Both the position numbers and the translations under genes were made by a program. The notes beneath the pieces are model-generated. The model was not told the DNA's origin, ran no database searches, and saw only the letters and a list, made by a program, of their open reading frames with translations. DNA of 64,000 nt from contig JAIXWQ010000009.1 of the NCBI GenBank assembly GCA_027491195.1, positions 248,001-312,000 of the forward strand. The letters run 5' to 3'. Origin of the DNA: Cytophagaceae bacterium (GTDB lineage Bacteria; Bacteroidota; Bacteroidia; Cytophagales; Spirosomataceae). Positions 1 to 64,000 of the stretch are shown in pieces (the first letter of the stretch is position 1; every line of letters begins with the position of its first letter).

Positions 1-1838
1 GTGAAAAGTCGGTTGTGATCGTCAACAATACAATTCACGCCAAAGGAGCTTTTTCTCCATCGCTTAACACTGCTCGGATCTAGGACATCGGTAGCCGGAA
101 TTCGAAGGATGCGGGTCGTTAGCCAGCTGCCATCGGTCATCTGATTTTTTAAGAGCCAGTCCACTCCTTTTGTAATCGATTTATCGAATGCTTTGGCATC
201 ATAGGCATGTAAGGCTTTAATCGCCAAAGCGGTATAAAAAGCACTCGGTTCCTGCGTTGCTGGATTAGACCAATAGCCACTCGTTTCTTGTTCATTCGCT
301 AGCCAAAGCGCCGGCGTTTCACAACGACTTTTTAATTCGGAATGATGCGATAAGGCTTGAATGCCAAAAGAGGTCGCGTACACATCGCTTGTCCACCAAT
401 AGGAACTCCAATGGGTTTTATATTCTAGTAGTGAGGCCAGGTGCAGACAACTTATTTCAAAGTCTAATCTAAGCGATGGAATATCAGCTAAAACATAGGC
501 TGCCGCAGCGCTAACACAGGCATGTGAGTTTGTCCAACCTTTCACAGAAACAGAAACGGGTAAATCTAATTTCTTCCGCAAAGTTGTAGGATCCCGGTAG
601 GTAACCCACCCGCCATCTGCATTCATAAAGGCTAGCCAATTCCGCTGTGTTAGGTCAGTGTCAAAGCCCATTTTTTGTTGGAAACCCACGAGAAAACTAC
701 TCGAATCTCCGTCTTGAATCATCGCCCCATTGAAAGCGGTGGAGGAAATTGAAATAACCTTTTGTAGTACCGGTTTTAATAGGGGGTTCGAGTTATCAAT
801 CTCGGCTAATTGCATTCCTATGTAGACGCTTGTCCAGGTGGTGCTTTGGCCAGCGGAGGTCATAAAATCTGTCCATTCAGTTGAATCTTCGATGTTCTTC
901 GCTAGGTAACCAAGAGCATTTTCTATTGAGGAATCTAGGGAATTATACTTCAAAATGGAGAAGCTTTTTTGGGACTTAATTTCCGTTTTCAAGAATAGGT
1001 CATCTACTTCTTGGAGGTGTGATTGACAGCTACTGATTTGTTTCTCCAGGAAGCTAAAAAAAGAAGAAAGACCTGCTGATGAAGCAATAAGAGCGCTTTT
1101 TTCAAAATGTGCTATCGCTAAACCGAGGTTTTTTTGTGCGATGCCGGACACATATAAATAGGTGTGAAGTAGGGCAGGATCCTGGGTTACGATCCCGTTT
1201 TGCTTCAAGTACATCTGCGTTAAAGACATCGGATAGGTCCATTGGCCTTCTTTGAAATCTAGTTTAAAATCGTCGATATCATCCATGTACTGAAGACCGA
1301 TGTGGAGCTGGGAAATACAGTCGATTAATTCATCTCGCCTCAAGTTGAAACCGGCTAAAAAGGCAAGGGAATCTACGGCAGCAAGGCTCATGGCAGATTT
1401 CCCAATCGCTATTTCTTGGAAAATCTCTGGAGTCATTTCCTCCTTTTTATGAGAACCCTTTTTCTCTGATATAACAGAGTTAAAATACCTCGATTTCAAG
1501 TTACTAAACTGCTCCCAAAACGGACTGCCCTCTGGATACAAGGCAGCAAGCCCGCGCATGGCTTTTTCATAGAATTCAAAGCTTAATCGCATTTCACCAA
1601 GAGAGAAATGCGAGGAATCAATCAACTGATCAAAGCATAACAGAAATCGAAAATAGAGGTAACTGCTTAAAGAAAGCGACTCTAGTTGGGCAGCACTTAT
1701 CGAGGGAAAAGCCGGTGCGAGGTAGCTTATTAAATGAAGATATAAGTGGTGCTCAGACAGCATTTTAGGGTCTAAAAGCGCCTCTTTTTCAGCGGTAGGA
1801 ATCGACAGTGTTCCTATGTAGTTGTGATAAAACGACAT
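1..1838 (-). CDS. Terpene-cyclase-like protein with class I and class II motifs (C-terminus beyond the window)
   Basis: An open frame of 612 codons runs leftward from ATG 1838 off the window edge. Residues 1 to about 260 are helical, with an aspartate cluster DDIDD at 186-190 followed by D194, G198 and a TYP, the pattern of class I isoprenoid enzymes. The second half carries DGDSSSF at 376-382, matching the DxD-type acid motif of class II cyclases, then aromatic repeats of squalene/hopene-cyclase type (WVTY, SYWWTS, GYWSN, DGSWLTT). The likely role is cyclisation or condensation of an isoprenyl diphosphate; substrate and product cannot be read from the sequence. No prenyltransferase or P450 neighbour is visible. 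A 9-base G tract lies about 70 bases upstream of the start. The family-level call is fairly safe, a bifunctional enzyme is inference. Confidence 0.6.
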   Translation of the reverse strand, partial: MSFYHNYIGTLSIPTAEKEALLDPKMLSEHHLYLHLISYLAPAFPSISAAQLESLSLSSYLYFRFLLCFDQLIDSSHFSLGEMRLSFEFYEKAMRGLAALYPEGSPFWEQFSNLKSRYFNSVISEKKGSHKKEEMTPEIFQEIAIGKSAMSLAAVDSLAFLAGFNLRRDELIDCISQLHIGLQYMDDIDDFKLDFKEGQWTYPMSLTQMYLKQNGIVTQDPALLHTYLYVSGIAQKNLGLAIAHFEKSALIASSAGLSSFFSFLEKQISSCQSHLQEVDDLFLKTEIKSQKSFSILKYNSLDSSIENALGYLAKNIEDSTEWTDFMTSAGQSTTWTSVYIGMQLAEIDNSNPLLKPVLQKVISISSTAFNGAMIQDGDSSSFLVGFQQKMGFDTDLTQRNWLAFMNADGGWVTYRDPTTLRKKLDLPVSVSVKGWTNSHACVSAAAAYVLADIPSLRLDFEISCLHLASLLEYKTHWSSYWWTSDVYATSFGIQALSHHSELKSRCETPALWLANEQETSGYWSNPATQEPSAFYTALAIKALHAYDAKAFDKSITKGVDWLLKNQMTDGSWLTTRILRIPATDVLDPSSVKRWRKSSFGVNCIVDDHNRLF

Positions 1839-2022
1839 ACCTTATTATTCTAGTGGTTAGCAAAAGCGTGATCACCCTAAAAAAGGGGAAAACAGGGAAT
1901 AAATGAGGGGGGGGGAACAGATGTGCCTTTTGATGATTAAGGCCGGGGTAAATGTAGGATTGTTTTTTGGAAAATAACGGAAACCTCTAAAAAAGAGCTG
2001 AAATAACCAAGAAACTGATAAT

Positions 2023-3171
2023 TTAAGCGAGTTGCACAAGTCGCTTTGCGGCCTCTAAAAGCACTTCATCCTCTTTTGCAAAGCAGAATCGCAGGATTTT
2101 GTCGCCTGGATCCGTTTCATAGAAAACAGAGACGGGTATAGAGGCCACTTTAATTTCGCGAGTCAAACGATCCGCTAAATCGATATCTTTTTCTGAAGTG
2201 ATAGCTGAATAATCAAGGCATTGGAAGAAACTTCCGGCGCTCGGTAGGATTTTCCAGGCGCTTCCGGCGAATTGGGAGGCGAAAAGGTCGCGCTTTTTTT
2301 GGTAAAAATCAGACAAACCTAAGTAATGTGACGGCTCTTTTAGATAATCTGCTAGGGCATATTGCAAAGGTGTCGCACTCGAAAAAGTGACCCATTGATG
2401 TAGTTTTCTGAATTCAGCCGTGAGGTAGGCGGGGGCAATACAAGAGCCGATTTTCCAGCCCGTGATGTGATAGGTTTTGCCAAAAGACCCACACACAAAA
2501 CTGCGTTTCCGCAATTCTGGATGCAATAAAACACTAGCATGCTGAGCCCCATCGAAGACGATGTGCTCGTACACCTCGTCTGAAATAATCAAGATATTGG
2601 TCCCTTTGACAATCTCCGCGAAGGCATCCAGATCCGCCATCGACCAAACAGCCCCCGTCGGATTGTGTGGACTATTAACCATAATGGCACGTGTCCGTGG
2701 TGTAATTTTCGAAGCAAGTGCAGACCAATCGATGGCAAAATTGTTCGAAGCCTTCAAGGGGATATGAATCGGAATACCTCCCGCCAGTCGAACCATGGGA
2801 TCGTAGGCATCATAGCTGGGGTCAAATATGATCACCTCATCACCTGGCGAAACGCAGCAATGAACCGCTGCAAAAAGCGCCTCAGTAGCCCCAGAAACAA
2901 TGGTTACCTCTGAATCGGCATCCACTGGAATGTCATAAAAGGAGGAGGTTTTTGCCGCCAGGGATTGTCTAAAAACCGGAACGCCGGCCATTGGGGCGTA
3001 TTGGTTATGTCCTTTGGAATAATGCTGAAGCAGTTCTTGCAAAGCAGGCGCACAATCGAAACCAGGAAAACCTTGGGAAAGATTTAAGGCCCCGTGCTCG
3101 AGGGCGAGGGCAGACATTTTGGTAAATATCGTCGTCTGAACGTGTGGCTGCTTCGAAGGAAATGTAATCAT
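2023..3171 (-). CDS. PLP-dependent aminotransferase, methionine/kynurenine transaminase type (YbdL-like)
   Basis: A 382-residue fold-type I class I/II aminotransferase, full length for the family. The N-terminus LSQGFPGFD (31-39) is typical of the methionine aminotransferase/kynurenine transaminase branch. NSPHNPTG (166-173), SDEVYEH (197-203) and SFGKTYHITGWK (229-240) are present, with K232 the expected Schiff-base lysine. It would transfer the amino group of methionine or an aromatic amino acid to a 2-oxoacid in the cytoplasm. It starts 3 bases after nagA stops, so it is the last gene of the ggt-nagA operon. A role in handling amino acids freed by gamma-glutamyltransferase is inference. 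Confidence 0.85.
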   Translation of the reverse strand: MITFPSKQPHVQTTIFTKMSALALEHGALNLSQGFPGFDCAPALQELLQHYSKGHNQYAPMAGVPVFRQSLAAKTSSFYDIPVDADSEVTIVSGATEALFAAVHCCVSPGDEVIIFDPSYDAYDPMVRLAGGIPIHIPLKASNNFAIDWSALASKITPRTRAIMVNSPHNPTGAVWSMADLDAFAEIVKGTNILIISDEVYEHIVFDGAQHASVLLHPELRKRSFVCGSFGKTYHITGWKIGSCIAPAYLTAEFRKLHQWVTFSSATPLQYALADYLKEPSHYLGLSDFYQKKRDLFASQFAGSAWKILPSAGSFFQCLDYSAITSEKDIDLADRLTREIKVASIPVSVFYETDPGDKILRFCFAKEDEVLLEAAKRLVQLA

Positions 3172-3174
3172 AGT

Positions 3175-4245
3175 CTAATTTAACAAGGCTTTTCCATCGT
3201 ACCAAACCTGCTGCACCTCCAGCGCGGAATTTAACTCCACGAAACACGCACGTTTTCCTACCTCAATACTGCCTAATTGATCTAAATTAGCCACTTCGGC
3301 TGGATAAACGGTCGACATACGAATCGCTTCTTCCAATGGAATAGAAGCTTTATGAACGCAGTTTTGAATGGCCTCTATCATCGTTAAGGAAGAACCAGAA
3401 AGTACTCCCGCTTCGTTAGTGAATCGACCGTCTTTGGCCAAAAACGAATACGGACCCGACACATCATTCGTCACCGCATCCGTGATTAAAAACAATCGAT
3501 TCTTCTTTAAACGGTATGCGAGAGAAAGCGATTTAAAATCGCAATGCAAGCCATCCGCAATGATGCTCGTCCAGGCATTGGAATCGAAGCTAGCTCCCAC
3601 TAATCCAGGTGCGCGCGATTGCCATTGTGACATTGCATTAAAGAGGTGTGTGATGCGAGAAACGCCTTTTTCTATCGCATTAATCGCTTCCGAATAGGTC
3701 GCATCGCTGTGGCCTAAAGAGCACATGATGTGACTTTCTAACAGCAACGAAAGTTCTTCAGCGCTGAACATTTCCGGTGCGATCGTTAAATAGGTTGGAA
3801 CGCCCTCCGTCCGGGAGATGAGCTCGCGGAGAAAATCTAAAGACGGTTTTTGAACAAATTTTTCCTGGTGCGCCCCGCGTTTAACTGGATTAAAAAAGGG
3901 TCCTTCTAGGTGCAAACCCACCAATCCAGGTCCGGAATAAGCCGAGTAAGCATCGATCGCCTTCCACATCGAGTCAGCTGGCGAGCAATTCAAGGTTATT
4001 TGAAAAGCAACCGTCCCAGTTTTATGGTGTTCATCGAAAGTCGCTTGAATCGCATCTGTTGTTTGGTGATTCGAGAAGAGAATACCTCCGCCACCATAAA
4101 TTTGCAAGTCGATAAATCCAGGTACGAGGAAGTTGTCAGAGGAAGCCCCTGAACCCGAAGAAATAGCCGAAATAAGGCCATTCTCTATCGAAATTTCCTG
4201 GTTTTCTAGCCATTCATGACCTGTGAAAATGCGGCTTGCAAACAT
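3175..4245 (-). CDS. nagA: N-acetylglucosamine-6-phosphate deacetylase
   Basis: A 356-residue amidohydrolase that removes acetate from GlcNAc-6-P in amino-sugar and cell-wall recycling. I chose ATG 4245, because an upstream in-frame start would add 16 unrelated residues lying inside ggt. The entry motif PGFIDLQIYGGGG (42-54) has the NagA form with Q instead of the usual HxH. Metal and substrate residues expected from the family are visible: E114 in HLEGPF, H179 in GHSDA, H200 in THLFNAM, the ADGLHCD loop at 230-236 and catalytic D256 in LITDA. The gene starts one base after ggt stops and is followed after 3 bases by the aminotransferase. No nagB is nearby. Confidence 0.9.
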   Translation of the reverse strand: MFASRIFTGHEWLENQEISIENGLISAISSGSGASSDNFLVPGFIDLQIYGGGGILFSNHQTTDAIQATFDEHHKTGTVAFQITLNCSPADSMWKAIDAYSAYSGPGLVGLHLEGPFFNPVKRGAHQEKFVQKPSLDFLRELISRTEGVPTYLTIAPEMFSAEELSLLLESHIMCSLGHSDATYSEAINAIEKGVSRITHLFNAMSQWQSRAPGLVGASFDSNAWTSIIADGLHCDFKSLSLAYRLKKNRLFLITDAVTNDVSGPYSFLAKDGRFTNEAGVLSGSSLTMIEAIQNCVHKASIPLEEAIRMSTVYPAEVANLDQLGSIEVGKRACFVELNSALEVQQVWYDGKALLN

Positions 4246-4246
4246 C

Positions 4247-5935
4247 TTAATATCCTGTCGCTTGTCCGTCTTTACGCGATTCCGTCGCACCATAATACAC
4301 CTTGCGAACCGGGTCGTATTTAATACATTGGTAACCTCCGTATATACCGTTCATATAGCCCACCTGGTGGCCTTTTTGCAATAAATCGCGTATAACTTCA
4401 TACGGATAACCGTGCTCTAAGGTAATCATACCGCCTGTCTTCTCCATCGTTTCGCCTGTTGGTTCTGAAGATCCCTCGTGATTAATACGTGGATAATCAC
4501 CTGCTTCTTGTACGTTTAGGCCAAAGTCAACCACGTTCATCACAATCTGCACATGACCCATCGGCTGAAACGCGCCACCCATCACGCCAAAACTCATTAC
4601 CGGCTGACCATCCTTCGTCATAAACGCTGGAATGATCGTTTGGAAAGGTCTTTTACCCGGGGCGTAGCTATTATTTTCGCCCTCTTTTAAATTGAATAAT
4701 TCGCCACGGTCTTGGAACATGAATCCCAAACCATCCGGCATCATACCTGAACCAAAACCTCTATAATTACTCTGAATCAACGAGACCATATTACCATCCT
4801 TATCTGCCACCGTTAAGTAGATCGTATCTCCCTCTTTCAATGCTGGATTTCCTGCCTCGTAATGGCGACCCGCGCGGTTCGGATTAATCAACGCCCGGCG
4901 CTTCGCGCCGTACTCTTCAGATATTAATTCCGCTACTGGAATTTTGGCAAACTCAGGGTCTGCATAATATTTCGCGCGATCTTCGAAAGCTAATTTTTTG
5001 GCCTCCGTAAACAAGTGCACATGCTCCGCTGAACCTAATTTGATTTTAGAGAAATCATAACCCTCTAAAATCGTCAACATCTGCAAAGCCGCGATTCCTT
5101 GGCTATTCGGCGGCAACTCCCACACATCATATCCGCGGTAATTCACCGATACCGGCTCCACCCAAGTAGACGTGTGCGACGCTAAATCCTCATAGCTCAA
5201 AAACCCGCCATTCTTCTTCATAAACGCGTCCATCGTCCGCGCCATATCTCCTTTATAAAATGCATCACGCCCCTCTTTTCCTAATTTTTCTAGTGTATTC
5301 GCTAAGTTCGGATTCTTGAAAATATCCCCCTCGACAGGCGGCTTACCATTCGGATAATAGTGATTCGCGACGTTCGGAAACTTACCATAAGCTGCTGGAA
5401 CACGACCTAATGCAGAAGCAAACTCACCATGTACCGGAAAACCATTGCGCGCATACGAAACCGCTTTCTCTAACACCTTATTCATCGGCATTGAACCGAA
5501 TCTTTTATGCAATTCAAACCAGCCATCCACACAACCCGGAACACTCACCGGCAATGGACCCAGCGAAGGGATGTGCGTCAATCCGCGCTTTTTAAACTCA
5601 GCTAAAGTCAGCGATTTCGGCGATCTACCCGACCCATTCAATCCATATAATTTCTTCGTTTTTGCATCCCAAACAATCGCAAACAAATCCCCTCCAATTC
5701 CATTCACATGTGGCTCCACCACACCTTCCATGGCATTCGCCGCAATCGCCGCATCGATGGCATTACCACCAGCTTTTAGCACATCAAGTGCCGCTTGCGT
5801 AGATAGAGGATGCGAAGTAGCGGCCATCCCATTTTGAGCAATGGCCTGCGAACGTGTCGCCCAAACCTTACCATACGGACGATCTTGCGCGCTCGCAAGT
5901 AAAGGAAGAATCAAGAGTAGGAATAGTTTTTTCAT
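4247..5935 (-). CDS. ggt: Gamma-glutamyltransferase (glutathione hydrolase), exported
   Basis: A 562-residue Ntn-hydrolase that cleaves gamma-glutamyl bonds in glutathione and related peptides, probably in the periplasm. Residues 1-16 form a signal peptide ending in ASA. The proenzyme is expected to self-cleave before T371 in the run GDTIYLTVADKDG (369-381), giving large and small subunits. The small subunit has the QSNYRGFGSG loop and the GGAFQPMGHVQ segment common in bacterial GGT-like enzymes. The threonine context is TIYLTVAD rather than the E. coli TTHYSVVD, which is usual for this branch. It is the first gene of a three-gene operon with nagA and the aminotransferase. Confidence 0.92.
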   Translation of the reverse strand: MKKLFLLLILPLLASAQDRPYGKVWATRSQAIAQNGMAATSHPLSTQAALDVLKAGGNAIDAAIAANAMEGVVEPHVNGIGGDLFAIVWDAKTKKLYGLNGSGRSPKSLTLAEFKKRGLTHIPSLGPLPVSVPGCVDGWFELHKRFGSMPMNKVLEKAVSYARNGFPVHGEFASALGRVPAAYGKFPNVANHYYPNGKPPVEGDIFKNPNLANTLEKLGKEGRDAFYKGDMARTMDAFMKKNGGFLSYEDLASHTSTWVEPVSVNYRGYDVWELPPNSQGIAALQMLTILEGYDFSKIKLGSAEHVHLFTEAKKLAFEDRAKYYADPEFAKIPVAELISEEYGAKRRALINPNRAGRHYEAGNPALKEGDTIYLTVADKDGNMVSLIQSNYRGFGSGMMPDGLGFMFQDRGELFNLKEGENNSYAPGKRPFQTIIPAFMTKDGQPVMSFGVMGGAFQPMGHVQIVMNVVDFGLNVQEAGDYPRINHEGSSEPTGETMEKTGGMITLEHGYPYEVIRDLLQKGHQVGYMNGIYGGYQCIKYDPVRKVYYGATESRKDGQATGY

Positions 5936-6050
5936 GTTGTTGATTTTGAAACAGTAAATTAGGGAATGGCGGCTTTAAATGCAATTATCAACTAACTTAT
6001 AAAAAAGGGCAGAGGTAAAATTCAGATCAAAATGTTCTCTACCTTTCAAA

Positions 6051-6566
6051 ATGAGAAATAGGAAAATAGTTGAAGCAGATTTCATTATCGATAAACTAAC
6101 AAAATCAATTGAGGAAGTTTCTTCAGGACAAAACATATCTACGCTGATTTTGCCGTTAAAATTAGATGATTTATTAGGTTTAAAATGGCAGTTTGATTGG
6201 GAATTAGAACTCGAAAAAGAAAGCCATTTTGTTTATAAATTGGTTGCTGAAAATAATCCCAATTTAATCCAGGGTTTAATTTGTTTAGAGCGAAAACCTG
6301 ATCATATTTACATACATCTACTTGAAAGTTCTTCTTTCAATAAAGGAAGCCAGAAACAGTTTTTAGGTGTCGCGGGCAATCTGGTTGCTTATGCTTGCAA
6401 ACAATCATTTCATTTTGGGAACGATGGCAATGTTTCCTTCATTGCAAAAGAACAATTGATTAATCATTACGAGAGGTCCATTGGCGCATTTCACTTTGGC
6501 AATAGAAGAATGATTATTAATACAAATGCAGCTAAAATATTAGTTAACCAGTATTTTAATTCTTAA
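6051..6566 (+). CDS. GNAT-like protein of unknown function
   Basis: A 171-residue protein I cannot assign to a named family. The central segment QFLGVAGNLVAYAC fits the Q/RxxGxG/A acetyl-CoA loop of GNAT acetyltransferases. The tail IAKEQLINHYERSIGA resembles the last strand and helix of that fold, so an acetyltransferase is plausible but unproven. The ATG at 6051 follows an out-of-frame ATG at 6033 that stops quickly. The gene is clearly more AT-rich than its flanks and is followed after 3 bases by a 53-residue gene. Together they look like an accessory two-gene module with a shared terminator. Confidence 0.6.
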   Translation: MRNRKIVEADFIIDKLTKSIEEVSSGQNISTLILPLKLDDLLGLKWQFDWELELEKESHFVYKLVAENNPNLIQGLICLERKPDHIYIHLLESSSFNKGSQKQFLGVAGNLVAYACKQSFHFGNDGNVSFIAKEQLINHYERSIGAFHFGNRRMIINTNAAKILVNQYFNS

Positions 6567-6569
6567 GCT

Positions 6570-6731
6570 ATGAAAACGACAAAAATTCGGTTAGATGTGG
6601 ACCAAATAGGAGGAAACGGCAGTCTGACTCCTTCAGATGAAAAAATGATCAGCCATTATATCCGAGATCAGAAACAGAATCCAATACCTTCGAAAAAAGT
6701 AGCTACTCTAGCTAAAACAAAAAACCCCTAG
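6570..6731 (+). CDS. Small 53-residue protein paired with the GNAT-like gene
   Basis: ATG 6570 opens 54 codons to TAG 6729-6731, starting 3 bases after the stop of the upstream gene. The protein is hydrophilic and lysine-rich, beginning MKTTKIRLDVDQIGG, with a short predicted helix SDEKMISHYIRDQKQ and a basic tail SKKVATLAKTK. There is no membrane segment and no recognised domain. Its stop codon lies inside the left arm of a strong bidirectional terminator. Tight coupling to the GNAT-like gene suggests a partner or antitoxin-like role, which is inference. Confidence 0.6.
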   Translation: MKTTKIRLDVDQIGGNGSLTPSDEKMISHYIRDQKQNPIPSKKVATLAKTKNP

Positions 6732-6751
6732 ACCAACGCCCAGGGGTTTTT
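6720..6751. terminator. Bidirectional rho-independent terminator
   Basis: Arms AAAAACCCCT and AGGGGTTTTT face each other around a 12-base loop. A-tracts on one side and T-tracts on the other let it serve both the rightward small gene and the leftward RND operon. Confidence 0.8.
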
Positions 6752-6773
6752 GCAATTCTTGAACCTCAATATA

Positions 6774-9700
6774 TTAAACTGCTTTTGTAAACCACTTTTG
6801 CTTGATGCGCTCCGAGATATAGTACATACATGGAACGATTACGAGGGTTAAAATGGTCGAAAACGTTAATCCGAAGATGATTGTCCAGGCTAAGATTCCC
6901 CAGAATACCGCGGATTCAGAACCGATGAAAATGTGTGGATTTAGTTCCGTAAATAGGGTAACGAAGTCGATGCTAAGTCCTAGAGCTAATGGAATTAGGC
7001 CTAAAACCGCAGCAGAAGCCGTTAATAATACCGGTGTTAAACGAATACCACCGCCTTCGATGATGGCCTCCTTCAAATCGTAGCCACGCTTGAAACGAAG
7101 CTCCTCGATGAATTCGATCAATAGAATACCATTCTTTACAACGATACCGGCTAAGGCGATAATACCTACACCTGACATAATCACGGAGAAGGTCATACCG
7201 AAGGCCATGAAGCCAAGTAATACACCGATTAACGATAATAAGATCGTTGCGAAGATGATCATTGGTTTAACCGCTGAATTAAACTGTGTCGCTAGGATTA
7301 AGTAGATTAATACAAGGGCAGCAAGGAATGCGACACCTAGGAAGGCGCCGGATTCTTTTTGGTCCTCTTGCTCTCCACCCATGCGGATGTTATACCCCTG
7401 AGGAACGTCGATTTCTTCGAAAAGCGTAGTTAACTCGCCTACGATTTCATTCGCATTATAGCCTTGAACTACATCAGAACCTAAGGTGATGACACGCTCT
7501 TGGTTTTTGCGGTTGATCTGGCTGAATGAAGTCGCGTAGCGAATATCAGCGATGGAATTCAAAGGTACTTGGCGCAAGGCACCACCCATGTTCATATCAC
7601 GGTAGGTTACGTTCATTTGTAAAAGCTTCTCGATTTGGTTGCGAGAATCGCCTTTTAAACGTAATTGAATAGGATATTCGTCCTTCGCATCACGGAATTT
7701 AGAGATTTCCGAACCGAATAATCCGGTACGAACGGCCATCGCTACTTGAGCAGATGAAATACCTTCGCGGGATGCTTTCTCGCGGTTCACGTCGATGATG
7801 ATCTCTGGTTTGTTCGTTACTAAATCAGATTTCAACTCTTGGATACCTTGGATGCCAGACTTGATGACAGCTGCGCGCACTTTCTTCTCTAAATCTTGTA
7901 AAACCACGAAGTCATCCCCCGCGATTTCGATCGAAATAGGCTTACCTGTAGGTGGGCCGTTGTTCTCACGTTCGATGGCAATCTCGACACCGGCTAACGG
8001 ATTTTTGGCGAAGTCTGCTTGAATCTTACTTAATACCTCACCTGTCTTAATTCCCTCCCGTAATTGCAATTTCTCAAAAGCAATCGTCACCTTACTCTTG
8101 TGCGGAGTCGCACCACGGTCTGGTTGCATCGGATCGCCGGCGTTTTTACCCACGTTCGAAATGACCGAGTTCACGATTTTGCTGTAACCTTCTTTGTTTA
8201 AGAAAGTGAACACGCGCTTTTCGATTACTTTGGAAACCGAATCTGTGACGGTTGCGTCAGTTCCGATCGGGTTTTTGGCATAAATATAAATGTAATCCGG
8301 GTCACCTGATGGGAAGAAAACCACCTTAGGCTTCACTACGCCTAATAAAGCGATCGTTACAATTAATAAAACGAAGGCAGAAATAGTCGCATAAATAGGA
8401 CGGCGACCCATCAAAACCCACGAAATCAACTTACGGTAGTTCGTCTTGAAATTAGGCAACGTAACTTCCTGGAACGGCACAATCCACTTCGGCGTAATCA
8501 CAAAGTGATTGAACACATACAGGATAATGCACAGAATGAAGAAGTTACCGAATCCAAAGTGGCCTAAACCGAAGCCCATCACATAGCCGAAAACGGCTAA
8601 GCTCAACAAGATAAATACGGTGCGGCGAATGTCCGAAAACTTCGGAGATTTCACATCGTTCACCTCTTCATCGTGACGCTTCATAAACGTAATCGCGAAC
8701 ACCGGGTTCATGACATAGGCCACAAATAGGGACGCAAAAAGCGTAATGATCAACGTGATAGGCAGGTACTTCATAAATTCACCCACGATACCTGGCCAGA
8801 ATAGCAAAGGCAAGAAGGGAGAAATCGTCGTTAACGTTCCTGATAATACCGGAATAAATACCTCTGATGCGGCTAATTTCACCGACTCCGTAATCGTCAA
8901 CTTCTTGAAGTTATTGAACAAACGGTGCGCATTCTCGATGACCACAATCGCATCATCCACCACAATACCCAGGCCTAAAAGGAAACCGAATAATACGATG
9001 GTATTTAAGCTGAAGTCTAAAGAGGGCATGAATAAGAAGGTCAATAAGGCCGATAAAGGCACAGATAAACCGACGAAAACTGCATCACGCACACCCATGA
9101 AGAACATTAATACAACTACCACGAAGATAAAACCTAAGATAACCGTGTTAATCAAATCCGCTAAGTCGCCACGTGTACGTTCCGACTGATCCGCCGTTGT
9201 CGTTACCGTTAAGCCTTCTGGGAATCTGTTTTCTTTGTATTCTTCGATCGTCTTTTCGATGCGATCTGCCGCCTCGATTAAGTTCGCACCACCACGCTTG
9301 ATGACGTTCAACGTGATAACTGACTTGTTGTTCAAACGCGCAAAGTCTTGCTTCTCTTCATAGCTGTCTACTACTTCTGCTACGTCTTTAAGACGAACGC
9401 GCGCTCCTGTAGAAGAACCGATCATTAAATTCGCAATTTGATCTACCGCCTTGAATTCGCCCGTCACCCGAAGGGAACGACGAACGCCATCCACGGCTAA
9501 ATCACCGCCAGAAATGTTCACGTTTTCGCCTTGAACAGCCGATTGAATGTCATAGAAAGTCAAACCATAACTCTGCATCTTGTATAGATCCAGGTTGATT
9601 TGGATTTCTCTCTTTAGCGCACCGATGATGTCCACACGGTTGATCTCGGGCATGCCTTCGATCTCGTCTTGTAAATCCTCTGCGTATTTCTTCAACTTAT

Positions 9701-10202
9701 CGAGTGGATAATCACCTGCGATGTTGATGTTCATGATCGGGAACTCCGAGAAGTTCACCTCAGCTACCGATGGCTCACGCGTTAAGTCTTTGGGCAAATC
9801 GGCGATCGCCTTGTCTACTGCATCCTGTGTTCGCTGCTTTGCGATGGGGACGGTGACGTCGGTGTTGAATTCAACGATGATCACAGAAACGTCTTGCAAT
9901 GCGTTTGATTTTACGCGCTTAACACCTGTGATGGATTTGATTTGCTTTTCGATCGGTTTGTTGATCGTGTTCTCGATATCCGAAGGAGTTGTTCCGGCAT
10001 AGACTGTCTGGATGACCATTTGGGGCACCACGATGTCTGGGAATTGTTCCTTAGGTAAGCTCGAATAGATTCCCATCCCCGCCACAAAAATGATGAAGGT
10101 GAAGATGTAAACCGTCGTGCGGTTTTGGGCTAACCAGCCCACCATGTTATAAATCAAGCCTTTGCCTTCTGGCAACTGCTCATTTTTGATATTTTTTTCC
10201 AT
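6774..10202 (-). CDS. RND-family efflux permease (AcrB/MdtB-like inner-membrane pump)
   Basis: An 1142-residue proton-driven exporter of the hydrophobe/amphiphile RND type. After a cytoplasmic N-terminus it has one membrane segment near 26-46, a large periplasmic porter domain, a block of six helices, a second periplasmic domain and a final helix block. The TM4 motif GLGIVVDDAIVVIEN carries the paired aspartates used in proton relay. An extra hydrophobic insertion with a charged linker lies between the two halves, making it longer than E. coli AcrB (about 1050). It is the last gene of tetR-tolC-MFP-RND and starts 7 bases after the MFP stop. The substrate cannot be read from the sequence. Confidence 0.92.
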   Translation of the reverse strand: MEKNIKNEQLPEGKGLIYNMVGWLAQNRTTVYIFTFIIFVAGMGIYSSLPKEQFPDIVVPQMVIQTVYAGTTPSDIENTINKPIEKQIKSITGVKRVKSNALQDVSVIIVEFNTDVTVPIAKQRTQDAVDKAIADLPKDLTREPSVAEVNFSEFPIMNINIAGDYPLDKLKKYAEDLQDEIEGMPEINRVDIIGALKREIQINLDLYKMQSYGLTFYDIQSAVQGENVNISGGDLAVDGVRRSLRVTGEFKAVDQIANLMIGSSTGARVRLKDVAEVVDSYEEKQDFARLNNKSVITLNVIKRGGANLIEAADRIEKTIEEYKENRFPEGLTVTTTADQSERTRGDLADLINTVILGFIFVVVVLMFFMGVRDAVFVGLSVPLSALLTFLFMPSLDFSLNTIVLFGFLLGLGIVVDDAIVVIENAHRLFNNFKKLTITESVKLAASEVFIPVLSGTLTTISPFLPLLFWPGIVGEFMKYLPITLIITLFASLFVAYVMNPVFAITFMKRHDEEVNDVKSPKFSDIRRTVFILLSLAVFGYVMGFGLGHFGFGNFFILCIILYVFNHFVITPKWIVPFQEVTLPNFKTNYRKLISWVLMGRRPIYATISAFVLLIVTIALLGVVKPKVVFFPSGDPDYIYIYAKNPIGTDATVTDSVSKVIEKRVFTFLNKEGYSKIVNSVISNVGKNAGDPMQPDRGATPHKSKVTIAFEKLQLREGIKTGEVLSKIQADFAKNPLAGVEIAIERENNGPPTGKPISIEIAGDDFVVLQDLEKKVRAAVIKSGIQGIQELKSDLVTNKPEIIIDVNREKASREGISSAQVAMAVRTGLFGSEISKFRDAKDEYPIQLRLKGDSRNQIEKLLQMNVTYRDMNMGGALRQVPLNSIADIRYATSFSQINRKNQERVITLGSDVVQGYNANEIVGELTTLFEEIDVPQGYNIRMGGEQEDQKESGAFLGVAFLAALVLIYLILATQFNSAVKPMIIFATILLSLIGVLLGFMAFGMTFSVIMSGVGIIALAGIVVKNGILLIEFIEELRFKRGYDLKEAIIEGGGIRLTPVLLTASAAVLGLIPLALGLSIDFVTLFTELNPHIFIGSESAVFWGILAWTIIFGLTFSTILTLVIVPCMYYISERIKQKWFTKAV

Positions 10203-10209
10203 TTTCTAC

Positions 10210-11319
10210 TTAGAATGAGATGGCTGTACCATCTACTAAATCTTGAAATCCTTGTGTAATAAGTGCTTCGCCTGCTTTCAGACCATCTGTAATCTCTGCT
10301 TGACCATTGTACGTTAAACCTATTGTGATCACGCGAGCACGAGCTACTTTCTTGCCATTTTCTTCCACGGCTACGTACACTAGATTTCCTTTTTCAGTCT
10401 TTTGGATGATGTTTTCGCTGATGACAATCGCGTTTTTCTTCGACGTATCGTTGATGTTAATCACCGCTAATAAGTTCGGCTTTAATTCGCCACCTGCGTT
10501 CGGGATGCGTGCTTCGATGTCGAATGTACGCGTTAATGGGTTCACCATTTTAGATACTAACGAGATACGTGCCTTTAATTCCTTGTTTAAATCTGGGAAT
10601 TTGATGGTGATTTCGTCGCCTTGCTTTACGGTTCCTACATAAGAATCAGCGATTTTAGCTGCGATTTTTAAGTTACCTAAGTTCACGATTTGAACGATAG
10701 GCACACCTGGAGCACCCATTTCACCTGCTTTTTGGCGAACTAATTCGATCGTACCTGAGATCGGAGCAGTTACGCGAGAAAGGCCTAATTGCGCTTTCAC
10801 GGTTACGATTCTTTTCTCCAAAGACTCCATGTTCGACTTCGCGCTCAAATACTGCACTTCCGTTCCGATTTGCTGATCCCAAAGCGCTTTTTGCTTCGTG
10901 TAAATCGTCTTCGCTAACGATAATTGCTGGCGAATCTCTTCTAGTGACTCTTTTAAGATGTTATTGTCCAAAGTCGCGATCAATTGTCCTTTCGAAACGG
11001 TTTGACCCGCCACAACTGGCAAGCTTAAGATCACACCACCTGTTTGTGGGCTCACTAAAACCGTATTTTCTGCTACGACATTCCCTTGCGCCTCTACGAA
11101 GTGCTGGAAGTTTTGTGGCGCTAATGGGCTCACGCTAACTGCGATAACTTTCGCCGCAGCTTTGTCTGTAGGCTTGCCTACTTCTTTTTCAAGCGCTTCA
11201 ATTTTCGCTTGAATTTCCTTAGCCTGACTCTTCAAGTCAGCTAATTCTTGTTTTTTGTCCTTCGATCCGCATGCTGCGAATAAAATGATTCCACTTAGGA
11301 GGATGGCTAATTTTTTCAT
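10210..11319 (-). CDS. Efflux RND periplasmic adaptor (membrane fusion lipoprotein)
   Basis: A 369-residue HlyD/AcrA-type adaptor linking the inner-membrane pump to the TolC-like channel. The N-terminus MKKLAILLSGIILFAAC is a lipoprotein signal with C17 as the lipidated residue. A coiled-coil stretch follows at about 23-48, then the biotinyl-lipoyl half-motif around VAGQTVSKGQLIATLDNN, a helical hairpin, the second lipoyl half (VTAPISGTIELVRQKAGE) and a beta-barrel domain. It is third in the operon, 7 bases after tolC and before the RND gene. Confidence 0.92.
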   Translation of the reverse strand: MKKLAILLSGIILFAACGSKDKKQELADLKSQAKEIQAKIEALEKEVGKPTDKAAAKVIAVSVSPLAPQNFQHFVEAQGNVVAENTVLVSPQTGGVILSLPVVAGQTVSKGQLIATLDNNILKESLEEIRQQLSLAKTIYTKQKALWDQQIGTEVQYLSAKSNMESLEKRIVTVKAQLGLSRVTAPISGTIELVRQKAGEMGAPGVPIVQIVNLGNLKIAAKIADSYVGTVKQGDEITIKFPDLNKELKARISLVSKMVNPLTRTFDIEARIPNAGGELKPNLLAVININDTSKKNAIVISENIIQKTEKGNLVYVAVEENGKKVARARVITIGLTYNGQAEITDGLKAGEALITQGFQDLVDGTAISF

Positions 11320-11326
11320 GTTTCTA

Positions 11327-12670
11327 TTAGTCTATGTATAGTGTACCGTTTGCTTTTTCTACTTCTACTTTGGCAATCAACGCATTGTATAATGCGGTAA
11401 AATAATTCGCTTGTGATTCTTTAATCGATGATTCTGCGTTCAAAACCTCTAGGTTAGAACCTACACCTTGTTGGTATTTCACACGTGTCACGCGCGAGAT
11501 CTCATTCGCTAAATCCAAGTTCGCTTTTTGTTCTTTCATAGATTCCAAAGCGTTTTTCATCGTAATGCTCGCCTGAGAACGTTGCAAATCGATGGACGAC
11601 TTTAACAAACCATAGGACTGGCGCACCTTTTGTAAGTTATTAGCTGATTGAACCGCCTTGTATTTCTTAGAGAATCCGTCGAAAATAGGAATCTGTAGCG
11701 CCACAGTCACTGCGGCATTATCGAACCAAGGTTTAGAAACTAAATCGCCGAAGGCATTCGCTCCCGCGTTATAACCGTAGTTCGCGTTCAAGACTAAACG
11801 AGGTAAGTATCCTGCTTTAATGCTCTTCAAATCAAGTTCAGCCAGGTTTTCCTGCGTTTGTAAGATGGAATACTCAATGCGATTTGCATAGCTAAATTCG
11901 CTCGCTGTGTTCGTATTAAAAGTCGCCAATTCGATTTTCTCTAAGCTTTCAGTTACTTTGAATGGCTCTTCTATTGGATAGCCCATTTGGAACTTCAATA
12001 AAGAATAGCTCAATTCTTGTAGGCGATTCACGTTGTCTAATTCCGTACGCAAGTTATTTGCTTGCACATCTAAACGCTGCACGTCGATCTTCTCTACGAA
12101 ACCTTGCTTATTTAATTCGCGAGTTTCTTTTAATAAGGTGTCTAGGCGAGCCAAATTCAAGCTTAATAAGCCCATGCGCTTCTCGTTCACTAGAATGCCG
12201 TAATAAGCCTTTGTCACATTCTCTGCTACTTGTTGCTTTGATTGTGTTACTGACTTCACCGCTAAATCCTTGTAAACCGAAGTTGCTTTCAAGCCTAATA
12301 AATACGAACCGTCAAAAACGAGTTGACTTAGACCCACACTGGCAAAGCCTGAATTGTCCACGCCGAATTTCGCTGCGATTAATTCCCCCTCAGCTGCGGC
12401 TGGATTGAAAATTTTAGCAGGAATGAAGGCACGTTGCAAGACGATGTTGTTTGTTAAAGCAAGTGAACCATTGACTTGCGGCAAGCCCATCGCTTTGATC
12501 TCGTTGATCTTCGCACTTGCGTTCTGCAAGTCGATTTGGCTATTTTTAACCTGCACTTGGTGCGTGATGGCATAATCCACGGCCTGCTTCAAGCTGAAGC
12601 TCTGCGCGTTTGATGCCAGGGAGGTCAGTAAAAATAGACCGGCACAAATTTTTCTTAGGCGGATCATCAT
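11327..12670 (-). CDS. TolC-family outer-membrane efflux protein
   Basis: A 447-residue outer-membrane factor. The signal peptide MMIRLRKICAGLFLLTSLASNA precedes two TolC-type repeats of long alpha-helices and short strands, with heptad-rich stretches such as NASAKINEIKAMGLPQVNGS and the second-repeat counterpart ENLAELDLKSIKAGYLPRL. It forms the exit duct of the tripartite pump. The start ATG overlaps the tetR stop (ATGA), which couples translation of the regulator and the channel. Confidence 0.9.
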   Translation of the reverse strand: MMIRLRKICAGLFLLTSLASNAQSFSLKQAVDYAITHQVQVKNSQIDLQNASAKINEIKAMGLPQVNGSLALTNNIVLQRAFIPAKIFNPAAAEGELIAAKFGVDNSGFASVGLSQLVFDGSYLLGLKATSVYKDLAVKSVTQSKQQVAENVTKAYYGILVNEKRMGLLSLNLARLDTLLKETRELNKQGFVEKIDVQRLDVQANNLRTELDNVNRLQELSYSLLKFQMGYPIEEPFKVTESLEKIELATFNTNTASEFSYANRIEYSILQTQENLAELDLKSIKAGYLPRLVLNANYGYNAGANAFGDLVSKPWFDNAAVTVALQIPIFDGFSKKYKAVQSANNLQKVRQSYGLLKSSIDLQRSQASITMKNALESMKEQKANLDLANEISRVTRVKYQQGVGSNLEVLNAESSIKESQANYFTALYNALIAKVEVEKANGTLYID

Positions 12671-13269
12671 TTTAAATTGTTTTGGTAAGATGTATAAAGT
12701 GTTAAACCTTTTTCGGTCAAAATCCCGCGCATGAAAACATCCATCAGGACCATTTGAGTTTCGAAAAGGGGTAATTTATTATTTGGAAAGAAGTCTGGGT
12801 TGAAGGCTAAGTTCACTTCAGCCATACGCAAACGCGCAAGCAATTCGAAGTCGATATCACTTCTGAAATAGCCAAATTGGGCGCCCTTTTTAAAGTCTGC
12901 GATTAGATTGCTGTGAATGTATTTTTCGCCGTGATTGGTAAAAAGTTCGAAAGCCGCTGGAAAGTATTTTTGAATTTCGAAAAGTAAGCGAGGATTCATT
13001 TGAGTTAAAAGATCCTTCGTCATTTCGAAGGACTTAAACATCTTTTCAATCACGTTCGAATACAGCCGATCGAGCTCTTCCCATTTCGCCACATCCAGTT
13101 CAATAAAGTTTTTCACGACTTCATAAACCATCGAATCCTTATCCGGAAAATGTTGATAAATCGTTTTTTTAGAAATGCCTAAATCGCTCGAAATTGCATC
13201 CATCGTCACGGTCTTGACACCGTAGCGAAAGAATAATTCAGTTCCTTTTTCTAGAATACGCGATTTCAT
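12667..13269 (-). CDS. TetR-family transcriptional regulator of the efflux operon
   Basis: A 200-residue regulator. Residues 1-48 are a TetR helix-turn-helix (ILEKGTELFFRYGV, then MDAISSDLGISKKTIYQHFPDKDSM). The C-terminal ligand domain is variable, as is normal. It is the first gene of the efflux operon, so the simplest model is an autorepressor released by a pump substrate. Its own promoter and a dyad between promoter and ATG are visible just upstream (13274-13328), supporting autoregulation. Not tested; inference from arrangement. Confidence 0.88.
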   Translation of the reverse strand: MKSRILEKGTELFFRYGVKTVTMDAISSDLGISKKTIYQHFPDKDSMVYEVVKNFIELDVAKWEELDRLYSNVIEKMFKSFEMTKDLLTQMNPRLLFEIQKYFPAAFELFTNHGEKYIHSNLIADFKKGAQFGYFRSDIDFELLARLRMAEVNLAFNPDFFPNNKLPLFETQMVLMDVFMRGILTEKGLTLYTSYQNNLK

Positions 13270-13273
13270 TTGC

Positions 13274-13328
13274 TAATCCCTTTGATTAATCGGGAAGCAA
13301 AACTATGGAAACTTTTAGAGACTACAAA
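13274..13328 (-). promoter_or_regulatory. Promoter and candidate TetR operator of the efflux operon
   Basis: Read leftward there is TTTG at 13328-13325, exactly 19 bases, then TAGTTTTG at 13305-13298, a perfect Bacteroidota TTTG-N19-TAnnTTTG promoter. Between the -7 box and the tetR ATG lies the dyad TAATC-N5-GATTA (13274-13288), partly overlapping a self-complementary GATTAATC. Its place over the transcription start suits repression by the TetR protein. Confidence 0.65.
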
Positions 13329-13371
13329 GTTTTCTTGTATTATTTTAAGATTATGACTCGGTTAATTTTGA

Positions 13372-13881
13372 TTAACGGCCAAAATCATCTTGCAAACGGA
13401 CGATATCCGATTCATCCGATGGATGCTCCACATCCGTATGCTGCCAAATCTCCGTCACCACACCCCAGCTGTCTAATCCAACTAAACGGTGGCGCATGCC
13501 TGTAGGCAACGTAATTAAATCACCTTCTTGGTAAATTCCAGGAGCGGATTGCTCATCCGTTTCGGAGATAACGACCCCTACTGGACCTGCATTGACCGTC
13601 CAAACCTCCGCTCGGCGGAAATGGTATTGCCAAGATAAACGCTTATTAGGAGCGACTACTAAGAACTTAGGGCTTAGCTTTTGGGTGATCTGAATGGAAT
13701 CAAGGGTAAGCTGTGGAAAGAATTGTGCTGCGAACTTCGCTGCTTGGTTTTCATCTAACACAAAGAATCCTCCCCATGGGCGGCTGTGGTCTTTGTCAAT
13801 AATCGTATAACCTTGAGAGATGATGTAAGCTTCGACTTGCGCGAAGACTTCTGAAGCAGGGGTAGTGGAGCTAAAATTCAT
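13372..13881 (-). CDS. Cupin-domain sugar-phosphate isomerase-like protein
   Basis: A 169-residue single-domain cupin. RPWGGFFVLDE (39-49) and LSWQYHFRRAEVWTV are the signatures of the mannose-6-phosphate isomerase type II cupin branch, and the end HPSDESDIVRLQDDFGR is characteristic of the same branch. Databases often label such proteins phosphoheptose isomerase, but the cupin fold argues against a GmhA-type enzyme. Metal-binding residues H and E lie in the QYHFRRAEVW block. It may act on a hexose phosphate in nucleotide-sugar supply; the exact substrate is unknown. It follows the Gfo/Idh gene on the same strand but a terminator separates them. Confidence 0.7.
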   Translation of the reverse strand: MNFSSTTPASEVFAQVEAYIISQGYTIIDKDHSRPWGGFFVLDENQAAKFAAQFFPQLTLDSIQITQKLSPKFLVVAPNKRLSWQYHFRRAEVWTVNAGPVGVVISETDEQSAPGIYQEGDLITLPTGMRHRLVGLDSWGVVTEIWQHTDVEHPSDESDIVRLQDDFGR

Positions 13882-13892
13882 AGCACAAAAAT

Positions 13893-13924
13893 AAAAAAAA
13901 GACGGGAGAGCTTCCCGTCTTTTC
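13893..13924. terminator. Rho-independent terminator after the Gfo/Idh gene
   Basis: GACGGGA and TCCCGTC pair around a short loop at 13901-13919. Read leftward the hairpin is followed by eight T, so it ends the 13948-15381 gene. The other strand has four T. Confidence 0.8.
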
Positions 13925-13947
13925 TAATCTAATTATCGAATGGTCAA

Positions 13948-15381
13948 TTATAGCGTCCAGCCGTTGCGGTATTCGCGACGTACGAATTGGTTCGCTGCAT
14001 CGAAGTTTGTGATGCGCATGTTTTTCGCATCCCACTCCAGTTTTTGACGACCGGTGAACTTCGCGTTACGGCCTTCGCCCTCGCGTAACATGTACGAGCG
14101 AATCGCTAGGTTACCCATTAAAACAGATTCCGTAAATGGTGCTGCATATTCGAATGGAGAACTTACTTCCATATTGCCAAAACCAGCCTTACAAGCCTCT
14201 ACCCATTGAGTATTATGACCGCCGTCTCCACCTTTCACACGCGGAATACTTGCTTTCGGAAGTTCAGACTCATCTACACGAGCTCCGTTTCTGTATACTT
14301 TTGGATTCATACCATAGGTACCGCAAGTCATGATTCCTTTCGATCCGATTAAGATGACACCATTTGATCCATCTGCATCTCCGATGACATCGGTCGATGG
14401 GATACCTTCTGGATGTGGGGCACGAAGGCCACCATCAAACCAGGTTAATTTCACTGGGGAATTATTCTTTTTCGAAGGCCCGTAGTGTAAAGTGACCATC
14501 GAGCTAGGAGGACATCCTTGTGGAATGTATTCTGGCGTCCAATCTTGTAAGAAGACAGAACCTACCGAACATTCTACGTCGATCGCATCACGGATACCTA
14601 ATACCTTGAATGGAGGATCTAATAAGTGACATCCCATATCACCTAATGCACCTGTACCATAATCCCACCAGCCTCTCCACTTAAATGGAAGGAAAGCCGG
14701 ATTGTATTCTCTGTATTTTGCAGGTCCTAACCATAGATCCCAATCCACTTCAGATGGACTAGGTGATCCAGCAGATGGATACGCAATTCCTTGTGGCCAA
14801 ACCGGACGGTTCGTCCATACATACACTTCTTTTACTTTACCTATCGCACCACCATCGAACCATTCGACCATTTTACGAACGCCATCGCCAGAAGATCCTT
14901 GGTTACCCATTTGGGTTACCACTTTCATCTCTGCTGCTTTTTCGCCTAAAAGACGCGCCTCGTAGATGTCGTGCGTTAAAGGTTTTTGTACATATACGTG
15001 CTTCTTGCGACGCATTGCCTCCATCGCAATCGTTGCGTGGGTATGATCTGGCGTAGAAACGATGACCGCATCTACATTGCTACCCTCTTTATCTAAGGCA
15101 GCACGGAAATCACGGTAGTAATTTGCTTTCGGGAGGTCGCCTTTGATTCGAGCGATTTGGCGATCATCTACATCGACGATAGCGACGATGTTTTCAGCTC
15201 CCTTATTATAAGAACTCATGATATCGCTGTAGCCTTTTCCGCCACCACCGACACCCATAATGTTTAATTTATCTGAAGGAGCAATGTACCCTTTGCCTAA
15301 GACGTGGCGAGGGACAATGTAGAAACTAGCTGCGGCTAATCCAGCTTTACGCAGGAAGTCCCGTCTTGAATTGTTACTCAT
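13948..15381 (-). CDS. Gfo/Idh/MocA-family oxidoreductase with Tat signal
   Basis: A 477-residue NAD(P)-dependent sugar oxidoreductase-type protein. The N-terminus SRRDFLRKAGLAAASF is a twin-arginine export signal with R6 and R7, so the protein is folded with cofactor before export to the periplasm. The Rossmann motif GVGGGGKG follows, then VDVDDRQ, the VSTPDHTHATIAMEAMRRKKHVYVQKP family block with the EKP/QKP lysine, and a GFO C-terminal domain with GDMGCHLLDP. Exported members of this family are often linked to 3-keto-glycoside metabolism, and a DUF1080 protein of that pathway lies far away at 62.3 kb. The substrate is not assigned. Confidence 0.88.
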   Translation of the reverse strand: MSNNSRRDFLRKAGLAAASFYIVPRHVLGKGYIAPSDKLNIMGVGGGGKGYSDIMSSYNKGAENIVAIVDVDDRQIARIKGDLPKANYYRDFRAALDKEGSNVDAVIVSTPDHTHATIAMEAMRRKKHVYVQKPLTHDIYEARLLGEKAAEMKVVTQMGNQGSSGDGVRKMVEWFDGGAIGKVKEVYVWTNRPVWPQGIAYPSAGSPSPSEVDWDLWLGPAKYREYNPAFLPFKWRGWWDYGTGALGDMGCHLLDPPFKVLGIRDAIDVECSVGSVFLQDWTPEYIPQGCPPSSMVTLHYGPSKKNNSPVKLTWFDGGLRAPHPEGIPSTDVIGDADGSNGVILIGSKGIMTCGTYGMNPKVYRNGARVDESELPKASIPRVKGGDGGHNTQWVEACKAGFGNMEVSSPFEYAAPFTESVLMGNLAIRSYMLREGEGRNAKFTGRQKLEWDAKNMRITNFDAANQFVRREYRNGWTL

Positions 15382-15436
15382 GGTTGATAGGTTTTAATGA
15401 TGGGGTGTAAGTTTGGAAAAAAAATCAAGAAAACAA

Positions 15437-15466
15437 AAAAAGGGGTCAGCTTTCGCTAACCCCTTT
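15437..15466 (-). terminator. Terminator of rpsA
   Basis: AGGGGTTAGC and GCTGACCCCT pair with one mismatch around GAAA, followed leftward by a run of seven T. It sits 24 bases past the rpsA stop. Confidence 0.8.
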
Positions 15467-15489
15467 CATGATAGAACAGATAAACGCTC

Positions 15490-17331
15490 TTATTCAGCTT
15501 TTTTAGATTTCTTCTCTAATTTTTTAATCGCTTGTTCTCTCTCAGCGCCTTCCATTTGCTCTTTTAAAGCAGATAAAGCACCGATATCGCCCATAGTCGA
15601 TTTCTCAGCTGTAGTAGTCGCTGGTTTGTCAGCAGACTTAGTTGCTTTTTTCTTCTCTGGTTTCGCCGCAGCAGCATCAGCCGCTACTTCTTCAGCCGTA
15701 GCTGCAGTGAAGGTACGTGTGTGAGATAAGATGATCTTACGCTCTTCTTTGTGGAACTCAGTTACCACGAAGTCTAACGCCTCACCAGCTTCCGCTGCTG
15801 ACTCATCTGCCTTAGTTAATTGCTTCAAAGGAGCTAAACCTTCGATACCGTAAGGCAATTCTAATACACCGAACTTCTCATTCTTAGAAATGATCGTTGC
15901 TTTGTGCGTAGAACCTAAAGTGAACACACTCTCAAAAGTATCCCAAGGGTTTTCCTCTAATTGCTTGTGTCCTAAAGCTAAACGACGGTTATCCGCGTCT
16001 AATTCGATTACAACAACATCTAAAGAATCACCTACTTTAACGAATTCAGATGGGTGCTTGATTTTCTTTGTCCAAGACAAGTCAGAAACGTGAACTAAAC
16101 CGTCGATTCCTTCTTCTAACTCAAGGAATAAACCGAAGTTAGTTAAGTTACGAACAGTTCCCTTGTGCTTCGTACCGATTGCATATTTCGCTAATAAATC
16201 AGTTTTAGTCCAAGGATCTTCTGTTAATTGCTTGATACCTAATGACATCTTGCGCTCAGCACGATCTAATGTTAACACTACTGCTTCCATTTCGTCGCCT
16301 ACTTTCAAGAAATCTTGTGGGTTACGTAAGTGTTGAGACCATGACATCTCAGACACGTGGATTAAACCTTCAACGCCTGGCAATACTTCTAAGAAAGCAC
16401 CGTAATCAGCTACGTTAACGATTTTACCTTTTACTTTCGAACCTACTTCAGTTCCAGCAGCTAAAGCTTCCCAAGGGTGAGCTTGTAATTGCTTCATACC
16501 TAAAGAGATACGTTTTTTGTTTTCGTCGAAGTCTAATACCACCACTTGGATTTTTTGATCCAATTTCAATACCTCTTGTGGGTGGTTGATACGACCCCAT
16601 GAGATATCTGTGATGTGAAGTAAACCATCTACACCACCTAAATCGATGAACACACCGAAATTAGTCATGTTTTTGATCACACCTTCTAGTACTTGACCTT
16701 TATCTAAGTTCGTTAAGATCGTTTGACGTTGAGCCTCAAGATCTTTCTCGATTAATACTTTGTGAGATACAACTACGTTGTCATTTGTGTGGTTGATTTT
16801 AACCACCTTAACCTCCATGTTTTTACCTACGAAAATATCGAAGTCACGGATAGGCTTCACATCAATTTGAGAACCAGGTAAGAATGCCTCGATTCCAAAG
16901 ATATCTACGATTAAACCACCTTTTGTACGGCGCTTAACGAAACCATTGATGATGGTATCTTCTTCTAATGCTTTCTCGATGTTAGTCCATGCACCCATCA
17001 CCTTAGCTAACTTACGTGACAACGTTAATTGTCCGTTTGCGTCTTCTTGGTTCTCGATGTATACTTCCACTTCGTCACCAGCTTTCAAATCCGGCATATC
17101 GCGGAATTCTGAAGCAGATACTAAACCATCAGATTTGAATCCAATGTTAATGATTACTTCACGGTCAGTCTTGCTTACCACAATACCTTTCACTACTTCT
17201 TTCTCAGTGACCGAGTTCAAGGTTGCTTCGATAGCAGCCTCCATTTTTTCTTTTTGCTCCGTAGTATAGTTACCACCGAATCCTTTTCCTTCAACTAAAT
17301 CCCAGTCGAAATCTTTTGGTTGTTTTGACAT
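15490..17331 (-). CDS. rpsA: 30S ribosomal protein S1
   Basis: A 613-residue protein with six S1 RNA-binding domains. Domains 3 to 5 are the clearest, each ending in an (H/D)(I/V)(T/S)(D/E)(I/M/L)SW block. The last 80 residues are a lysine- and alanine-rich low-complexity tail (AAAAKPEKKKATKSADK) typical of Bacteroidota S1. It binds mRNA to the small subunit. A perfect -7 box TAGCTTTG lies about 90 bases upstream of the start, leaving a leader long enough for autogenous control, though no specific structure is convincing there. The gene stands alone. Confidence 0.95.
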   Translation of the reverse strand: MSKQPKDFDWDLVEGKGFGGNYTTEQKEKMEAAIEATLNSVTEKEVVKGIVVSKTDREVIINIGFKSDGLVSASEFRDMPDLKAGDEVEVYIENQEDANGQLTLSRKLAKVMGAWTNIEKALEEDTIINGFVKRRTKGGLIVDIFGIEAFLPGSQIDVKPIRDFDIFVGKNMEVKVVKINHTNDNVVVSHKVLIEKDLEAQRQTILTNLDKGQVLEGVIKNMTNFGVFIDLGGVDGLLHITDISWGRINHPQEVLKLDQKIQVVVLDFDENKKRISLGMKQLQAHPWEALAAGTEVGSKVKGKIVNVADYGAFLEVLPGVEGLIHVSEMSWSQHLRNPQDFLKVGDEMEAVVLTLDRAERKMSLGIKQLTEDPWTKTDLLAKYAIGTKHKGTVRNLTNFGLFLELEEGIDGLVHVSDLSWTKKIKHPSEFVKVGDSLDVVVIELDADNRRLALGHKQLEENPWDTFESVFTLGSTHKATIISKNEKFGVLELPYGIEGLAPLKQLTKADESAAEAGEALDFVVTEFHKEERKIILSHTRTFTAATAEEVAADAAAAKPEKKKATKSADKPATTTAEKSTMGDIGALSALKEQMEGAEREQAIKKLEKKSKKAE

Positions 17332-17419
17332 ATTTTTTGCCCGTTTGGCTTTTTGCCTACATCAACAAGCTGGGCTAACTTGCTGAAATTAAGTTTGAAA
17401 CAATTTTTAAATTGGGGTG

Positions 17420-17427
17420 CAAAGCTA
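17420..17427 (-). promoter_or_regulatory. -7 box of rpsA
   Basis: Read leftward the sequence is TAGCTTTG, a perfect match to TAnnTTTG. A clear -33 element is not seen at the expected spacing. Confidence 0.5.
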
Positions 17428-17488
17428 CGAAGAATAATTTTATTTTCCATCTTTTGTGGTAAATTGAACTCACAAACCTCTTTAATCG

Positions 17489-18592
17489 ATGAAATATTGC
17501 TTTTTAGCCCTGTTTTTCTTGTCCCAAAACCTATTAGCCATGCATAATCCCGGAAAACCTTTCGGCCAAACGCCTGCGGGCGAGTCAGTTACACTTTTTA
17601 CTTTGAAGAATGCCAAAGGAATGGAAGTTCGCATCATGAACTACGGCGGCATCATCCAAAAAATCCTAACGCCTGATCGCACGGGGAAATTAGAGGATGT
17701 CGTGTTAGGTTTTGAAACACTAGATGAATATATCAAGGACACGCCCTATTTCGGAGCGATCGTCGGACGTTTTGGAAACCGCATCGCAGCTGGGAAATTT
17801 ACACTAGACGGAAAGGAATATACCTTAGCTGCCCAAAACAACGGCCAACACCTTCACGGTGGTTTGGTGGGTTTTGATAAGAAAGTGTGGCAGGTACTGG
17901 AGGCGTCGGATCGCAGTTTATCATTAAGTTACATTTCTAAAGACCTGGAAGAAGGTTTCCCAGGCAACCTAAGCGTTAAGTTGACCTATACCTTATCGGA
18001 GGAAAATGAATTAGGGATCTCTTACGAGGCAACGACTGATAAAGCGACGGTTTTAAACTTGAGCAATCACTCGTATTTTAACTTGAGCGGAAATGCGAAG
18101 CGCGATATTTTAGCGCATGAGGTGCAGATCGATGCGTCACGTTTAGTGGCGGTGAATAAGGTATTGATTCCGACCGGGGTGCTAGCGCCTGTCGCAGGAA
18201 CGCCCTTTGATTTCACGAAGTCGCATGTGGTGGGTGATCGCATTAACGATACTTCATCGGAGCAGATTGTGCTAGGTGGGGGATATGACCATTGCTGGGC
18301 TTTGGACAAGCCTTTCGGGTCGTATGCGAAAATCGCAACTGTCGTGGAACCCGTTTCAGGACGCAAGATGGTGGTTTCGACAGATCAGCCGGGGGTGCAG
18401 TTTTACACGGGGAATTTCCTCGATGGGCACTTGACAGGAAAATACGGGGTAGCGTATGGGAAGCGTTTTGGGCTATGTTTGGAGACGGAGCATTTTCCGG
18501 ATTCGCCTAATCAGTCAGCATTCCCTTCGACGGTTTTACGTCCAGGAGACACCTATAAAACGAAGACTGCGTATCAATTTAGCATAAACTAG
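17489..18592 (+). CDS. galM: Galactose mutarotase (aldose 1-epimerase), exported
   Basis: A 367-residue enzyme interconverting alpha and beta anomers of galactose or glucose. Residues 1-17 are a short signal peptide, so it probably acts in the periplasm on incoming sugar. The mutarotase core is complete: NYGGIIQKI (51-59), GRFGNRI (93-99), catalytic H194 in NLSNHSYFNLSG, GGGYDHCW (263-270), and catalytic E332 in GLCLETEHFPDSPN. Its last four bases overlap the convergent mazG gene. Confidence 0.92.
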   Translation: MKYCFLALFFLSQNLLAMHNPGKPFGQTPAGESVTLFTLKNAKGMEVRIMNYGGIIQKILTPDRTGKLEDVVLGFETLDEYIKDTPYFGAIVGRFGNRIAAGKFTLDGKEYTLAAQNNGQHLHGGLVGFDKKVWQVLEASDRSLSLSYISKDLEEGFPGNLSVKLTYTLSEENELGISYEATTDKATVLNLSNHSYFNLSGNAKRDILAHEVQIDASRLVAVNKVLIPTGVLAPVAGTPFDFTKSHVVGDRINDTSSEQIVLGGGYDHCWALDKPFGSYAKIATVVEPVSGRKMVVSTDQPGVQFYTGNFLDGHLTGKYGVAYGKRFGLCLETEHFPDSPNQSAFPSTVLRPGDTYKTKTAYQFSIN

Positions 18593-19374
18593 AGCGTTTT
18601 CGCTTCGTTCCAATAGACATCCATTTCTGCCAAAGTCATCTCAGAAAGCGCCTTCCCATTCTCTGCTGCGCGCTTTTCGAGGTGCTGGAAGCGCTTGATG
18701 AACTTTTTATTCGTCCGCTCTACGGCCGTTTCTGGATTAATATCAATGAATCGAGCGAAGTTCACGAGACTGAAAATCAAATCCCCTAGTTCTCCTTCGG
18801 CCTCCGCTTTCCCTGCTTCATCTAATTCTTTGCCCACAAAAGTTTCCTTGAATTCGCCCAGCTCTTCCTCCACTTTCTCCCACACCTGCTCTTTTTCTTC
18901 CCAGTCAAAACCCGCACCGCGCGCCTTTTCTTGAATGCGCATCGCCTTCACGAGTGCTGGCAAAGATCCCGGAACGCCGCCTAAAACGGACTTATTCCCC
19001 TCCTTCAATTTCAAGGCTTCCCAGTTCTGCTTTACCTGCTCTTCGGTCTCAGCGACTACATCTCCGTAGATATGCGGATGGCGGCTGATGAGTTTTTCGC
19101 ACACGCCGTGCAATACGTCGCTGACATCGAAGGCCCCTTTTTCTGAGCCTATTTTACTGTAAAATACGAGGTGCAAGAAGATATCCCCCAGTTCCTTACG
19201 GATTTCAGGCAGGTCATTTTCCAAAATCGCATCGGAAAGCTCATAGGTCTCTTCGATGGTCAAATGGCGCAATGATTCCAGCGTCTGTTTCTTATCCCAA
19301 GGGCATTTTTCGCGTAGGTCATCCATGATGACGAGTAATCGGTCGAATGCCTCCGCGGCTTTGGGGTATTTCAT
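18589..19374 (-). CDS. mazG: Nucleoside triphosphate pyrophosphohydrolase
   Basis: A 261-residue all-alpha NTP-PPase with two MazG repeats. The first holds CPWDKKQTLESL, EETYEL and ELGDIFLHLVFY, supplying the ExxE and ExxD magnesium ligands. The second has ELGEFKE and ELGDLIFSLVNFAR. It hydrolyses NTPs to NMP and pyrophosphate, a nucleotide-pool cleaning role. It starts 2 bases after the GH16 gene stops, so the two are probably co-transcribed, although no functional link is apparent. Its 3' end overlaps galM by 4 bases. Confidence 0.93.
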   Translation of the reverse strand: MKYPKAAEAFDRLLVIMDDLREKCPWDKKQTLESLRHLTIEETYELSDAILENDLPEIRKELGDIFLHLVFYSKIGSEKGAFDVSDVLHGVCEKLISRHPHIYGDVVAETEEQVKQNWEALKLKEGNKSVLGGVPGSLPALVKAMRIQEKARGAGFDWEEKEQVWEKVEEELGEFKETFVGKELDEAGKAEAEGELGDLIFSLVNFARFIDINPETAVERTNKKFIKRFQHLEKRAAENGKALSEMTLAEMDVYWNEAKTL

Positions 19375-19376
19375 GA

Positions 19377-20234
19377 TTAAGGGTTCAGCGCGTAAACTCG
19401 AATGTAGTCGATTTGGAACTTATTAGGAAAAATCGTGTCATCCACACCCTTTTGTCCACCCCAGTTTCCACCGATCGCTAGGTTCATCAAGATATGTTGT
19501 TTCTTGTCAAAAGGCCATTGCTCCCAGCCACCCTTCGGATTTTTGAATTCAAAATATTGCTTGTCATCAATGAAAGCACGTACATAATCTGGTGTCCAGT
19601 CTATGCGGAAGTTGTGGAATTCGGTATCCCAATTTTCCAATACAGTCGTCGCCGTCTTCTGTGTATTGATGATGTGATTATATGCTTTCGTGTGAACGCT
19701 GGCATGAATAACGCCCGGATTGTAACCCACGTGCTCTAAGATATCAATCTCGCCATTGTCTGGCCAGTATTGTGTACCATAATCAGATTGACTTGCTAGC
19801 ATCCAAATCGCTGGCCAGTTTCCACGACCTGCTGGAATTTTCGCTCTCGCCTCTACGCGGCCATATAAAAAATCATTCTTCCCTTTTGTTACGATACGAG
19901 CGGAGGTGTAGGCACTCGAGCCTGACGTTTCCTTGATGGCCTCGATGGTTAAAATGCCATTTTCGATGTGCGCATTTTTGATATTGGCATTGGTATAATT
20001 CTGTAGTTCATTATTTCCCCAGCCACTATTTCCTACGTCATAACTCCATTTCGAAGCATCAGGCAGACCTTCCTTATCGAATTCATCAGCCCAAAACGGC
20101 GTCGTCGCAAAGGTATATTCTTTGGGAGGAGGAACAACAAAGTCGTTCATATTAATGGCAGGCTTTACAGGCTCTTCGGATTTACACGAAGTGAAAGTAC
20201 CGAGACTTAGGAATAGAATGGCAAGACGAAGCAT
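19377..20234 (-). CDS. GH16-family endo-beta-glucanase lipoprotein (laminarinase-like)
   Basis: A 285-residue glycoside hydrolase of family 16. The signal peptide ends in a lipobox FTSC with C17 as the lipid anchor. The catalytic signature [10 protein letters not shown] gives nucleophile E162, D164 and acid/base E167. WPAIWML (140-146) upstream and [18 protein letters not shown] downstream are typical of beta-1,3-glucanases. It would cleave laminarin-like beta-glucans at the cell surface. No SusCD pair or other polysaccharide genes adjoin it. It is the first gene of a pair with mazG. Confidence 0.9.
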
Positions 20235-20295
20235 AGTGTTGATAGATTTTTCCCAAAAATAGTATTTCCTCCGGATTTATCCTCTCCAATATTCG

Positions 20296-20303
20296 TATAT
20301 TTC
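20296..20303 (+). promoter_or_regulatory. Probable -7 box of uvrB, nearly leaderless
   Basis: TATATTTC differs from TAnnTTTG only at the last base and ends three bases before the uvrB ATG, implying almost no 5' leader. Confidence 0.4.
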
Positions 20304-20306
20304 GGG

Positions 20307-22325
20307 ATGGATTTTAAACTGATTTCTTCTTATAAACCTACCGGTGATCAACCCGAGGCAATTCGGCAATTAGTCGAGGGGGTAAAGAAGGAAGAGCAGG
20401 CACAAACGTTACTAGGTGTGACAGGTTCCGGAAAGACCTTCACGATCGCGAATGTGATTCAGCAGACGAACAAGCCTACGCTGATTTTGAGCCATAACAA
20501 GACACTGGCCGCCCAATTATACGGGGAATTCAAGTCCTTTTTTCCGGAAAATGCGGTCGAGTATTTCATCTCCTATTACGATTATTACCAGCCCGAGGCC
20601 TTCATCGCCTCCACGGGTACGTACATAGAAAAAGACCTCTCTATTAACCAGGAGATCGAAAAATTACGTTTAGCTACGACCTCTTCGTTGATGTCTGGCC
20701 GCCGCGACATCATTGTGATTGCTTCCGTTTCCTGCATTTATGGTATGGGAAATCCGGATGAATACCGGAACTCGATCATGCGCGTGGCCGTGGGAGATGT
20801 TATCTCGCGTAACCAGTTTTTATTCCGCTTAGTCGAGATTTTGTATGCGCGGACGGAAGGCGAATTTTTGCGCGGAACGTTCCGTGTGAAGGGCGACACG
20901 GTGGATATTTTCTTGGCCTATGCGGACTTTGGCTATCGCTTTGTGTTTTTTGGCGATGAGATCGAGGAGATTCACCGCATCGATCCTTGGTCAGGTAAAA
21001 AGATTTCATCGGAGACGATGGTGGCCGTTTTCCCGGCGAACCTGTTCGTGACGGGTCGCGAGACCTTGAACAATGCCATCTCCCATATCCAGGAGGATTT
21101 AGTGAACCAGATTTCGTATTTCGGTCGCGAAGGTCGATTGACTGAAGCGGAGCGGATTAAGCAACGTACGGAGTTTGACCTGGAGATGATGCGTGAGTTA
21201 GGTTATTGCTCGGGTATCGAGAATTATTCGAGGTATTTTGACCAAAGAAAATCCGGCCAGCGCCCCTTCTGTCTTTTGGACTTCTTCCCAGACGACTTCT
21301 TGATGGTCGTGGACGAAAGCCACGCCACGATGCCCCAAATCCGTGCGATGTATGGTGGTGACCGCTCCCGCAAAGAATCTTTAGTCGAATACGGCTTCCG
21401 TTTGCCTTCGGCGATGGACAACCGCCCCTTGAAATTTGATGAATTCGAAGACTTAATCGGCCAAACCATCTTCGTCTCCGCCACCCCATCCGACTACGAA
21501 TTGCGTCGCTCGGAAGGTGTTGTGGTTGAGCAGATTATTCGGCCTACAGGGCTTTTGGACCCATTAATCGAAGTCCGTCCTACGAAAAACCAAATCGATA
21601 ATTTACTCGAAGAGGTTTACGATCGCATTAAGAAAAATGAGCGTGTCTTAATCACGACGCTGACGAAGCGGATGGCGGAAGAACTTTCGAAGTACCTCGA
21701 CCGCGTGGGAATCAAATGCCAGTACATTCACTCGGAGGTGAAAACGCTGGAACGTGTCGAAATACTCCGCAATCTACGTTTAGGCGTCATCGATGTATTA
21801 GTAGGCGTGAACTTATTGAGAGAAGGCTTGGACTTACCGGAGGTTTCTTTAGTTGCGATTATGGATGCGGACAAAGAAGGATTCTTGCGTGATATTCGTT
21901 CACTGATTCAGACCATCGGTCGTGCGGCACGTAATGAAAATGGCAAGGTGTTGATGTACGGGGATAAGATCACGGGTTCAATGGAACTCGCGATTTCCGA
22001 GACAAACCGCCGCCGCGCCATCCAAATGGCCTATAACGAGAAGCACGGGATTACGCCCAAAACGATTTGGCGTTCGCACGACGAGATCATGGAGCAAACC
22101 TCCATCGCAGATCGCATGGCGAAACCGACGAAGAATTACACGATTCACCCAGATCAAGCTCCAGTCGCAGCAGATCCATTATTAGCGTACATGAAACCGG
22201 CAGAGCTGAAAAAGCAATCCGAAACCATCCGAAAAGAGATGGAGAAAGCAGCGCGTGATCTTGATTTCCCATTAGCCGCGCGTCTTCGCGATGAACTAGC
22301 GGTGATCGATTCGATGCTGGTCTAA
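20307..22325 (+). CDS. uvrB: Excinuclease ABC subunit B
   Basis: A 672-residue DNA-damage-verifying helicase of nucleotide excision repair. Visible are Walker A GVTGSGKT near 38-45, the damage-probing beta-hairpin block [15 protein letters not shown]-box equivalent VVDESHA, ATPSDYE, the helicase motif [29 protein letters not shown], and the C-terminal UVR motif near [23 protein letters not shown] that contacts UvrC. Length is normal. The last 30 bases overlap the convergent pxpC gene. Confidence 0.97.
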
Positions 22326-23159
22326 TTTCAAGGCACACACATTCCGAACTTGTTGCAAGTAATTTTGCTGTAGAATCCACTCGTATTCAGCCGTCATCGC
22401 GTCTGTCATCGTAAAGCGGACGCTATCTCCTGGCCCCATTTGCGCTAGTCGTGGCAAATCCGCCGAAATGACATGGCCTATGCGAGGATAGCCTCCGGTG
22501 GTTTGGTGCGCCGCCATTAAGACGACTAATTGCCCTGAGGGGAGGAGTTGAATGGTTCCTGCGGTCACGGCACTGGATAACATCGTCGCCGAGGAAACCG
22601 TTTTCATCGGTTCTTGAACAAGCTGATAACCCATGCGATTCGACGTCGCGGAAATGGCGAAATCCTTGCTTAATATTAGCTGTTGCGAACAAGCCTTCAA
22701 ATGATCCCACTCTCTTCCGCACAGAATTCGAATCGGATCTTGGCTTGGGGCATCTTCGGGTCCCATGGACCAAGGCATAATTTTAACTCGTGAGACTTTC
22801 TCGTCTTTTAATTCCTTTGCGGCAATGTAAACGCGTTTACCTGAAACCGGTTTTTTACAGCTGATAATCGCTCCCGGCGGAACTTTGATGGGCTGGTTCA
22901 TTGGAACTTCGACGTTATCGATGCAAGCCGTGAAGTCGGCGCCACAAACAGCAATCAAGGTGCTCGTTTCGAATTGAAAAACGCCAGCCGGGAAGTGCAT
23001 TTCCAAAGCCTTGTCATAGACATCGTTTCCTACCAAAGCGTTCGCCAATTGCAAAGAAAAGGTGTCCATGGCTCCTCCAGGTGGAATGCCCTCGTGCTGC
23101 AGGCCGTAGATAGGTAGGCTTTGCCAAGAATCCAATAAACCTTTCTTGATCAGTTTCAT
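22296..23159 (-). CDS. pxpC: 5-oxoprolinase subunit C (KipA/biotin-dependent carboxyltransferase family)
   Basis: A 287-residue protein of the AHS2/KipA family. ATG 23159 was chosen because it gives the family start [13 protein letters not shown] and overlaps the pxpB stop as ATGA. An upstream in-frame start would lie well inside pxpB. Family blocks seen are [44 protein letters not shown] and [14 protein letters not shown]. With PxpB and PxpA it hydrolyses 5-oxoproline to glutamate using ATP. No pxpA adjoins. The 3' end overlaps uvrB by 30 bases. Confidence 0.88.
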
Positions 23160-23785
23160 GCAGTTATGGGGATAAAACGGACGCGATCCCCCGCCTTGAA
23201 ATGGGGAATCTGGGCAGTGCGACCGATAATTTGCCAGCCCCCGGGAGAAGCGCACGGGTAAATGCCGGTTTGGTTGCCGGCTAGGCCGATGTCTCCGGCT
23301 TGAATGCTGGCGGGGTTATCTTTACGAGACACGGTAATTCGTTCGTCCGTGGTTCCCATGTAGGCGAATCCGGGCAAGAAGCCGAGGAAGAAAACGGAGT
23401 ATATTTTTTCGCTGTGAATGGCTATGACCTCTTTTTCGGTTAGTCCACAAGCGGAGGCCACGGCTGCTAAATCTGGCCCTGAATAGTCGCAGGGGATTTC
23501 GTGGAGGCGTCCTTCCATGGCCGGCGAAGTGAATGGCTGGGCTAATTTTTCTTCGATCAGCGTCTTCATTCCGGATAAGCCCTGAAAGCGACTTGCCACA
23601 TAACCTAAATCGAAGACGATGGTCAGGCTAGCATAGGCTGGAATTAAGTCCAAAGTCCCAGGAAGTGGCTCGGATTGAAACTGATAAAAGCGCTTGATGA
23701 CCTCCTCGTGCAATTCCTCACTGATTTCGTTGCCGAATTCGATCGTGAGCGCGCTATCGCCTAATTCGTAGATTTGAGGGATCAT
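23156..23785 (-). CDS. pxpB: 5-oxoprolinase subunit B (KipI family)
   Basis: A 209-residue AHS1/KipI-family protein with the family blocks GDSALTIEFG, PAYASLTIVFD, SVFFLGFLPGFAYMG and the C-terminal GSxxLAGNQTGIYP-type region (DIGLAGNQTGIYPCASPGGWQIIGRT). It is the upstream partner of pxpC and the two reading frames overlap by 4 bases. Since gamma-glutamyl turnover generates 5-oxoproline, it connects loosely in metabolism with ggt at 4.2-5.9 kb. The promoter lies in the 47-base gap shared with the divergent DUF1684 gene. Confidence 0.88.
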   Translation of the reverse strand: MIPQIYELGDSALTIEFGNEISEELHEEVIKRFYQFQSEPLPGTLDLIPAYASLTIVFDLGYVASRFQGLSGMKTLIEEKLAQPFTSPAMEGRLHEIPCDYSGPDLAAVASACGLTEKEVIAIHSEKIYSVFFLGFLPGFAYMGTTDERITVSRKDNPASIQAGDIGLAGNQTGIYPCASPGGWQIIGRTAQIPHFKAGDRVRFIPITA

Positions 23786-23832
23786 AGGGTATATTTCTAA
23801 GGTAATTTAGTATTTTTAGGCAAATATCTTGT

Positions 23833-24648
23833 ATGAAAAAGGCCTTAATTTTTTTATTGCTCCTTAGCGTATTCTCAGCGAAGTCTCAGGACGATTATGC
23901 TGATTTTTATGCCAAAAGAGAGGCGAGCCTCAAGTCCGAAAATGGCTGGTTGAATTTAGCCGGCTTGTTTTGGCTGAAGGAAGGCGAAAACACGATCGGT
24001 GGCGCTGAATCGAATGACTTTGTTTTTCCTCATGCGGAGGCGACTTTGGGCAAGGTCATCCTTCAAAAAAATCAAGTGCTTTATAATGGGCAGGTCATCT
24101 TTCCTTATTCTGGGCCTAAGCCTACCGTCATTTCACATCAATCGCTTCGCTGGTTTATCATTCAACGCGGCGATAAATTTGCCATTCGTTTACGGGATTT
24201 AGAGGGAGAATACCTCAAAGCTTTCCACGGAATCGAACATTTCCCAGCGGATACGAAGTGGAAAATCAAGGCGAAATTCATTCCTACTGCGGGCAAAAAA
24301 GTCACCATCATCGACATTACGGGTCGCTCTTACCAAGAGGATTCACCCGGTTTATTGGAGTTTGTGATGTATGGCAAAACCTATCGCCTAGAGGCAGGGC
24401 CGGGAGAGACGAAGGAGGATTTCTTTGTGGTTTTTGGCGATGCAACGAATAAAACATCGACCTATGGCGGAGGCCGTTTTCTAGATACCAAAGGATTTAA
24501 TGCGGACGGAACCGTGACGCTCGATTTCAATAAGGCTTACAATCCGCCGTGTGCTTTCACGCCATTCGCGACTTGTCCACTGCCGACGAAGGAGAATAAA
24601 TTGACTTTGGCCATTCCGGCGGGCGAAAAAAATGCGGGACATCATTAA
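23833..24648 (+). CDS. DUF1684-domain exported protein
   Basis: A 271-residue protein with an N-terminal signal peptide ending SAKSQ. NGWLNLAGLFWLKEGENTIGG (36-56) and the C-terminal DFNKAYNPPCAFTPFATCPLP with two conserved cysteines are hallmarks of DUF1684. The biochemical function of the family is not established. It is followed after one base by the NagX-like membrane gene, so the pair is probably an operon. Confidence 0.85.
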   Translation: MKKALIFLLLLSVFSAKSQDDYADFYAKREASLKSENGWLNLAGLFWLKEGENTIGGAESNDFVFPHAEATLGKVILQKNQVLYNGQVIFPYSGPKPTVISHQSLRWFIIQRGDKFAIRLRDLEGEYLKAFHGIEHFPADTKWKIKAKFIPTAGKKVTIIDITGRSYQEDSPGLLEFVMYGKTYRLEAGPGETKEDFFVVFGDATNKTSTYGGGRFLDTKGFNADGTVTLDFNKAYNPPCAFTPFATCPLPTKENKLTLAIPAGEKNAGHH

Positions 24649-24649
24649 T

Positions 24650-25870
24650 ATGGAGAACAAACGACTTTTATCGATTGACATTTTCCGCGGACTCACGGTC
24701 ATTCTGATGACGATCGTGAACAATCCGGGGGATTGGGGGCACATTTATGCGCCTTTAGAGCACGCGGAGTGGCATGGCTATACCTTGACGGATCTCGTTT
24801 TTCCGTCCTTCCTTTTCATCGTGGGGATTTCGACGGTTCTTTCGAAGCCTTCTGAGGATCAATTATGGAAGATTTTCAAACGCGCTCTGCGGATATTTTT
24901 GCTAGGTCTTTCGCTAAGTTTTTTCTCCAAAATCCACGCCGGCGACTTTACGCTGGTCGTTCGCTTGCTCGCGATGGCGGCTGCAACCGTGGCCTTTTTA
25001 GGGGATTATTCTTTGAAGAAGCAGTTTTGGGTGGCCGTGGGTGCTTTTGTGTTGATGATAGGCCTCTGCTTTTCTGGTTTGACTGATTTCGAGCATGTGC
25101 GTATTCCTGGAGTCTTGCAGCGGATCGCAGTGGTGTATTTGCTCGTGGGATTATTGCATTTTTATGCCTCTCTTCGAATTCAGATCGTTGTTTTTATCGC
25201 TAGCCTTGTAGGCTATTGGGCCTTGATGCATTTCGTGGAGGTGCCTGGTATCGGTGCAGCTAACCTGGAGGAGAATAAGAACTTAGCGGCTTGGTTAGAT
25301 AATTATTTGTTGGAAGGACATCTTTGGGCGAGCTCGAAGACGTGGGATCCGGAAGGAATTCTCAGCACGTTGCCGGCGGTCGCGACGGGATTAGCGGGAT
25401 TGTTTGCGGGTAGGTATTTGCAGGGGAGTCCGAAGGGAATTAGTCCGAAGGCGGCTGTTTTGTTTGCTGTTGGTGCAATGGCACTTGTGGCGGGGACCAT
25501 TTGGGGTTGGTATTTCCCGATTAACAAGGCTTTGTGGACGAGTTCTTATGTGCTGGTTGCGGCGGGTTGGGATCTTTTATTGCTCGCCGTTTTGCAGGCG
25601 ACGATTCGTTCTGATAAGTATTGGAAGCCGGTTTTGATCTTTGGGATGAACCCGATGTTAGTGTTTTTCTTCTCAGGGATTATCCCCAGGGTTTTGGGAA
25701 TGATCAAAATAGGAGAGGATGGCCTAACTTCTTGGATTTATTCGCAAGGAATAGAACCTCTTTTTGCGGATAAAATCAATGCCTCACTCGCGGGAGCGCT
25801 GATTTATGTGGTGATTTGGGCGGGGATTTTGGCCTTCTTCGACTCCCGAAAAAGATACTATAAAGTCTAA
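24650..25870 (+). CDS. Multi-helix membrane protein, NagX/heparan-alpha-glucosaminide acetyltransferase-like (DUF5009/DUF1624)
   Basis: A 406-residue integral membrane protein with about ten helices. ATG 24650 was chosen over an in-frame ATG 18 bases upstream that lies inside the previous gene. The signature RLLSIDIFRGLTVILMTIVNNPG is that of the family containing human HGSNAT and bacterial NagX, with the NNPGDWGHIYAPLEHAEWHG loop and FPSFLFIVGIS. Such proteins are thought to move an acetyl group across the membrane onto an amino sugar or to carry amino sugars; the role here is inferred. It is coupled to the DUF1684 gene. Confidence 0.85.
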   Translation: MENKRLLSIDIFRGLTVILMTIVNNPGDWGHIYAPLEHAEWHGYTLTDLVFPSFLFIVGISTVLSKPSEDQLWKIFKRALRIFLLGLSLSFFSKIHAGDFTLVVRLLAMAAATVAFLGDYSLKKQFWVAVGAFVLMIGLCFSGLTDFEHVRIPGVLQRIAVVYLLVGLLHFYASLRIQIVVFIASLVGYWALMHFVEVPGIGAANLEENKNLAAWLDNYLLEGHLWASSKTWDPEGILSTLPAVATGLAGLFAGRYLQGSPKGISPKAAVLFAVGAMALVAGTIWGWYFPINKALWTSSYVLVAAGWDLLLLAVLQATIRSDKYWKPVLIFGMNPMLVFFFSGIIPRVLGMIKIGEDGLTSWIYSQGIEPLFADKINASLAGALIYVVIWAGILAFFDSRKRYYKV

Positions 25871-25935
25871 TTTCATAGGGCAAATCCGGGCTTAATTTCG
25901 TATTTTTACAGCCCTTATTGATTAGCCCAAAACAG

Positions 25936-28212
25936 ATGGATTACCTAGCTGGCCTGAACGAGCCTCAACGAAAAGCAGTCGAACATATTGATGGTCCTTT
26001 GATGATCATCGCCGGCGCCGGATCTGGAAAGACCCGCGTGCTGACGTATCGTACGGCACATTTGATTGAGAAAGGTGTGGATCCATTTGCGATCTTGCTG
26101 TTGACCTTTACGAACAAAGCGGCAGGCGAGATGCGTCACCGTATCGAGTCGGTGATCGGGAATGCGGCGAAGAACATTTGGATGGGTACGTTTCACTCGA
26201 TTTTTGCCAAAATTCTTCGTTTCGAAGGCGAACGCCTCGGCTACACCTCGAACTTCTCCATCTACGATACCGACGATTCGAAATCATTAATCCGCGCGCT
26301 GATTAAAGAGAAGAATTTAGACGATAAAGTATACAAAGTAAACCTGGTTTTAAACCGCATCTCGAATGCGAAAAACCGCTTAATCGGTCCAGCTCAATAT
26401 ACCGGATCTTCCATTTTAGCCGAAGAAGATCGCCTGGCTCGCATCCCAGCGATGGGCGAATTATACCAACTCTACTGCGCACGCTGCTTTGCGGCGAATG
26501 CGATGGACTTTGATGATTTGTTATTCCAAACAAACATCCTTTTCCGCGACCATTTGGACGTATTGAACAAATACCAACACAAGTTCAAGCACGTGATGGT
26601 GGATGAGTTTCAGGATACGAACGTGTCTCAATATTTAATCACAAAGAAACTGTCTGCGGTGAATCGCAACATCTGTGTGGTGGGTGACGATGCGCAGTCC
26701 ATTTATGCCTTCCGTGGCGCGGATATCCAGAATATCCTGAATTTCGAGCGTGATTATTCGGACTTGGTGACCATTAAATTAGAAGAGAATTACCGTTCGA
26801 CGAAGGCCATTGTGGCCGTCGCGAATTCGATTATCTCTCGCAATAAGAATCAATTGAAGAAAGACGTCTTCACTTCGAACGAGGATGGAGATGATATCGA
26901 AATCATTCGTGCTTCGAGTGATAACGAAGAGGGTCGTATGATTGCTTCGACGATTTTCGAGGCAGCTCAGAAAGAGAATTTGACTTGGTCTGATTTCGCC
27001 ATTTTGTACCGTACGAATGCGCAATCACGTTCTTTTGAGGAGGCCTTACGTCGTCTTAATATCAAGTACCGTATCATCGGTGGCGTTTCTTTCTACCAAC
27101 GCAAGGAGATCAAGGACGTGTTAGGCTACCTACGTTTTACGGTGAACCAAAACGATGAGGAGGCTTTCAAGCGCATCATCAACTTGCCAAAACGTGGTAT
27201 CGGTGACACGACCATCGCTAAGATTGTGGTGACGGCAGCGGAAAACAATGTGCCGGTTTGGGACATCGTTTCGAACATTGGGCAATTTCAAGCGGCACGT
27301 GGAAGTGCGGGAATCGAGGCTTTCTCTGATTTGATCAAGTCCTTCAAATTGATGGTCGAGGTTGAGAAAAAAGATGCTTATGAGGTGGCGAACCACGTGG
27401 CGAAAGCCTCAGGTTTATTGCGCGAATTGTATGAAGACAAGACGGTAGAGGGTTTAGCACGCTACCAAAACTTACAAGAATTACTGAATGCCATCAAGTC
27501 CTTCGTGGACAATCCGGAAAACGAGGACAAGTCACTTGCGACCTTCTTGCAATCCGTTTCCCTGTTAACAAACGCTGATGCGGACGAAGATCCGGCCGAT
27601 CGCGATAAGGTAACCATGATGACGATTCACTCGGCGAAGGGTTTGGAGTTTAATCGCGTCTTCTTGGTGGGATTAGAGGAGGATTTATTCCCATCCCAAA
27701 TGATGTTGCAATCCCAGCAGGACCTGGAAGAAGAGCGTCGCTTGTTTTATGTGGCGGTGACTCGGGCAGAGAAGAAGTTAATGATTTCCTATGCGGAATC
27801 GCGCTACCAATTTGGTCGATTGAAGGCTTGTGAGCCGAGTCGTTTCTTGAATGAATTAGATCCGAACTTTGTGAAAATGGCGAAGCCTGCCGGCGCTCGC
27901 AAGGAAGTGGCTAGCTTCCGTCCCGTTCAGAAAACAGGTTTCACGGCTAAACCAGCTCCATCAGCTGCACAGTTAATTCAAAAACCAACGACGAATACGA
28001 ATTACCAGCACGTGGTTTCCACGAACTTTCAGGCAACGGATGCGCTCGCTTTAGCAGCCGGTCAAAAAGTCGAACACGCTAAATTCGGTTTCGGCCTCAT
28101 TAAACGAATCGAAGTTAATGGCGCGGAGCGGAAAGCGGTGATTGATTTTGAAAAAGGGGTAGGCGAGAAGACGCTTTTATTGAGCTTCGCGAAACTGATG
28201 GTGGTAAGCTAA
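25936..28212 (+). CDS. ATP-dependent 3'-5' DNA helicase, UvrD/PcrA type
   Basis: A 758-residue SF1A helicase. ATG 25936 gives the usual start MDYLAGLNEPQRKAVEH; a TTG six codons upstream is less likely. Motifs in order are Q-motif LNEPQRKAV, Walker A GAGSGKT, TFTNKAAGEM (Ia), VDEFQDTN (II), GDDAQSIYAFRGA (III), ENYRST (IV), MTIHSAKGLEF (V) and VAVTRAEKKL (VI). A C-terminal Tudor-like segment (VEHAKFGFGLIKRIEVNG) is typical of PcrA and may bind RNA polymerase. A TATTTTTA box lies about 28 bases upstream of the start. Confidence 0.94.
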   Translation: MDYLAGLNEPQRKAVEHIDGPLMIIAGAGSGKTRVLTYRTAHLIEKGVDPFAILLLTFTNKAAGEMRHRIESVIGNAAKNIWMGTFHSIFAKILRFEGERLGYTSNFSIYDTDDSKSLIRALIKEKNLDDKVYKVNLVLNRISNAKNRLIGPAQYTGSSILAEEDRLARIPAMGELYQLYCARCFAANAMDFDDLLFQTNILFRDHLDVLNKYQHKFKHVMVDEFQDTNVSQYLITKKLSAVNRNICVVGDDAQSIYAFRGADIQNILNFERDYSDLVTIKLEENYRSTKAIVAVANSIISRNKNQLKKDVFTSNEDGDDIEIIRASSDNEEGRMIASTIFEAAQKENLTWSDFAILYRTNAQSRSFEEALRRLNIKYRIIGGVSFYQRKEIKDVLGYLRFTVNQNDEEAFKRIINLPKRGIGDTTIAKIVVTAAENNVPVWDIVSNIGQFQAARGSAGIEAFSDLIKSFKLMVEVEKKDAYEVANHVAKASGLLRELYEDKTVEGLARYQNLQELLNAIKSFVDNPENEDKSLATFLQSVSLLTNADADEDPADRDKVTMMTIHSAKGLEFNRVFLVGLEEDLFPSQMMLQSQQDLEEERRLFYVAVTRAEKKLMISYAESRYQFGRLKACEPSRFLNELDPNFVKMAKPAGARKEVASFRPVQKTGFTAKPAPSAAQLIQKPTTNTNYQHVVSTNFQATDALALAAGQKVEHAKFGFGLIKRIEVNGAERKAVIDFEKGVGEKTLLLSFAKLMVVS

Positions 28213-29562
28213 TTAGTTTTGGGAATCGTCTTGATCCGCGGATAAACGCTGGGTCACGCGCACCTTTTTGATACGGCGTGTATCGACAGACTGCACTTTG
28301 AAAGTAAAATCTTCGAATTCGATTTCCTCTCCTGCACTTGGGATTCTTCCAAAAAGTTCGATAATCAAACCGGCAAGGGTTTCACTCTCGCCTTTGGCCT
28401 TCTCGAAATAGGCTCCATCTATCTCAAATACGCGACAGAAATCGTTCAAGGAAGTCTTCGCCTCGAAAACGTAGATGTTGTCAGCGATTTTCTTGTAATC
28501 CGCTTCCACCTCATCGAACTCGTCATTGATCTCACCTACGATCTCTTCGATGATATCTTCCATCGTGACTAAACCTTCGGTCTCGCCGTATTCATTCACA
28601 ATGATGGCCATGTGCACCCTTTTCTCTTGGAAATCGTACAAAAGATCATCGATTTTCTTGTTTTCCGGAACGAAGAATGGGGTATGCAAGAGCGGAATCC
28701 AATCGAAATTCTCGTCTTGGTCGATGTGTTTTAATAAGTCTTTGATGTATAAAATACCCTCGATTTTATCGATGGTCTCATTGAATACCGGCACACGAGA
28801 ATAGCCATTCTTGTTAATGAGGTCCATTAATTCGTGGAAATTCATGCTCGTGTCGAAGGCAACGATAGCGCGTCTTGCCTGCATCACCGATTTCACGGAA
28901 ATATTCCCAAAATTCAGAATACCGCGTAAAATATCTTTTTCTCGATCACTCGTGTTCTCATCTGTGGTAATCTCCAGCGCCTGATTTAATTCTTGGGAAG
29001 TCAGTGTGTAGGACTTCTTCTTCACGCGTTTCTCGATCAATCCAGAAATGCCTAAGAGCGCTTTCGAGAGCGGGGCAAAAACGAAACTTAAAAAGCTAAT
29101 CAGCGGAGCTGAATAGCGGGCGAAATTCAGGTTATTCTGTTGTGCCCAGACTTTGGGAATTAATTCCCCGAAAAACGTAATAATAAAAGTCACTCCAAAC
29201 AACAAAAACAGGGTCACGACAAGCGTCTCCATCGACTGTTCTCCCATCACCTGAGAGGTCAAATAATTGGCTAGCGTAATGAAAATAATATTCACAAAGT
29301 TGATGGAAATCAACAACGTAGCGAGTAATTGCTGTGGTTTTTCGAGTAAGACACTGACCTTTTTCTCACTGCTAATCTCACTTTCACGCAAGTAGATTCG
29401 CTGGTCTGCATTCAGGGAGAAGAAGGCTACCTCTGATCCGGCTAAAACGGCAGATAGAAACAACAGAGCCACTAAAACGAAGGAAATAAGCGCAATTGAA
29501 CTCACACTAATGGAAGGCTCCAAGGCGAGTAAAAAGAGATTGGGTAAGGGGTCTGGGTCCAT
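28213..29562 (-). CDS. gldE: Gliding-motility-associated protein GldE (CNNM/CBS/CorC-type)
   Basis: A 449-residue membrane protein: an N-terminal CNNM (DUF21) domain with three to four helices including AGSEVAFFSL, a pair of CBS domains (MQARRAIVAFDT... and EKRVHMAIIVNEYGETEGLVTMEDIIEEIVGEI), and a C-terminal CorC/HlyC-type domain. General members are ion-transport-related. Placement directly after ssb and mutY is the conserved setting of gldE in gliding Bacteroidota. The usual partner gldD is missing; the next gene is the convergent helicase. A terminator and its own -7 box separate it from ssb. Confidence 0.82.
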   Translation of the reverse strand: MDPDPLPNLFLLALEPSISVSSIALISFVLVALLFLSAVLAGSEVAFFSLNADQRIYLRESEISSEKKVSVLLEKPQQLLATLLISINFVNIIFITLANYLTSQVMGEQSMETLVVTLFLLFGVTFIITFFGELIPKVWAQQNNLNFARYSAPLISFLSFVFAPLSKALLGISGLIEKRVKKKSYTLTSQELNQALEITTDENTSDREKDILRGILNFGNISVKSVMQARRAIVAFDTSMNFHELMDLINKNGYSRVPVFNETIDKIEGILYIKDLLKHIDQDENFDWIPLLHTPFFVPENKKIDDLLYDFQEKRVHMAIIVNEYGETEGLVTMEDIIEEIVGEINDEFDEVEADYKKIADNIYVFEAKTSLNDFCRVFEIDGAYFEKAKGESETLAGLIIELFGRIPSAGEEIEFEDFTFKVQSVDTRRIKKVRVTQRLSADQDDSQN

Positions 29563-29584
29563 ATTTTGAGTGAACTGATCGATG

Positions 29585-29592
29585 CAAATTTA
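29585..29592 (-). promoter_or_regulatory. -7 box of gldE
   Basis: Read leftward it is TAAATTTG, a perfect TAnnTTTG, placed right at the T-tail of the ssb terminator and 22 bases before the gldE ATG. Confidence 0.55.
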
Positions 29593-29593
29593 C

Positions 29594-29629
29594 AAAAAAG
29601 GGAATACGAAAAGCGATATTCCCTTTTTT
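29594..29629 (-). terminator. Terminator after ssb
   Basis: A perfect 13-base stem AAAAAAGGGAATA / TATTCCCTTTTTT with a 10-base loop, 13 bases past the ssb stop. It also works on the other strand. Confidence 0.85.
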
Positions 29630-29641
29630 GTCACATTAAAT

Positions 29642-30088
29642 TTAAAACGGCAGGTCATCTCCTTCCTCCATCATCGGAGGGAAAGGCTCTGACTTGGGCG
29701 CCCCCGCTAAAACAGCTTCTGGCTTCGGTCTTTCTGCTGCTGGAGCAGAGCCTTCATTGCGTCCTCCGATTAGGTTAATCGAGGTAGCACGTACTTTATA
29801 GCCACGTACCGTTGCACCATTCTTATCTTGCCATTCTTCGGAACGAATTTTTCCTTCGATATATACCTGATTTCCTTTTTTCAGATACTGCTCAGCGATA
29901 TTCGCCAGGTTATCCCAAAGCTCCACGCGATGCCATTCGGTTTGATCTACCCGTTGTCCGTCTTTCCCGGTATAAGACTCGGAGGTCGCGATGTTAATGT
30001 TTGCTACTTTCACACCGCTAGGAAGCGCGCGCACTTCCGGATCAGCGCCTAAATTTCCTAGTAAAATAACTTTGTTTACTCCAGCCAT
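29642..30088 (-). CDS. ssb: Single-stranded DNA-binding protein
   Basis: A 148-residue OB-fold protein: MAGVNKVILLGNLGADPEVR at the start, WHRVELWDNLANIAEQYLKKG and VYIEGKIRSEEW in the core, then a disordered proline-rich linker and the acidic tip DDLPF that recruits repair and replication partners. It tetramerises on ssDNA. It follows mutY by 48 bases and is ended by a strong hairpin before gldE. Confidence 0.96.
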   Translation of the reverse strand: MAGVNKVILLGNLGADPEVRALPSGVKVANINIATSESYTGKDGQRVDQTEWHRVELWDNLANIAEQYLKKGNQVYIEGKIRSEEWQDKNGATVRGYKVRATSINLIGGRNEGSAPAAERPKPEAVLAGAPKSEPFPPMMEEGDDLPF

Positions 30089-30136
30089 AATGATTTGTCG
30101 TTTAAAGGGTTAGCTCAGCAAGGCTCCTTGCATTGC

Positions 30137-31192
30137 CTAAAGGTAAGCGGGTGAAATGTCTTGTAAAATAGGACAGTCTAAATTATCAGTTATTAGGTTC
30201 AAAAGCAAAACAGGTTTTCCTTTGCTCTCGAACTCTGAGGGGCTCATCCAGCTATAACCCGCTGGAATTTCTAGGTCAAAATTATCAGGAACCTGAACAT
30301 GCCACGCTTCGCAATTGATTTTTCGGTGACTTAACAAATGCACGGGGGGGGACTTTAATGCCTGCCTCGGGAATGGGAGCCATTCCAGCGATCCTTCGAT
30401 TAAATAGAACTCCCATAATCCCTTCCAAATCCCGTTTTCAGTCCGCTCGCGCACTAAAAGCTGACCCTTCTGCTCGATGACCAGGTAGTCCATTTGTATT
30501 TCTTTGACCTTCGTCTTCTTTGATTTTATCGGTAACTCAGCGACTCGGCTGGCACTAAATGCAGCACAGGAAACCCTAAGTGGACAAACAGAACAATCTG
30601 GTGCCGGTGTACATTGCAACGCGCCAAATTCCATGATGGACTGATTAAATCCCGCTGGATCCTCCGAAGGGATTAATGACTGAGCTAGGGAAGTAAAAAC
30701 TCCTCGAGCCGAAGAGGAGACAATATCTGTTTCTACTTCGAACACGCGTGACAAAACCCGGAAGACGTTGCCGTCTACTACGGCTTTGGCCTCATTAAAA
30801 GCAAAGGACGCAATCGCCGCCGCCGTATAAGGTCCCACGCCAGGCAAAGTAATAATATCATCATACGTTCTGGGAAAGTCGCCCGCAAAGTCGCGCATGA
30901 CCATCTGAGCAGCTTTCTGTAAGTTTCTAGCACGGGAATAATAGCCCAAACCCTGCCACAAACGCAGCAACAAGGCTTCCGGGGCCTCAGCTAAATCACG
31001 AACCGTAGGAAAAGCTGCCAGCAAACGTTCGTAATAGGGCAAGCCCTGTGCCACGCGGGTCTGCTGCAAAATGATTTCTGATAGCCAAATCGCATACGGA
31101 TCCTTCGTTTGTCGCCAAGGCAGCTCGCGCTGGTGCTCGACATACCAAGCCATAATTGTGGCCGAAAAAGGATGGATAGGGCTTTTTTGCAT
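30137..31192 (-). CDS. mutY: A/G-specific adenine glycosylase
   Basis: A 351-residue base-excision enzyme removing adenine opposite 8-oxoguanine. The start is ATG 31192; an in-frame TTG 12 bases upstream overlaps the -7 box and is unlikely. Visible are catalytic E39 in SEIILQQT, the helix-hairpin-helix LPGVGPYTAAAI (116-127), catalytic D140 in VVDGNVFRVLSR and the iron-sulfur cysteines C194, C200, C203 and C209. The first spacing is five residues, one fewer than the usual C-X6-C-X2-C-X5-C. The C-terminal NUDIX-like domain contains an 8-base C tract near codon 280, a slippage-prone site. Confidence 0.95.
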   Translation of the reverse strand: MQKSPIHPFSATIMAWYVEHQRELPWRQTKDPYAIWLSEIILQQTRVAQGLPYYERLLAAFPTVRDLAEAPEALLLRLWQGLGYYSRARNLQKAAQMVMRDFAGDFPRTYDDIITLPGVGPYTAAAIASFAFNEAKAVVDGNVFRVLSRVFEVETDIVSSSARGVFTSLAQSLIPSEDPAGFNQSIMEFGALQCTPAPDCSVCPLRVSCAAFSASRVAELPIKSKKTKVKEIQMDYLVIEQKGQLLVRERTENGIWKGLWEFYLIEGSLEWLPFPRQALKSPPVHLLSHRKINCEAWHVQVPDNFDLEIPAGYSWMSPSEFESKGKPVLLLNLITDNLDCPILQDISPAYL

Positions 31193-31201
31193 GATTGAAA
31201 T

Positions 31202-31209
31202 CAAATTTA
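31202..31209 (-). promoter_or_regulatory. -7 box of mutY
   Basis: Read leftward it is TAAATTTG, a perfect -7 element ending nine bases before ATG 31192. This settles the mutY start and implies a leader of only a few bases. Confidence 0.55.
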
Positions 31210-31264
31210 CGAAAAAAATCAGCCCTATTTCGAAAGAAATTTTAGAGAATTGGGAGAAAAACGT

Positions 31265-31272
31265 TACTTTTG
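31265..31272 (+). promoter_or_regulatory. -7 box of the HU-family gene
   Basis: TACTTTTG matches TAnnTTTG perfectly, 64 bases before the GTG start. Divergent from the mutY promoter. Confidence 0.5.
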
Positions 31273-31336
31273 TGTCCCTTTTACGGAAGGGAAATTGTAA
31301 TTACCTAAGAATCATCATTTAATAAATTTATAAAAC

Positions 31337-31630
31337 GTGACTAAGGCAGATGTAATTGCTGAGATTGCCAGCAAAACAGGGATTGACAAGAAAGATGTAT
31401 CGGAAACGTTAGAGTCATTTTTCGAAGTAGTAAAAGATAATTTAGCGAAACAAGAGAACATTTATGTTCGTGGATTCGGTAGCTTCATCAACAAAAAACG
31501 CGCGCAGAAGATCGCTCGCAACATTTCTAAAAATACAGCGATCACGATCGATGCACATTATGTGCCTAGCTTTAAGCCAGCGAAAGTGTTTGTAGAGCAA
31601 GTAAAAACTAGTACTGACCCCACTAAATAA
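31337..31630 (+). CDS. HU/IHF-family DNA-binding protein
   Basis: A 97-residue nucleoid protein starting at GTG 31337. The N-terminal helices (MTKADVIAEIASKTGIDKK) form the dimer body, and GFGSFINKKRAQKIARNISKN is the HU signature leading to the DNA-gripping arm. The arm ends in a short acidic-polar tail. It bends DNA non-specifically. An HU gene beside mutY-ssb-gld genes is a known Bacteroidota arrangement. It begins a rightward run with the TPR protein and a small basic protein. Confidence 0.92.
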   Translation: MTKADVIAEIASKTGIDKKDVSETLESFFEVVKDNLAKQENIYVRGFGSFINKKRAQKIARNISKNTAITIDAHYVPSFKPAKVFVEQVKTSTDPTK

Positions 31631-31657
31631 GCTGCAAAGCGATAAGGGTCTAGAATA

Positions 31658-32509
31658 ATGAAAAAAAACCTTTTGATCATTCTTCTGGTAGGCCTAGGGT
31701 TCTCCGCCCTGTTATTCCAATTACCGAAGGGTAATGTGGCGGGAAAAACACAAACTACTCCTGCGGGAGGCGCTAACCGAGATGCGGGTAGCGAAAAGAC
31801 GGAAAAAGTCGCAGAAAAAGAGAAGGAGGAGCATGCAGCCCCTTTAACTCCGGCTCAACTAAAGGAGATTTCAGGATTGAAATCGGCTTTTGCTGCAGCT
31901 AAGACAGATGCTTCACAGGCGAAAGCCTTGGAGAATTTGATGCGAGCTTTCATGAATGCGAGTCATTATGATTCTGCTGCGGTTTATGCAGCGAATTATG
32001 CGGATCAGCATCCCAGTTTGACGAACGTTTTGCGTGCCGGTCAGCTGTATTTCGAAGCACAGACTTATGCTTTGAATGCGCAGAAAGGCGGTAAAATGGG
32101 CGAAAAAGCGAGATTGTACTTCACGAAGGCTTTAGCCATCGACCCGAACAATCTGCTGGTTAAGTCGAACATGGCGATGACTTACGTAGATACACCTACT
32201 CCGATGAAGGGCATTACGCTACTTCGCGAAGTGATTGAACAAGAGCCCACGTTTGTGCCAGCGCTGTTTAATTTAGGGATATTATCGATTAAATCGAATC
32301 AGTTTGGCAAAGGCCAAGAACGATTCACCCAGATATTGAAGCTGGAGCCGAATAACCACAAAGCCGCGTTAAATCTCGGTTTTTGTTTAGCCCAGTTAGA
32401 TAAAAAAGAAGAGGCTCAGAAGATTCTGAAGCGCGTTTTAGAGTTATCTAAGGACGCAGAAGAGCAGAAAGCCGCGAAAGAGTTGCTTGCAGAAATGCAG
32501 GAGCATTGA
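31658..32509 (+). CDS. Membrane-anchored tetratricopeptide-repeat protein
   Basis: A 283-residue protein. MKKNLLIILLVGLGFSALLF is an uncleaved-looking signal anchor, followed by a charged linker (EKTEKVAEKEKEEH) and several TPR units, the clearest being ARLYFTKALAIDPNNLLVKSNMAMTY and GQERFTQILKLEPNNHKAALNLGF. It is probably an inner-membrane scaffold facing the periplasm. It starts 27 bases after the HU gene. No specific partner can be named. Confidence 0.85.
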   Translation: MKKNLLIILLVGLGFSALLFQLPKGNVAGKTQTTPAGGANRDAGSEKTEKVAEKEKEEHAAPLTPAQLKEISGLKSAFAAAKTDASQAKALENLMRAFMNASHYDSAAVYAANYADQHPSLTNVLRAGQLYFEAQTYALNAQKGGKMGEKARLYFTKALAIDPNNLLVKSNMAMTYVDTPTPMKGITLLREVIEQEPTFVPALFNLGILSIKSNQFGKGQERFTQILKLEPNNHKAALNLGFCLAQLDKKEEAQKILKRVLELSKDAEEQKAAKELLAEMQEH

Positions 32510-32558
32510 GGTTGAAAGTCAACTTCGTATAGTATTTAACACATTAATTCTTAACATT

Positions 32559-32648
32559 ATGCCTTGCGGTAAAAAAAGAAAACGTCACAAGATCTCTACT
32601 CACAAAAGAAAGAAGCGTCTTCGCAAGAATCGTCACAAGAAGAAGTAG
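32559..32648 (+). CDS. AURKAIP1/COX24-type small basic protein (29 residues)
   Basis: ATG 32559 to TAG 32646-32648 encodes 29 residues starting MPCGKKRKRHKISTHKRKKR, more than half lysine, arginine or histidine. This is the very short Bacteroidota protein annotated with an AURKAIP1/COX24 domain, related to the mitochondrial ribosomal protein mS38 and to the bS22 type of small-subunit protein. It probably sits on rRNA in the 30S subunit, an inference from homologues. It lies 49 bases after the TPR gene and before a terminator. Confidence 0.85.
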   Translation: MPCGKKRKRHKISTHKRKKRLRKNRHKKK

Positions 32649-32698
32649 TCTTCGTAAATCCATTTTCCAGATTGGGATTTGTATTTAGGTAACCCAGG

Positions 32699-32728
32699 AA
32701 CAGGCATTTTTCGAAATGGCCTGTTTTT
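32699..32728 (+). terminator. Terminator after the HU-TPR-small protein run
   Basis: AACAGGCATTT and AAATGGCCTGTT pair with one bulged base around TTCG, followed by a T run. Confidence 0.7.
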
Positions 32729-32800
32729 GGTGTTTAATTTCCTGTATCTTTAGACTATCTAGGCTAGAATAGCCTTGTACCCTTCTTCTCGACATAAATT

Positions 32801-34357
32801 GTGAGCAATGAATTAATCATTAATTCGACTCCCAAGGGGGATCGGATCGCCCTTTTGCAAGACAAAAGGATAGTAGAGTACCATATTGAACAGTCTGAAC
32901 CACAGTTTTCCGTAGGAGATATTTATCTCGGTACGGTGAAGAAATTGGTTTCAGGACTGAACGCCGCTTTTATCGACATTGGTTATGAGAAAGATGCCTT
33001 TTTGCATTACCATGACCTTGGCCCTAATTTACCGACCCTGCAGAAGTTTACGCGGGAGGTGATGACGAAGAAAAATAAAGTTATTCGTTTAGAGAACTTC
33101 AAGCTTGAGCCCGAAATTGATAAATTAGGGAAGATTGAGAAAGCAGTTCAAAAAGGACATTTAGCCTTAGTTCAAGTCGTTAAGGAGCCTATTTCTACTA
33201 AAGGCCCTCGTTTATCTTGCGATATTTCTATCGCAGGTCGTTTCCTTGTTTTAGTTCCTTTTGCAAACGGTGTGAACATCTCGAAAAAGATTACGTCGAA
33301 AGCAGAGCGTAATCGCCTTCAAAAGCTGATGACCTCGATTAAGCCGAAAAATTACGGTGTAATCGTGCGTACCGTGGCTGAGGGTAAAGCGGTGGAAGAA
33401 ATGGAGCGCGACCTAAAAGATTCCATTGCAAAATGGGAAGAGGGTTTAGCGAAATTAGTCGATGCGAAAGCTGGAGACCGAATTATTGGGGAAATGAGCC
33501 GTGCAACTTCGATGTTACGCGACCTGTTGAACAATGATTTCGATAATGTCATCGTTGATACACCAGAATTGTACAATGAGGCAAAAGGCTATGTACACAA
33601 TGTCGCTCCTGAGAAGGAGAAGATTGTTAAGTTACACCAAAGCAAAACCAAGTTATTCGAACAATTAGGGATTGAGAAGCAGTTGAAAATGCTTTTTGGC
33701 CGTTCGGTTTCTTTGCCTGGTGGAGGTTATTTAATCGTGGAACACACGGAAGCTTTGCACGTGATCGACGTGAATTCGGGTAATAAGTCGAATTCGGAGG
33801 AAGATCAGGAGGCAACGGCCCTAAGTGTGAACCGGGAAGCTGCGAAAGAAGTAGCTCGCCAATTGCGTTTACGCGATATGGGCGGTATTATCGTGATCGA
33901 CTTCATCGATATGAAGAAGGCGGATAACCGCAAGTTAATTCAGGACATCATGCGCGATGAAATGCGTGGGGATCGTTCGAAATACACCATTTTGCCGTTG
34001 ACGAAGTTTGGCTTGATGCAGATTACCCGTCAGCGTGTGCGTCCAGAGATGAACGTAGCCACGCATGAGACTTGTCCTAGCTGCGGCGGAACAGGTAGCA
34101 TTACGGCGAGTATTGCGGTTTCTGATATTGTTGAACAGCATTTGGAACATTTGTTGACGAAGCAAAACGAGAAGAAATTGACACTTTTAGTGCATCCTTT
34201 CTTGAGTGCTTATTTCACCAAAGGTTTCCCTTCTATTCGCATGAAGTGGTTCTTGCAATACAAGACCTGGATTACGATCATGGAAGATTCCTCATTTGGC
34301 ATAACAGAATTTAAATTCTTAAACCAAAATGGAGATCAAATTGAGATATCATCTTAG
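32801..34357 (+). CDS. rng: Ribonuclease G/E family endoribonuclease
   Basis: A 518-residue RNase G-length protein from GTG 32801 (no in-frame ATG fits). It has an N-terminal S1 domain (GDIYLGTVKKLVSGLNAAFIDIG), the RNase H-like core with metal residues in HVIDVNSGNK and IVIDFIDMKK, and the zinc-link CPSCGGTGS that joins subunits in this family. It lacks the RNase E scaffold tail. It processes rRNA precursors and decays mRNA. It overlaps the next gene by 29 bases and leads the operon rng-TPR-rsmG. Confidence 0.94.
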   Translation: MSNELIINSTPKGDRIALLQDKRIVEYHIEQSEPQFSVGDIYLGTVKKLVSGLNAAFIDIGYEKDAFLHYHDLGPNLPTLQKFTREVMTKKNKVIRLENFKLEPEIDKLGKIEKAVQKGHLALVQVVKEPISTKGPRLSCDISIAGRFLVLVPFANGVNISKKITSKAERNRLQKLMTSIKPKNYGVIVRTVAEGKAVEEMERDLKDSIAKWEEGLAKLVDAKAGDRIIGEMSRATSMLRDLLNNDFDNVIVDTPELYNEAKGYVHNVAPEKEKIVKLHQSKTKLFEQLGIEKQLKMLFGRSVSLPGGGYLIVEHTEALHVIDVNSGNKSNSEEDQEATALSVNREAAKEVARQLRLRDMGGIIVIDFIDMKKADNRKLIQDIMRDEMRGDRSKYTILPLTKFGLMQITRQRVRPEMNVATHETCPSCGGTGSITASIAVSDIVEQHLEHLLTKQNEKKLTLLVHPFLSAYFTKGFPSIRMKWFLQYKTWITIMEDSSFGITEFKFLNQNGDQIEISS

Positions 34358-35561
34358 TATTTTAGCCCTATTTTTCGGCCTTCTTCTACCTGCTTTCGAT
34401 TCGAACGCGCAATGGTGGAAGAAGGCGGATGAGGCTGAGAAGGAGCGTTCGAAAGGGATGCTTTTGCTCACTACTGAAGTTCAGACGGAGGCCACCGTGG
34501 CCATCAACCAGATGTATAACTTCCATTTCCCGGAAGCTGAACGCGAATTCAATTATTTAAAGATTAAGTACCCACAGCACCCGCTGCCTGATTTTTTATT
34601 AGGCCTGATGCAGTGGTGGAAAATCGTGCCTAATACGCGGAATGAGGTCTATGACGATCGCTTGATTGAATATATGGACCAAAGTATTGAAAAGGCCGAA
34701 AAGATCTACGACGAAACCGAAAACCCAGAGGCTGCCTTTTTTATGGCCGCCGCCTACGCCTTCAAAGGTCGTCTGCATGCCGAGCGCAAGCACTGGACCC
34801 GCGCGACTTTGGCCGCCAAAAACGCACTCAAATACCTCGAATACTCCCGCAATTTTGCGGATTTCAGTCCGGAATTGATGTTCGGTGATGGCCTTTACAA
34901 CTACTATTACTTCTTCATCAAGCAGAATTTCCCTTTGTTGCGCCCTGTATTGTGGCTTTTCCCCAAGGCCAACAAATCCCAGGGAATTGCCCAGCTAGAG
35001 AAAGTTTCCTACCAAGCCTTCTACACTCGGACAGAGGCCCGTTATTTTCTATTGCAGATTTACGGCATCGAAAACATGAATGAGAAGGCCTACGGGATGG
35101 CGAAATATACCTCCGAAACCTTCCCAGATAACCCGTATTTCCACAGAGCCTACGCCCGTTCAGCTTATATGAGTGGCAATATCGAGGAAGCTTCTTCGCT
35201 CTCTAAAGAAATTTTACGCCGCATCGATCAGCATTATGTCGGTTACGAAGCTACCTCAGGTCGCTATGCGAGTTATATTTTGGGCTATTATGCCCTGTAT
35301 GTATACCGAAACCATGCCGATGCTACGAATTACTTCAAGCAGTGCATGGAGTTTTCCAAAGCCACAGACGCCACCGATTCTGGCTATTATTGGGCTTCCT
35401 TGCTCGGTTTAGCCCGTATTTCTTATCAACAACAGAATTACGATCAGGCGGTCGATTATTGCAAATTGGTTTTAGAGAGCGCCGAAAAGAAATCCCCTCA
35501 ACACACCGAGGCCAAAAAATTGCTTTCCGAGTCTAAGAAAGCCAGACGAAAAAAACGATAA
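34329..35561 (+). CDS. Exported tetratricopeptide-repeat protein
   Basis: A 410-residue protein with signal peptide ending NAQ at 26-28. The rest is helical, with repeats around EKAEKIYDETENPEAAFFMAAAYAFKGR and a C-terminal TPR block ATNYFKQCMEFSKATD and YDQAVDYCKLVLESAEKK, then a basic tail KKARRKKR. It is probably periplasmic or outer-membrane associated. Its ATG lies inside the 3' end of rng and its stop is one base from rsmG, so translation of all three is likely coupled. The function is not known. Confidence 0.85.
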   Translation: MEIKLRYHLSILALFFGLLLPAFDSNAQWWKKADEAEKERSKGMLLLTTEVQTEATVAINQMYNFHFPEAEREFNYLKIKYPQHPLPDFLLGLMQWWKIVPNTRNEVYDDRLIEYMDQSIEKAEKIYDETENPEAAFFMAAAYAFKGRLHAERKHWTRATLAAKNALKYLEYSRNFADFSPELMFGDGLYNYYYFFIKQNFPLLRPVLWLFPKANKSQGIAQLEKVSYQAFYTRTEARYFLLQIYGIENMNEKAYGMAKYTSETFPDNPYFHRAYARSAYMSGNIEEASSLSKEILRRIDQHYVGYEATSGRYASYILGYYALYVYRNHADATNYFKQCMEFSKATDATDSGYYWASLLGLARISYQQQNYDQAVDYCKLVLESAEKKSPQHTEAKKLLSESKKARRKKR

Positions 35562-35562
35562 C

Positions 35563-36189
35563 ATGAAAGCAGCCATCATCAAACAGTATTTTCCTTCCAT
35601 CACCGAGCAGCAACTAGCTCAATTCGAGCAATTGTTTCCCCTTTATGCGGAGTGGAACGAGAAGATCAATGTCATCTCTCGCAAGGATATTGAAAATTTG
35701 ATGCTGCACCACGTCCTACACTCTTTAGCAATCGCCAAATTCATCGATTTCAAACCCGGCACCGAAATCCTTGACGTAGGCACCGGCGGCGGCTTCCCAG
35801 GTATTCCCTTAGCAATTCTATTCCCCGAAGTGAATTTCCACCTTGTTGATAGCATCGGGAAAAAGATCAAAGTCGTTCAAGGCGTCGCTGATGCCCTTGG
35901 GCTAAAGAATGTACAAGCCACTCATGGTCGTGCAGAGGACGTCGATGGCGAATTTGAGTTTGTGGTTTCTCGCGCGGTGACCCGCCTATTGCCATTCTTT
36001 GGCTGGGTGAAGAACAAGATCAGTTTGAACAGCTACCATGATTTGCAGAATGGCCTTCTTTGCCTAAAAGGGGGAGATTTACAAGAGGAATTGCAGGAAT
36101 TCGGCAGAAAGCATAAGGTGTATCATCTTTCCAAAAGCTTTAAGGAGGACTTCTTTGAGACGAAGAAGTTGGTGCACGTTGCGCTGTAG
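35563..36189 (+). CDS. rsmG: 16S rRNA (guanine-527-N7)-methyltransferase
   Basis: A 208-residue class I methyltransferase. EWNEKINVISRKDIENLMLHHVLHSL is the family N-terminus, ILDVGTGGGFPGIPLAI the SAM-binding loop, and VVSRAVTRLLPFFGW the catalytic-side motif. It methylates G527 of 16S rRNA with S-adenosylmethionine. Length is normal. It is the last gene of the rng-TPR-rsmG operon. Its stop codon abuts the hairpin array whose last left-side unit is the terminator. Confidence 0.95.
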   Translation: MKAAIIKQYFPSITEQQLAQFEQLFPLYAEWNEKINVISRKDIENLMLHHVLHSLAIAKFIDFKPGTEILDVGTGGGFPGIPLAILFPEVNFHLVDSIGKKIKVVQGVADALGLKNVQATHGRAEDVDGEFEFVVSRAVTRLLPFFGWVKNKISLNSYHDLQNGLLCLKGGDLQEELQEFGRKHKVYHLSKSFKEDFFETKKLVHVAL

Positions 36190-36198
36190 GCGCTGTCA

Positions 36199-36280
36199 CG
36201 ACTGCGTCGCTTAGTCGTCACTGCGTGACTTAGTCGCCTACGGCTTAGTCGCGACTACGTCGCTTGGTCGCCCTGCGGGC
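36199..36280 (+). repeat. Hairpin array, left half (TTAGTC linkers)
   Basis: Five consecutive small hairpins separated by the 6-base linker TTAGTC (one TTGGTC). Stems at 36199-36209 (CGAC-TGC-GTCG), 36217-36229 (GTCAC-TGC-GTGAC), 36236-36244 (GCC-TAC-GGC), 36251-36263 (GCGAC-TAC-GTCGC) and 36270-36280 (GCCC-TGC-GGGC). Stem sequences differ but each pairs perfectly, and every loop is TNC, which is GNA on the other strand. It lies directly after rsmG. Confidence 0.85.
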
Positions 36281-36285
36281 TTTTT
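36270..36285 (+). terminator. Terminator of the rng-rsmG operon, formed by the last left-array hairpin
   Basis: GCCCTGCGGGC followed by five T. The stem is only 4 bp with a triloop, so strength is uncertain alone, but four similar hairpins precede it. Confidence 0.55.
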
Positions 36286-36319
36286 CTCAAGATGAATAAC
36301 TTTGAACTTTACTTCTTTC

Positions 36320-36503
36320 GACTAAGTCCGAAGGACGACTAAGATGCGAAGCAACGACTAAATCGCGTAGCGATGACTAAGCGACGCAGTCGCGGCTAAG
36401 ATGCGAAGCAACGACTAAACGACAAAGTCGTAACTAAGCTGTAGGCGACTAAGCGACGCAGTCGCGACTAAGTCACGCAGTGACGGCTTGCTGCGCAGCA
36501 GCC
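36320..36503 (-). repeat. Hairpin array, right half (GACTAA linkers), inverted relative to the left half
   Basis: Nine units with linker GACTAA (variants GGCTAA, AACTAA), each followed by a 9-13 base hairpin with loop GAA, GTA, GCA or AAA: 36326-36336, 36343-36355, 36362-36374, 36381-36393, 36400-36412, 36419-36431, 36438-36446, 36453-36465, 36472-36484. Most pair perfectly with different stems; TGCGAAGCA occurs twice inside a mismatched outer pair. A tenth larger palindrome GGCTTGCTGCGCAGCAGCC (36485-36503) follows. The last unit and this palindrome lie in the 3' coding end of the LytTR gene. Confidence 0.85.
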
Positions 36504-36835
36504 TTAAACAAATCCTTCAGCGGCTTAATCTGTCTACGAGAAATGGTCACTTGGTGATTATTCAATAAGCGGATACTTTTGTGGATGTTGAAATCAATCG
36601 CTTGGATGGAATTCATATTGATGATCGCCGACTTCGATGGACGAATGAATCCGCGTTCCAATAGATAAGATTCAAAGTATTTTAATGTACGGCAAGAGAT
36701 AATCTTGCGACCATCGAATAAATAGAATTTGGAGTAATTACCCACTCCTTCTATTCGCATGATGTCTTTAATACAAATGGTCTGGTCACCTAAAGATAGG
36801 GTGCAGCTTTGTTCAGTTTTAATGGTTACCGTCAT
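36473..36835 (-). CDS. LytTR-type DNA-binding regulator without receiver domain
   Basis: A 120-residue protein made of a LytTR domain alone. Family blocks are IKDIMRIEGVGNYSKFYLFDGRKII, TLKYFESYLLERGFIRPSKSAIINMNSIQAID and the C-terminal VTISRRQIKPLKDLF. It lacks the response-regulator receiver, so it is either constitutively active or controlled by level or a partner. The last 10 residues (KAAAQQAVTA) are written by the hairpin array that runs into the gene, including the stop codon. It has its own -7 box. The target is unknown. Confidence 0.88.
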   Translation of the reverse strand: MTVTIKTEQSCTLSLGDQTICIKDIMRIEGVGNYSKFYLFDGRKIISCRTLKYFESYLLERGFIRPSKSAIINMNSIQAIDFNIHKSIRLLNNHQVTISRRQIKPLKDLFKAAAQQAVTA

Positions 36836-36857
36836 AATATAGAACAGGTTAGTGACA

Positions 36858-36865
36858 CAAATCTA
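36858..36865 (-). promoter_or_regulatory. -7 box of the LytTR gene
   Basis: Read leftward it is TAGATTTG, a perfect TAnnTTTG, 22 bases before the ATG. A TTTG lies 15 bases upstream, closer than the usual 19. Confidence 0.5.
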
Positions 36866-37092
36866 CGGCTGCTAGTCCGGCAAATCAGTAATAATTAGGT
36901 TATTTGCGTTATTGACTATTTTTTAACGTAGTTCATTGATTAACCGGTAGATAAATGATAGGTTACATATATTTTTCATCTATAATGTCCTTAATAATTC
37001 GGTAACATAGGATATGAAACTAGTCTTTCACGTAGTATTCGGCGCGGGACTTATACATATTTTCCTTATTTTCGAATACTAAATTTTAAACT

Positions 37093-38064
37093 ATGAAATC
37101 AAGACGTTTTGGCCGGACAAACTGGCAAGTGAGTGAAGTGGGATATGGCATGTGGGGATTAGCCGGATGGACCGGCTCAGACATTGAAGAGGTGAATAAG
37201 TCCTTAGACCGATCGGTCGAGTTAGGCTGTAATTTTTTTGACACAGCTTGGGGATATGCAGAAGGGAAATCCGAGGAAATATTAGGAGGACTTTTGAGAC
37301 GTCATAAAGACACGACATTATATGCTGCGACGAAGATTCCGCCCAAAAACTTTACTTGGCCTTCTAAGTCTCACTTTAAAATCGAAGATTGTTTTCCAGC
37401 GGCGCACATTGTAGAATATACGGAGAAGAGTTTGCGCAATTTGAACGTGGAGCAAATTGATTTACAGCAATTCCATGTGTGGGAAGATGCGTGGGCGGAT
37501 CGCGATGAGTGGAAAATGGCGGTGGAGAAATTAACGAAAGAAGGAAAAGTTGCTCATTGGGGAGTGTCTGTGAATCGCTGGGAGCCTAATAACTGTTTGA
37601 ATACGTTGGAGACAGGTTTGATTTCGTCTGTGCAAGTGATTTACAATATTTTTGACCAAAATCCTGAAGACCAATTATTCCCTCTTTGCAAGAAATTAGA
37701 TGTAGGTGTGATTGCTCGTGTACCTTTTGATGAGGGAAGTTTAACGGGGTTGATGACCTATGATACGACATTCCCAGCGAATGATTGGCGTTCGACGTAT
37801 TTTGTTCCGGAGAATTTGATCTCGAGTGTGGATCATGCCAATGCGTTGAAACCATTACTTCCAGAAGGAATGGAATTGCCTGAAATGGCCTTGCGTTTTA
37901 TCTTATCTAATCCGGATGTGGGCACCATTATTCCAGGTATGCGCAAGATCAAGCACGTGGAAAGCAATATTGCTACCTCGGATGGCAAAGGATTAACAAC
38001 AGAATTAATGGAAGAATTGCGCGCGCACCGTTGGGAGCGTCAGCCTACTTCTTGGTCGCAGTAA
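37093..38064 (+). CDS. Aldo/keto reductase
   Basis: A 323-residue TIM-barrel NADPH-dependent oxidoreductase. The catalytic tetrad is complete: D50 in FFDTAWGYAEG, Y55, K81 in AATKIPP and H128 in LQQFHVW. The cofactor-binding end holds GVSVNRWEPNN, ALRFILSNPDVGTIIPGM and KHVESN. It belongs to the general stress/sugar branch (YdbC/Tas-like) and the substrate cannot be named. The 3' end overlaps the convergent rhodanese-thioredoxin gene by 20 bases. Confidence 0.9.
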   Translation: MKSRRFGRTNWQVSEVGYGMWGLAGWTGSDIEEVNKSLDRSVELGCNFFDTAWGYAEGKSEEILGGLLRRHKDTTLYAATKIPPKNFTWPSKSHFKIEDCFPAAHIVEYTEKSLRNLNVEQIDLQQFHVWEDAWADRDEWKMAVEKLTKEGKVAHWGVSVNRWEPNNCLNTLETGLISSVQVIYNIFDQNPEDQLFPLCKKLDVGVIARVPFDEGSLTGLMTYDTTFPANDWRSTYFVPENLISSVDHANALKPLLPEGMELPEMALRFILSNPDVGTIIPGMRKIKHVESNIATSDGKGLTTELMEELRAHRWERQPTSWSQ

Positions 38065-38755
38065 AGAGTTCCTTTAAAGCGGCCTCTTCGCGGAATCCCG
38101 ATGTTTTTGTGATCATCTCACCTTTAGAGAAGACCAAGAAACTCGGGATTTCGTCTATTCCGTAGGCTTGCATAATGGCCTGGTTTCCGTCTGCCTCGAC
38201 CTTTAATACGGTCACGGAGCCTTTGAATTCTCCGGCTAGCTTATCCACGATGGGCATCATCTTGAGACAAGGTGCACACCATTTGGCATAAAAATCAACT
38301 ACGACAGCGTCTGATGAGGCGATTTCTTTTTTGAAGTCGGCTAAATTCCAGGCCGCGTCGTGTTTTACACTAGGCACACCCTCTAAAGGTTTCATGCGAG
38401 TCGTCCATTTTAAATAACCGCCCTTCATTTCGGTCACTTGAAAACCTGCTGCGCGCATCTGTTCTGCCGCTTGAGCGGAACGACCACCAGACAGACAGTA
38501 GATTAGGACGGGTTTGTCTTTGGAAAGTTGAGCAACTTTAGCGCTGAAATCGGGGGAACGGAAGTCGATGTTGATGGCTTTTGGCAGATGTCCTCCACCA
38601 AATTCACCTGAGGTACGCACATCCAATAAATAAGCGTTAGGCGTCTGCTGGATCTTCTTTTCGAAGGCATCAACGTCTATATTTTGGGCGAAAGCGCTGA
38701 GGCTCAGCAGGGATACTAAGATATAGGTGAACGAATTCGAGATACATTTTATCAT
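38045..38755 (-). CDS. Exported rhodanese-thioredoxin fusion
   Basis: A 236-residue two-domain protein. ATG 38755 was chosen because it yields a clean signal peptide (MIKCISNSFTYILVSLLSLSAFA); an upstream in-frame start adds 18 residues before it. Residues 25-130 are a rhodanese domain with active-site C87 in YCLSGGRSAQAA. Residues 135-236 are a thioredoxin with WCAPC (C160, C163) and the cis-proline in IDEIPSFLVF. The likely role is periplasmic sulfur transfer coupled to thiol reduction or oxidation. It is divergent from eno. Confidence 0.9.
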   Translation of the reverse strand: MIKCISNSFTYILVSLLSLSAFAQNIDVDAFEKKIQQTPNAYLLDVRTSGEFGGGHLPKAINIDFRSPDFSAKVAQLSKDKPVLIYCLSGGRSAQAAEQMRAAGFQVTEMKGGYLKWTTRMKPLEGVPSVKHDAAWNLADFKKEIASSDAVVVDFYAKWCAPCLKMMPIVDKLAGEFKGSVTVLKVEADGNQAIMQAYGIDEIPSFLVFSKGEMITKTSGFREEAALKELFTATKK

Positions 38756-38840
38756 CTGGTAATACGTTTTTAGGCAAAAAAGCGTTAATTTGCAGGGCAA
38801 TTTAGCCAAAAATCAGTAATTCTTTAATCACAATAAATAA

Positions 38841-40124
<1,284 letters not shown>

Positions 40125-40128
40125 TTCG

Positions 40129-40449
40129 ATGCTCGAACGCGTAAAGAGTCTTTTTTTAGGGCCAAATCGTTTCTACTACGTCTCCACCAGTATTTTATTG
40201 GTTTGGATGTTCTTTTTAGATACCAACGATTTATCCGTTCAATACCGACTTTATACAGAGCTAGCGGACTTAAAAGCGGAACACGAATACTACCGTCAGA
40301 AATTAAAAGAACTGAAAGTAGAGCGTGCAGCCGTGATGGGAAATCCCGCTTTGTTAGAAAAATACGCGCGAGAGAAGTACTTCATGAAACGGCCTAAAGA
40401 GGACGTCTTCGTGATCGTCGATCAAGACAATCAACCGATTGAGAAATAA
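40129..40449 (+). CDS. FtsB/DivIC-family septum formation initiator
   Basis: A 106-residue bitopic protein. One membrane helix at about 14-30 (YYVSTSILLVWMFFLD) is followed by a coiled coil (LYTELADLKAEHEYYRQKLKELKVERAAV) and the family tail LEKYAREKYFMKRPKEDVFVI. It is part of the divisome FtsQLB-type subcomplex. The eno-ftsB order is common across bacteria. A terminator follows. Confidence 0.9.
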   Translation: MLERVKSLFLGPNRFYYVSTSILLVWMFFLDTNDLSVQYRLYTELADLKAEHEYYRQKLKELKVERAAVMGNPALLEKYAREKYFMKRPKEDVFVIVDQDNQPIEK

Positions 40450-40454
40450 AGAAA

Positions 40455-40481
40455 GGCCCAGCGAATAGCTGGGCTTTTTTG
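40455..40481 (+). terminator. Terminator of eno-ftsB
   Basis: GCCCAGC-GAATA-GCTGGGC followed by six T. Confidence 0.85.
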
Positions 40482-40486
40482 TTTAG

Positions 40487-40694
40487 AGAGAGTAGAGATA
40501 ATAGAGTATAGAGTAGAGAGAATGGTGGTAATAATGGTAAGTGGGGTGTAGAATGGTGAATGGTAAATGGGGTGTAGAATGGTGAATGGTAAGTGGTGAA
40601 TGGTAAATAATTTGATCTGAATTGTTCAACATTTATCGATTGTTAAATGGAATCCTCATTCACCATTTACCACTTATCATTTACCATTTAATTT
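40487..40694. repeat. Gene-free inverted repeat array of short purine-biased motifs
   Basis: The 307-base gap between ftsB and hemN holds no gene. After the terminator comes a purine-rich stretch of AGAGTAGAG-like units (40487-40520). Next is a tandem array built from AATGGTGAATGGTAARTGG with two copies of the tail GGTGTAG (about 40521-40610), a unique 45-base centre, then the reverse complement of the array (40657-40694, ATTCACCATTTACCACTTATC). The two arms could form a long imperfect hairpin or cruciform. Confidence 0.75.
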
Positions 40695-40743
40695 TGCTCT
40701 TTGAAAATTGACATTCGTCATTTTTACGAAATACTCTCAAAGC

Positions 40744-40751
40744 TACCTTTG
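40744..40751 (+). promoter_or_regulatory. -7 box of hemN, leaderless start
   Basis: TACCTTTG is a perfect -7 element ending five bases before ATG 40757, so the transcript likely begins at or next to the start codon. Confidence 0.5.
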
Positions 40752-40756
40752 CACCC

Positions 40757-42121
40757 ATGCAACAGGTAAGTCTAGATCTATTGAATAAGTACAACGTGGC
40801 GATTCCGCGCTACACGAGTTATCCGACGGTTCCTTTTTGGGATGATACGATTGATAGTGACCACTGGGAAACGATGTTCGCGCGTCGATTTAAGGAGACG
40901 AATGAGCAGGAGGGGATCAGTTTGTATATTCACTTACCTTTTTGTGAGAAGTTGTGTACGTTTTGTGGCTGCAATAAGCGCATTACGACGAACCATTCCG
41001 TGGAAGAGGAGTACATTGAGGTGCTGTTACGGGAGTGGAATTTGTATCGAAAATCGATGAATTCGAAGCCCGTGATTCGGGAATTGCATATCGGTGGAGG
41101 GACGCCTACCTTTTTTTCGCCAACCAATTTACAGCGGTTATTGCAGGGGATATTAGCGGATTCGATTGTTCCGGAGGACCACGAATTTGGTTTCGAGGGG
41201 CATCCGAATAATACGACTCGCGAACATTTGCAGACGCTTTTTGAGTTAGGTTTTAAGCGGGTGAGTTTTGGGATGCAGGATAGTAATCCGCAGGTTCAGG
41301 AAGTGATTAACCGCATTCAGCCTATCGAAAATGTCATTCAGGTGGTCGAGTGGGCGCGCGAGATTGGGTATGAATCGGTGAACTTGGATTTAGTGTATGG
41401 ACTGCCGCTGCAGACTTTGGCACGTATCGAAAAAACGATTCAGGATGCCATCGCGATTCGCCCGGACCGCATTGCTTTTTATTCGTATGCCCATGTGCCG
41501 TGGACGAGTAAGGCGCAGCGTTTGTTTGATGAAAGTGATTTGCCTGAGGCGTCTGAGAAGATGACTTTGTACCAAAAAGGCAAGGAGCTTTTCCGCGCCG
41601 CCGGTTACACGGACATTGGGATGGATCACTTCGCACTTCCGACGGATTTGATGGTCAAAGCGCATCAGGAAGGCACATTGCATCGCAATTTTATGGGCTA
41701 TACCGTGCAACAGACCGGCTTATTACTCGGTTTAGGGGTGTCGAGCATCAGCGATATTTACTATGGTTTTGGTCAAAATAAAAAGACGATTCAGGAATAT
41801 TACCAGCAAATTAAGGCCGGTGAATTGGCCGTTTTCAGAGGCTATTTTTTAAGTCTGATGGACCAAAAAATGCGCCAATACATCCTCGACATCGCGTGTC
41901 AAGGCAAGACGCATTTCCACAAAGAAGACCTCGAAGTCCTCCGCCAATACACCTTCCACGAACTTGACGAACTCGCGATCGACGACCTTGTCACCTGGGG
42001 CGAACACGGCGTCATCGTCACCGATTTGGGCAAACATTTCATCCGAAATGTGTGTAAGGCATTTGATCTGAAACTTCTTTCTAGCGAGGTGCAGGAACGG
42101 GTGTTTAGTCAGGCGGTATAA
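40757..42121 (+). CDS. hemN: Oxygen-independent coproporphyrinogen III dehydrogenase
   Basis: A 454-residue radical-SAM enzyme of heme synthesis converting coproporphyrinogen III to protoporphyrinogen IX. The cluster motif CEKLCTFCGC gives C63, C67, C70 and the extra C72 that distinguishes true HemN from HemW. HIGGGTPTFF and the start NKYNVAIPRYTSYPTVPFW are also HemN-specific. It carries the full C-terminal HemN domain. The gene stands alone between the repeat array and a terminator. Confidence 0.95.
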   Translation: MQQVSLDLLNKYNVAIPRYTSYPTVPFWDDTIDSDHWETMFARRFKETNEQEGISLYIHLPFCEKLCTFCGCNKRITTNHSVEEEYIEVLLREWNLYRKSMNSKPVIRELHIGGGTPTFFSPTNLQRLLQGILADSIVPEDHEFGFEGHPNNTTREHLQTLFELGFKRVSFGMQDSNPQVQEVINRIQPIENVIQVVEWAREIGYESVNLDLVYGLPLQTLARIEKTIQDAIAIRPDRIAFYSYAHVPWTSKAQRLFDESDLPEASEKMTLYQKGKELFRAAGYTDIGMDHFALPTDLMVKAHQEGTLHRNFMGYTVQQTGLLLGLGVSSISDIYYGFGQNKKTIQEYYQQIKAGELAVFRGYFLSLMDQKMRQYILDIACQGKTHFHKEDLEVLRQYTFHELDELAIDDLVTWGEHGVIVTDLGKHFIRNVCKAFDLKLLSSEVQERVFSQAV

Positions 42122-42126
42122 TGAAA

Positions 42127-42155
42127 AAACCCGAGGGACATTGTCCGTCGGGTTT
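42127..42155. terminator. Bidirectional terminator between hemN and the surface operon
   Basis: AAACCCGAGGGACA and TGTCCGTCGGGTTT form a 14-base stem with one mismatch. A run on the left and T run on the right allow use from both sides. Confidence 0.85.
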
Positions 42156-42181
42156 AGGGAATCTGATTGTTCTAATTCGAT

Positions 42182-42976
42182 TTATAAACCAAACCGAGAT
42201 TTAACCGCGTTAAAGTTTTGTAAAATTTCTGAATCGGACAGACCTCTTTTATAAATTAAGGCCATGTTTATGTCCCCTTTCCAATAGTTATCAGTTGTAC
42301 CTAAGCGTTCATCTGGTGTTGTTTGATAGGGTAGAATGGTAGTACCAGTTGTAGTACTTACTAATTGCCCATTCACGAAAAATCGAACTGAATTTGCATC
42401 TTGTGTAAACGCAAACACATACCATTGTTCTGTTACAAGTTGTATGACATCACTTAACCAGCCCCCTCCAACGTTTCCTGCAGCGTTATAGGAAGAAAAA
42501 TGAAGTTGATAGCCTGATCCATTTTGATAAACATAGAAATTAAAATTTCGTTGAGGGCTCGAAGAACCAAAGAGTCCTCTGAATAAATTCGTTCCAAAAT
42601 TTGCATCCATTTTGGCAGTAAACATCACAGTTTTCCCAGTATAGGAAACATTAAATTTAGCAGGATCAAAACTTATATTATTTCCTGAGGTGCCGTTAAA
42701 AGTGAATTTCTTGGGTGTCGAACTAGTATTAGCAATCGTATTCGTGGATAAAGTACCGTGGTTTAAATTAGAACTAAGGTCATACAATGTATTTCCGTTA
42801 CCATTACCAGGATAACTAGCGGGGCTATCTGCATCTATGTACAATAATAAATCCGTAGTAATTAATGTAGCAGGAGCAACAGGAGTCACGTAATTATTAT
42901 TTCCACTAAACATGGTGCGCTGACCATAGGAAGCGAATGCGGAGATAACGAATAATATGGGGAGGAGTTTTTTCAT
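42182..42976 (-). CDS. Exported LamG/concanavalin-like protein
   Basis: A 264-residue protein: signal peptide ending ASYG, a short link QRTMFSGNNNYVTPVAP, then one LamG-type jelly-roll domain with LLLYIDADSPASYPGNGNGN, LSSNLNHGTL and the closing KGDINMALIYKRGLSDSEILQNFNAVKSRFGL. It binds glycans or surfaces by family analogy. It is a paralogue of the next upstream gene and of the last domain of the 1399-residue adhesin. Last gene of the surface operon, 1 base after its neighbour. No T9SS sorting tail is visible. Confidence 0.8.
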   Translation of the reverse strand: MKKLLPILFVISAFASYGQRTMFSGNNNYVTPVAPATLITTDLLLYIDADSPASYPGNGNGNTLYDLSSNLNHGTLSTNTIANTSSTPKKFTFNGTSGNNISFDPAKFNVSYTGKTVMFTAKMDANFGTNLFRGLFGSSSPQRNFNFYVYQNGSGYQLHFSSYNAAGNVGGGWLSDVIQLVTEQWYVFAFTQDANSVRFFVNGQLVSTTTGTTILPYQTTPDERLGTTDNYWKGDINMALIYKRGLSDSEILQNFNAVKSRFGL

Positions 42977-42977
42977 T

Positions 42978-43781
42978 TTAATTTATACCAAACCTTGATT
43001 TAGTCAGATCAAATTTGGTTAACACTTCAGTAGATGTTAATCCTTTACCCTTGTAAATTTTGGTAGTAGCGATATTCCCTGAAAAATTATGATAACCATT
43101 TGATCCCCTCAAATCTCCAATTTGTGAATTTTGTTGAGCTAGTAGTGAGCCGGGTAGCGAATAGGATAATTTTGAAACTCCGTTTACATAAACGACTGCC
43201 GAACCAGCAATTCTAGAAACGACAATATGTTGCCAGGCATTCCGGGTAAAGGCGAAGTTACCTGCACTTACGTGACTAGCACCATTATAGGAATGTGATA
43301 CATACAAGTTACCGTTATAATACTCCATTCTTAATGCCGCATAATTTGACCCGTTAACATTAAGAGAAATGTATATAGCATGTTCATTTGTTGGAGTCAT
43401 ATAAATCCAATTCTCCACAGTAAAATCGCCTGTGGTGAAATCAAAATCGGTTGACCGAGGCAAACTCACATACGGATTATACCCTCCACTTCCAACGTAG
43501 GAGCCGTTCCCATTAAATACCAAATACCCTTGATTAGCAGAATTATAGGTAACACTATTCACGAGAGTGCCATGATTCCCTTTTCCTGATAAGTCAGTCC
43601 ACGTTGTTCCGGTACCAGCATAACTCGCGGAATTCCCAGCATCTAAATCTAAGACTAGAGTGCTGGCTAAAGATGGAGGGCCTACCGGCGCCACATACTT
43701 ATTATTACTACCAAACATGGTTCGCTGAGCGTTGGAAACAAATGCGGTAAAAAGGACGAGAAGTATGAATAGGGTTTTCAT
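42978..43781 (-). CDS. Exported LamG/concanavalin-like protein
   Basis: A 267-residue paralogue of the neighbour at 42182-42976. It has signal peptide MKTLFILLVLFTAFVSNA, link QRTMFGSNNKYVAPVGP, then a LamG domain with LVLDLDAGNSASYAGTGTTW, LSGKGNHGTLVN and the strand NAWQHIVVSRIAGSAVVYVNG. The C-terminus LTKSRFGIN matches the sister proteins. Probably a surface carbohydrate-binding subunit of the operon. Starts 9 bases after the adhesin stops. Confidence 0.8.
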   Translation of the reverse strand: MKTLFILLVLFTAFVSNAQRTMFGSNNKYVAPVGPPSLASTLVLDLDAGNSASYAGTGTTWTDLSGKGNHGTLVNSVTYNSANQGYLVFNGNGSYVGSGGYNPYVSLPRSTDFDFTTGDFTVENWIYMTPTNEHAIYISLNVNGSNYAALRMEYYNGNLYVSHSYNGASHVSAGNFAFTRNAWQHIVVSRIAGSAVVYVNGVSKLSYSLPGSLLAQQNSQIGDLRGSNGYHNFSGNIATTKIYKGKGLTSTEVLTKFDLTKSRFGIN

Positions 43782-43790
43782 TTAATTAGC

Positions 43791-46700
43791 TTATAGACCG
43801 AAGGCTGCTTTTTGCGAGTTAAAAATGGCGGAAATATTATCCGAAGTTAGTGTTGAGGAATACACCATGGAAGTGGCTATTTTACCAGTATAAGCTCGAA
43901 TAGTTATATCAGCATATACAGGATCATTCGCAATAAAAAAATTAAGACCCGATGGGGCACCGTGAGATACCACATTAGTGGCCGAAGAGATTCCATTTGA
44001 ATTACACAAATAGGCTACTGCTTGAGTGGAGCTAATCGTTATGGCAACCATGGACCAGGTATCTACAGGTACCAACAAATTTGAATTCCAGCTACTATTT
44101 TGGTCATTCCAATGATATGCTACCATATTATTGTTCCTAAAATGAATACCTGTTGCTCCGCCTGTAGCTCTTCCTTTATTTCCCCTAGAAAAAATAATTC
44201 CAGGCGAGTTAGAGTGATTTATAGATGGATTTACCCAGGCAATAAATGTGGCGCTGGATAAGGATGGTATTAATTCAGAAGTCAAGGCATATTTATTCGC
44301 TCCAAACGTAAAACTCCCAGATTCAAAGGTAGGACTACCCGATAATGTAGCGTTATTTGAAGGTAGCTGACCACTTATATCCGCCCACGTTGTCCCCGTT
44401 CCGCCATAAGAAGCTGTTCGTGTGGCATCTAGGTATAACAATAGATTTGCTGTTACAGGATTAGTACCGGTTACTAATGGTTTAATTAATATTAATCCTC
44501 TTTCGTCAAGACCATTTCGATTATTAATTGACCCCTCTTTATTTAATAATGTATTAGAACTACTTAATATGCTCATTCGCCCCTCCGTCGTCACACCACA
44601 AATCGAAATGGTCGTGGCGGTGGATGTATTGGAACAGGTACCGTCGGAAACCGTAACCTTGTAATCACCCGCTGTCGAAGGCGAATAGCTATTCGTTATT
44701 GCACCTGAAATCACCCCATTGTCTTTGTACCAAACATAGGATGCCAATCCTGAAACGGCACTTAATTCGGTTTTATACACACATCCATCTCCTACGACCG
44801 ACATACTTGCCGTAGGCCCGGCAATAACACTTATCGTTCCCGTCGCATTTACGGTCCCGCAACCACCCGTTAAGGTAATGGTATAGGTTCCTGAGGCAGC
44901 CGGTGATCCCGAAATGGTTATCAGATTACTTGCCCAAGATCCCGAAACGCCGGTAGGTAAACCGGCAAAGCTCGCGCCTGTTGCGCCTTGCGTCGTGTAG
45001 GTAATATTCGTCAAAGTTGCATTTTCGCATAAAGATTGTGCATTGGTATTCGCCGCAGAGCTTAAGGTGACCACATTTTGAATCACGGTAATCGTCCCCG
45101 TGGCGGAAACCGAACCGCAACCACCTACCAAATTCACGGTATACGTAAAGGTCCCTGAAGCAGTGGGTGTCCCACTGATGGTAATGACGTTATTTGACCA
45201 AGTACCTGTAACACCCGCTGGCAAACCACTGAAACTCGCATTTGAAGCGCCCGTGGTGGCATAGGTAATCGAAGTAATGGCGGCATTAATGCAACTCGAT
45301 TGGTTGGTCGTTGCCGCTGCAGATGTCAATGAAATCGTGTTATTCGTATTGGAAACGATGATACTACCTGTTAAGGTCACATCACAAGAGCCTGCTAACG
45401 TAACGGTATAAGAAAAGTTTCCAGTGGTGTTAGGCGTCCCACTGATGGTCACCACATTACTTGCATAAGATCCAGTCACCCCAGTTGGAAGGCCTGAAAA
45501 TGTGGCTCCTGTAGCATTGCTAGTCGAATAAGTAATTGGCGTTATGGCCGTATTCTGACAAAGCGATTGTGCATTGGTCCCCGACGCAGAACTCAAGGTG
45601 CCCGTTGGTCCCTGAGTAACCGTAATGGCAACAGATGGTGAATAGGCTATACATGCATCCACGGTAGCCTTCATGCGGTAGTAGATCGTTGAGGCTAGGT
45701 TATTGATGAGTAGCGAAGTGGTGGTAGCACTACCGATATCCGTAAAATTGGTATTATCTGTCGAGCTTTGCCATTGCAAATTTCCGAAGGCATTGGATGC
45801 GGTCAGTGTTGTGGCATTCGTCGTGCTACAATAACTGGCACTGCCGGAAATCGTCCCGGCCAAGGTGTTTGAACAAGACGGATAAATGATCACATCCTCC
45901 GTTTTATCATCAGTCAAAACATTCGCCTCTGTTCCTAAACCGAATGTTTGAGTATTGTTGACCGTATAGGTTTCCGCATAGGCTGAGGTTACTGCTTGCG
46001 CAGTGGCGACGACCCTAAGGATATGTTCTTCCCCATTTGTCATTGTTCCAACATTCCACGTATAATTGGATCCTGATCCAGCGAATGTGCCTGTCGTCAC
46101 CGTTGAACTCGTATAGGTTAAGTGCGCAGGGAGCACATTGCTAATCTGCATGTTTTGCGCGGCACTCCCTCCTAACATTTTCACGGTAATCGTAAATGTG
46201 GTGGTTTCTCCTGGTAACAAGTATTTTTTGCTAGCCGTATTTTTGACGACTACTTCTGGGTTACAATCATAGACTGTTTTGGTCGCTGAGGGATAAGAAC
46301 AAAAACCATTGTACACCTCCACATAATAATCTCCTGCAACTGAGGGCGTAAACGAATTTGACGTTACAGAGGGCATCAATACTCCATCTTTATACCATTT
46401 ATAGGTGGTAAAACCTGGTGTAGCATTAAGCGTAGTATTTGGAAAACAACCATTTCCAGTGGTTTGCACGTCAATGGTAGGAATAGTGCCAAAACCAGAA
46501 AAATAACCAGCTACCCCAGACACACCACTTAAGCCTAGGTAGGCGACTGCCACTGGACCAGGAGCATAAACGGATACATCTCCAGCAACGTTTGCAAGTA
46601 TGTTTACATTATAGGTAACCCAATCATTAGTACCTGAAATTGGTTTTCTTGCATTCGTTAATATATCGGAGGCAATCCTATTCACTGAACCAGTTCCATA

Positions 46701-47990
46701 GTTTATGGCAATATCAGATGCATTAATCGCGGATGACGCCATGATCATTACTGATATGCTACTTAAATCTGAGTTGGTTCGGCCAGTTTTAATAATCGAA
46801 GGGATTTTATTTACCCCATTATCTAACAAACAGTTTAATGGAGCCACTTGAAAAACATCCATCGTAAACGTTCCACTTGTAGCATAAGTAACGTCAATCG
46901 TCTGAAATGCGTAGACATTTTTACTAGCTTCCACATACATATTGGCTCCGGGTGATTGGCTTCCAGATTGCGAATATTTAGAGGAAGGTATTTGAACCCA
47001 TTCACCATTATTTAGGGTAGCGTATGGCGTCGACTTATCATTATTCACATAAACCTTCGTATCGTTCTCTGTGGCGATTATGATTGGAAACTCTGCAATA
47101 TCTGCACCATTTCCGCGGATAAATGCATATTGTTTTCCAATATTGGAGGTAGGTGTTATTTGAGTCATTGACATGTCTTGAGACCCAGTTGTCACAGACA
47201 AGCCCATGTGACCTTGGTTTACCGCAATTTTTTTATCCGAACTAATTGTAGCTCCTAGCCAGCCCCTATGGTTGGCCCTTGGTAAAACATTAGGGTCAGT
47301 TAATTGTGCCTCAAGTACAAATGTTTGGCCGGCATTAAGTGTAATCGTAATTAAATCATCTGTAATGCTGTTTACACCCGCTGTATTCCCATTTTTTGTA
47401 AAAGTACATTCTGGGTCATATCCGGAAATATTCACAAGAGTGTTGTCTTCGGTTGCCATGATCCCGATTACAGAATTCAAGTTACCATATTGCGTAGCGC
47501 CTGAAAAATAGGGATATAACGTACCACCCCATCTAAAATCGGTTCCAAGGCCTGCCTCACCAGCGGACACCAAGGAACTGGCCTGCCCCCCATTAGATGT
47601 TCTCCAGTTTACATAAAACTTTTTCCCACTTGGCGCCTCAAACTTAAGACCAGCTATATCCAATACTATTCCAGAATTTGCCGAAGTAATTAAAGTGGTG
47701 TTATTGTCGTTAGAATTCCCTCCAGTTGCTACTGCTGGAGTATAAATGGCTGGGCTTGAGTTCGAAATGGATAAAGTAGCAATTGCTGTCGTATTGGTTC
47801 CTTGATACACCTTTACTTCAAAAGCGTTTGCTTCTGGAGTAGACAAATAAATTGCTTGTCCATCAACAGTTTGAAAGCCATTTGATCTCTTCAGCGGTGG
47901 CAAATAATGCCTGCTACTCAATTGCGCTGAAGCGAGGTGTATGCCGACAAATTGAACTAAAATAAAGAATAGTAAGAGGCTTTTTTTCAC
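43791..47990 (-). CDS. Large modular adhesin: IgGFc-binding-like, DUF11, Ig-like repeats, LamG
   Basis: A 1399-residue exported protein starting at GTG 47990, with signal peptide to about residue 22. Residues about 60-500 resemble the IgGFc-binding N-terminal domain found in many Bacteroidota surface proteins (IGIMATEDNTLVNISGY, KIAVNQGHMG, NVYAFQTIDVTY). An Ig-like unit follows (NATPGFTTYKWYKDGV), then a DUF11 segment near 580-700, then at least three 80-90-residue Ig-like repeats each with SLPTGV..G.W.NN.ITISG-type cores, another KWYKD-type unit and a C-terminal LamG domain from about 1180. The end IFNSQKAAFGL matches the two LamG paralogues. It is likely a cell-surface adhesin. Confidence 0.82.
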   Translation of the reverse strand: MKKSLLLFFILVQFVGIHLASAQLSSRHYLPPLKRSNGFQTVDGQAIYLSTPEANAFEVKVYQGTNTTAIATLSISNSSPAIYTPAVATGGNSNDNNTTLITSANSGIVLDIAGLKFEAPSGKKFYVNWRTSNGGQASSLVSAGEAGLGTDFRWGGTLYPYFSGATQYGNLNSVIGIMATEDNTLVNISGYDPECTFTKNGNTAGVNSITDDLITITLNAGQTFVLEAQLTDPNVLPRANHRGWLGATISSDKKIAVNQGHMGLSVTTGSQDMSMTQITPTSNIGKQYAFIRGNGADIAEFPIIIATENDTKVYVNNDKSTPYATLNNGEWVQIPSSKYSQSGSQSPGANMYVEASKNVYAFQTIDVTYATSGTFTMDVFQVAPLNCLLDNGVNKIPSIIKTGRTNSDLSSISVMIMASSAINASDIAINYGTGSVNRIASDILTNARKPISGTNDWVTYNVNILANVAGDVSVYAPGPVAVAYLGLSGVSGVAGYFSGFGTIPTIDVQTTGNGCFPNTTLNATPGFTTYKWYKDGVLMPSVTSNSFTPSVAGDYYVEVYNGFCSYPSATKTVYDCNPEVVVKNTASKKYLLPGETTTFTITVKMLGGSAAQNMQISNVLPAHLTYTSSTVTTGTFAGSGSNYTWNVGTMTNGEEHILRVVATAQAVTSAYAETYTVNNTQTFGLGTEANVLTDDKTEDVIIYPSCSNTLAGTISGSASYCSTTNATTLTASNAFGNLQWQSSTDNTNFTDIGSATTTSLLINNLASTIYYRMKATVDACIAYSPSVAITVTQGPTGTLSSASGTNAQSLCQNTAITPITYSTSNATGATFSGLPTGVTGSYASNVVTISGTPNTTGNFSYTVTLAGSCDVTLTGSIIVSNTNNTISLTSAAATTNQSSCINAAITSITYATTGASNASFSGLPAGVTGTWSNNVITISGTPTASGTFTYTVNLVGGCGSVSATGTITVIQNVVTLSSAANTNAQSLCENATLTNITYTTQGATGASFAGLPTGVSGSWASNLITISGSPAASGTYTITLTGGCGTVNATGTISVIAGPTASMSVVGDGCVYKTELSAVSGLASYVWYKDNGVISGAITNSYSPSTAGDYKVTVSDGTCSNTSTATTISICGVTTEGRMSILSSSNTLLNKEGSINNRNGLDERGLILIKPLVTGTNPVTANLLLYLDATRTASYGGTGTTWADISGQLPSNNATLSGSPTFESGSFTFGANKYALTSELIPSLSSATFIAWVNPSINHSNSPGIIFSRGNKGRATGGATGIHFRNNNMVAYHWNDQNSSWNSNLLVPVDTWSMVAITISSTQAVAYLCNSNGISSATNVVSHGAPSGLNFFIANDPVYADITIRAYTGKIATSMVYSSTLTSDNISAIFNSQKAAFGL

Positions 47991-48010
47991 TTGAATTAAC
48001 TTTAGATTGA

Positions 48011-51000
48011 TTAATAAGCGTAATCAAATTGAATACGATCCCCAACTACGATGGTATAGCTGTTATTATTTGCTGCGGTATAGGATACAGTAGCTCCACT
48101 AACCGAATAGGCATTGTTATTGGTACGAACTCCATTGATAAACATCCAAACCTTTGCATTCAAAGGGGTATTTGTTAAGGTAAACGTCGCCGTAGCTACT
48201 GCATGAGATGAGGTTGCGGTAGTTTGCTCTGTCATAGGTCTTACCGCCGCCGAAATGGTAATTGCCCCAGCTGTATTTGTAATGGTGATGGCTGTGCCAG
48301 CCGTTAAGGTAGTTCGCGTAAATCCCGATCCATTTCCAATATCAATTTGACCATCCGCAGGTGTGCTTGTCAGACCCGTTCCTCCATTGGCCACACTTAA
48401 TGCTGTGGTTAAGCTTAATGAGCCAGCACTTAAAGATGTTCCCACTACTCCACTTCCGCTAATATTAAAATTAGAACTCGTTTGTTGCGTTGTTCCATTT
48501 GCAATATAATTTCCACTTCCTGCTGGAACATCTGCCGAAGTTAATAATCTAAAACTGGGAGCACCTGCTCCTGATGTCGGACCAGCAAATACAAAATTCT
48601 GTGAAGTAGATGATGCACCCGTTCCACCAAACGTTGTTGAAATAACGCCACTTAATGCAGCCGTTCCATCAAAGTTATTTCCATAAATACTTCTTGCGGT
48701 GGCGAGTGCCGTTGCAGTACTCGAATTTCCTGTTAAGGCCCCAGTAAATCCAGTTGAAGTTACCGATGTTAAACCTGCAATCGTTGTATTGATGCTTCCT
48801 AAACTCATACTTGTTGAGCCAAGGGTAATCGCACTATTTGCTAATTGCCCATTTACAATTCCAGCACTACTTGATAGATTACTTGTAGTTAATCCAGTTG
48901 CAGATATCGTATTACTTGCAATCGAAATTCCTGAACCTGCTATTAATGCGTCTTGCTTAGCATTGAATGTTGCATAGTCAGTATTGCTTAATAATCCTGC
49001 CGTTGTTCCAGCAACAGATGCTAGCGGTATCGTTAAAGTAATTGCTGGTGTAGTAGTTGCATTTGTCACAGTTGATGTAAATGTACTTCCACTCGCAGTC
49101 ACTGTGATTGGGTTTACATTCGTTACTGTTCCGCCCGTACCACTCGCAGTTAAAGTTCCATTCGTTAAACTTAATCCTGTACCAATTGTAACCTCTCCTG
49201 GTGCTGCTGCACTCGTGTTCGTGCTTCCCAATAATTTACCCGCAGTTACATTTTGCATTTTAGCATACGTCACCGCTGAGTTCGCAATCGTTGATGTAAA
49301 TGTTCCAGTGCCTGTTCCTGTTACATCACCTGTTAATGTTATGGTTTGATCGCCCGTATTAGTACCAGTAGTATTTGATAACACAACTGCTTTTATATCA
49401 GTAACATAATTTCTATCTGTACTTGGTGCAATGTCCGCAGTAGTTGCATCCGCACCTACTGTTACCAATCCATTTGCATCGTAAGTAATTTTTGTTTTAG
49501 TCGCTCCAGTAATTGCTGAGTTAGGTGCTACATAATCCGTACCTGCAATAGCTGCAGTTAACGCACTTGTTCCAGTTCCTTTTATAATTCCGGTTAAAGT
49601 TGTGGCTCCCGTTCCTCCGCTTGACACTGGAACTGTTCCCAGTGATATGGCATTGCTCGTAATACTTAACGGACTAGATGCCGATGTAATTCGATTGGTA
49701 TAAGCAGCATCCCAATTGGTTTGACTAGATGATAATGGTATGGCATATCCAGAAGTTAATGACAAGGCCAAAGTTCCAGAGCTAGTAATTGGGCTTCCGC
49801 TTACACTCAATCCCGTAGGTGTTGTCATGCTAACGGAGGTTACACCCGTTGCCGGCGCAGCAGCCCAACTAGGAATACCAGATGCTAATGTCAAGATATA
49901 TCCATCGGAACCTTTTGCCAATAAGCTAGTGGCACCTGATGCTGTTTGGTAAGGAATAGAGCCCGCAGCACCTCCTGCGATATTGTTTGCAGTGAAAGTA
50001 GATGCAGCTCCATATCCCTGACCGACATTCCAATAGTATGTCGAAGTCAAACCATCGTAATAAAAGTTCAGGATATCTTTTGCTCCAGCTGTAGCCGATA
50101 AGCTAATTGTACTTGTGGCTGAGCCCAATACTTTATGTGTACCTGATGGCAAGGTAAGCGTTCGCCCTCCAGTTCCATCTTGAGTGACAACTAAGGTCCC
50201 GTAGGAACCTGATGCAGGAGTTGTTGTAAAACTTAAAGTTCTATTTCCACCTAAAGTAACATTTGCATTTAATCCATTCGCTGGATTCCAAGAAATGGTA
50301 GCCGCATCTGTTAATGTTTGCGGAGTCGTCGCATAGATAGGAGCAGTTAGCGTTCCAGTAAATGTGGGGGAAGCAATCGGAGCCTTTAGGTCTATTGCCG
50401 CAATATTTGCGGTAATGTTGGCAGTATTTGCTGCTACACCATTAGTTAATACTAGTTCCGCTGCAGTTGCTCTAGTTGTTTCTGCAGTGATAGATGAAGC
50501 GTTTGCGGTAATGCTGGCAGTATTTGCTGCTACACCATTAGTTAATACTAGTTCCGCTGCAGTTGCTCTAGTTGTTTCTGCTGTGATAGATGAAGTGTTT
50601 GCGGTAATGCTGGCAGTATTTGCTGCTACGCTATTAGTTAATACTAGTTCCGCTGTAGTTGCTCTAGTTGTTTCTCCAGCAATAGATGAGGCATTTGTTG
50701 TAATGCTGGCAGTATTTGCTGCTACGCTATTAGTTAATACTAGTTCCGCTGTAGTTGCTCTAGTTGTTTCTCCAGCAATAGATGAGGCATTTGTTGTAAT
50801 GCTGGCAGTATTTGAATTGACATCGGAAGTAAGTGATACTAAATCAGTTGCGTTTGCTTTTAGGGCTAAACCAGGAACCGTAGGCGACGCTGCCGTCCCC
50901 CCTAAATCTCCAGCTAATTGAATCTTACCTTTTGTGCTTGCATCCGCATCTGCTATCGTTGCAGAAGCGATTCCCGCTGCTAGTTGTGCATCTACGTACG

Positions 51001-52168
51001 ATTTTACGGCCTTTACACTTGGATATTTAGAGTCAGATGCCCCGTCGGTACTTACATTAGTGCTTTTATTAGCTGAGTTTTCTTTCAAAGCTAATCCAGG
51101 TACGGTAGGCGCTGCCGCTGTTCCTGCTAGATCCCCAGCTAATTGAATCTTTCCTTTTGATGTAGCGTTTGCATCCGCAATAGTAGCGCCTGCAACCTGT
51201 GTATCCACATATGTTTTTACCGATTTTACGCTTGGATATTTTGTATCTGAAGCTCCATCGGTAGTCACATTAGTGCTTTTATTAGCTGAGTTTTCTTTCA
51301 AAGCTAAACCCGGAACCGCAGGTGCTGCCGCTGTTCCTGCTAGATCCCCAGCTAATTGAATCTTTCCTTTTGTAGAGGCGTCTGCATCTGCGATAGTAGC
51401 TGCCGCTACTTGAGTTAATACGTATGATTTGATAGATCCAGTATCTGCTTTTGCAGCAAGCGCGGCAGTCATATCCGTTGTATTTGCTTTCAATGCTAAT
51501 CCTGCATTTACATCCGCTGTATCTGCTTTCGATGCCAAGGCTGCATTTACATCCGATGTGTTTGCCTTGAGTGCCATTGCTGTCGTAACGTCTACATTAT
51601 TCGCCTTCAAATCCAAGGCGGCCTTCGTCTCCGTTGATACTGGTTTCGCTGCATCCGAGGTATTATTTACTTGATCTAGTCCTAAATTTAAACGCGCATC
51701 TGCTACTGTTGTTGCACCCGTTCCACCGCCAGAAATAGCTAGAATACCCCCTAATTTTCCAGCTGTTTCTGCGAATAAAGTGTATGGGCTATAAGTTAGT
51801 TTCTGTTCAGATACTTTCAAATAAGACCCTCCTTGGTTAAAGCTAACTTGAACCTGTAATGTCTTTTGGGAGCTATCCCAAACCAGGGAATTGAACGAAG
51901 CTGTGGACACAGATCCGATCATTAAGTTGACTAGACCGTAGGCATCAGTTCTTGTTTTTTGCACCTCTTCGAATTGCAAAGTGGAGCCATTGTAAATACT
52001 GAATTTCATCCACACATCGCCATTTACAAAGGGTTGTCCGGAGATGTCTTGACCGGGTACTTCGATGGCGTTGGGATCGAGGATGACGGCTTGATAGGAG
52101 AGACCCTTTTGGGAAAAACCTACGTAGGAGACTAATAGAAAAATGATAGAGAACAGATACTTTTTCAT
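48011..52168 (-). CDS. Tail-fibre-like repeat protein (1385 residues)
   Basis: An exported protein, signal MKKYLFSIIFLLVSYVGFS. An N-terminal domain (KGLSYQAVILDP... to about 140) typical of Bacteroidota surface proteins precedes repeats. GGGTGATTVADARLNLGLDQ is the phage tail-fibre stalk motif. Next come LALKANTTDV-type 15-16-residue units, a 71-residue repeat in three copies (ATIADADASTKGKIQLAGDL), a 32-residue repeat in four copies (LTNSVAANTASITTNASSI) and further GGTGATTLTG stretches. The C-terminus is a short beta domain (KVWMFINGVRTNNNAYSVSG). It is probably a long, possibly trimeric fibre. Composition is rich in A, T, S, N and lacks cysteine in the repeats. Domestication of phage-type repeats is inference. 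Confidence 0.8.
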   Translation of the reverse strand: MKKYLFSIIFLLVSYVGFSQKGLSYQAVILDPNAIEVPGQDISGQPFVNGDVWMKFSIYNGSTLQFEEVQKTRTDAYGLVNLMIGSVSTASFNSLVWDSSQKTLQVQVSFNQGGSYLKVSEQKLTYSPYTLFAETAGKLGGILAISGGGTGATTVADARLNLGLDQVNNTSDAAKPVSTETKAALDLKANNVDVTTAMALKANTSDVNAALASKADTADVNAGLALKANTTDMTAALAAKADTGSIKSYVLTQVAAATIADADASTKGKIQLAGDLAGTAAAPAVPGLALKENSANKSTNVTTDGASDTKYPSVKSVKTYVDTQVAGATIADANATSKGKIQLAGDLAGTAAAPTVPGLALKENSANKSTNVSTDGASDSKYPSVKAVKSYVDAQLAAGIASATIADADASTKGKIQLAGDLGGTAASPTVPGLALKANATDLVSLTSDVNSNTASITTNASSIAGETTRATTAELVLTNSVAANTASITTNASSIAGETTRATTAELVLTNSVAANTASITANTSSITAETTRATAAELVLTNGVAANTASITANASSITAETTRATAAELVLTNGVAANTANITANIAAIDLKAPIASPTFTGTLTAPIYATTPQTLTDAATISWNPANGLNANVTLGGNRTLSFTTTPASGSYGTLVVTQDGTGGRTLTLPSGTHKVLGSATSTISLSATAGAKDILNFYYDGLTSTYYWNVGQGYGAASTFTANNIAGGAAGSIPYQTASGATSLLAKGSDGYILTLASGIPSWAAAPATGVTSVSMTTPTGLSVSGSPITSSGTLALSLTSGYAIPLSSSQTNWDAAYTNRITSASSPLSITSNAISLGTVPVSSGGTGATTLTGIIKGTGTSALTAAIAGTDYVAPNSAITGATKTKITYDANGLVTVGADATTADIAPSTDRNYVTDIKAVVLSNTTGTNTGDQTITLTGDVTGTGTGTFTSTIANSAVTYAKMQNVTAGKLLGSTNTSAAAPGEVTIGTGLSLTNGTLTASGTGGTVTNVNPITVTASGSTFTSTVTNATTTPAITLTIPLASVAGTTAGLLSNTDYATFNAKQDALIAGSGISIASNTISATGLTTSNLSSSAGIVNGQLANSAITLGSTSMSLGSINTTIAGLTSVTSTGFTGALTGNSSTATALATARSIYGNNFDGTAALSGVISTTFGGTGASSTSQNFVFAGPTSGAGAPSFRLLTSADVPAGSGNYIANGTTQQTSSNFNISGSGVVGTSLSAGSLSLTTALSVANGGTGLTSTPADGQIDIGNGSGFTRTTLTAGTAITITNTAGAITISAAVRPMTEQTTATSSHAVATATFTLTNTPLNAKVWMFINGVRTNNNAYSVSGATVSYTAANNNSYTIVVGDRIQFDYAY
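50410..50820 (-). repeat. 96-bp tandem repeats inside the tail-fibre-like gene
   Basis: About four near-identical 96-base units encode the 32-residue LTNSVAANT... repeat. Neighbouring copies differ at only a few bases, so copy number could change by recombination or slippage. Boundaries are approximate. Confidence 0.75.
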
Positions 52169-52176
52169 AAAACAGA

Positions 52177-52767
52177 TTATTTAGAAAGGCTAAGGCCTAT
52201 GCTGAATGTGGATGGGATGAAGTTTAATGTCGAGCTACCGAAATTGTAGCTGTCTAAATGCTGGTATTTTGCAAATACACCTAGTTGCGGATTGATTTGC
52301 TTACTTAATTCAAAGCTGTAGCCATACATCGTGCGTAAAGAACTGAATTGACTGTCGCTTGATAAATCCACGTAGCGGTTTAATAGAAACTGATTTCCGT
52401 TAACCATAGTAGAAGCCGCCACCTGAAGTTTCGAAACAAGAGCAATTCCTTTGCCTAAAGAAAGTCGCGGACCAATTCCGGCGCCTAAACCAATAAAATC
52501 GGTGGCATAGGAGAACGGAATGTTTTGTACATCACCTACATTATTGAACTGATTATAGTTTACGGCATAATCAACAAGGAATGATTTCGAAAGCTTAGAC
52601 TCGCGTGACAGACTCAAATGCAAGCCAGATGCCGGACGCAAGAAGGACGGATTCGATCCTGAGGAATTTGTGAAGACGAAAGAAGTTATGTTCGAACCCA
52701 CCGAGAACTTATAGCTCTGAGCGAACGACGAAATACTAACAAGTAGAAGGAGTAAAATTCTTTTCAT
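52177..52767 (-). CDS. Outer-membrane beta-barrel protein
   Basis: A 196-residue protein with signal MKRILLLLLVSISSFAQS and alternating polar and hydrophobic strands, ending in a phenylalanine-rich strand (PSTFSIGLSLSK). The pattern GIGPRLSLGKGIALVSKLQ and the periodic turns suit an 8-strand OmpA-like or PorP/SprF-like barrel. It lies 8 bases upstream of the tail-fibre-like gene and may help its export or anchoring. Assignment to PorP/SprF proper is not certain as it is short for that family (about 300). Confidence 0.65.
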   Translation of the reverse strand: MKRILLLLLVSISSFAQSYKFSVGSNITSFVFTNSSGSNPSFLRPASGLHLSLSRESKLSKSFLVDYAVNYNQFNNVGDVQNIPFSYATDFIGLGAGIGPRLSLGKGIALVSKLQVAASTMVNGNQFLLNRYVDLSSDSQFSSLRTMYGYSFELSKQINPQLGVFAKYQHLDSYNFGSSTLNFIPSTFSIGLSLSK

Positions 52768-52770
52768 ATG

Positions 52771-53247
52771 TTAATCTTTAATGAGTTGTTTAGTGATTAC
52801 TTGGTTGTTAATAACAAGACGTAATATGTATTTTCCTGTACGCAGGCGATCAAATTCAAGGAGCTGAACTTCGCTTAAATTCGCAGCGATTTCTCCAGAC
52901 CAGACACGCAGTCCATCAATGGAATACAGTTCGACAGTCGAAACAGACGAACTAGCGCGAGATAGTTTCAAGCGAAAAGAAGAAACGAATGGATTAGGGA
53001 AGGTCTCTAAAGTAATAAGCGAGACCGGCTCTATAGAACGACCCATTGCACGAGACGACGGCTGCAGAAAACCCTGGCGCATCACGTATTTTCCAGCGGA
53101 ACTAGTTCCAGTAACCACAGACGACTGACCTATCGATTGCAAATAGGTTGAATTACCTATGCCGGAGGACAGGGTGGCGATTTTCACTGGTGATTGAGCG
53201 AGGCCCGCGTAGTAGAACATCAAAAGGAAAGCAATTCTGAGAAACAT
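52771..53247 (-). CDS. Short exported protein with T9SS type A sorting domain
   Basis: A 158-residue protein from ATG 53247 (an upstream TTG would extend it into the promoter). Signal peptide MFLRIAFLLMFYYAGLA. The last 80 residues are a type IX secretion C-terminal domain: FPNPFVSSFRLKLS, VELYSIDGLRVWSGE, and LRTGKYILRLVINNQVITKQLIKD. The N-terminal portion is short and lacks a catalytic domain. It is the first gene of the six-gene surface operon. A structural or capping role is inferred. Confidence 0.8.
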   Translation of the reverse strand: MFLRIAFLLMFYYAGLAQSPVKIATLSSGIGNSTYLQSIGQSSVVTGTSSAGKYVMRQGFLQPSSRAMGRSIEPVSLITLETFPNPFVSSFRLKLSRASSSVSTVELYSIDGLRVWSGEIAANLSEVQLLEFDRLRTGKYILRLVINNQVITKQLIKD

Positions 53248-53313
53248 TTTCTGTGTATTTGGACACAAAAATTATCCTTAGAAATCGCTCTTTACCCCAA
53301 AGTTCAGTTTTAG

Positions 53314-53382
53314 TTGTTCATAAAAATAGTTTTTGAACAACAGGCTAAAAGAGCCATAGTTCATTAATCACATTTTTGAACT
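53314..53382. promoter_or_regulatory. Paired dyads GTTCA-N13-TGAAC between the surface operon and its AraC-type regulators
   Basis: Two inverted repeats share the same geometry: TTGTTCA-N13-TGAACAA at 53314-53340 and AGTTCA-N13-TGAACT at 53358-53382. Centres are 43 bases apart, about four helical turns. A further half site AGTTCA lies at 53301-53306. The 146-base gap separates the leftward surface operon from the rightward regulator pair. Binding by the AraC-type proteins is inference. Confidence 0.6.
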
Positions 53383-53414
53383 AATATTATCCTGTCGTTC
53401 TAAGGCTCAATTTT

Positions 53415-54584
53415 ATGGTATATACTTCGCTTTTACTTGTGTTTATTGTTTCACTTTTGTTATTGCTTAACCATTGGCATCAAAACAAGGGAATTGCTTA
53501 TTTAGTCATCATCATTATTGGATTTGGCCTTAGACAAACGACATTACTTGTACTGAATACTTCCCGAGAGCCACTTTTATTAGCCTCCTTAATTGCTCAT
53601 ATAGATCCGCTTATTGCGCTGATTGGGCCTTCCTTGATCTATTATTTTAAGAGTGTGGTGAAAGGTAAAATCGTTTGGGATAAAGCGCTTTTCCTGTTGT
53701 CAATTCCTGCCCTTTTATGTGTTATTAATTTAATGCCCTATTTCGCAATCCCATTCGAAAATAAGGTAGCCTACTTTAGGCTTACGAGTGTGAATCGTCC
53801 TTCTTTGGCCTATTTATTTTTGCTAACGAATTATCAACAATCTTTAACAATGATTTTTAATTTGGGGTGCCTAACTTATGGACTTCGGTATTTAATTAAA
53901 GCTAAAGCGGGTAATGGGACCTATCTAAAAAAGAAGATAAGTGTTCTTATAAGCCGGATTTTAGCGATAATTCCAATTAATATTCTACCTAATTTATTGG
54001 TGGTTATTTTGTTGGCTTTGAAATCAAAACAGCTAGGGAAAATTGACTTCGCAAATCCATCGGTTTTAAATGATCAATTCTTGTTTTTCCTTACGCTGTT
54101 GCTTCCTCTTAGTTTATTTTTAATTCCCAGTTGGTTATACAACGAGAAGGATCCCTTGTCCTTTTTGGAAAACTTCATACGAACTTGGAAAAGTGTAGTG
54201 AATGAGAAGTCCAAATTCTCAGCGGAGGATTCCTTCGAAAAATCCAGTGATTTAGATCGCATCATTTCCTACATAGAAGCGGAGAAGCCTTACATTAAAA
54301 CGGCATTTTCATTACACGATATTTCGCAGGCATTGAACATCCCGCACAACCGCGTGGCGACCTGTTTTAGCAAGCAATTAAAGATGGCATTTCCGTCTTA
54401 CCGTAATAAATTACGAATTGAATATGCAACGGATTTGTTGCGATCGGGAACTCATTTAACCACCTCCATCGAAGGGATAGCCGAGATGTCCGGGTTTAAA
54501 AGTAAATCGATCTTTTATAAGATTTTTAAGGAAGAGCACGGCACGACGCCCACGGATTGGATTAAAGAGAATTTGGAAATTTAA
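53415..54584 (+). CDS. Membrane-anchored AraC-type regulator, copy 1
   Basis: A 389-residue protein with about seven N-terminal hydrophobic helices (residues about 2-240) and an AraC-type double helix-turn-helix at the C-terminus (FSLHDISQALNIPHNRVATCFSKQL, then SIEGIAEMSGFKSKSIFYKIFKEEHGTTPTDW). Such proteins may sense at the membrane and bind DNA near it. The next gene is a close paralogue. It is divergent from the surface operon, with two dyads in between. The ligand is unknown. Confidence 0.88.
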   Translation: MVYTSLLLVFIVSLLLLLNHWHQNKGIAYLVIIIIGFGLRQTTLLVLNTSREPLLLASLIAHIDPLIALIGPSLIYYFKSVVKGKIVWDKALFLLSIPALLCVINLMPYFAIPFENKVAYFRLTSVNRPSLAYLFLLTNYQQSLTMIFNLGCLTYGLRYLIKAKAGNGTYLKKKISVLISRILAIIPINILPNLLVVILLALKSKQLGKIDFANPSVLNDQFLFFLTLLLPLSLFLIPSWLYNEKDPLSFLENFIRTWKSVVNEKSKFSAEDSFEKSSDLDRIISYIEAEKPYIKTAFSLHDISQALNIPHNRVATCFSKQLKMAFPSYRNKLRIEYATDLLRSGTHLTTSIEGIAEMSGFKSKSIFYKIFKEEHGTTPTDWIKENLEI

Positions 54585-54596
54585 AGGTTAAAAAAT

Positions 54597-55757
54597 ATGT
54601 TACAAACCTCACTCATTCTGGTATGCATTGTATCCTTCATTTTTTTGGTGAATCACTATGGCCAAAACAAAGGAGTCCTCTATTTACTATTTATCATCTT
54701 GGACAAAGCTTTGACGCAGTATGCTTTGCTCGTACTTAATTCAACAAATGACCCCACTGTATTTTCTTTAGTGTACCATCTAGAACCATTGATTGTTCTT
54801 CAAGGCCCCTTCTTTTTATACTATCTGAAGAGCATCATGAAGGGGTCCATTGTTTGGGATAAATACTTACTCATTCTTGCAATTCCCTCGCTGATTTTCT
54901 TGATTAATCTACTTCCTTATTATGCCTTGCCATTTGAAAGTAGGGTGGATTATTTTAATGAAACTTTGGCAAACAAAGACATCAACGGCTACCTGTTTCT
55001 CACGTTAAAACAACAGTACCTATTTATTGCCGTATATAACACGTCCTTTATTCTTTATGGCATCAGCTATATCTATCGATTGAAAGCTGGGGGTGGAATG
55101 TATATTAAGAAGAAAGTGAATATCTTAATTACTCGCATTTTTATTGTCACCTTACTGACTGTTATCCCCGATATAGTGGTACTGTTTCTATTAGCTATTG
55201 AATCAAACCAAACAGGGATGATTGATTTTTTAAATCCAAATGCGGTCAATAATAATTACCTCTATTTTAAATCGTTGGTATTGCCCATCAGTTTCTTTTT
55301 TGTCCCAAATTGGCTCTACAATGAAAAGGAGCCTCTCTCATTTTTAGATAATTTAAAAGCCACTTGGGAAAAAGTCGCGAGCTCAAAAAAACATTTCTCG
55401 CAGGAAGATCCTTTGGAAAAATCAACGGACATGGATCGCATCATTTCCTACATCGAAAACGATAAACCCTATGTCAAAACGGCCTTCTCCTTACACGATA
55501 TTTCGCATGCTTTGAACATCCCGCATAACCGCGTAACGAACTGTTTTAATAAACAACTGAAGGTCCCATTCACCACTTATCGCAACAAGCTGCGCATCGA
55601 TCACGCCACCTCGTTATTGCGTTCCGGCGCCCACCTAAACACTTCCATCGAAGGGATCGCTGAGCTATCCGGCTTTAAGAGCAAATCCATCTTTTATAAG
55701 ATTTTCAAAGAGGAGCATGGGACGACGCCTATTGAGTGGATTAAGGAGAATTTATAA
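54597..55757 (+). CDS. Membrane-anchored AraC-type regulator, copy 2
   Basis: A 386-residue paralogue of the preceding gene, 12 bases downstream. The DNA-binding half is nearly identical (HDISHALNIPHNRVTNCFNKQL, SIEGIAELSGFKSKSIFYKIFKEEHGTTPIEW), while the membrane half has diverged more. This suggests both bind the same DNA sites but respond to different inputs, or act as a heterodimer. Tandem duplication with a preserved reading direction. Confidence 0.88.
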   Translation: MLQTSLILVCIVSFIFLVNHYGQNKGVLYLLFIILDKALTQYALLVLNSTNDPTVFSLVYHLEPLIVLQGPFFLYYLKSIMKGSIVWDKYLLILAIPSLIFLINLLPYYALPFESRVDYFNETLANKDINGYLFLTLKQQYLFIAVYNTSFILYGISYIYRLKAGGGMYIKKKVNILITRIFIVTLLTVIPDIVVLFLLAIESNQTGMIDFLNPNAVNNNYLYFKSLVLPISFFFVPNWLYNEKEPLSFLDNLKATWEKVASSKKHFSQEDPLEKSTDMDRIISYIENDKPYVKTAFSLHDISHALNIPHNRVTNCFNKQLKVPFTTYRNKLRIDHATSLLRSGAHLNTSIEGIAELSGFKSKSIFYKIFKEEHGTTPIEWIKENL

Positions 55758-55787
55758 ATGAGGCGATTAGAAAAATTGAATCGCATT

Positions 55788-56825
55788 TTATATCAAAAAA
55801 TACGCCGTTGCCCTTCCTACGCCTTCTCTCAACAGTAATTTCTTTTCCACTAGTTCTGCTAATGTTTTCTTTACCGTGGGAAGTGGTATGTCTAGTCTAC
55901 TTGAAATTTCACCTGAACTACAGCCAGGACGATTTTCAATTAAGAAAAGTATACTGCGTTCGCGCTGGGAGGTAGTTTCGTTTTCTGTTTTTCTTTGGTC
56001 TAATTTCAACATCAAGTTTTCTTGAATATGACTTAAACAGCTTAAGAAAAAGCGAAGCCACTCGGTGATATCTTCTCCGGGTCTATTCCGCTGGGTGTCC
56101 ATCAACACTTTGTAATAAGCCGATTTCCTGTTTTCGATCTCGTTTTCAAAGCTGATATATTGTATCCATGAATAGCCATTTTTTAAAAGTAGAAGACTCC
56201 CTAATAACCTACTTAACCGTCCATTACCGTCTTGAAAGGGGTGAATGCTTAAAAATTCATAGACAAATATGGCCACTTTAATGAGGGGAACCGTTTCCTG
56301 GTCAGCATTGTACCAATTGATTAAACGAATCATATCATCTTGCGTCTGTAGGCCTGGCTCGCTTGTTTTGAAAATTACCTGCTTACTTCCGTCTACTAAA
56401 TTTGCTTCTACCGAATTACTGATCTGCTTAAATTTGCCTCTATGCCAGGCATCTTTTTCCCCATGTTTCAGTAACAGACTATGCAAACCCATGACTTGAT
56501 TTTCGGTAATTTCGATGGACGCAAAATGTTCAGATATGGTGTCTAATGTTTCAAAATATCCTGCCACCTCCTGTTGATCTCTTTCCTCAAAAGTGGAAAT
56601 CTCGATTCTTTTGATCAGCACCTCCACCTCATCATCCGTCATACGCGATCCTTCAATTCGGGTAGACGCTCCCACACTTTGAACCGTCGCGATAGACTTT
56701 AATTGTTTCAAAGTGTCTCCTTCCCGTTTTTCAAAGTTTGTCCAAGCCGCATCAAATCGATCGATTTTAGCTATTTCGGACAAAATTTTCATGTCAATTT
56801 CAAGCTGTAGGTTATTTATCTTCAT
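55788..56825 (-). CDS. Fic-family protein (AMP transferase) with winged-helix tail
   Basis: A 345-residue Fic enzyme. The active-site loop HPFQDGNGRLSR (195-206) is intact with catalytic H195, so AMPylation or a related nucleotide transfer is likely. An N-terminal inhibitory helix with the S/TxxxEG motif (S54, E58, G59) means it is autoinhibited. The last 70 residues are a winged-helix domain (GEISSRLDIPLPTVKKTLAELVEKKLLLREG) that could bind DNA. No antitoxin gene adjoins. Repeats upstream may be its own operator. Confidence 0.9.
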   Translation of the reverse strand: MKINNLQLEIDMKILSEIAKIDRFDAAWTNFEKREGDTLKQLKSIATVQSVGASTRIEGSRMTDDEVEVLIKRIEISTFEERDQQEVAGYFETLDTISEHFASIEITENQVMGLHSLLLKHGEKDAWHRGKFKQISNSVEANLVDGSKQVIFKTSEPGLQTQDDMIRLINWYNADQETVPLIKVAIFVYEFLSIHPFQDGNGRLSRLLGSLLLLKNGYSWIQYISFENEIENRKSAYYKVLMDTQRNRPGEDITEWLRFFLSCLSHIQENLMLKLDQRKTENETTSQRERSILFLIENRPGCSSGEISSRLDIPLPTVKKTLAELVEKKLLLREGVGRATAYFLI

Positions 56826-56832
56826 CGGATTA

Positions 56833-56874
56833 TATACGTAAATATCCGTAAATATACGATAATATATCCGTAAA
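56833..56874. promoter_or_regulatory. Repeated ATATCCGTAAA-type elements upstream of the Fic gene
   Basis: Four related units lie in 42 bases: TATACGTAAA, TATCCGTAAA, TATACGATAA and TATCCGTAAA, starting 8 bases upstream of the Fic ATG. The spacing is about 10-14 bases, roughly one helical turn. They suit cooperative binding by a winged-helix protein, the best candidate being the Fic protein itself. Confidence 0.55.
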
Positions 56875-56967
56875 CAAGCTCACCTCTATCCCTTCAAACC
56901 TACAGGTTTTTCAGTAAATTTTGTGCATTTTGCGCTTTCAAAAGCGTAAGCCTCTAAACAAAATTAC

Positions 56968-59900
56968 ATGATACACACGATGCGTTGGTTCGGACCGAAC
57001 GACCCCGTTTCCTTGATGGATATTCGTCAGGCCGGCTGCACCGGAGTCGTGACCGCCTTGCACCAAATCCCGGTGGGGGAAGTTTGGCCTATTGAAGCGA
57101 TTCAAGAACGCATTTCCATTATTGAAGCGGGAAACAAGGATTGGACACCTTTGCATTGGTCGGTCGTGGAATCACTTCCGGTGCACGAGGGGATTAAGAA
57201 AGCCTTGCCTTCGCGCACTCAGCTGATTGAAAATTACAAGACCTCTTTACGAAATCTCGCGGCCTGCGGGATCAAAACCGTGTGCTATAATTTCATGCCG
57301 GTCCTGGACTGGTCCCGGACGAAACTGAATTTCGAGATGCCGGATGGGGCTCGGGCTTTGCGTTTTGTTTGGACGGATTTCGCGGTGTTTGATTTGCATA
57401 TTTTAAAACGTCCGGGTGCTGCGGGGGATTATACTCAGGCGGTGCAAGAGGCGGCCGCTCAGCGTTTCTCTGCAATGACGAACGAGGAGAAAGAAGAGTT
57501 GAAAAATACGGCGCTATTAGGCCTTCCGGGTTCAGAGGAGGCCTTTCATTTAGAGAATTTCCAAAGTCTATTAGACGAATACCGCGACATTTCAGCGGAT
57601 CAATTGCGGGAGAATTTGCACTATTTTGTGCGTTCTATTGCGCCTTTGGCACAGGAATTAGGTATCAATTTATGCATCCATCCGGATGATCCTCCTTTCC
57701 CATTATTGGGCTTGCCACGCGTGGTGAGTACGGAGGCGGATTTAGCGGCATTGATGGAGGCGTCGCCAGAACGGGCAAACGGAATAACGTTTTGCACAGG
57801 CTCTTTAGGCGTGCGTGCTGACAATGATTTGCCAGGGATGGTTCGTCGCTTCGCGGATCGCATTCATTTCCTTCATTTGCGTACGACTTTTAGAGAACAA
57901 AACGACCCATTAATCTTCCATGAGGCACCGCATTTAACGGGGGATGTGGATATGTTCGATGTCGTGAAGGCTGTGGTGGAAGAAGAAAAAAGAAGAGGGG
58001 GTGGAGAGATTCCCATGCGCCCAGACCACGGTCACCAAATGTTAGATGATTTGAAAAAGAAAACGTATCCGGGCTATTCGGCGATCGGAAGATTGCGTGG
58101 TTTAGCGGAAATCCGCGGACTGGAATTAGCGATTCGCTCCTTTTTAGCGGTGTTTTTTGTTTTCTGCAGTTTCGCACTGAAGGCAGATGACGGCTACCGT
58201 TTGTGGTTGAAGTTTGACAAAGTTTCTAGTGCCGCACGCTATGCGCCCTATGCAGCTTCTATTTCATCGGAGTTTGCCTCGACGCCTATTTTAGAGACGG
58301 CTCGCAAGGAGCTAGCGAATGGACTGAAGGGTTTGACAGGCGTGACGCCACGCGCGATTTCGGAAAATGGAAGCATACAATTTGTGAAAGATGCGACGAT
58401 TCCAGCGGAAGGATTCGAAATTCAAGTGGATAAAAAGGTATCAGTAAAAGTGGAAGGGCTAAGTGTCGTAGGTCGGAAATATATTCAAATCAAAGCCAGC
58501 TCCGACCGAGGCATTTTGTACGGTGTTTTTGAATTATTAAGAACGATTCAGCAGGAGAAACCTTTGGCAAACATCAGCTCATCGCCCAAAGTCAAATTCC
58601 GCATGTTGAACCACTGGGACAACGTGATGGGCACGATCGAGCGCGGATACGCCGGACAATCGCTGTGGAAATGGTACGAATTGCCGGAGACGGTCGATCC
58701 GCGCTACTCGGATTACGCCCGGGCAAACGCGTCCATCGGAATCAACGCCGTTTCAGTCAATAATGTGAATGCGTCGGCGCGGTTTTTAACGCCGGAATAT
58801 TTGGCAAAAGTGAAAGCCTTAGCGGACGTTTTTCGCCCCTATGGAATCAAATTATTTTTATCGGTGAACTTCGCTTCGCCTAAGATTTTAGGTCGACTGA
58901 AAACGTCGGATCCATTGGATCCGCAAGTTCGTGAATGGTGGGCGGCGAAGACGAAAGAGGTGTATAATTATGTTCCGGATTTTGGCGGATTTTTAGTCAA
59001 AGCGAATTCCGAAGGCGAGCCGGGACCTCAGGAATATGGCCGCACGCACGCGGATGGGGCGAATATGTTGGCGGAGGCAGTGAAGCCCTTTAATGGATTG
59101 GTGATTTGGCGGGCCTTTGTTTATGCGCCTAATCCGAAAGGCGATCGCTTTAAGGAGGCCTATAACGACTTCAAACCGTTGGACGGAACCTTCGCGAAAA
59201 ACGTAATCGTTCAGGTAAAAAATGGACCCATCGACTTCCAGCCTCGGGAGCCATTCCACCCGCTTTTCGGTGCGATGCCGAAGACGCCTTTGGCCTTAGA
59301 ATTCCAGATCACGCAGGAATACACGGGTTTCAGCACGAACGTCTTTTATCAGTCGATTTTGTTCAAGGAATGTTTGGATTCGGATACCTATCAAAACGGC
59401 AAAGGATCCACCGTCGCAAAGGTCATCGACGGCAGTTTAGGCAACGACCAAATCACGATGATGGCCGGCGTGGCGAACACCGGATCAGACCGAAATTGGA
59501 CGGGTCATTTACTATCGCAAGCGAACTGGTATGCCTTCGGTCGTTTGGCATGGGATCACACATTGAGCTCGGAGCAAATCGCTGAAGAGTGGGTGAAGCA
59601 AACCTTGACTCGCGAGTCAGCAGCCTCGAAAACCGCCGCTGACATTCTGATGAAATCCCGCGACACCTATGTGAATTTTACCACCCCTTTAGGCTTGCAC
59701 CACGTAATGGGGCAAGGAATTCACTGGGGCCCCGAGCCTTGGTTAGAGCGCAGCCAACGTCCGGATTGGACATCGATTTATTACCACCGCGCGGATTCGG
59801 TGGGCTTGGGTTTTGACAGAAAAGCTACAGGCAGCAATGCCTTGAGTTTATACCATCCGTCGGTGGCACAACAGTGGCTCGATCCGGCGAAAACGGATTT

Positions 59901-60234
59901 AAATTATTTACTGTGGTTTCACCATGTGGGCTGGAGGGAGAAATTATCGACGGGGCGGACGCTTTGGGATGAATTCTGTTACCGCATGAATACCGGTTTG
60001 CAGGAAGTGAAGGATTTGCAAAAGGAATGGGATTCGTTGCAAGGCAAAGTGGATCCAGAGGTTTTTGCGGACGTGAAGGGGCGTTTAGCGGCACAACAAC
60101 GGGAGTCTGTTCTGTGGCGCGATGCGCATGTATTGTACTTCCAAACCTATTCGAAATTACCGATTAGCTACGGGACGCCTGCGCGGACTTTGGCAGAAAT
60201 AAAAGAAATTGTACGAATTTATCAGTTAAAATAA
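56968..60234 (+). CDS. uxuA: Fusion of mannonate dehydratase (UxuA) and GH67 alpha-glucuronidase
   Basis: One frame of 1088 residues. Residues 1-391 are a complete UxuA ([63 protein letters not shown]), a cytoplasmic enzyme converting mannonate to KDG. Residues 407-1088 are a GH67 alpha-glucuronidase with acid glutamate in [15 protein letters not shown] and the D and E of [11 protein letters not shown]. The seam, 392-406, is [15 protein letters not shown], which looks like a GH67 export signal left inside the fusion. No stop separates the halves. It could be a real membrane-spanning fusion, two products from an internal start (TTG 58093 or GTG 58150), or an error in sequence. It leads a glucuronate operon. 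Confidence 0.88.
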
Positions 60235-60235
60235 G

Positions 60236-60994
60236 ATGCAACAACCATTCTCATTACAGGGGCGCGTGGCGCTCATCACGGGCGGCGGAACCGGAATCGG
60301 ATTCGATATCGCGAAATGCTTTTTAGTGTCCGGAGCCACGGTCATCATCACGGGTCGTCGCGAAGATGTGCTAAAAGAGGCCGTTGCAAACCTAGGAGCG
60401 GGTGCACATTATGCGGTGAATGATGTGGCTGATTTGAACTTGACTTCACAGCTAGTTGCGGAACTCGTTACGAAATATGGCGCCATCGACATCCTCGTAA
60501 ACAACGCCGGCATCAACATGAAGCGCCCGGCAGTAGAGGTTTCGGATAACGATTTTTCGAATATTATTAACGTGAACTTGAACGCCGTTTTTGCTTTGAC
60601 ACGCGAAGTGGGGAAACACATGCTCGAACGCGGAAAAGGTTCGATCATCATGATTTCCTCGATGGCGGCTTACTATGGCATCGATCGTGTGGCAGCTTAT
60701 GCGTCTTCGAAAACAGGTATTTATGGTTTAGTGAGAGTACTGGCATCTGAGTGGTCTGGCAAGGGCGTTCGCGTGAATGCGATCGCACCTGGATTTATCG
60801 AAACGGCGATGAGTCGGACGGCGATGAATTCAGATCCGGATCGAAAACACAAGGCGATGGATCGCACGCCGATGGGGTATTTTGGGAAACCAGAAGACAT
60901 CGGCTGGGCAGCGGTTTATTTAGCTTCGGATGCATCAAATTACGTAACAGGCGTCTCAATCCCGGTTGACGGCGGGAATTCAATCGGATTCTAA
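60236..60994 (+). CDS. Short-chain dehydrogenase/reductase, probable fructuronate reductase
   Basis: A 252-residue classical SDR. The NAD-binding loop TGGGTGIG (15-22), NNAG (89-92), catalytic S142, Y155 and K159 (AYASSK) and the terminal PVDGG block are all intact. It lies 1 base after the uxuA fusion and overlaps the MFS gene by 1 base. In this setting it probably reduces fructuronate to mannonate in place of UxuB, though a gluconate dehydrogenase-like reaction cannot be excluded. Confidence 0.85.
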   Translation: MQQPFSLQGRVALITGGGTGIGFDIAKCFLVSGATVIITGRREDVLKEAVANLGAGAHYAVNDVADLNLTSQLVAELVTKYGAIDILVNNAGINMKRPAVEVSDNDFSNIINVNLNAVFALTREVGKHMLERGKGSIIMISSMAAYYGIDRVAAYASSKTGIYGLVRVLASEWSGKGVRVNAIAPGFIETAMSRTAMNSDPDRKHKAMDRTPMGYFGKPEDIGWAAVYLASDASNYVTGVSIPVDGGNSIGF

Positions 60995-62262
60995 TGAAAG
61001 GAAATTACCGCTGGGTGGTGGTCGCCCTCTTGTTTTTTGCGACGACGATTAATTATTTAGATCGCCAGGTGATCGGCTTGTTGAAGCCCACACTGGAGAA
61101 GGAATTGAACTGGTCGGAGACGGATTACAGTTTCATTGTGATGTGTTTCACGGCCTCTTATGCGCTGGGATTGTTGGCTTTCGGGAAGGTGATCGATAAG
61201 ATAGGTTCTAAAATGGGTTACGCCATTTCGATTGTGATTTGGTCAATTGCGGCGATGGCGCATGCTTTAGCAAAAACTTCGTTCGGATTCGGCGCGGCAC
61301 GCGCCGCTTTAGGAGCCGGCGAAGCGGGGAATTTCCCGGCGGCGATTAAGACAGTCGCGGAGTGGTTCCCCAAAAGAGAACGCGCTTTAGCCACAGGAAT
61401 TTTTAACTCCGGCGCAAACATCGGGGCGATGGTCGCACCCATCATGGTGCCTTGGATTTTAGGAGCCTATGGCTGGCAAGAAGCCTTCATTATCACCGGT
61501 GCGATCGGATTTATTTGGTTAGCCTTGTGGTGGTGGTTTTACGAAGTGCCTGCAAAACATCCTTCGGTAACGACAGAAGAATTAGCGCACATCCAAAACG
61601 TAGAAGAGGAGGTGACAGACGTCGCACCCATCGCTTGGGGCAAGCTTTTCGGCTATCGCCAAACCTGGGTCTTCATCGTAGGCAAGTTCTTCACCGATCC
61701 CATCTGGTGGTTTTTCTTGTTTTGGTTACCATCGTATTTCTCGACAACTTTTGCGCTAGACTTGAAAAAGCCAAGTTTACATCTCGCGATTTTGTTTACC
61801 TGCACCTCGATCGGTAGCATCGGTGGAGGCTATATTTCGGGTTATTTCATCAAGAAAGGCTGGCCGGTGTACAAGGCACGCAAGTATTCGATGTTCTTCT
61901 TCGCGCTCTGTGCGGTGCCCATTATTGGGGCGCGCTGGGCGACGGATATTTGGCAGGCGGTATTCTTAATTTCTATCGCGGCATCTGCGCACCAGGCTTG
62001 GTCCGCGAACATTTTTACGACGGTTTCGGATATGTTTCCCAAACACGCCGTTTCCTCTGTCGTGGGGATTGGTGGCCTCGCGGGTTCGCTAGGTGGTGTG
62101 ATTTTCCCCTATATTATCGGGGTGGTTTTGGATGCTTACAAGGCAGACCAGGCTTTATCTGATGGATATAATATTATATTTGTGGCCTGCGGCTGCGCTT
62201 ATTTATTTGCGTGGTTGCTCATTCATTTCATTTCTCCTAAAATGGAGATCGTTAAATCGTAG
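60994..62262 (+). CDS. MFS hexuronate transporter (ExuT-like)
   Basis: A 422-residue major-facilitator protein with 12 predicted helices. NYLDRQVIGLLKPTLEKELNWSETDYS and LGAGEAGNFPAAIKTVAEWFPKRERALATGIFNSGANIG are the signature of the anion:cation symporter branch containing ExuT. It likely imports glucuronate or galacturonate with protons. It follows the SDR with TAATG overlap in the glucuronate operon. Confidence 0.9.
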   Translation: MKGNYRWVVVALLFFATTINYLDRQVIGLLKPTLEKELNWSETDYSFIVMCFTASYALGLLAFGKVIDKIGSKMGYAISIVIWSIAAMAHALAKTSFGFGAARAALGAGEAGNFPAAIKTVAEWFPKRERALATGIFNSGANIGAMVAPIMVPWILGAYGWQEAFIITGAIGFIWLALWWWFYEVPAKHPSVTTEELAHIQNVEEEVTDVAPIAWGKLFGYRQTWVFIVGKFFTDPIWWFFLFWLPSYFSTTFALDLKKPSLHLAILFTCTSIGSIGGGYISGYFIKKGWPVYKARKYSMFFFALCAVPIIGARWATDIWQAVFLISIAASAHQAWSANIFTTVSDMFPKHAVSSVVGIGGLAGSLGGVIFPYIIGVVLDAYKADQALSDGYNIIFVACGCAYLFAWLLIHFISPKMEIVKS

Positions 62263-62266
62263 ATCG

Positions 62267-63199
62267 ATGAAAAAATTACTAATTGCTTTATTCGCTTTTA
62301 CTAGCGGTGCATACGCTCAAGATCACCATCCATTAGAAGGCGCATGGGATTTAAACGTAGCTATGGAAAACCGCAATGGCGGGGTGTCTACCGCACCCTC
62401 TTGGTTAGAAGTGCGTCATTCGGGTCATAAAACCCTGACTGGACGTTTTGTAGGGGATGGTGGTTCAGCCCGTCCTATTTCAGAGGTATTTTATAAAGAC
62501 GGTCATATCTCCTTTAAAATCCCCCCTCAATGGGAGTTGACAGATGTTCAGATGAGCTTTGAGGGAGATTTGAAAGACGGGAAACTGTCAGGAACGATCA
62601 CAAAACCAAACGGCAAAGCGATGGCTTTCACGGGTGTTCGTGCTCCGTCTTTATGGAGAGCTGCGGAACCTGTTTGGGACAAACCGATCACCTTATTCAA
62701 CGGAAAAGACTTAACAGGTTGGAAAGCTTTAGGGCCTAAAAACCAATGGATCGCTGAGAACGGCGTGTTAAAAAGCCCAGCTTCTGGTGCGAATTTATGC
62801 ACCGAACAAAAGTTCAACGACTTCAAATTACATATCGAATTCCGCTTGCCAGCAGGTAGTAATAGTGGCGTGTATTTACGCGGCCGTTACGAGGCACAAG
62901 TGGAAGATAGTTTTGGAAAAGCGCCCTACAGCATTTATTTAGGCGGTATTTACGGATTTATCGATCCACTATTCCAAGCGGCTAAACCATCCGGCGAATG
63001 GCAGACCTACGACATTACCTTAGTAGGACGTAAAGTCTCCGTTACCTTAAATGGCCAAAAAGTCATCGTCGAACAAAACATCCCTGGTATCACAGGCGGC
63101 GCGATGGATAGCGACGAAGCAGCGCCGGGTCCTATCATGATGCAAGGCGACCACGGTCCGGTGGAGTACAGAAATATTATCATCACACCGGCGAAATAA
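62267..63199 (+). CDS. DUF1080 (3-keto-disaccharide hydrolase-type) exported protein
   Basis: A 310-residue exported protein. ATG 62267 gives signal peptide MKKLLIALFAFTSGAYA; a longer in-frame start lies inside the MFS gene. Residues 20-135 form an N-terminal lipocalin-like or linker region and about 140-310 the DUF1080 domain (ITLFNGKDLTGWKALG, FKLHIEFRLPAGSNSGVYLRGRYEAQV, GPVEYRNI). The family hydrolyses 3-keto-glycosides after oxidation by Gfo/Idh enzymes. It ends the enzymatic part of the operon and shares TAATG with the next gene. Confidence 0.85.
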   Translation: MKKLLIALFAFTSGAYAQDHHPLEGAWDLNVAMENRNGGVSTAPSWLEVRHSGHKTLTGRFVGDGGSARPISEVFYKDGHISFKIPPQWELTDVQMSFEGDLKDGKLSGTITKPNGKAMAFTGVRAPSLWRAAEPVWDKPITLFNGKDLTGWKALGPKNQWIAENGVLKSPASGANLCTEQKFNDFKLHIEFRLPAGSNSGVYLRGRYEAQVEDSFGKAPYSIYLGGIYGFIDPLFQAAKPSGEWQTYDITLVGRKVSVTLNGQKVIVEQNIPGITGGAMDSDEAAPGPIMMQGDHGPVEYRNIIITPAK

Positions 63200-64000
63200 T
63201 GAAAAAATCTATTTTAACAGAAGATTGGACCGTTGTCCTTTTAGGCTTCCTAATCATCGGTCTAGCTTTGATTGGTATCAAAATTCCAAGCCCCTCTTTC
63301 GGCTGGGAGACAACCTCAGACTTAACTGAAAAAGTGCTCACGGCGGGTAACCTGGTGAAGCTCGCCCAGATTTTCGTTTTCACGTATGTAATCGCGTTAT
63401 TGGCGGCAAGTGTATTGGGCAAAAGTGTGGCAGGAACCGCGAAAGGTTTTCCGATTGTGTTTGTCCTTACTTCTCTGGCTTTAGTTTTAGCGGGCAATGC
63501 CTTCTTGAAAAACTGGAACCTAGAAGCGGTGATCTTTAGTTTATCGATCGGATTGTTGTTAAGCAATTTCTTCAGCTTGCCGGCCTGGTTAACGGAAACG
63601 CTTTCGACGGAATTGTTCGTGAAGATCGGTTTGATTTTATTGGGAACGAGCGTGATTTTCGGGGACATTTTGAAAGCTGGATCCCTTGGTTTAATTCAGG
63701 CGTTAATCGTTGTTATTTCGGTTTGGTACTTCGCTTTTTGGATTTCCAAAAAAATGGGCATCGACGAAGAATTCGCCATCATGATTTCCAGTGCGGTTTC
63801 TATTTGTGGAGTTTCGGCAGCGATTGCAACTTCTGGAGCGATTAAAGGAGATTCGAAAAAGCTTTCTTACGTCATTTCTATCGTCTTGATCACGGCGATT
63901 CCGATGATTATTTTTCTACCATTTATCGCTCAGGCCTTAGGTCTATCACAAGCGGTGACGGGTGCTTGGTTAGGCGGCACGATCGATACGACGGGGGCAG
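63199..64000 (+). CDS. YeiH-family putative sulfate exporter (3' end beyond the window)
   Basis: ATG 63199 overlaps the DUF1080 stop and the frame runs 267 codons to the window end. It is a multi-helix membrane protein with two family motifs: SICGVSAAIATSGAIKGD, and GAWLGGTIDTTGA at the cut. The N-terminus LTEDWTVVLLGFLIIG is typical of the larger variant. YeiH proteins are predicted to export sulfate or other anions and have about ten helices. Its fit with glucuronate metabolism is unclear; it may be co-transcribed only. Confidence 0.85.
   Translation, partial: MKKSILTEDWTVVLLGFLIIGLALIGIKIPSPSFGWETTSDLTEKVLTAGNLVKLAQIFVFTYVIALLAASVLGKSVAGTAKGFPIVFVLTSLALVLAGNAFLKNWNLEAVIFSLSIGLLLSNFFSLPAWLTETLSTELFVKIGLILLGTSVIFGDILKAGSLGLIQALIVVISVWYFAFWISKKMGIDEEFAIMISSAVSICGVSAAIATSGAIKGDSKKLSYVISIVLITAIPMIIFLPFIAQALGLSQAVTGAWLGGTIDTTGA

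Follow-up and report, generated by a model that had tools for sequence, protein, structure and literature searches.

An intergenic repeat family of tandem triloop hairpins with covarying stems in one branch of Aquirufa

The two inverted hairpin arrays that lie between rsmG and lytTR, at positions 36199-36503 of the window (the whole 64-kb stretch of DNA that was analysed), are one member of a genome-wide repeat family found in one branch of Aquirufa, a group of freshwater bacteria. The stems of its 13- and 9-base hairpins covary, while the linker, the C-G closing pair and the loop are largely kept. By the features tested, the arrays are a DNA repeat family that is conserved in structure and is not of the REP/RAYT kind, and any function is putative. 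We give a nearly even chance to the reading that they are branch-specific intergenic repeats, in which tandem DNA mini-hairpin modules fill gene junctions as inward-pointing inverted halves and the hairpin is conserved as a DNA structure. Each module would combine TTAGTC with a hairpin of 9, 11 or 13 bases that in most cases carries a C-GNA-G tip when read on the GACTAA strand.

The rsmG/lytTR junction and the distribution of the arrays

Both inverted halves were confirmed by direct reading of the junction (Table 1). The best hairpin chain scored 25 (21 for the left half alone). Over 1000 dinucleotide shuffles the region averaged 6.4 and never exceeded 17, so the two inverted halves of triloop hairpins described in the sequence-only reading are indeed present. 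A chain scan of the window that was blind to the linker returned two chains, which are the two halves, and none after shuffling in blocks of three. The left half, in the TTAGTC orientation, has five hairpins (36199-36280), all with perfectly paired stems. The right half, in the GACTAA orientation, has nine (36326 to 36484), of which six are perfect and three have one mismatch (36343 and 36400, both GATGC/GCAAC, and 36438, GCT/GGC); 11 of the 14 stems in the window are thus perfect. Read on the GACTAA strand, 13 of the 14 loops fit GNA, the exception being AAA. The six-base linker had been called constant, which mostly holds (TTAGTC three times in the left half and GACTAA seven times in the right half) but not strictly, as TTGGTC, GGCTAA and AACTAA occur once each. 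The left half terminates in GCCCTGCGGGC-TTTTTCTC, a terminator-like end that is unique among the 86 halves of the orientation set, and the reading frame of lytTR ends within the outermost right-hand hairpin. No Rfam family matched positions 35900-36900 of the window at gathering score (best E 0.26, 21 bits against 150).

Table 1. Features of the rsmG/lytTR junction (positions in the window)
Feature	Position	Strand	Basis
rsmG (PF02527 GidB), convergent left neighbour	35563..36189	+	ORF and domain match
Hairpin CGAC-TGC-GTCG, left-half unit 1	36199..36209	+	read directly and chain scan
Linker TTAGTC	36211..36216	+	read directly
Hairpin GTCAC-TGC-GTGAC	36217..36229	+	read directly
Linker TTAGTC	36230..36235	+	read directly
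Hairpin GCC-TAC-GGC	36236..36244	+	read directly
Linker TTAGTC	36245..36250	+	read directly
Hairpin GCGAC-TAC-GTCGC	36251..36263	+	read directly
Variant linker TTGGTC	36264..36269	+	read directly
Hairpin GCCC-TGC-GGGC (36270-36280), then TTTTTCTC; terminator-like, sole T-run end in 86 halves	36270..36288	+	
AT-rich centre between halves, without the conserved tail or palindrome of the orthologous G019, G007 and G008 junctions	36289..36319	none	
Linker GACTAA (TTAGTC on -) and hairpin GTCC-GAA-GGAC	36320..36336	-	read directly
Linker and hairpin GATGC-GAA-GCAAC, one mismatch	36337..36355	-	read directly
Linker and hairpin ATCGC-GTA-GCGAT	36356..36374	-	read directly
Linker and hairpin GCGAC-GCA-GTCGC	36375..36393	-	read directly
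Variant linker GGCTAA and hairpin GATGC-GAA-GCAAC, one mismatch	36394..36412	-	read directly
Linker and hairpin ACGAC-AAA-GTCGT	36413..36431	-	read directly
Variant linker AACTAA and hairpin GCT-GTA-GGC, one T.G pair	36432..36446	-	read directly
Linker and hairpin GCGAC-GCA-GTCGC	36447..36465	-	read directly
Linker and hairpin GTCAC-GCA-GTGAC; lytTR-frame stop codon inside	36466..36484	-	read directly
LytTR-domain gene (PF04397), convergent right neighbour; array sequence codes its end	36473..36835	-	ORF and domain match
Palindrome GCTGCGCAGC, outermost element, within the lytTR frame	36490..36499	-	read directly

Across genomes, arrays were counted as strict linker pairs (TTAGTC-N9-15-TTAGTC), with the reversed linker as control. 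The source genome has 89 such pairs (49 + 40) against 11 (7 + 4) for the control. Ten of 38 Aquirufa genomes have 26-105 pairs and the other 28 have 0-4 (control 2-17 in those 28); further arrays, for which the sequence-only reading had proposed a search of this genome and its relatives, are therefore present in both. The same 10 genomes encode RsmG proteins 89-100% identical to that of the window, and no best match from the other 28 exceeds 77% identity; G004 has an additional partial match of 72 residues at 83%. The published Aquirufa tree, in the available part of the paper, has two branches (PMC9163014), of which the antheringensis one is probably the branch with arrays. A stricter two-unit pattern, which detects the exact linker with CTNCG tips only, returned 42 stretches from one genome per species (84,980 species). 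By title they belong to Cytophagaceae MAGs, to Aquirufa antheringensis and to a MAG labelled Spirosoma fluviale; the last has its arrays at the same positions as Aquirufa G008. A viral collection searched with one two-unit pattern gave no match, and a viral origin was rejected on this result. For arrays with other linkers, a chain scan of low sensitivity (12, 10 and 12 chains in the array loci of G000, G007 and G019 against 84 halves counted there) gave no chain in 400 kb of two array-less Aquirufa genomes, none in 200 kb of G028 and G033, and one GC-rich chain, by eye not of the array kind, in 400 kb of seven other genomes.

Some sequences at these loci resemble or accompany the arrays. NTAGTC repeated with one purine as the only spacer, like a hairpin-less array, occurs at L068 296-340, L075 1455-1467 and L068 1795. 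A short array lies within an ORF carrying AcrB-type pump and outer-membrane efflux domains (L059 1056-1098, L170 1522-1551), and this ORF is open in two species. Repeats of period 7-8 (CTTTGAA, ACCATTY, CTCTATA, AAAGCAT) crowd the gaps of array loci (e.g., L175, L176 4540-4750 and L065) and are rare in the samples taken from the other branch (400 kb) and from other genera (600 kb).

Stem pairing, covariation and turnover of units

Strict units were collected under ten genome or MAG labels (n=489), and 459 of them have hairpins of 9, 11 or 13 bases (91, 48 and 320, respectively). Their stems are perfect in 85 of 91, 42 of 48 and 281 of 320 units, against means of 32.7, 30.0 and 49.5 when the 3' arms were dealt among the units. 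Because the search pattern for the MAG stretches, which contribute 229 of the 489 units, required CTNCG, their loops and closing pairs are counted with a bias; the other 260 units, from G000, G007, G019 and G047 with loci picked by linker alone, form the fair set. By the dealt-arm test, which ignores the relatedness of units, 146 of the 167 13-base units in the fair set are perfect (dealt mean 23.9, maximum 35), as are 48 of the 51 9-base units (mean 19.0, maximum 27). The 11-base units, mostly of one stem, give no evidence of covariation (20 of 25 perfect, dealt mean 18.7, maximum 21). Of the 167 13-base units in this set, 159 have C-G as their closing pair and all begin with a purine. The loops of its 214 perfect units are TNC in 170 (that is, GNA on the GACTAA strand), GNA of the opposite polarity in 6 and other in 38; the GNA-type loops earlier noted on the GACTAA strand of the window are thus the prevailing kind. 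Where six bases separate two hairpins they are TTAGTC in 173 of 239 cases, a count in which nested hairpins enter repeatedly, and GTAGTC is an occasional variant only, e.g., where arrays start.

In the promoter hairpins of phage N4, a C-G closing pair with a 5' G and a 3' A in the loop is needed for extrusion and stability, according to the available part of the source (PMC4496689), and the array units have this C-GNA-G feature at the frequencies just given. The conserved object would be a DNA hairpin, formed in a single or underwound strand and more likely in the GNA strand. Wobble mismatches were suggestive of a strand at first (23 on the GACTAA strand against 10 in all units, p 0.035; 20 against 10 when distinct, p 0.10), but the bias is gone in loci chosen irrespective of the loop (11 against 7, p 0.48), and the strand assignment therefore draws on the loop only. 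Folding energies were uninformative in this respect, as DNA and RNA energies alike fail to separate the strands.

Orthologous loci were compared between species in two ways, in both of which some alignments will join non-orthologous units and units recur across pairwise comparisons, so that the counts are not independent. With at most one mismatch and a C-G closing pair demanded, 122 units were aligned and 48 were identical; stem pairs had changed on both sides and stayed paired in 52 cases and had changed on one side in 22, with 69 loop changes, the zero for pairs changed on both sides and unpaired being partly built in. Without the pairing demand and with exact linkers, 68 units were aligned and 24 were identical; 26 stem pairs had changed on both sides and stayed paired, 16 had changed on one side, and none had changed on both sides and become unpaired. 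Where two units of this second comparison differ at just one stem pair, the change is compensated in 7 cases and one-sided in 12; a clean compensated case is GTCCC/GGGAC versus GCCCC/GGGGC with an identical loop. Stems therefore covary between orthologous sites, and uncompensated intermediates are also common. The sequence-only reading had staked itself on covariation in orthologous loci, which the 26 two-sided against 16 one-sided changes bear out, and these changes together with the 13-base stems of the fair set agree with its view that structure rather than sequence is kept. Pairing would be maintained by two forces acting jointly, selection for the hairpin and correction templated by the hairpin itself (template switching), a process that can preserve stem pairing as far as the available part of a published account goes (PMC8794818).

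Most of the sites compared are common to several species, and their unit content turns over. By flanking DNA, 15 of the 20 G000 loci compared match an array locus of another species, a finding that speaks neither for nor against the spreading parasite considered earlier. At shared sites the unit lists differ between species and module blocks are duplicated. The rsmG/lytTR junction has arrays with different stems in G019, G007 and G008, and degenerate pieces only in G014. Identical linkers would allow modules to be gained and lost through slippage or recombination, and dispersal to the current sites may be ancestral, by a putative machinery.

This fast turnover, the other low-complexity repeat families in the same gaps and the lack of SbcD across the genus would also fit a neutral by-product of replication errors, in which slippage and template switching expand the arrays and perfect the hairpins in the absence of SbcCD, with neither function nor mobility. 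We consider this quite unlikely, because it leaves unexplained the constancy of linker and loop across species, the loop-to-linker polarity and the orientation to gene edges, and because the 28 other Aquirufa genomes also lack SbcD yet have no strong arrays.

Gene edges, transcription and the linked tail

Orientation was analysed in 86 halves (G000, G007 and G019), 84 of them with an upstream edge, using simple ORF calls and units with at most one mismatch. The TTAGTC-first end lies at a median of 26.5 nt from the upstream gene edge, and the other end at 158 nt from the downstream edge. Of the 84 halves, 56 have a gene 3' end as their nearest upstream edge and lie in sense to it (39 within 60 nt), and 28 have a gene start there (17 within 60 nt). 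Neighbouring halves in one gap are arranged as +- in 14 cases, ++ in 5, -- in 3 and -+ in none. Both halves of the window do point TTAGTC-first from the gene that transcribes into them, as had been claimed, but the general rule is TTAGTC-first from the nearer edge, be it stop or start. Array gaps are convergent in 26, tandem in 26 and divergent in 6 cases (n=58), against 24, 100 and 50 for array-free gaps of at least 40 nt (n=174; convergent enrichment p 4e-6). When array-free gaps of at least 150 nt are taken (14, 26 and 13; n=53), the enrichment is marginal (p 0.05). Array placement follows gene edges more than transcription, and the convergent enrichment leaves room for a transcription-linked role.

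An RNA element, in which hairpin arrays in the 3'-UTR block exonucleases or terminate transcription from either direction, would account for the 56 halves in sense orientation behind gene 3' ends, for the enrichment of convergent junctions and for the T-run at the end of the window's left half. We hold it to be unlikely, since a gene start lies upstream of the 28 remaining halves, a T-run follows the hairpin in 1 of 86 halves (the window's own) and 1 of 339 units (only units with at most one mismatch were counted), some arrays sit beyond or around terminator-like hairpins (judged by eye; sets D, G and K), and at gene 3' ends the C-GNA-G tip of the GACTAA strand is on the non-mRNA strand. The gene starts and the T-run count also tell against the 3'-end RNA element that the sequence-only reading had offered, when it is taken as a general explanation. 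A role as intrinsic terminators was rejected on the T-run count and on the arrays beyond terminator-like hairpins.

Array loci also carry a conserved tail of ~80-110 bp that ends in TTGACA-N5-TGTCAA (consensus GTGTGAAATAAACNTCGAGGTACTCAGAGGGCTTTTCAGGTATTGACA, from L063 1578-1679, L163 1363-1464 and 27 others aligned). The tail follows many arrays and also occurs without them (L063 2528, L165 670, L180 551 and L192 527). In several loci it is followed by its own reverse complement, giving, by eye, the order array-tail-palindrome-tail-array, and several dispersed copies have a common end, ATCGCTTCGCGAT-TTAGTC, plus the tail. Its profile matched 41 times in 202 kb of array loci (three genomes) and once in 435 kb of other G007 stretches, with no match in 400 kb of G017 and G020, in 600 kb of other genera or in the window. 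Searched across the genus, one tail sequence matched every array genome except G023 (9 of 10); outside them it matched once, in G001, and the remaining 27 genomes gave nothing. No covariation was found in the tail, which has six invariant pairs only. Rfam gave no match to five tail loci either, and the earlier remark that no family could be named for the hairpins is in line with these empty Rfam results.

The palindrome TTGACAN5TGTCAA has 15 copies each in G000, G007 and G019, 13 in G008, and 0-1 in six genomes of the other branch. The window junction has no tail, though G019, G007 and G008 carry the palindrome at the same junction. On the closed G007 chromosome, 13 of the 15 copies lie within 221 kb of parS (1.236 Mb), in a span of G007:C1 1015817-1453038 (binomial 1.2e-8, with the interval chosen post hoc; KS on distance 1.2e-7). 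parS served as the origin marker, and the GC skew, which alone is noisy, changes sign there. The palindrome regions in other genomes are at 185-622 kb of G019:C2 and on G000:C3 and C1. The G007 arrays are less concentrated, with 12 of 23 within 240 kb of parS (p 4e-4) after 7 of 30 matches or clusters had been dropped by eye as lacking array hairpins, and 14 of 30 (p 6e-4) with these restored. Along G007:C1 1.48-2.48 Mb, no array was kept on the right replichore beyond ~235 kb from parS, where three matches without array hairpins were dropped, and several lie on the left replichore.

The sequence matS is a chromosome domain mark. By analogy with it or with parS, the arrays might form the periphery, coded in structure, of a palindromic element that organises the chromosome in the Aquirufa antheringensis branch. 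Its core would be TTGACAN5TGTCAA in the conserved tail, a new origin-domain site concentrated within ~220 kb to each side of parS, with extruding C-GNA-G hairpins as the adjustable part. We regard this as very unlikely for the arrays. The linked, origin-centred palindrome may point to an undescribed domain organiser in Bacteroidota.

Candidate machinery and known systems

A point against the favoured DNA-hairpin reading is that the conservation of linker and loop suggests a recognising factor, and none was found. Y1_Tnp, in a search that could miss a very distant enzyme, had no match at E<=0.001 in the 8 array genomes covered (all but G045 and G047), and 18 of 39 sampled genomes match, with strong genes in the relatives G015, G017, G020 and G024. 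Within 1.5 kb of 20 Y1 loci of relatives there are no tandem TTAGTC hairpin arrays and only two isolated matches. The TnpA-REP type transposase that the earlier reading had suggested looking for was thus not found in the 8 array genomes, and the 20 Y1 loci of relatives have no tandem array beside them.

These results also bear on the idea that the arrays are the relic of a REP- or IS200-like mobile family, whose hairpin and linker modules an HUH enzyme, since lost or too distant to detect, would have mobilised in single-stranded form. A fixed linker with variable paired stems would fit an enzyme that reads hairpin shape and linker, REP doublets resemble inward inverted halves, dispersed copies have the common end plus tail, and the Y1_Tnp genes of the four relatives are strong. 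Given the empty Y1 searches in array genomes and around the relatives' Y1 loci, the missing GTAG/CGTC tag and the same orientation of the tandem units, such a relic is improbable in our view. REP/RAYT itself was rejected on the Y1 search, the flank test and the absent tag.

The 16 proteins scanned, mostly array neighbours, include SMC_N (RecF-like), ribosomal L3 and L9, ABC ATPase, SelR and other families, with two proteins without family, and from these the neighbours look ordinary. In G000, G007 and G019, arrays flank a gene for a four-helix-bundle protein of the 23S_rRNA_IVP family (L066 1701-2069). This gene was rejected as a mobility factor because it occurs in all 10 array genomes but also in 8 of the 28 others. 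SbcD (TIGR00619) was found in none of the 38 Aquirufa genomes (controls matched in 13 of 14). It was above cut-off in 80 of the 118 genomes of the order sample and in all 8 genomes of the same family but another genus that appear in the table, from which 7 genomes without a match are missing. Loss of SbcCD was rejected as the sole cause, because the loss is genus-wide and the arrays are confined to one branch. The absence of SbcD may be permissive, making palindromes easier to keep. Any benefit of the arrays to the cell is putative.

REP, BIME and REPIN sequences with RAYT are likewise many-copy, short, intergenic palindromic repeats, often as inverted pairs. REP/RAYT repeats have an unpaired GTAG (or CGTC) tag at one end and a palindrome of 20-40 bp, as described in the available part of the source (PMC3733652). 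In contrast, the Aquirufa units have no such tag and are triloop hairpins of 9, 11 or 13 bases, in same-orientation tandem with a 6-base TTAGTC linker and covarying 13- and 9-base stems, and the Y1 results set them apart as well. The vRNAP promoter hairpins of phage N4 have a three-base loop and a short stem. Like the array units, they are closed by a C-G pair, begin and end the loop with G and A, leave stem identity partly free and have a strand-specific loop, within the available part of the published work (PMC4496689). The N4 hairpins are single phage promoters, and the Aquirufa hairpins form arrays. Repetitive and double hairpin elements of mitochondria are also short intergenic hairpins, tandem and dispersed, without an assigned enzyme; in the sponge elements, as far as the available text tells, stems are conserved and loops vary, whereas the Aquirufa repeats are bacterial, with varying stems and a largely kept loop and linker (PMC2800124). 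TAACTGA heptamer repeats are tandem short units at gene edges, in some Bacteroidetes too, but they are direct repeats of another unit and lack the TTAGTC hairpin module in the part of the report available (PMC4679880). No description of the present arrays was found in the literature, including Aquirufa papers, in a search that had subscription papers mostly outside its scope and does not establish absence from print. In the Aquirufa arrays, a bacterial repeat family, stem sequences drift under compensation and the hairpin shape, the C-GNA-G tip and the six-base linker largely persist. The closely related natural genomes that carry them allow one to ask whether chromosomal DNA hairpins are kept by selection or by hairpin-templated mutation.
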